A DNA stretch of 64,000 bases from contig NC_058046.1 in NCBI RefSeq assembly GCF_020085105.1, positions 1,530,628-1,594,627 on the forward strand, read 5' to 3'. Position 1 is the first letter of the stretch, and each line of letters opens with the position of its first letter. Both the position numbers and the translations under genes were made by a program. Origin of the DNA: Siniperca chuatsi. Taxonomy: Eukaryota > Chordata > Actinopteri > Centrarchiformes > Sinipercidae. Shown here one piece after another: positions 1 to 64,000 of the stretch. Below the pieces are notes generated by a model. The model did no database searches, had not been told where the DNA came from, and saw only the letters and a list, made by a program, of their open reading frames with translations.

Positions 1-804
1 CCAACACATCACTACACAAACACTGCCACCTGCTGGTGACCTGTCGCAACATGTCGAGCCTGTTGCAGGAAACCTCGGTGTCCTGTTTGACAGCAGTTTA
101 TGTTTTGAGCAACTTATCACTGAGCTCGTCCAGTCATGTTTCTATCACCTCAGAAACAAAAATCCGATCTATTTTAAATCTTAGTGATGCAGAAACTGTT
201 GTTCATGCTTTTATCTCCTCACGATTACTGTAACAGCCTGTTCACTCGTCTTAATCTAAAAACTGTGACAGACTGCAGACTGTACAGGACTCAGCTACTC
301 GGCTGTAAACCAGGACCCAGAGGTGCGACCCCGTCACACCTGGTTCAGCCTCTTTACATCGGCTCCCTGTTGGTTTCAGGATCGACTTTAAGATCTTGTT
401 GATGACTTTTAAGGCTCTTCATGGCTCCAGACTGTATCTTAGACCTTGTAGTCCCTTATGAACCTTCACCTTCTGTCTGTTCCTGAGTCCAGGATGGAAA
501 CTAAGGGGGACAGAGCTTTGGCCATCAGGGCCCAGAGGCTCTGGATCAACCTGCCCGAAGACATCAGGCTGTCTGAGTCAGAGTCTTCGTTTAAGTCTCG
601 TCTCAAAACACATTTTTATCTGAAAGCAGATCCTGATTTTACCTGAACTGGCTGCTTATTTTATTGCTTTTATGTATTTTATTTCTTTATATTTCATCAT
701 TCACTGTGGTGTTTTATTTCTCTTGTTGTGAAGCTCTTTGTACTTTGTTTTGATAAGTGCTCTATAAATAAAGTTTTATTATTATTATTATTATTAGATG
801 AAAC
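1..804 (+). mobile_element. LINE retrotransposon, 3' part, decayed
   Basis: Broken frames read like the end of a fish non-LTR reverse transcriptase. There is an NLGVLFDSSL-like stretch near 75-105, a DYCNSL motif near 224, a GCKPGPR motif near 300, and an intact final frame at 458-646 ending in SRLKTHFYLKADPDFT. The 3' end at about 750-804 is the common fish tail 'aagtgctctataaataaag' followed by an ATT repeat. Frames are interrupted, so it is not active. The clade (L2/CR1-like or Rex1-like) is not settled by sequence reading alone. A second copy with the same final frame lies at 60790-61307. Confidence 0.85.
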
Positions 805-1016
805 TGCTCACAACCGGGTCAGGATTTCTGCAAAGAGACGTCGCTGTTCAGATTTTTTGGGCGCTTTGAGCTCCACAAGCCATTATATTCAAAAACAACG
901 CAGACATCTCTACGGCCGATATCTCCAGAACTCAGCAGCTCGCAGCAGAACAATCGACGGCTCCACAGGTGAGAGGAGAAACGTGTTGTAGATTTTGGGG
1001 TGAACTGTCCCTTTAG
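805..1016. repeat. Truncated MITE, right end
   Basis: The stretch ends in 'ggggtgaactgtcccttta', a terminus typical of fish non-autonomous DNA transposons. The matching left terminus is absent, and the ATT tail of the upstream LINE abuts it, so the LINE probably landed in this element. Family assignment is from memory of fish repeats and not verified. Confidence 0.5.
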
Positions 1017-1699
1017 AGCTGACAGTGTCGGAGAGGTGAAAGAGTCTTCAGCATGTCAGTCTGGTGTTAAAGAAGCGACGAGTGTGTCGAATATTAAAAA
1101 TGTGTCTAACCTGAAAATAATCAATAATAATGGTCAAACACAGAGAATTAAAACATAAAATACATCATAAAACATTTTAAACGTTATGTAAAAACAGCCG
1201 TTGAGGGGTCAGAAGTCTTACTGCAGAGCACCAACAGGTAAATAATGGATTAGAATAATAAACGCAGGAGGAGATGAAGGCACCGACCTACAACAGAAGC
1301 TGAGATCAGTTCTGCTGCTGGGAACAGGAGATTTAGGATCAAGCATTTTTTGTCTAATGATTGTTTGAGGTTAATGTTCTTTTTACATGAATATTATTGA
1401 AATATTTGCACAAATCAGTGTCAAAAAAGTTTAGTGTCCACAGTGACGTCCATGCCATTTAAACTTCTGGAGATTTAACAAGCTAGTGAAACAAACTGCG
1501 AAATGTCTAAAGGACCTTCAGGTAACTCAACATCCTGATGAATCGGGTCCAGGTGTTCCGGCTGATCGGGGCTAAAGCGTCGAATCGATGTTCCTAAAAC
1601 CACAAAATAAACTAATATTTACTGGCATTCACCCCCACATGCTCGTGTTTCTGGGATTGCTCCTATGAGGACGATTCATTCGCTCAGATGAAACCAACG
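1017..1699. other. Intergenic, no gene seen
   Basis: AT-rich sequence with no open frame resembling a known protein and no clear repeat termini. It lies beyond the inferred 3' end of srp19. Confidence 0.5.
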
Positions 1700-1720
1700 A
1701 AAAGCTGAGAAAATGAACTC

Positions 1721-1726
1721 TTTATT
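1721..1726 (-). terminator. srp19: srp19 polyadenylation signal
   Basis: On the minus strand this reads AATAAA, about 395 bases downstream of the srp19 stop codon at 2122-2124. It implies a 3' UTR of roughly 400 bases running from 2121 down to about 1700. It is the only clean signal noticed in this stretch. A genomic poly-A run at about 2010-2030 lies inside the UTR and is not a processed tail. Confidence 0.6.
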
Positions 1727-2121
1727 GACAGAGACTCGGCGGAGTGAACAAAATGTGGAGCGATGGGGTCGAAACAAAGACGCACACCTTCCTCCATCAC
1801 TTCACCCCCCCCCCTCTTCGAACACAGGGAAGAGTTCCCGTCTCTGCTTCTGCCTGCGTTTCTGGAAACTCGACGAGCTGTGAGCAGCTCTCACAGGCCT
1901 CCGGTCGGAGAAACGCTCAGTGTGGTCAAACGGTAAAGAAAACAGAGGAAACAGCCAACAGCTGAACGAGTTTGAGGTCACGATGACAACAACCCTTTAA
2001 AAACAAAAATTAAAAAAAAAAAAAAAAAAACGTTCAGGGTTTGACACTCATCTAAACAATTCACAATGAGCTCATATTTAAAATTAAAATTAATTTAAAA
2101 AAAAAGGTCATTTCTCTGAGT

Positions 2122-4873
2122 CTATTTCTTCTTTTTCTTGCTCTTCTTTCCTCCCTCTCCCTGCTGAGAGCTGGTGTCTCCTCCCCCGCTCTTCTGGGTC
2201 CGAGTCTTTAGTTTAGGGATCATCTCAGCTACGTAAATCATCACATCTTTACCTGAAGAAACAGAAAGGACAGGACACATCTGTATCTAAAGAAACAAAG
2301 GACAGAAAACATCTGTACCTGAAGAAACAGAAAGGAAACATCTGTACCTAAAGAAACAGGAAGGAAACATCTGTACATAAAGAAACAGAAAGGAAACATC
2401 TGTACCTAAAGAAACAAAGGACAGAAAACATCTGTACATAAAGAAACAGAAAGGAAACATCTGTACCTAAAGAAACAAAGGACAGAAAACATCTGTACCT
2501 AAAGAAACAAAGGACAGAAAACATCTGTACCTGAAGAAACAGAAAGGAAACATCTGTACCTAAAGAAACAGGAAGGAAACATCTGTACCTAAAGAAACAG
2601 AAAGGAAACATCTGTACCTAAAGAAACAAAGGACAGGAAACATCTGTACATAAAGAAACAGAAAGGAAACATCTGTACCTAAAGAAACAGGAAGGAAACA
2701 TCTGTACCTAAAGAAACAGGAAGGAAACATCTGTACCTAAAGAAACAGGAAGGAAACATCTGTACCTAAAGAAACAAAGGACAGAAAACATCTGTACATA
2801 AAGAAACAGAAAGGAAACATCTGTACATAAAGAAACAGAAAGGAAACATCTGTACATAAAGAAACAGGAAGGAAACATCTGTACCTAAAGAAACAGGAAG
2901 GAAACATCTGTACCTAAAGAAACAGGAAGGAAACATCTGTACCTGAAGAAACAGAAAGGAAACATCTGTACCTAAAGAAACAGGAAGGAAACATCTGTAC
3001 CTAAAGAAACAGGAAGGAAACATCTGTACCTAAAGAAACAGGAAGGAAACATCTGTACATAAAGAAACAAAGGACAGGAAACATCTGTACCTAAAGAAAC
3101 AAAGGACAGGAAACATCTGTACCTAAAGAAACAGAAAGGAAACATCTGTACCTAAAGAAACAGGAAGGAAACATCTGTACCTAAAGAAACAAAGGACAGA
3201 AAACATCTGTACCTGAAGAAACAGAAAGGAAACATCTGTACCTAAAGAAACAAAGGACAGGAAACATCTGTACATAAAGAAACAGAAAGGAAACATCTGT
3301 ACCTAAAGAAACAGAAAGGAAACATCTGTACCTAAAGAAACAGAAAGGAAACATCTGTACCTAAAGAAACAGGAAGGAAACATCTGTACCTAAAGAAACA
3401 GGAAGGAAACATCTGTACATAAAGAAACAGAAAGGAAACATCTGTACCTAAAGAAACAAAGGACAGAAAACATCTGTACATAAAGAAACAGAAAGAAACA
3501 GAAAAGAAACAGGAAACATCTGTACCTAAAGAAACAAAGGACAGAAAACATCTGTACCTGAAGAAACAGAAAGGAAACATCTGTACCTAAAGAAACAAAG
3601 GACAGGAAACATCTGTACATAAAGAAACAGAAAGGAAACATCTGTACCTAAAGAAACAGGAAGGAAACATCTGTACCTAAAGAAACAGGAAGGAAACATC
3701 TGTACCTAAAGAAACCGAAAGGAAACATCTGTACCTAAAGAAACCGAAAGGAAACATCTGTACCTAAAGAAACAAAGGACAGGAAACATCTGTACCTAAA
3801 GAAACAGAAAGGAAACATCTGTACCTAAAGAAACAGAAAGGAAACATCTGTACCTAAAGAAACAAAGGACAGGAAACATCTGTACCTAAAGAAACAGAAA
3901 GGAAACATCTGTACCTAAAGAAACAGGAAGGAAACATCTGTACCTAAAGAAACAGGAAGGAAACATCTGTACATAAAGAAACAGAAAGGAAACATCTGTA
4001 CCTAAAGAAACCGAAAGGAAACATCTGTACCTAAAGAAACCGAAAGGAAACATCTGTACCTAAAGAAACCGAAAGGAAACATCTGTACCTAAAGAAACCG
4101 AAAGGAAACATCTGTACCTGAGGGGATAAACATCAGGTGTGTGTTTAGCTACAGTCAGCAGGTTTCAACTATCTATTAAAACCTCGGTGGCACAAAAACC
4201 CACGCAGGACTTTTATTGTAGCTTTTTTTCTTCTGCTCTGAATAGAATTAAGCCTTAAGTTTGGCTACAAAACTGCTCCACCTTTTTAATCTGGATTTTT
4301 ACGCTGTGAAATAGATTGCGGGCTCCCCGCAGGGTCGAGTCCCGCCCCCTGACAACAGTCAGACGGGCCCGAGGTCGGTGATCCCGCACGGTGGTGCGAC
4401 GATCACTTCCTGAGAGTCATTTCTCAAAACCAAAAAGATACGGCGATTGACTTCAGATGAAAATCTCGTCCGCCTTCTCAGTTCCAGGCGTCGCACTCCT
4501 CCAGTTAAACTTTCAGTCCTATCAGATCAATAATTTAAGCTCATCACCTGAGTATTTTTTGAACCAGGACCTTCAGTGTTTGGATCGAGTAGCTCGTGAA
4601 AAACGAGGTGTCAGACGTTGTAGCTACAGCTGTTTCCTTCAGTGTCAGATACATGTTTAATCTTGACCCCCCCCCCCCTCTCGTCGAGCCAAAGTAAACT
4701 GTTAGGAATCTATGAAAGTCAACCGGACCGGTCAGGTGGACTCAGTGCGTGCTGGACTTACGGGAGGTGAATTTCTCCTGACAGAAGCTGCCGTCGGCCT
4801 CCTTCACCTGAACTCTGACGCGACCTCTGAACTGGACGTCCCTGTTCCACTCCCTGGGGTGCATTTTGTTCTG

Positions 4874-4913
<40 letters not shown>

Positions 4914-7623
4914 TGCATTTTTAACCCCTGATTAAGTGTGTGTGATATTTGTTGTCACCGAGTGACAATAAAGCTTTTCGTTTTACCTCCACGTAGACGT
5001 TCACCCCCGCCGCCGTGAGGACGTCTCTGATCTCGGCGCAGGACGGATTCTCCACAGCCTGCAGACACACACCGCCGTCTGTTCGTCATTGGTTGGTTTA
5101 CTACATGTTACACTGCATTTACACTCACAGGCCGCACGATCCACTCAAATCTGACCCCGATTCAGGCAGTCTCATCTTTACGTGACAATGATTCTGCTGC
5201 GTTTGCATTAGCTGGGAGATCTGTTGCATCAAAACAAACCAGGGCTACAAATAACGATTATTTCCACTGTCGATTAATCGATTAGTTGTTTGGTCTATAA
5301 AATGGTGAAAAATGTCGATCAGTGTTTCCCAAAGCCCCAGGCGACGTCCTCAAATGTCTTGTTTTGTCCACAACCCAAAGATATTCAGTTTACTGTCATA
5401 GAGGAGGAAAGAAAGCAGAGAATATTCACTTTTAAGAGGCTGGAATCTGAGAATTTTTACCTTTTTTCCTTAAAAAACAACAACTCGATTATCAAAATAG
5501 TTGACAACTAATCGATTAATCGCTGCAGCACCTAACTTCTCCCTAAGCTGCATCAAATGACACGTATTTCATTGGCATTACTTCAGAGGACAGTGACGTA
5601 TTTAAAGTACGAAGCGGTGAAAGAAAGAGCGTCAGACTTCAGGAAAACCCAGCGACGGTGAGGAAGAACAAATAAACGCATCCTCCCCCAGTTCGGACAA
5701 AACCACCGTGCTTGTACCATAAAAAGTTGTTTATGGAACCGGATTCAAAGACAACGACGACCGCAGATGGAGTACAACTGCCCGAAACGTCACGCAAAAG
5801 GAGAGAAAAACGTCCCGACGGCTCAAACGTCCAGCGGAGCATCAAAGACCGCAGAGAAGTGATCACCACAGCGAGACGAGCGGCAAACGCTGCTCGTCTC
5901 GCTGTGCTACCTGCGCTAACGCTCATCACGACCAGAGTCTACGGGACGGAAGCAGCTCTGGACTGAAAGTGTCCCTTGAGCCTGGACATCGGACTACAGG
6001 TGGGTTCTGAAGAGAAGACAAAACACTTGGTGTTCATGCAGCTTCATAAGCGTGTTTTTAACGATCATATTGCTTGAACTTGTCTGCATGAAGACAATAT
6101 GGACCGCGATAAATATGTTCCCCTTAAAATGTGCGTCCCTAAGAATCGTGGGAGAAGAAAGGTGATTTCGACCAGAATCGTGCAGCTCATCAGGGAGCGT
6201 CCTTGAACGCACCACGCAGTCCCTGCTAACAACCGGCAGCTTCTCAAGCCGCAAACTGACGGTGAGCTGGCGAAACATCGCGCAAAGTTAAAAAGCGCCA
6301 CCTTCTCCGCGGGGATCCTTCGTCCTTCAGCCAGCGTCTTCTTACTGTTGATGTAGACCGGATAGACGCAGATGAACCTGAAACACACACACACACACAC
6401 AGACCGTTTAATGTGAAAAACAACAGACAGGAAACACAGTCCAACAGTGACGGACGCGCTGCTCGTAAATACAGTTTTGGGGTTTCCACGACATCTTAAC
6501 ACGACACACACACAGCACATCACGCTACGGGACGGGCTCCGAACGACGACTCTCTTTATAAATTGAATATTTTGCTCTACAAAATGTCAGAAAACTGTGA
6601 AAAATGTTCCCATCACAGTTTCCTAAAGCCTGCGTTGTCATGTTTAACCGCCTGTATCCTATGAAGTTTCTAAAGCGACGTGCTGTGTGTTTCATCGTTG
6701 CTTTAATGGCTAATTTAACGTCTGGCCAGGGGACGACAGATGAAGATTAGCCCTGAAAATAAAATAAATAAGCAGATGTCTGTCAAATTTCTTGTTTTGC
6801 ACGACTAACAGTCCAAACACATTCAGTTAACGCTCACAACGAAAAACAGCAACAGCAGAATGCGTTTGCGTTTGATAAATGACTAAAACGAATACACAAT
6901 TATCAAAATAGTTTGATTAATAATTTCGGCTCTACTCTGCTTACTAATACATTTCTGGGTCTGTCATCATGAGATCACGATTTAGTTATTCCATTATCTC
7001 AACATAACAGATCATATATTGTTTTTTTTAACCCATTTATCCTGATTTTAATCACGATATCGAACATATTTCGGTGGCGATCGGGACTTAAATGTGTCAT
7101 TATCTCGGGATAAAAAGGTTTCTGTGATGGAGCCTGGAGGCAAAGACAGGACGCAGACACGCAACGCTTGTGTTATCACCACCTTCAGGTATCTGTTTTA
7201 TCTGATTGATCAGGAGAGTCTCTTGAGATCAGTGAAATCACCAGGAAACAGTTATATAATGAGACGATGAAGTTGTGAGTAAAACAGTTCAGCAGTCAAA
7301 TAACTGATTAAATAATTAGATTCTGATAATCGATTGTCATTTTTCAAGAAATTAAAAAAAAGGTAAAGATTATTTACTTAGTTTTTTAAGTTAGTACACT
7401 GAATATCTTTGGGTTTTGGACTGGAAATTGGGCTTTAGGAAACTGTGATGGCACTCTTTCACTGTTTTCTGACTTTTTAATAGACCAAACGATAAAAATC
7501 AATTAAGTGACAAAATAATCTGCAGATTATTCTACAATAAAAATAAGATATGTAGAGCTCTTACTGACTTTTAGGAGGTTTATTTTAAATCCAGCTGTGT
7601 CTGACCAGCTGGCTGGCCTTTAA

Positions 7624-7669
<46 letters not shown>

Positions 7670-8464
7670 AAGTGTGTAGTTTGATGACATTTCATAACCC
7701 TGCTGAACTCCTGACTGAGACGTTAACCTCACGTGCACTTTATTTAACGTTAATCCCATTTCTACAATGTGAACATGTTTTTGTCCTCCATCGTCTTCAG
7801 CCATAAAAAAACAAAAAAACAATATATAGTCGATAGGATCGATATTTGACGGTCAAATATTGAGGTTAAAAGGACTCTTTATACACGTCATGCTAGAGGG
7901 CTACAACGCCACTGTGTCGTACGGATAGACCGACAGGCCAAACTTAATGTAAAAACTAAGCCACTTTGCCACGCTTCCTGCTGAAGACGTCGTAAACAAC
8001 GTGACTTTGTATCTAACTCATTAAAAACGATATTTCTAAAAGATATACAGATAAACAGGTCTTATTAAGCTAAACATTTAACCAGATTTACCCGACAGTT
8101 AGCTACTCCCACTGTCAGTAACCCACAATCCCTCATTTCACTAACGTAACACCGTAGAGAGTTGAAGCCACCCGTGTACACCAAATCGTTTTTTTGTTGG
8201 ATTAAAAGCTAAAAACCCAAATTAAATGTATGCCGAATTGAAGAGTGGCCCTTCTATGTCGACACGTTTACTACAGCAACAGTTAATAAGCGAGTTACAT
8301 TTACAGGTACCCAAGTTGTCCTTAAATTCAATAATCTTCTATAGGAGTTTTACAGTGACCGAATGGCTAAGCACTGTTAGCTGTAGCTTAGCTAGGCTAA
8401 AGGGCTAGCTTTTTACAAGAACTCACCTCTCTTTATCCGCGGGGTTTTCCGTTAGATGAGCCAT
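2122..8464 (-). CDS. srp19: Signal recognition particle 19 kDa protein
   Basis: SRP19 binds SRP RNA (helices 6 and 8) and lets SRP54 join, so that ribosomes with signal peptides are sent to the ER. Five minus-strand exons join in frame: 8427-8464 (start MAHLTENPADKE), 6302-6377 (FICVYPVYINSKKTLAEGRR), 4987-5058, 4762-4870 and 2122-2252. The product is 141 aa against 144 in human. Conserved blocks are EGRRIP, the MHPREWNRD region and the basic tail ending GGKKSKKKKKK. All junctions are GT-AG and phases agree (AG|G, 0, 0, C|GT). The start ATG has a good context (AACAATGG). The exon 2 donor (AAG|GTGGCG) is weak. Exon 4 starts with N-K-M where human has K-N-K-M. The last intron holds a minisatellite built from its own acceptor. 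Confidence 0.96.
2253..4121. repeat. Minisatellite of splice-acceptor copies, 29/32-bp unit
   Basis: A tandem array of about 60 units of 29 bp, or 32 bp where 'aaaggac' replaces 'gaaag', lies wholly in the last intron of srp19. The plus-strand core is 'acatctgtacctaaagaaa'. The first unit is continuous with the exon boundary: 'acatctttacctgaagaaac' at 2242-2261 differs by one base from array units such as the one at 2521. On the coding (minus) strand each unit is a pyrimidine tract followed by TTTAG or TTCAG and then GTACAGATG. Three versions alternate: ctgaag (few), cctaaag (most) and cataaag. Open frames on the minus strand here are repeat artefacts. Confidence 0.95.
4122..4761. other. srp19 intron 4, remaining part
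   Basis: Unique-looking intron sequence between the minisatellite and exon 4. It contains a GC-rich patch at 4318-4412 that can form several hairpins and includes a T-arm-like 'gggtcgagtccc'. No coding exon is seen. Confidence 0.5.
4318..4412 (+). other. Structured GC-rich patch with tRNA-Ser-like 3' half
   Basis: In order there are a hairpin gcggg-ctc-cccgc (about 4319-4331), a T-arm-like 'gggtcgagtccc', a ctgac-aaca-gtcag hairpin (about 4349-4362), and a long hairpin gtgatc..cgcac-ggtg-gtgcg..gatcac (about 4378-4407). The first two parts resemble the variable arm and T arm of a type II tRNA. No acceptable D arm or anticodon stem precedes them. It is either a degenerate tRNA-derived relic or an unrelated structured intronic RNA. 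Confidence 0.25.
4878..4912. repeat. CA microsatellite next to srp19 exon 4 acceptor
   Basis: A (CA)n run lies a few bases beyond the exon. In srp19 transcript sense it is a UG array directly upstream of the exon 4 acceptor (TTTTCCAG). Confidence 0.9.
5241..5532 (+). repeat. Complete fish MITE, 'CGATTAATCG' family
   Basis: It starts 'agggctacaaataacgatta' and ends 'cgattaatcgctgcagcacc', an inverted terminal pair. The interior has the common 'ccaaagccccaggcgacgtc' and 'aaagatattcagtttactg' blocks. It is the best preserved of at least a dozen copies in the window. The open frame at 5290-5511 is repeat sequence and not a gene. Confidence 0.75.
5536..6301. other. srp19 intron 2, no further exon
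   Basis: It holds a compact perfect hairpin (stems 5868-5881 and 5892-5905) and no recognisable exon. Overlapping open frames on both strands here have no family features. Confidence 0.5.
6555..8420. other. srp19 intron 1 with repeat fragments
   Basis: Large first intron of srp19. Diverged copies of the 'CGATTAATCG' MITE lie at about 6555-6935 (plus) and 7300-7545 (minus), and an AT microsatellite at 7627-7662. No coding exon is seen. The open frame at 7580-7822 runs through the AT repeat. Confidence 0.6.
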
Positions 8465-9409
8465 TGTTCGTTAGTTAGTTGGGTGGGTTGTTCGTCTGAC
8501 TGCAGAAGGTCGACTCTCGGCTGGATACAGCGACAAACGACACGGTTTGATTTGTGCCGTAAAACACGCCGCCATACGGCCGCTCCACTTGCACGTCGAC
8601 GGACTGTTGACAACCAGTAGGTGCGCTTGATTCAATGTACCAGGCGGGCCGGTGTTACACTGAAACAAAGGCCGCCAGAAAACGGGTGTCCCTGCTCAAC
8701 CTTTTATTATCAAACTGCTCTCAAAAAACTCCAATAAGAGAAATTCCTATTACTTTATTTCTAATTACTGGTTTATTATTACTAATTTGGGAGGGGTCGT
8801 GCTGCGCTGATACTAATATCACAGATACACAGCGAATGAAAATCCTTTTCTCATATCAAAAGGCATGACGTAACAAGGTGATATAACAATGTTAAGTATG
8901 TTTTTGTTCCCAGGACCCCAAAACACAACATTAGCGTTAATTAAACATTACAAAAAGTATATATTTTTAAAAACTGATTGTAATTTTCTAGTAGTTTACT
9001 TTCTGTCCACGCGGTGTCGCTGGTGCGCAGACTCTGTGCGCTGCTGAAATGCCCGGATATTATTGTAGCTAGCTCTTTTAGCAAATCGGCTAGCCGCTGC
9101 GACGCCGCTGCCTTTTGCCGCTACGGTCTGTCGCATCGGGGACATTCGACCCTTTTGACTCCCCCGGCCCATATAAACTATTTTTTAACGCTGGTAACTT
9201 AATGTCGGTAATTTATCATGATAGAAGTTGACTGAGGGGCTCGTTAATTTTAGGTCTTACCGTTGATTTTCCAACCGATTTGGCGGGACTAGATCGGGTT
9301 AACAATACGACGAGCTAAAAGCTAACGTTATAGCAGCTAGTGTCGAGACAGGCCAGTTTGTTTTTTCAGGTAGCTAACACAGCTAGCTTAGCAAGCTACC
9401 GCGGCTGTC
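8465..9409. promoter_or_regulatory. Shared head-to-head promoter region srp19 / ppp2cb
   Basis: The start codons of srp19 (minus, 8464) and the PP2A gene (plus, 9410) point away from each other across 945 bases with no other gene. The segment has CpG-rich stretches (about 8490-8620 and 9010-9150) typical of housekeeping promoters. No TATA box can be assigned with confidence. Shared control is inferred from the arrangement only. Confidence 0.55.
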
Positions 9410-20931
<11,522 letters not shown>

Positions 20932-21575
20932 ATGTCCAAAGCCATCCCTGTCAATCATCCACGAAGCTCCACCACCTGCCCCCCCCTCACCCCCTCATTT
21001 TGGATGGAAAGAAGATATTAATAATAATAATACTGTACCAGGGAGAATAGAAACAAACGATTGGCTGATGACCCAAGATTTTAACAAAAAGAGAAACGTA
21101 AAGAGCGGCCCCCTCTACAGTCTTGTTTTCGATATGCTGTCATTAATTCTGTGCTTCTGGGGAAATACAACACGTACAACTGTTTTCTTTATTTTTCTTT
21201 TTCTTACATGTTTGAAAACCAGATAATAAAACTACCAACGTGGACCAAATGTGCCATATTCTGATCCTTTTACAACATGTACAACGCGCAATGTTTCTTT
21301 CTTTTTGTTTTTCTGTTTTTTTTGTTTTGTTTTTGTTTTGTTTAGACCAGCACTATAACCCTACCTACCTGACGTCACCACACATCTCATGGCATATGTG
21401 CTTTTTTTCTGTTGCAAGATAATTTTAAAAAAGACGAGGAAAAAAAAGATAAGAAAAAAAAAAAGTTTGCTTCAAGTAGTTCAGCTGTCAGTTTTAGCTG
21501 TCCAGGCTGCAGCCGGTGGTCATCTCAGCAAGTATATTACTGTAATTTGAATAAAGACAACAGACGTATGAAATA
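20932..21575 (+). other. PP2A 3' UTR
   Basis: The stretch follows the TGA at 20929-20931. Candidate polyadenylation signals are 'ataaaa' near 21225 and a clean AATAAA at 21550-21555. The latter gives a 3' UTR of roughly 640 bases. A T-rich stretch at 21296-21342 lies within. Confidence 0.6.
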
Positions 21576-21767
21576 AAAATGTCCTATTGACAAACTACTG
21601 GGCTGCGTCTGTCGCTTTCTTTGGCTCGATTCATTGTGGTGAAGAAACTTGAGTTCATGAACATTTTTTTAAAAAAAGCAGGTAAACACGGTTTGAGTTT
21701 ATAAAATTATGCCTTTTTTATTATTTTGAAACAAAACAATCTTCTGAAAGATACCAAACTTTACCCT

Positions 21768-21769
21768 AG

Positions 21770-21832
<63 letters not shown>
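21768..21832. repeat. Compound AT/CA microsatellite
   Basis: A TA run followed by a CA run, ending directly at the left terminus of the Tc1 element. The element may have inserted at a TA within the array. Confidence 0.9.
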
Positions 21833-24778
<2,946 letters not shown>

Positions 24779-24895
24779 GCTGCTGCCGTGTTCCCGTCAT
24801 CCCTCGTTGTCTAGCTGAAGCGACATCACGAGGGGAGGAAGATGATGAGGAGGAGGAGGGTGGTGCAGTCAGTCCTCTGATCTCCGCCCGTCTGT

Positions 24896-27041
24896 ATGGA
24901 GGATGTGGTTCTGCACTATCAGCCTGGATCAGCTGCTGGGCTCGGCCCTCTGTTAGAGAGGACAGAGAGGCTTCTGGAGTCTTTCCCCTGTCGGACTCCT
25001 CCAGCCTTCAGCCCCTGGTTCCCCTCCGCCGCGGACCGCCACCTGCCCATCAGACCTGCCAAACCAGCTCCCGTCATCACCTCCTCGGCTGATTTACTCG
25101 TCTCCGACAGCAGGGCACGCGCTCACACAGCACACAACAAACCTGAAACCGACGGTCTTGTTGCTGAAAGACCTCAGGATGGTCCACGTGCAGGGACGAC
25201 CAGAACGCCACCTGAAAGTCCACAAAAACCCAGAGATGGCGTCTGCGTCTCAGAAACCCCAAACCATCTCCTCCCTGCCTCACTCTTTAGCACGCCGGAG
25301 AGGGAGATCACCAGACTGTCTCCTGAAAAACACAAAGACGGCTTCCCCGTCACAGACTCAGCGGTCAAACGGTCCTGGAGCGTCTTCACGCAGAAAGGAG
25401 TTCTGCTGCAGAGCTCCCAGTCGCTGTCCAAGCAGTTCCATCACATGGTGTCCATCCACAGGCTCCACCTCCGCCAGAGGGCCAAATGGGTGGTCAGTCA
25501 GCACAACTGGGGGGCGGCCAGGGACATCGAACAGGTCGGTAGATTATTCACGGAACAGGACAAGTCTACAGCCATGCTAGCAGCTCTGTGAGGCCGAGCT
25601 GAATATTATTATTATTATCTTTTTATTTTTTTGGGATCTTGCCTTTATTTGACAGCCAGTAGAGAGAGACAGGAAACGTGGGGGTGGTGGTGGGGGGGAT
25701 GTGTGCAACAAAGGTCCCCTGACTGGGAATCTAACTGTGGACGTTGCGGTAATGTGATATGTGCCGTAACCATTAGGCTACAGTCAGCATGCTCACAATG
25801 ACAACGCTAACATGCTGATACTAAGCAGGTACCATGTTCACCATTTTAGTTTAGTGTGTTAGCATGCTAACATTAGCTAGTAAACACAGAGCGCAGCTGA
25901 GGCTGATGGGAGCGCCATCAGCTCTGCAGGTCAGAAACCAAAGTGTCGGACGCGTTAACATGTCGACCTGATGGTGGCGCTAGATGGAAAGTCAGAGGAT
26001 CAGCAGAGTTATTACAGTTCATCCTGAGGGGAGCATGAACGATGAAGCACGTCCCATCACAGTCCAGCTGCTGCTGATGCTTCGGTCTGGACCGACGTGG
26101 AGGACGGACGGACCGACTTTGTTTCTAGCGCGGTCAAATAATAAATGCGTCTGAAATTGTGGATCAGCCTGTAGAGTTACAGTTTACAGATGATCAAACG
26201 TCTTCAGCTTGTAGAGCTTAAACCTCAAATGTGCGACAATCGCACATTTAAGCGATCACAACACGAACATCTGCCGGGAGCTGGAGCCACATCTGTATCG
26301 CGCTCAGCTGGAAGTGCCGACATCACAGTTTGTACTGTGGGTCTGTATCTTACCAGGTGTAGACCGGGCTCGGGGTAAAGATGCCTGTCAGCATCCAGTT
26401 ACGAGGTTTTTTTACATGTGTTTCTAGAGCTGCAACTATTTTAACAACCGATTAATCGTTTTAGTCATTTTTTTTAGGTATAAATTCCAAAACACTCTGT
26501 TCTCAGCTTCTCGAATGTGAGAACTTGGTGCTTTTTTTTGTCATACATGATAGCAAACTGAATATTTCTGGGTTTTGGATACTTGAATACATCACCATGA
26601 GCTACAGATCGATGTGTACAGAAGACAACATGCATTTGCTGTATTTTAATATATGAGTAGTAGTAGTTTTTCATTTCATGAATCATCGTGAAATGTGACA
26701 GATAATCAGAAAAAGATGTTTTTGAATTCATAAATCACACACCTTCCTGTGTAATTGTCTTTCCTTCATCTTTGTTTGCTGTCTCATCATCTTCCTCGCC
26801 TCACCCCGCCTGCCGGTGCTCCTCCTCCTCCCTGCAGGTGTGGAGCGCTCTGAGCCGGTCCGTCCGGCGCCGCAGGCTGTCGACGTGTAACGCCAACATC
26901 CAGCGGGAGCGGGCGGAGATCTGGGTGTTCTGCGACCTTCTCTGCTCTGAGCAGGTGGGACGCGCCCTGAAGGACGAGCTGCAGCTGTCGGGGAGGATCA
27001 GCCTGTCGGTTCACAGGCTGGGAAACATCTTCAGCATGTAG
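24896..27041 (+). CDS. shld3: Shieldin complex subunit 3
   Basis: SHLD3 links REV7 (MAD2L2) to the rest of shieldin, the 53BP1 effector that limits DNA-end resection and favours end joining. Two coding exons, 24896-25534 and 26838-27041, join in phase 0 to 280 aa (human 250). The N-terminus VVLHYQPG and the PWFPSAADRHLPIRPAKPAP region match the human N-terminal region that holds the REV7-binding motif, with key prolines kept. The C-terminus TCNANIQRERAEIWVFCDLL through to HRLGNIFSM matches the human eIF4E-like end (GVIFSM). The middle (about 65-165) is unlike human, low in complexity and rich in P, S and K. The first exon read alone would run on into the intron to 25591. The join to exon 2 restores the conserved tail. 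Confidence 0.88.
25735..26050. repeat. Interspersed repeat rich in 'gctaacatgctaa'
   Basis: This common fish repeat lies in the shld3 intron, with 'gttagcatgctaacattagc' near 25860 and 'gatggtggcgctagatggaa' near 25972. A diverged, partly inverted relative occurs at about 42960-43170. Confidence 0.6.
26424..26720. repeat. 'CGATTAATCG' family MITE
   Basis: It begins 'agagctgcaactattttaac' and continues through 'actgaatatttctgggtttt'. It lies in the shld3 intron. The minus-strand frame here is repeat sequence. Confidence 0.6.
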
Positions 27042-27660
27042 AGCTGAACTCCGGCCCCGAAGGTTTTTACAAATACGACAAACAGATGATCACACTAAGA
27101 TGTCTCCAACTAACATATTTATATTTTATCATCGACCTCTGAGACTCGTCACAACTGCGGTCTTAATGATGAACTAACCCGTTTACTTGATATTTGATCT
27201 GTTTTTTTAACTACTGGTCAGATTTCCAGTATGTATATATTTTTGCTCCCGAGAGGATGAACCCTAATGATTTTATTGATCACCTTTCCCATGAACTCGG
27301 TGCATCTTTGCTCCAAACTCCCTGTCGTGCCCATAACGACGAGATATTGTCTTTTAAGCTAAAGGTCATCAGTAAGTGAGGTCAGCAGTCTGTCGGGACT
27401 CACCCAGATACTCGACCTGCGTTTGCCGAGTTCACATTACTGCTGAGACTCGCTTACTAACGAGGGAACAACACTGAGAGTTATTGAGAGTTTTATGTTT
27501 ATAAAAATCTGGGGGGGGGTTGAAACCTCAAACACGTTTGGTTTTTTTTGTGCCAAATTCCAGTCTGTGTTGTATATTTATGAATTTGAGAACAAATGTT
27601 TATGATTGTATTTTTTCATACTGGTTTTCTAATCACTAAATAAACGTGTAATATTTTTAA
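27042..27660 (+). other. shld3: shld3 3' UTR with polyadenylation signal
   Basis: The stretch follows the TAG at 27039-27041. A clean AATAAA at 27639-27644 is the best signal, giving a UTR of about 620 bases. The short frame at 27194-27379 has no recognisable features. Confidence 0.6.
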
Positions 27661-27974
27661 TATAACTGTCTGTAGTGATGGATGCACCGTCCTGCATGTT
27701 ATGTGCAGTGTTTTCTGGAAAAGCTACAGCAGCAGTCACATGATACGGGAGTCACCCTGCTGTTCAGAAACACACACCATCACAATGCCTTCCCTCGCCC
27801 CTTACCCTCACCCTAACCCTTAACCTAACTAACCTGAACCCTAAAACCAAGTCTTAACCCTCAAAAAGCCGTCTCGACCCATGGGGACCTCAATTTTTTA
27901 TCCCCATCGTGCAAACAGGAACCTGAAACACACACACACACAGCCATTTCCAAAGAATACAGTACACCCCCCAT

Positions 27975-28013
<39 letters not shown>

Positions 28014-28560
28014 GTTGCTATGGTCCCATGTCTTAACAGCACTGCATTAAAATCTAGGTCAGCGGATGTGACGTCAGTGCCCTGCCTCCCTGCCCAGCAG
28101 CAATCGGTTGTAATCTCTTAACTCCATGTTTGTGGCTTCTTGACGCTACGATTACGTGATGTAAAAAGAAGATTGTGGAGGAAAATCCCAAATTATGTTA
28201 AGATTTTTTAATGTTTTTAAAACATTATCCCTGAAAAATTAACTATGATCTTGTCGCTGGTGCCGTGTAACACGCGTCAATCTTGCAACACATGTTCGCA
28301 GGAAGTGTTTTATTTTGAAAGCCAGCCGGAACTTGCCAGTTCTGTCCAGTTATATAAGGCATTTTTAGCCAGTAAAATGTATCGTTAAAGTAGACTTTGG
28401 AAGAGATGTTTAATGTAAATTGTATACTCATTTTAACAGATCAACGTGTTTCCTTAAAACTGAACATTTATTATGAGTTTTTGGTATTTTAGTACTATAA
28501 AACTCGTTTTACTTTGACGGGCCACACCGGAAGTGCTTTTAATTATCGCGAGCTTGACAC
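27661..28560. other. Intergenic shld3 to pik3r1
   Basis: It holds a degenerate 'ccctaaccctt' stretch (27790-27850) followed by CA arrays (27930-27945 and 27977-28006). This association is seen in fish interspersed repeats and is not a telomere. No gene is recognised. Confidence 0.5.
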
Positions 28561-31433
28561 CAGGGTAGCTCCTAAAATTCAGACGGCTGAGCCACGAGTG
28601 TCTTCATCTTGGAAATAATCGATGAAAAAAGCGCAATATTTCATTTTGGAGAACATCTGGGTGTCGTGTCTGCTCGCTGCTCCGTAATGGCGTCCGCTGT
28701 GTGCTCCGCGGGAGGTTTTAATTGGTGAAACATTAAAAAAGGTGAGCCGTTGGAGCGACTGATACAAGCTAGCAGGCTAAGCTAGCATTCATTGTCGTTT
28801 CCCGTTTCCTGGAGGGATTCAGTGTGTCTGTGCTTCATGTCTGTGCTTTTATGACACAATTGTACAGCATTTTGTAGTGTTGGTGTAAAAGTTAACTGTA
28901 GGAGTGTAGGTGATGGCGAAATACTAACTCTAGCTTTGTTTGTTTAACGCCGCTAGTCGGAAAGTACCTCAAATTTTCAGTCTGATCTGTTTTTCCGTGT
29001 TTTCTACTGTTTTCTTAACGTTAACGTAAGCCCGTTTAGTTTGTGTGCATTTTAGCTCTAGTTTGGAAAATACGTATATATTTAAAAATACAAATAGTGT
29101 TGTTTGTTAGAAACTTTGTTTTCATCTATACGGCCTTAATTTAATCTATGAATGTGGTCGTTACATTTAGTCTTTTTGTCAGTGATTGTTGATTTTCTGA
29201 CAGGAAAAACGCCAGTTTACATGTTAAAACTGACATATCGTTTATCCTTTTCATGCTTGTCTAATGTGCACCTTAACCGATTAGTCGAATATTTTTAGGT
29301 CACGAAAATAAATGTATATCAAATTTGATTATCGATTATTTGTTTTCAAGTCATTTATCAAGCAAACATGTCAATAATTCTCTGATTCCAGTTTCTCTAA
29401 TGTGAGGATTTGATCATTTTCTTTTGTTTTATATAGGGCAGCAACTAACGACTATTTTAACTATCGATTAATCCATCCTTTTTTTTCTTCTCGATTAATC
29501 CTGTGGTTAATAAAATGTCAAAAAATAGTTAAAAACAAAAATACAGATCACAATTTTGTAAACCCTGAAGATGACAGTTTTGGCATTTTAGCTTTAAAAA
29601 CATATTTAAATAATTTATTGGGTATCGAAACAATTGATGATTCGTTTTCTGTCAATCGACTAATAGATTAATTGCTTCAGCCCTAGTTTTAGGATCAGGA
29701 TTAAAAGACGACCACACACCCAAGTTTTCCGGGGGTGGTTTTTTTTTTATAGCAGAGCTGAAACTAACCACTAAAATCATAAACAAAACTTTATGAAACG
29801 AAACATGAAAATAGAAGAAAGAGCAGAAGCGCTGTTACACAAAACAAATGCCATATATTTCACAAGTGTGATTATTGTTTAGGCCGTCATCTACTAACGA
29901 GATTTATCACAAGACCAGATGAACAGCTTGAGGGGAAACCCTGCAGGAAGTATTTAAGATAATAAAGAGACCTTTGCCTCTGTATTTAAGAGGTTGAAAA
30001 TAAAATATACACTCAGTTGCTAATTAATTCAGTACACATTAGTGTAGTAAACTACTGAGTGTATATAGACACTTGGAGTTAACATTGTGTGCAGTTTTCA
30101 GTTAAATCCAGGGTTGGTTTTGACTTCTTTCGGTGTAAACTGAAAGGTGACATCAAACTTGTGGTCGGATTCATAATCTTCTTGATTCGATCTGATAGTT
30201 CCTGGATTAAATCATCACTTCGCCAGTTTTCGATTTGTATTCTATTAGATAAACGTCTCGTTAGGCTGCTCGGGTTTAGACGACGTTGAACATTTGGCCT
30301 CTTTTTTTTATTTTTTTTCCAGTGAAAAAATTGTTTTGTAGGAAAAAAAAACCTGTTTTCTGTTTCTCAGAATGAGATATGAAAGAAAGTATTGTTGGTG
30401 TTGATGTTTTAGGTTTAAGTGTTGGACAGGTCAGATTCCTCTCTGTATGCTGGTGCCGTGGAATATAATACACTTCCTCCTTTAATTCCTCCTGCATTTT
30501 TAACACAAAAGCTAAACAGTCCACCTACCTCTCGATCGACAAGTTTCACAACTGTTGATTTTTTTGTGTGTCTTATGCATTTTTTTTTTTTATTGTCTGC
30601 TTTCTGAAAAGATTGAATCAGCTGTTTGTTGGTGTGATTCAGTTTTCTAGTTCTGCATTTTCTAATAGTTCTTCTTATCGGACATTGAGCGCTTGTCTCT
30701 TTCTTGCTAAAGGTTGGTGGACTGTGTAAACAGCAGGGACGTATATTAGACTGTTGTCAATAAATCTAAACCAGCTTTGGTACTGGCCACTAGTATTTGA
30801 AAACTTTAGTGCAGCAAAATATTTTCTTTTTTCGATTTAAACTGATGATTATTTTCTCGCGTTAATCGTTGGGTCCAAAAAGTTTCCCAGAGTCCAAGGT
30901 GACGTCTTTTGTCCAACAGACCAAAATATTCAGTTTACTGTGATAGAAAACAGAAAATCTTCACATTTGGAGAAGCTGGAGCCAGAGATGGATGACTTAA
31001 ACAAGTAGTTTCTGATACGTTTTCTGTATTAAGTGGCTAATTGTTTCAGCCCTACATGTATCCTGTCACCAGCAGCTGCTGCAGCCATGTTTCCCCCCAC
31101 GCATCATTAAACTTTGACCTCCTCTCGTCTCGCAGGTTGAGTCGCCGCCTCCCCAGATGTGGCCTCTACCTCTGCTGAGACTCCTGTTCATGAACGGCGA
31201 GGATGCTTTGATTGAGCGGCTGTGGCTCGGCCTGGAGGGATGACAGGACTTTAGCAGACATGGAGACAGGGGAGACACACAGACAGCTGGAAACGCCATA
31301 TTTTCTTAGTCTAGGTTCTCCACATTAGATCCACTCAGGATAAGAATAAATCCTATTTTTATATTTTTTTATTCAGAGCTCTTTTTGTTAGCTATTGTAA
31401 AGCCATACTCAGCCGTCAGCAGCAGATGTCACA
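28561..31433 (+). promoter_or_regulatory. pik3r1: pik3r1 5' region and non-coding exon(s)
   Basis: A CpG-bearing segment at 28640-28740 ends in a good donor (aaaaaag|gtgagc at 28741), a plausible non-coding exon 1. An acceptor 'tctcgcag' at 31128-31135 opens the exon that carries the start codon, giving about 298 bases of 5' UTR in that exon. The intron between them holds 'CGATTAATCG' MITEs at about 29432-29690 and 30830-31055. Inferred from splice signals only. Confidence 0.45.
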
Positions 31434-53501
<22,068 letters not shown>

Positions 53502-54050
53502 CCCGCCCGGGTCCTCCTCAGTCATACTGCCAGCGTAGACGAGCACGTCTCACCAAACGAGTCTCGCTGTACAGACCAGTACCTGACCACATGACGCATG
53601 TAACGTCTGTTCAACTTTTAAAGACCGTAAACCGTCCAGGTGCTGCAGATCACATGGATCAAACAAACCAATCCAGTTTGCTGAAGATGAAGCTTCATGT
53701 TAAGTTAAATGCTTTGTTACATCCTGTAGGAATCAACACTGGCAAAACAGATACTCATTTTATTGTGAAAGTCATCACATGGAGCTTTAACTTCCTGGGA
53801 GGAAAAAAAACTAGCAGCAAGATACAGAGACAGCAGTGAACTTCCTGCAGGCGTGCAGGTAACAACAGCTGATTTGGTGCCGAAGACCAACACGTACTTC
53901 AGTTTCCCGTCATCAGAGACGACACTTCAGGTCGAGATCACACCGGAACCTCTGTTTATTTTTCAGGCAGAACAGGAAGAGCAGAGGGCTCAGAGGCGTT
54001 CAGGGTTTCCCTTAAAGAAAATAAGAAGTAAAACAATAAGTTTCTCAGAC

Positions 54051-54528
54051 GAAGACGGTGTCGTCCCTCATTCGTCCAGGAGTGTTCTATCGTAGAAAAG
54101 GTTTCAGTCGTAGTCGTCTGGACGCTGTTTTCAGAATCAAGACGTTTCGGCTCCCATCCGGAAGTCATTCTCAATTGTGAAAATGGTCTGAGAACTCAGA
54201 AATTTAAGCTACTCTGTGCTACTTAAGCCCCACCCTCAGGGAGGTCTTCCTGAGTATCTGTTGATTAGCTAGTTTCAGCTGAAACTGACCTAATTGTTTC
54301 CATGATGGCCCAGATAAAATTAGGTCAGTTTCAGGTGAAACTAGGCAGAGTAATCAACAGATACTCAGGTAGACTCCTCCCTGAGGGCGGGGCTTAAGCA
54401 ACACAGAGTAGCTTACATTTCTGAGTTCTCAGACCATTTTCACAATTGAGAATGACTTCCGGATGGGAGCCGAAACGTCTTGATTCTGAAAACAGTGTCC
54501 AGACGACTACGACTGAAACCTTTTCTAC
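54051..54528. mobile_element. Palindromic inserted element with 18-bp target duplication
   Basis: The arms 54092-54294 and about 54318-54528 are reverse complements with few mismatches around a loop of about 25 bases. Both flanks carry the direct repeat 'acaataagtttctcagac' (54033-54050 and 54527-54544), as left by insertion. Forty bases (54051-54091) at the left have no partner in the right arm. Confidence 0.85.
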
Positions 54529-56731
54529 AATAAGTTTCTCAGACATTTCCTCGATATATATTGTCATTCACCGTCTACAAAAACTATGACATTTATGGCC
54601 GAAAATAATTTTAAAATGGTCTATAGCTCGATTAGCAGTGCTGCTAACGGCTAAGTTTCGTTTTAAAATAACAAAACTCATCTGCCGCACACTTTCAGCA
54701 CTTCAGTATATTATAAGCTCACACACCAATAACAGCCAGTCCAGGCGAACAATTACTCAGAGGAACATCGGAAACAAACGCCTGAGAAGAGGAGAAAACA
54801 CGTTTCTAAGCTCCGTTCAGGTTCGTTTATCAATAACAGGGTTTAGTGTTCACACCTAATGAACATTTAAAGATACAAACAACATCAAAACAAAATATGA
54901 TCGATAATCGTGTCAGGACACATCCAGAAGCGTCTGCTCACCTGTCTGTATACAGGTGTGCAAAGATCACTTTTCTCGCTTGACTGTTTGAAACCTTTCG
55001 ACACTACAGCTGATGTGGTAGCTGAGTTTTAGTAACGACATTTCAGTCGTCTCTCGTGCCGAATATTCCTCTGTTTCAGTACCATCGAGCGAAGCTTCGA
55101 TCGTCAGGTTTGATCAATCCGATCACCTGCGGACCAGTCGGTTTCCCCCGACAGCTCCACGATCGAGTTTCAAGATGGCCGCCTGAACCTCAAACAATAA
55201 ATCCGCTTTTTTGAGTTAGTCGCCTGATCCCGGTCCCATTTTATCGTGTTCGTTGTAACAGATGGTATTTTGCTTTTTTCAGAGAAAATCCAGTAATTCT
55301 GTTCACTAGACCTGAAAAAACTCGAACGGGGTTCGAGGGCGCGTTCAAGCTGAAACGGGTTGTTAAGTTGCTCTTTCAAGCCTGCTAGTTTCCCCCCGAA
55401 GGACTGAAAGAGCTGTAATTTGTTAAGATTTAGTTATTTAGAGGAGCAGAGTTTGGAGAGACGCTTCAGGCTCCTTTAGAAATGTGTCCCGTGTGATCAC
55501 GACCTCAGTGTGAGTCGATCCGGCGACCAACGCGTTTCCTGTCTGTGGAGAACCGAGGTACTGAACTGTCAAACGTCTCGTGGAGGTCAGAGCTGGAGCT
55601 GAACTGACGGACTCTTCCTTCAATCGTGACGCTGAAGTGCTGATCCAGCACGCTTCAACAGGACAGAACCACAACTGGACCGGACTCTGAAACTACAAAT
55701 ATGGACTGATGATGATGTCAAAGGCAAAATGGCGGACAGCCTAGAAAGACTTTTCTTGCAAACACTGTGAGTGGCTCTGAACGAGGTTTAAAATGAGGGC
55801 GAATCGACTGACCCACATTTTTATATCAGGAGACCTGCATCATCCAAAGACTCAACCCCCCCCCCCCCCCCCAGAAAGTCCCATTGGCGGCGTTTTTCAA
55901 GGTCCCGTTTCTTCAGCTGTGTTTCGTTTGCCGCCTCAGAGTGTCGTTTAATTTCGCCGAGCGGACGGATTCTTGTATTCTTTCATTTCAGCGAACGTCC
56001 GTCAGCACAAAGTCCACAGAGATTTTACTCGTGCTGGATCAAAACTGTGACAAAAATTCAGGAACGACGAGAACTCTGGATCTTTTCCGCATCTACTCCA
56101 GCCGAGTTTCATGGACAAACCGCAGCCTGTAAACAAACGAAAAACGTCTTCATGGATTATCTTCTTTTTGTTTTTGCGCTTCAAGACATTTGACTTCCTT
56201 TAAGAGAAACCAGGTACAGGAGATGAAACTGTCTGCAAGGACGTGAGCGAGTCTTAAGTATGACGTCTGTTGTCATGGTAACCGCCTGGTAATTTCCTCA
56301 ACTTTTGACGTTGAGCTTTTTCCACGCTCGGATCGGTTTGGAAATCAATACATGTTGCAAAATGTTTGGAAATGTCCTGAATGTTTCCAGCTCTTTCTTT
56401 CTTTTGCCAGATATTGTCTGTAACAGCTGTCGGATTCGGCGCCGCAGGAATCGCTCAGTACATTTAAATTATTCCAGAAACTTGCTGCTTTTTCAGTCTA
56501 ACACTCAAACCGAACTAGTGACCACAAACAAAAAAAAAACTGTAATATTAGACATTAAGAAGTTTAATACTCTGATGAATAAAACAGTTGGTCTGAAGGC
56601 TTTTACACCGAGAGAAACATCTCGTCTCCATTTTGTTCAAATTATCCAGAGAATCAGCTGAAGAGACGAATATCCATCCAGACATTTCCTTCATTTCATC
56701 AGTGAACTGTAATTAATAGTTGATCGGTCTG

Positions 56732-56733
<2 letters not shown>

Positions 56734-56783
<50 letters not shown>
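56734..56783. repeat. TG microsatellite
   Basis: About 25 uninterrupted TG units in the probable pik3r1 3' UTR. Confidence 0.95.
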
Positions 56784-56786
<3 letters not shown>

Positions 56787-58115
56787 CATTACCAGCCTCA
56801 GTTTGTGTGTCTCGTAGACATTTTCATATTTGACATTTTTGCACTAATAATCACAGTAAAGGTCCAGAAATGAGCCTCAGCTTTTGTCAAAATTACATCA
56901 AATTTAAAACCGCGAGACAGTCGGCTCGTCATTTGAATACAGCTGCAACTCAAGATTGTTTTCATTATTGATTAATCTGTCAGTTTGAATTAATCACTTA
57001 GTTCACAAATTGCCCGAGTTTTTGTGGGGGGGGGAGAACAAAACTATTCTTTGTTTCTCAAACGTAAACGTTGAAACGTAACAAAAATGGGTCCAGTACT
57101 GAGCCCTGAGGAACTCCGCGAGGAAGTTTAAGGACCGGCCGTGTGTTTTTATGTTTTTCTTCGGTTTGTGTGGTTTGATTCTCTGCTTTAAATGATAATT
57201 AGTGCAAAAGTCTCAAATATACAAAATGATCTTAAGAAACAAACTGCAGGTCACTGCAGGTTTAAAAATCATTTCATGGTTATTAAAAAAAAAAACTGCA
57301 TTCTTAAGGTTCAGGACGCTCTGGCTTATTTGTGTTTTTTGTTACAAACTGAGAAGAAAATCTTATTTTATTTTCTGACTAATTTGATTTCTGGCCTAAA
57401 AGTAAAAATACATTATGAGTAAGCACAAGAGACAGCTTTCCCCATCCAATCAGTTGTAGCTTTGAGGGCAGCATCATTGCATTATTTTTGAAATGTTGGA
57501 TTCATTCTAGTGCTTAAATTTACAAAATTTGATACTTGGTGGTTTTGCTTTAATGATGCATCTGTGGCTCATAAATATGTGTTTAATTATTGCTACATAT
57601 TTCCCTTTTCACACAGTATTTATCCATCTTGGGTTGAAAATGATCTGGAAAGTTTCTCTAATATTAAGAGGATGAAGAGAAACTGTAATTTTTCTTTCTC
57701 CAACTATTATTTGTTTCACTTTTGGGCCAGCGGACCTTTCGTTAAGGTGACGTCGTCGTTTTTAGGTGATGATCTCAGTTTGTAACCGGTGGTTTCAGAC
57801 TAAACCACCAAATGTGAATATCAAGCTCATTATATTTTCGTAAGCATGTTGGAAGTCGGAGCAGTCAACGACCTAAACCTGTTTGCTCTGCACACTGGTG
57901 ATGAAATGTGTTGGATGTTCCAGGTTCTGTGTTTTTAGCTTAATTATAAATAATCTTAATACCATAAAATACATAAACCGTATTTTCTGTATCAGAAATC
58001 GTTCGTCATCTTTTGTTTTTTTTTTTTGTTTGTTTTTTTATTCCTTCTCTCTTTGCTTCTCACTCGCTGTTAATGTCAGAAAAGGACAATAAAGCACCAG
58101 GATCTTGAAACTGTC

Positions 58116-59589
58116 TTTGTTTCTCTCATTTTATTTGCAGAGACTTGATTTTAACTTTCTGACGTCTCAGCTTTTAAGTAACAGTTCATCCTCGATGTTG
58201 CTTGCTTATTCTGTAAAATGCATCATTCAGCGTTTCTCACTTTAACGTTGGATCAAATGAAAGTATTCTCACCAACTCTCACCCAAAACAATGTAAAAAT
58301 GTACTTTAGTTTAACAAACGTGTAAAATGCAAACTTTCAGTCCGTTTAGGAGCACAACTCCACTGGAATCACAAGATTTAAAGCTGCGTGTGTGCTGGAA
58401 AAAAAACAAAAGTTACTGTTGGTGGTAAACAAATAACAAACCCACGAGCAAACTAATGTTCCCTTTTTTAAAGGCCTTAATCATCCCAAAGTCTGTGCCC
58501 ACTCTCCGAACTGTTAACTCGTGATTTTAAATGGCTTACGTTTAATGCCTCAGCTTGTTTGCGAAATAAGCTGCTTAATAAATCTCAATTTAAATCTGTG
58601 TAGATTTATTATCAAGTCGAAATTCAACTGCACGCTGAACTGCAGCCACATACAAACATCCAGCAGGTGTTGCACCACATTCTGTCACCCAGGTAGACAT
58701 TTCAGCTATATTTCCACTGCAAATGATGTTATTATAATTTATCATATAACAGAATGTCCCCTGTGACTGTTATGTATTATATCATTAGATTAATGCATGA
58801 GTAATAATAATGTAAAAGCAGGATGTTGCTGCTGCAGCTGGTGGAGCTGGAGCTCATGTTGAACCGGTTTGTATCGGACTGCAGCTGATGATACATCTGC
58901 CGATTCTTTTCTCCATTAAGCGATTGATTGTTTGGTTTGTAAAAATTCAGAAAATGCTGTCACGACGACCCAGAGCCCAAAGTGACGCCTTCACAACGCT
59001 TGCTTTATTATTATTAAAAAGAAATCACAGAGTTATGTTTGCAAACATAATAAAATGTCACAGCTTTTTTTCTTAATAATTAAAGGTCAACTGCTGCTGT
59101 GAGAGTTATAATAACTGTAGTGCATAAAAAGCAGCTGCTTTTTAGTCGCGTTGTCGCCATCTGCTGGACTGGATTGTGGTTAATGCTTGATTTGTCCTAA
59201 GAGGCTACCGTACTAGGGCTGTAAACAGTAAGAAGTTGAATAAAGTCGGAACGCAAAGTACCGCAATGAGTTCACCTCCTACTGATAACACAAATATTAG
59301 ACCTAATTTTATATAATATTTCTTCAAAGTGTGGAACAGCGTGGTTAAAAGTCTCTGCTTCTCTAACGATAAAATACAAACAGGAAACAGCCTCCCTGTG
59401 TGAGGTCCTGATTGGCTACTCGGCTAATCACTCATTAATCCCGTTGTTTTATTGGTTCTTTTTACACTCAAAGCGCGCTTTTAGGAAAAACAATACTTTT
59501 CTTTTTTAAATTAATTTCACACGTTATAACTCAGTTTTAAGTCACATTAAAATGCTTAATAAAGTAAAAACGAATCATTAAAAATGTTT
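58116..59589. other. Downstream intergenic, repeat-rich
   Basis: It holds the second copy of the dispersed repeat (58815-59080). No gene is recognised. Confidence 0.5.
58815..59080 (+). repeat. Dispersed repeat, copy 2
   Basis: The first about 105 bases are nearly identical to 37643-37760. Copy 1 has extra sequence before 'ctgccgattctttt' that is missing here. The later part ('cgacgacccagagcccaaag') also matches. Confidence 0.75.
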
Positions 59590-59661
59590 TTTTTAAAAAG
59601 AGGATTAGTGAAGACAGATTTTGGCGCCAACGCCGTCTCTTTGGATTTCACAGTAACGTTA

Positions 59662-59689
59662 ATGGCGGACCATGGAAACGAACACCTGA
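59662..59689 (+). other. Candidate first coding exon of a downstream gene
   Basis: ATG in a good context (taATGGcg) opens MADHGNEHL and meets a consensus donor (ctga|gtgagt). The area just upstream has several CpGs. No second exon was found in the remaining 4.3 kb, and no family is recognised. It could be chance. Confidence 0.2.
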
Positions 59690-59894
59690 GTGAGTAAATT
59701 AGCAGGTTCAGTTTTCACTGCAGATATCGAAGGTAAGAAGTCGAAATCAGCAGTGGTTTTGCTGGTAATCACAGTCTGCATTTAGCAGTACCCATTGTAG
59801 TCACTAGCTATGTGTTTTTACTGCGTCTTGTCTCATTCTACCCCAGAAAATTAATAAATTTAGTCTAGCTAGCTAGCTAATGTACACAAACAGG

Positions 59895-60030
59895 AAAGAG
59901 CAGACTGCAACTAACTGTCATTTTCATTATCAGTTAATCTGATAATTATTTTCCCTATTAATCATTTTTGTCAAGAAAACATCAGAAAGTTGCGCAAAAT
60001 GCCATGTTTATTCGGCCAACAGTCCGAAAC
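59895..60030. repeat. 'CGATTAATCG' family MITE fragment
   Basis: 'gcaactaactgtcattttca' and 'cagttaatctgataattatt' match the family start. The copy is short and diverged. Confidence 0.5.
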
Positions 60031-60789
60031 CCCGCTACGCTGAAGTTAGCTTCGGATTCACAGCTCCGGAAGTTAACTGCTGAGCACCTGCTGCACCTCG
60101 TACTGTTGTCAAAGCGTGTTAGACATTTTAGGTAAAGCCTTAACGCCTTAAATTAGTGAAATTTTTATTCTATTCTGTAAAAATGAGAGGAGGGGGGGGG
60201 GGGGGATTTCACTGCTTGTTTAACACGTTGGACCAGGTCCAGATAAAAAAAAAAACACTATACCTAGATTGGACTAGATTATCCCAGAGAGGCAAAATAT
60301 TATTTAAATTCAGATTTGTGAAACCTTTTATTCTATTTGTGAAAATGAAAAAGGGCCTCTTTCCCCCACACCTACACCTTTTCCCTAGTCGTTACGTAGC
60401 CTTTGATACCAAAGTACTGTATAGTGGCTATCATATGAGGGTGAGCTAGCCCCTGCACTTCACCCAGCAGTACATGTTTTACACGTCAGGGACTCACGTT
60501 TTACAATGACAACGGCTAGTTTAAAAAAAATGTTCGGGTGTTTTCCAGTTACCCCGATTAGCTTAAAGTAGCCTCGAAGCTATGGGGTGTGGATAGTGGC
60601 CCCAGATCACCTACCGAAGGAGACTGCCGTGTGACATCTAGCGTAGACAGGCTACGCCACGGCTGTTCAATTACAAATTCACTTGGACCAGATTTTAAAA
60701 CCAGGAAGTGTAGGTGGGCCAGACATCTCCAGCAGCCTGTTTAAAACCTTTTTTTTTTTTTGGTAATGACAAATTTTAAACAAATGCAA

Positions 60790-61307
60790 ATCAAAAAACT
60801 GTGACACACTGCAGACTGTACAGAACTCGGCTGCTCGGCTGTAAACCAGGACCGAGAGCTGCGACCCCGTCACACCTGTTTCAGCCTCTTTACATCGGCT
60901 CCCTGTTGGTTTCAGGATCGACTTTAAGATCTTGTTGATTACTTTTAAGGCTCTTCATGGCTCCAGACTGTATCTTAGACCTTGTAGTCCCTTATGAACC
61001 TTCACCTTCTGTCTGCTCCTGAGTCCAGGATGGAAACTAAGGGGGACAGAGCTTTGGCCATCAGGGCCCCGAGGATCTGGAACAACCTGCCCGAAGACAT
61101 CAGGCTGTCTGAGTCAGAGTCTTCGTTTAAGTCTCGTCTCAAAACACATTTTTATCTGAAAGCAGATCCTGATTTTACCTGAACTGGCTGCTTATTTTAT
61201 TGATTTATGTATTTTAGTTCTTTATATTTCGTCATTCACTGCTGTATTTTATTTCTCTTGTTGTGAAGCACTTTGCACTTTTGATAAGTGCTCTATAAAT
61301 AAAGTTA
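60790..61307 (+). mobile_element. LINE 3' part, second direct copy
   Basis: It is closely similar to 270-775. The final frame at 60994-61182 differs from the first copy at about four residues (APESR, APRIWNN) and ends with the same LKADPDFT. The tail lacks the long ATT run. Confidence 0.88.
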
Positions 61308-62571
61308 GCTGCTTCCATGCACTATATATGTAGTTTACTTAATTTGTCATGTTTCAGATTCATGTATGCTGGGCCATCGCCACAAGCACAACGTCGTCAG
61401 ACGTCACTTAGCTTTAAAAATAAAAGCCATATAATAGTTTGCCAAAATATTAATCAAGTTAATTATGTAAGTTATATCTGCAGAGAAGTTGGGATTTAAA
61501 AAAAAATGAGTAAACAGTCTTTGTTAGTTTGATATCTTTGCCAAAATATTTCGAAAGTAGCATGAAAACAATCTACAAACACATGTTCAATAGTTTCCCC
61601 CCTCTCAATCACAAAAAGTGCGTCTGTTGTTTACAGGTGGGAAGAAATTAGATACTAGCTTTAAAAGGGTATTTACCTGTGTACAATCTTAAACAAAAAC
61701 TCACTGAGGTTAAAACTGTTTTAGGTAGTTTTAACCTCTTCCCTATCAATTTATTTATTTATCAATGTTCTTTTTCAAGTTTCTTATTTATTCTTGTTGA
61801 TTGAATGATTCAATGTCTTGCTGTCATCACTTGATGGCACTGTTGCATTGTTTGTATATATTGCTCAATTTCAGCAACCATCAACCGGTTTGGCATAATC
61901 TTAGAACTGTTTAATAGTAAATAAAAGTAATGAAACAACATTTTTATGATTTATAACTAATTTGGGGGATCGTGTCACTCAAGTCAAATTCCTGACATTC
62001 TATGATTCTGTCTGTAAAGTGTCTAAAACCAATTAAGCTATAAAGAAATGTTATGAAGAAACATTATGGACAACATTGCCAGATAATTTAAGTTGGTTTG
62101 CAATATTGCTTATTGATGTTTTAAAAAAAAAAAGTTGCATTTATTTATTCTCTCTTGATTCATGTATAATGTATTTTTTTTATGTTGTACAATTTTAGTA
62201 AATAAATGTGTGGATTTTTTTTTATTCTGGTGTTACACTGTATTTGGTGACAATACATTAACAGGATAAAGTAAACGTGATAAACCTTCAGTTCTGGATA
62301 AAAGTATCCGAACTTTGACTGACAAATCCCACATGAGCCACATATCAAACGTATTTTTAACGTCTGGAATTACGAGTTGGATTGTACTCTACAAAAATGA
62401 TTCACTAAATATGTTACTTAGCCGAATCTTTAACTAGAATACCTTCGCTTTATGTTGAATGGAGCCATAGATGTGCTTAAACTGTGAGTCAGTAACATTG
62501 TCTGTGGGTAAATAGGAGTTTTTATTCTGGTGTTACACCGTATTTGGTGACCCATCAGATTCTGTGACCGG
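61308..62571. other. Intergenic, AT-rich, with a 30-base direct repeat
   Basis: 'tttattctggtgttacac' followed by 'gtatttggtgac' occurs at about 62221-62251 and 62521-62551, differing by one base. Otherwise nothing is recognised. Confidence 0.5.
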
Positions 62572-62844
62572 CAGTGTTGGAAGAAATAGCCTTCTCAGAT
62601 GTAAAAATACAGAACATTACAAGTTAAAATCTTGCTTAAAGTACTAAAGTAAAAGTACTAATTTTGCTAAATTATTAGGCTACTTTTACTTTAGTACTTT
62701 TAGTAGGCTAATAATTTAGATGGTAATACTTATGTACTTTTACTTAAGTAAGTGGATTTTTATTTGTAATGAAATGTATGAAGTATTTTTACATTACATT
62801 GTGGTATTGATACTTTGGATCTGAGTAGCCTTCTTCTTCCAGCT
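62572..62844. mobile_element. Palindromic hAT-like MITE
   Basis: The left terminus 'cagtgttggaagaaatagcc' and the reverse complement of the right terminus 'gccttcttcttccagct' match imperfectly. The interior has inverted 'aaagtactaaagtaaaagta' arms and an AATTATTAGCCTA-type inner palindrome. Relatives are at 38165-38310, 47846-48025 and 48865-49225. Confidence 0.7.
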
Positions 62845-64000
62845 CTTTGCAACATTGCTAGTAACTCCAACAATCATTGAACGATGGCACCATCTAGTGG
62901 ACAAAACCTGAAATATAAGTTCTGCCAGAAACATTGTTAAATTTGGACCTGGATCTTTTGATTTTGACTAATATTAAAAAAAATCTGATTAGCCTATTGT
63001 TAAGCAGCACAAACACAATTGGTTGTGGGCTCTAAATATTTAAATATTACATTGAGCGTGTTTTTACATTTATTTGTTATTTGACATTACTTTCCTTTGT
63101 GTAGCCAAAACACTGTTTTTTAAAGATTGACAATAGATGTGTAGGCTACATGTTTCATATACTTTTATCTTTTCTCCATTTTTGATACTGCCTTAAATTT
63201 TGTTTTAAAAGCGTAATAATAGTTGGCTTAAGTGACCCTATGCCCTTACTGTGCACTGACGGATCCTGTCATTTCCACGCTTTCCATTCATTGTCTATGT
63301 AGAAAGTCCTGCAATGCATTCTGGTAGCGTTGCGTTTCGCGAGATGGCCGTCACGTTGGCCATTTCTCTGTTTGAAGTAGAACTAGATTCTACTTTATGC
63401 AAATCAGGGGCATCTATCAACTCGCCGCCTCTAGAAAACTCACGAAAAACGTTTAAACTAACCATTGTCGATCTAAAATGAAGACAGATTCAGCAACTGC
63501 ATGGCATATTTCTCGCCTCAGATGTTTTCAAAAACACATTTCTGTGAACTACGAGCCACCATGTTGGTCCGGTTTGAAACCCGGGAGCAGACACCCCATG
63601 TGTGAAAGCATCCGCCAATCAGGTGCAGACAGGAAGTGTTCCCTGTTTGTCCACATGGAAGGAGAGCACCTGTCAATCATCTATCGTGACATCATGTGGC
63701 GACCCCTCGCCTCAAGAAACACCCCTGTGGACCCGCTCCCGGGTATGAGCTCCTAGTACTGGCAGTCAGCTAATAGAACAGCTAGCTGCACAGCTAAAGT
63801 AGCTAACCGCTAACAACAAGTAGTTAAAGCCATCTGTCCATCAGCAAATTGTGGATTGAAACACACTTGCACAGACTGAGGCAGAACAAAGTTAAGCGCC
63901 AGTGTTTTACTCTATTTTAGTCTAAACAAACTTATTTCTACCATAATCATATAGCCTACATATTTAAAATTTTAAACATTAAACACATCAGTCTACAATA
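62845..64000. other. Window end, no gene recognised
   Basis: AT-rich sequence, then a CpG-richer stretch at 63260-63770 with the frame 63478-63756, which has no recognisable domain and resembles fish repeat sequence. Confidence 0.4.

Follow-up and report, generated by a model that had tools for sequence, protein, structure and literature searches.

Three quarters of the last srp19 intron of Siniperca chuatsi are taken up by a minisatellite whose units repeat the very 3' splice site that the array precedes. Our results indicate that this array is very probably a 3'-splice-site mirage, founded on the gene's own acceptor, passive and removed together with the intron. Mirages are minisatellite-like duplications of intron/exon boundaries, described in the lancelet Adh3, globin, TnC and PGBD5 genes (PMC3087553 and PMC3902484, in excerpt). 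Judged from the arrays found at other exon starts, the srp19 array would be one of about six mirages in this genome.

The array and the srp19 acceptor

We analysed a window of 64,000 nt (the whole stretch of DNA, positions 1530628-1594627 of Siniperca chuatsi NC_058046.1, contig C5) against a genome of 719 Mb. The srp19 gene lies on the minus strand of the window; its joined exons matched the SRP19 chains in PDB (E 5.5e-59) and SRP19 in Pfam (E 3.7e-31), and a search of the 719 Mb with the last two exons gave two matches, both in this srp19 gene. The features of the locus, in window coordinates, are the following.

2122..2252, minus strand: coding part of the srp19 last exon, within the PDB and Pfam matches above; its first ten bases, 2243-2252, are GTAAAGATGT and are mimicked by the units
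2252, minus strand: start of the last exon, GTAAAGATGTGATG; phase C|GT AAA GAT GTG, read R K D V
2253..2286, minus strand: exon-proximal unit of 34 nt containing the real acceptor, TGTCCTTTCTGTTTCTTCAG; combines traits of the 29-nt and 32-nt classes
2253..4117, minus strand: srp19 minisatellite array, 1,865 nt, 62 units, mostly of 29 or 32 nt
4118..4176, minus strand: upstream edge of the array, acceptor-like itself, CCCCTCAG|GTACAG
2253..4761, minus strand: last intron, 2,509 nt, of which the array makes up 1,865 nt; donor CCC|GTAAGT at 4761
4762..4870, minus strand: penultimate exon, NKMHPREWNRD...KFTSR, SRP19 match
4987..5058, minus strand: exon AVENPSCAEIRDVL..., SRP19 match
6302..6379, minus strand: exon region RFICVYPVYINSKKTLAEGRRIPAEK, SRP19 match

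An earlier note on this DNA had placed a minisatellite at 2242..4121, and it is real. TRF returned 2243-4119 on the window with a period of 29, 63.4 copies and a score of 2694, and the array proper, taken in transcript sense from the first GTACAG at 4117 to the last AG at 2253-2254, covers 2253-4117. The first cutting of the array gave 61 pieces (45 of 29 nt, 14 of 32 nt, one of 46 nt and a last one of 66 nt), and the last piece divides into units of 32 and 34 nt, which brings the total to 62 units. Each unit pairs a pyrimidine tract with ten bases that nearly reproduce the start of the last exon; the commonest, GTACAGATGTTTCCTTCCTGTTTCTTTAG in transcript sense, accounts for 17 of the 61 pieces.

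The unit start GTACAGATGT agrees with the first ten exon bases at nine positions, and the final, exon-proximal unit starts ATACAGATGT where the others start as just given. Compared with the unit consensus, the boundary agrees at 27 of 30 positions, so that the units span both the end of the intron and the start of the exon, while nowhere else in the window, on either strand, do more than 20 of 30 positions agree. These counts bear out the claim that the units copy the terminal 3' splice site and the exon start. It had also been said that 2242-2261 hold ten coding bases plus the start of the intron; ten coding bases are indeed copied, but they are 2243-2252 and what adjoins them is the intron end. 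The array runs from 4117 to 2253 directly up to the authentic boundary, with the exon following from 2252.

The base that differs in the exon part is informative about direction. All 62 units have C where the exon has A (ACA against AAA), the exon AAA encodes the lysine of SR-K, and the SRP19 chains in the PDB alignment also carry lysine (SRK); we thus took the exon AAA as ancestral and the unit ACA as derived. That the functional srp19 acceptor is the likely founder, as had been proposed, is well supported by this polarity and by five other arrays that end at apparent exon starts, with both the putative root and the age of the array resting on within-genome evidence.

The units fall into 11 types that are interspersed along the array. 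Only the exon-proximal unit carries both CTGTCC, typical of the 32-nt class, and TTTCTG, typical of the 29-nt class, and its nearest relatives are the CAG-ending 29-mers and one 32-mer type (distances of 4.5 and 4.75, with others up to 9.25). A unit comparison rooted on the exon boundary, the course suggested earlier, gave no order of descent, as divergence from the real acceptor showed no gradient with position in the array (rho -0.01, p 0.94), which is expected where an array homogenises. Likewise, unit-type autocorrelation revealed no significant higher-order repeat (maximum 0.27 at lag 1, below the 99% shuffle level of 0.29). When we searched with three unit copies, all 26 matches fell within the srp19 array, in a tool that skips very common words. 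The array is homogenised internally, as in mirages.

At the opposite end, the upstream edge has the yUnAy motifs TTTAT, CTGAT, CTGAC and TTAAT at 10, 16, 38 and 59 nt before the array. Its longest run in common with any unit is 4 nt, and its score with its own unit (14) lies within the 12-15 reached with the units of other genes; given no unit match, the first duplication cannot be reconstructed there. We considered this edge as the srp19 founder and rejected it, since it fits its own unit no better than those of other genes; shuffling gave fractions of 0.03-0.04 for two unit types and of 0.49 for the exon-proximal one.

Decoy acceptors and the real site

Splice signals are retained in many units but not in all. 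Forty-four of the 62 units end in TAG, six in CAG (one of these being the real acceptor) and 12 in TAT, so an AG end is kept by 50 units including the real site. Among the 61 junctions between units, 48 read AG|GT and 13 otherwise, and each unit contains a second AG (ACAG|ATG). With the upstream edge included, 49 AG|GT sites and one AG|AT precede the real acceptor, which lowers the about 60 decoy acceptors claimed previously to about 50.

We scored these sites with weight tables not trained on this genome. On that scale the real acceptor reaches 14.1 and the decoys a median of 14.5, with 29 of the 49 AG|GT decoys scoring at least as high as the real site. Within 150 nt of the exon there is only one strict yUnAy, 126 nt away, whereas four lie within the 60 nt before the first unit. 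Taken together, the decoy scores and the distance of the nearest yUnAy mean that local signal strength does not explain correct splicing.

Not one of the 49 AG|GT sites upstream opens into the native frame. Of the predicted products, 34 stop within 10 residues (R-TDVSFLFL-stop), 11 after 11-40 and four after 41-70, and the last 42 residues of the protein (from KDVMIYVAEM on) would be missing from all. The exon-proximal AG must therefore be where splicing ends. The likeliest route past the decoys would be splicing to this last AG, either in one step or in several by way of the AG|GT sites. A scanning model, stated in PMC10946897 (in excerpt), has the AG reached 5' to 3' from the branch point, and about 50 near-identical AGs ahead of the true acceptor, at the sole srp19 locus detected, bear on that model.

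Arrays at other exon starts

We scanned the genome for three tandem copies of a pyrimidine tract followed by YAGGT, a pattern that describes units and does not select for exons. The loosest version (AGGT, five pyrimidines) gave 891 matches against 238 in the reversed control, the AGGTR pattern 447 against 5 with wide gaps and 125 against 5 with six pyrimidines, and the AGGTA pattern with five pyrimidines 30 against 2, of which 29 were srp19. The srp19 tract is shorter than two of the patterns require, the six-pyrimidine AGGTR among them, and these did not recover its array. For other dinucleotides the counts were 68 against 0 (AGGAR), 6 against 27 (AGGCR), 37 against 1 (AGATR) and 1 against 0 (AGGGR). 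Donor-side arrays (AGGTRAG) were too numerous to be read, at 3,192 matches and 586 in the control.

Array places were fetched, read on the matching strand and classified by eye, and the AG|GT counts that follow refer to arrays among the matches listed (about the first hundred each of the AGGT scan and of both AGGTR scans). The 13 AG|GT places examined were C1:614k, C1:724k, C2:239k, srp19 on C5, C7:31.98M, C8:1.09M, C9:118k, C13:102k, C17:959k, C19:26.54M, C21:582k, C22:12.1M and C22:24.35M; C2:517k, C11:29.93M and C1:9.96M also matched AG|GT patterns and were left out of this set. Of these 13, six abut an apparent exon start directly (flush arrays), C2:239k duplicates an exon end and the other six show neither arrangement. 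At least six genes thus appear to carry flush arrays among the matches listed, srp19 and these five more.

C19: KMT2C/D-like flush array; the protein across the joined junction matches human KMT2D (E 3.7e-40)
C22: CTC1 flush array; Pfam CTC1 (E 7.5e-9) aligned across the junction over residues 1-81 of 91, with PDB giving only 0.0075
C7: ABCC5-like flush array; E 2.6e-12, the alignment starting at the exon's second residue and covering the exon after the array only
C17: prune-like flush array; Pfam DHH (E 9.2e-9), solely on the exons before the array
C9: TMEM79-like flush array; open exon with donor, and next exon

Two of these assignments are softer than the others. The prune-like exon after the array, which we take to belong to the gene from its frame and its resemblance, has its start placed 38 nt upstream of another AG, and with the later AG the array would not be flush; a search of the prune-like exons against PDB gave no usable match (best 0.93). 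The TMEM79-like gene is presumably so named, and a Pfam search of its exons did not name TMEM79.

Next, we compared the exons with their units. Over exon bases 4-10, which lie beyond the selected AGGTR, the srp19, prune, KMT2, TMEM79 and CTC1 exons (the ABCC5-like array being left out) agree with the start of their own unit at 25 of 35 positions, against a permuted mean of 14.8, and only two of the 120 gene permutations, the true one included, reached that value. The match does not extend further: at exon bases 11-14 the same five arrays agreed at 6 of 20 positions, against 4.8 permuted. The upstream edge repeats the intron part of the unit exactly in three of the genes, over 29 nt in prune, 17 nt in TMEM79 and 37 nt in KMT2, where most of the repeat is a run of GT. 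Over the five genes the edges and their own units scored 161 against a permuted mean of 115, again with 2 of 120 permutations as good, while the CTC1 edge scored 47 with the TMEM79 unit and 32 with its own, its edge coordinate being one base off there. Edge repeats and exon matches fit a tandem duplication across the acceptor. A genome of this size has on the order of a few hundred thousand acceptors, so the chance that a randomly placed array would end at one is far below 1 in 100.

Several of the places read deserve mention in their own right. At C2:239k (C2:235500-243500, minus strand, about 3819-4299 of that stretch) we observed a donor-side mirage in which the exon end ...HLSLLQDPPI with GTACACACAC is repeated in about 10 copies at the start of the intron; the donor is copied along with the exon end, so duplication of this kind is open to either exon edge, as in the lancelet globins. 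C8:1.09M and C13:102k carry closely similar acceptor-like units (GTGTGACGCCGGGCCGAGACCTTCCACAG and variants) on two chromosomes, with no adjoining exon seen. On C21 (C21:578500-586500, minus strand, 3967-4027 of that stretch) three acceptor-like units GTGTCTCTCAGGTGTCTCCCCCCCCTGCAG stop roughly 50 nt short of an apparent exon start, CTCCAG|ATGATTTCGG, and are not flush with it. The stretch C9:114000-123000 holds a 35-nt minisatellite at its positions 1-1550 and, after the TMEM79-like exons, a CAGA tetranucleotide array of 3.5 kb at 5502-8998, almost up to the limit of that stretch.

Flush position might depend on the first two exon bases. Among the AGGTR six-pyrimidine matches listed (about 100 of 125), four of the nine places with AG|GT directly abut an apparent exon start, against none of the 10 determinable places with other dinucleotides (AG|GA 0/6, AG|GC 0/2, AG|GG 0/1, AG|AT 0/1; one-sided Fisher 0.033), the patterns being equally specific. 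With the prune-like case, whose exon start is a prediction, removed, the AG|GT count falls to 3/9 and the Fisher value becomes 0.087. At least three of the non-GT arrays resemble coding repeats. Outside the 0/10 count, at C19:26551k (C19:26547501-26555500, 3764-5298 of that stretch) and about 8 kb downstream of the KMT2-like array, lie 41 AG|ATAAC acceptor-like sites in units of about 34-43 nt with TTC tracts, and the 3' side of this array runs into N.

How the array is removed and what resembles it

A recursive splice site combines a pyrimidine tract with AG|GT and regenerates a good donor when spliced. Each AG|GT of the array might accordingly serve first as acceptor and then as donor, so that the array would be taken out stepwise and without trace; this would also account for why arrays are tolerated before exons that start with GT. 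The excess of AG|GT among the flush arrays is a weak hint of such recursive removal, and all six flush arrays indeed have AG|GT units, though the search patterns demanded AG|GT. Donor scores from the weight table speak for it in the prune, KMT2, TMEM79 and CTC1 arrays (medians of 7.9-9.5). The srp19 units, however, combine the tract and AG|GT with a poor donor, their median of 2.7 on the same weights comparing with 7.6 at the exon start. Arrays with AG|GA and AG|AT, too, outnumber the matches of their reversed patterns, and the census of AG|GT arrays among the matches listed is small and judged by eye. Even with human UBC as a precedent in which tandem AG|GT sites work in this manner (PMC10809524, in excerpt), we regard recursive removal of the srp19 array as unlikely. 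Similarly doubtful is the broader proposal that acceptor mirages are a recurrent vertebrate route of intron growth, open only to exons starting with GT, in which units act as dual-specific GT...AG mini-introns and an array of any length is recursively spliced out. If it were true, conserved genes in this genome would hold natural ladders, each with dozens of almost identical acceptors.

PTB and U2AF2 bind pyrimidine tracts of the kind found in the units, and the array places 62 of them right before the acceptor of the only srp19 locus found. A role as a sponge for PTB or U2AF that regulates srp19 splicing or expression nevertheless seems improbable, as the AG is lost in 12 of 62 units, unit types show no trend along the array and unrelated genes carry arrays of the same kind.

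A reverse order of events has a slightly lower standing still. An unrelated intronic minisatellite could have reached the acceptor and replaced the intron end, with the exon match arising by chance or gene conversion, and the homogenised state of the units would be compatible with this. The nine of ten coding bases stand in exact register, though, and the 10-mer with at most one mismatch occurs only five times in the 128,000 positions outside 2242-4119. The unit search matched the srp19 locus alone, and further flush arrays resemble their own exon starts. Such a sequence of events is consequently very improbable. Tandem arrays are prone to assembly errors, but this one mixes 11 distinct unit types over 1.9 kb with no significant periodicity, open exons flank it and similar arrays occur in other genes, which makes an assembly artefact extremely unlikely.

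We therefore return to the mirage. Under this reading, a short tandem duplication across the terminal srp19 acceptor and the first ten exon bases would have founded the minisatellite, and slippage or unequal exchange would then have amplified and homogenised the units. The array would have no function of its own and may have grown because removal of the intron takes it along. That this removal is harmless we infer from the open srp19 gene with its single locus.

The earlier note knew of no described minisatellite seeded in this way, but the kind has precedents. Lancelet mirages have been published (PMC3087553, PMC3902484, both in excerpt; for Adh3, Canestro 2002 as cited), and in human IFI6 (6-16) a minisatellite is reported to give multiple splice donors (Turri 1995, as cited). 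In the lancelet cases (Adh3, globin BflGb6/BflGb9, TnC and PGBD5), as in srp19, the boundary is duplicated in tandem beside the authentic one, many units carry AG/GT signals and, as far as the excerpts go, units are homogenised; the lancelet arrays are also unstable in length (PMC3087553, PMC3902484). RT-PCR suggested that they leave splicing undisturbed (PMC3087553, in excerpt). The Adh3 units of 10-72 bp bracket the roughly 30 nt of srp19, while BflGb6, with 3-6 units of 150-160 bp according to the same excerpts, differs from the 62 units of this vertebrate gene.

The human cases resemble the srp19 array in other ways. The units of IFI6 are likewise splice sites at an exon edge; they are donors, however, two of which are reported as used, whereas the srp19 units carry acceptors at an exon start. 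UBC, a tandem array of dual-specific AG|GT sites, and VCX3A share with srp19 the tandem AG|GT at the period of the repeat (PMC10809524, in excerpt), but the UBC units are coding, measure 228 nt and have shown use as both donor and acceptor, while the srp19 unit is intronic and known from its sequence. In human genes, internal tandem repeats at the boundaries between exons and introns can give rise to introns (PMC2812944, in excerpt); they too have minisatellite units of about 30 bp that alter exon-intron structure, and they average about four units, occur in duplicated genes and are described as creating introns, against 62 units in srp19. In the open-licence literature, as far as its excerpts reach, we found no acceptor array of the size of srp19 and no vertebrate mirage under that name. 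Within that literature the kind is already known from lancelets, and the srp19 array would extend mirages to a vertebrate. The arrays at six genes, by the present count, could serve as natural experiments on how 3' splice sites are chosen, on recursive splicing and on the growth of introns.

Elsewhere in the window we observed two minor repeats. Positions 1-790, read by eye, hold an apparent remnant of a non-LTR retrotransposon with an ATT-rich tail, which we take by resemblance to be its 3' end, and positions 35976-36055 carry 2.5 copies of a 32-nt unit, (AC)8 plus TGTAGATACCATCTAC, at 100% identity.
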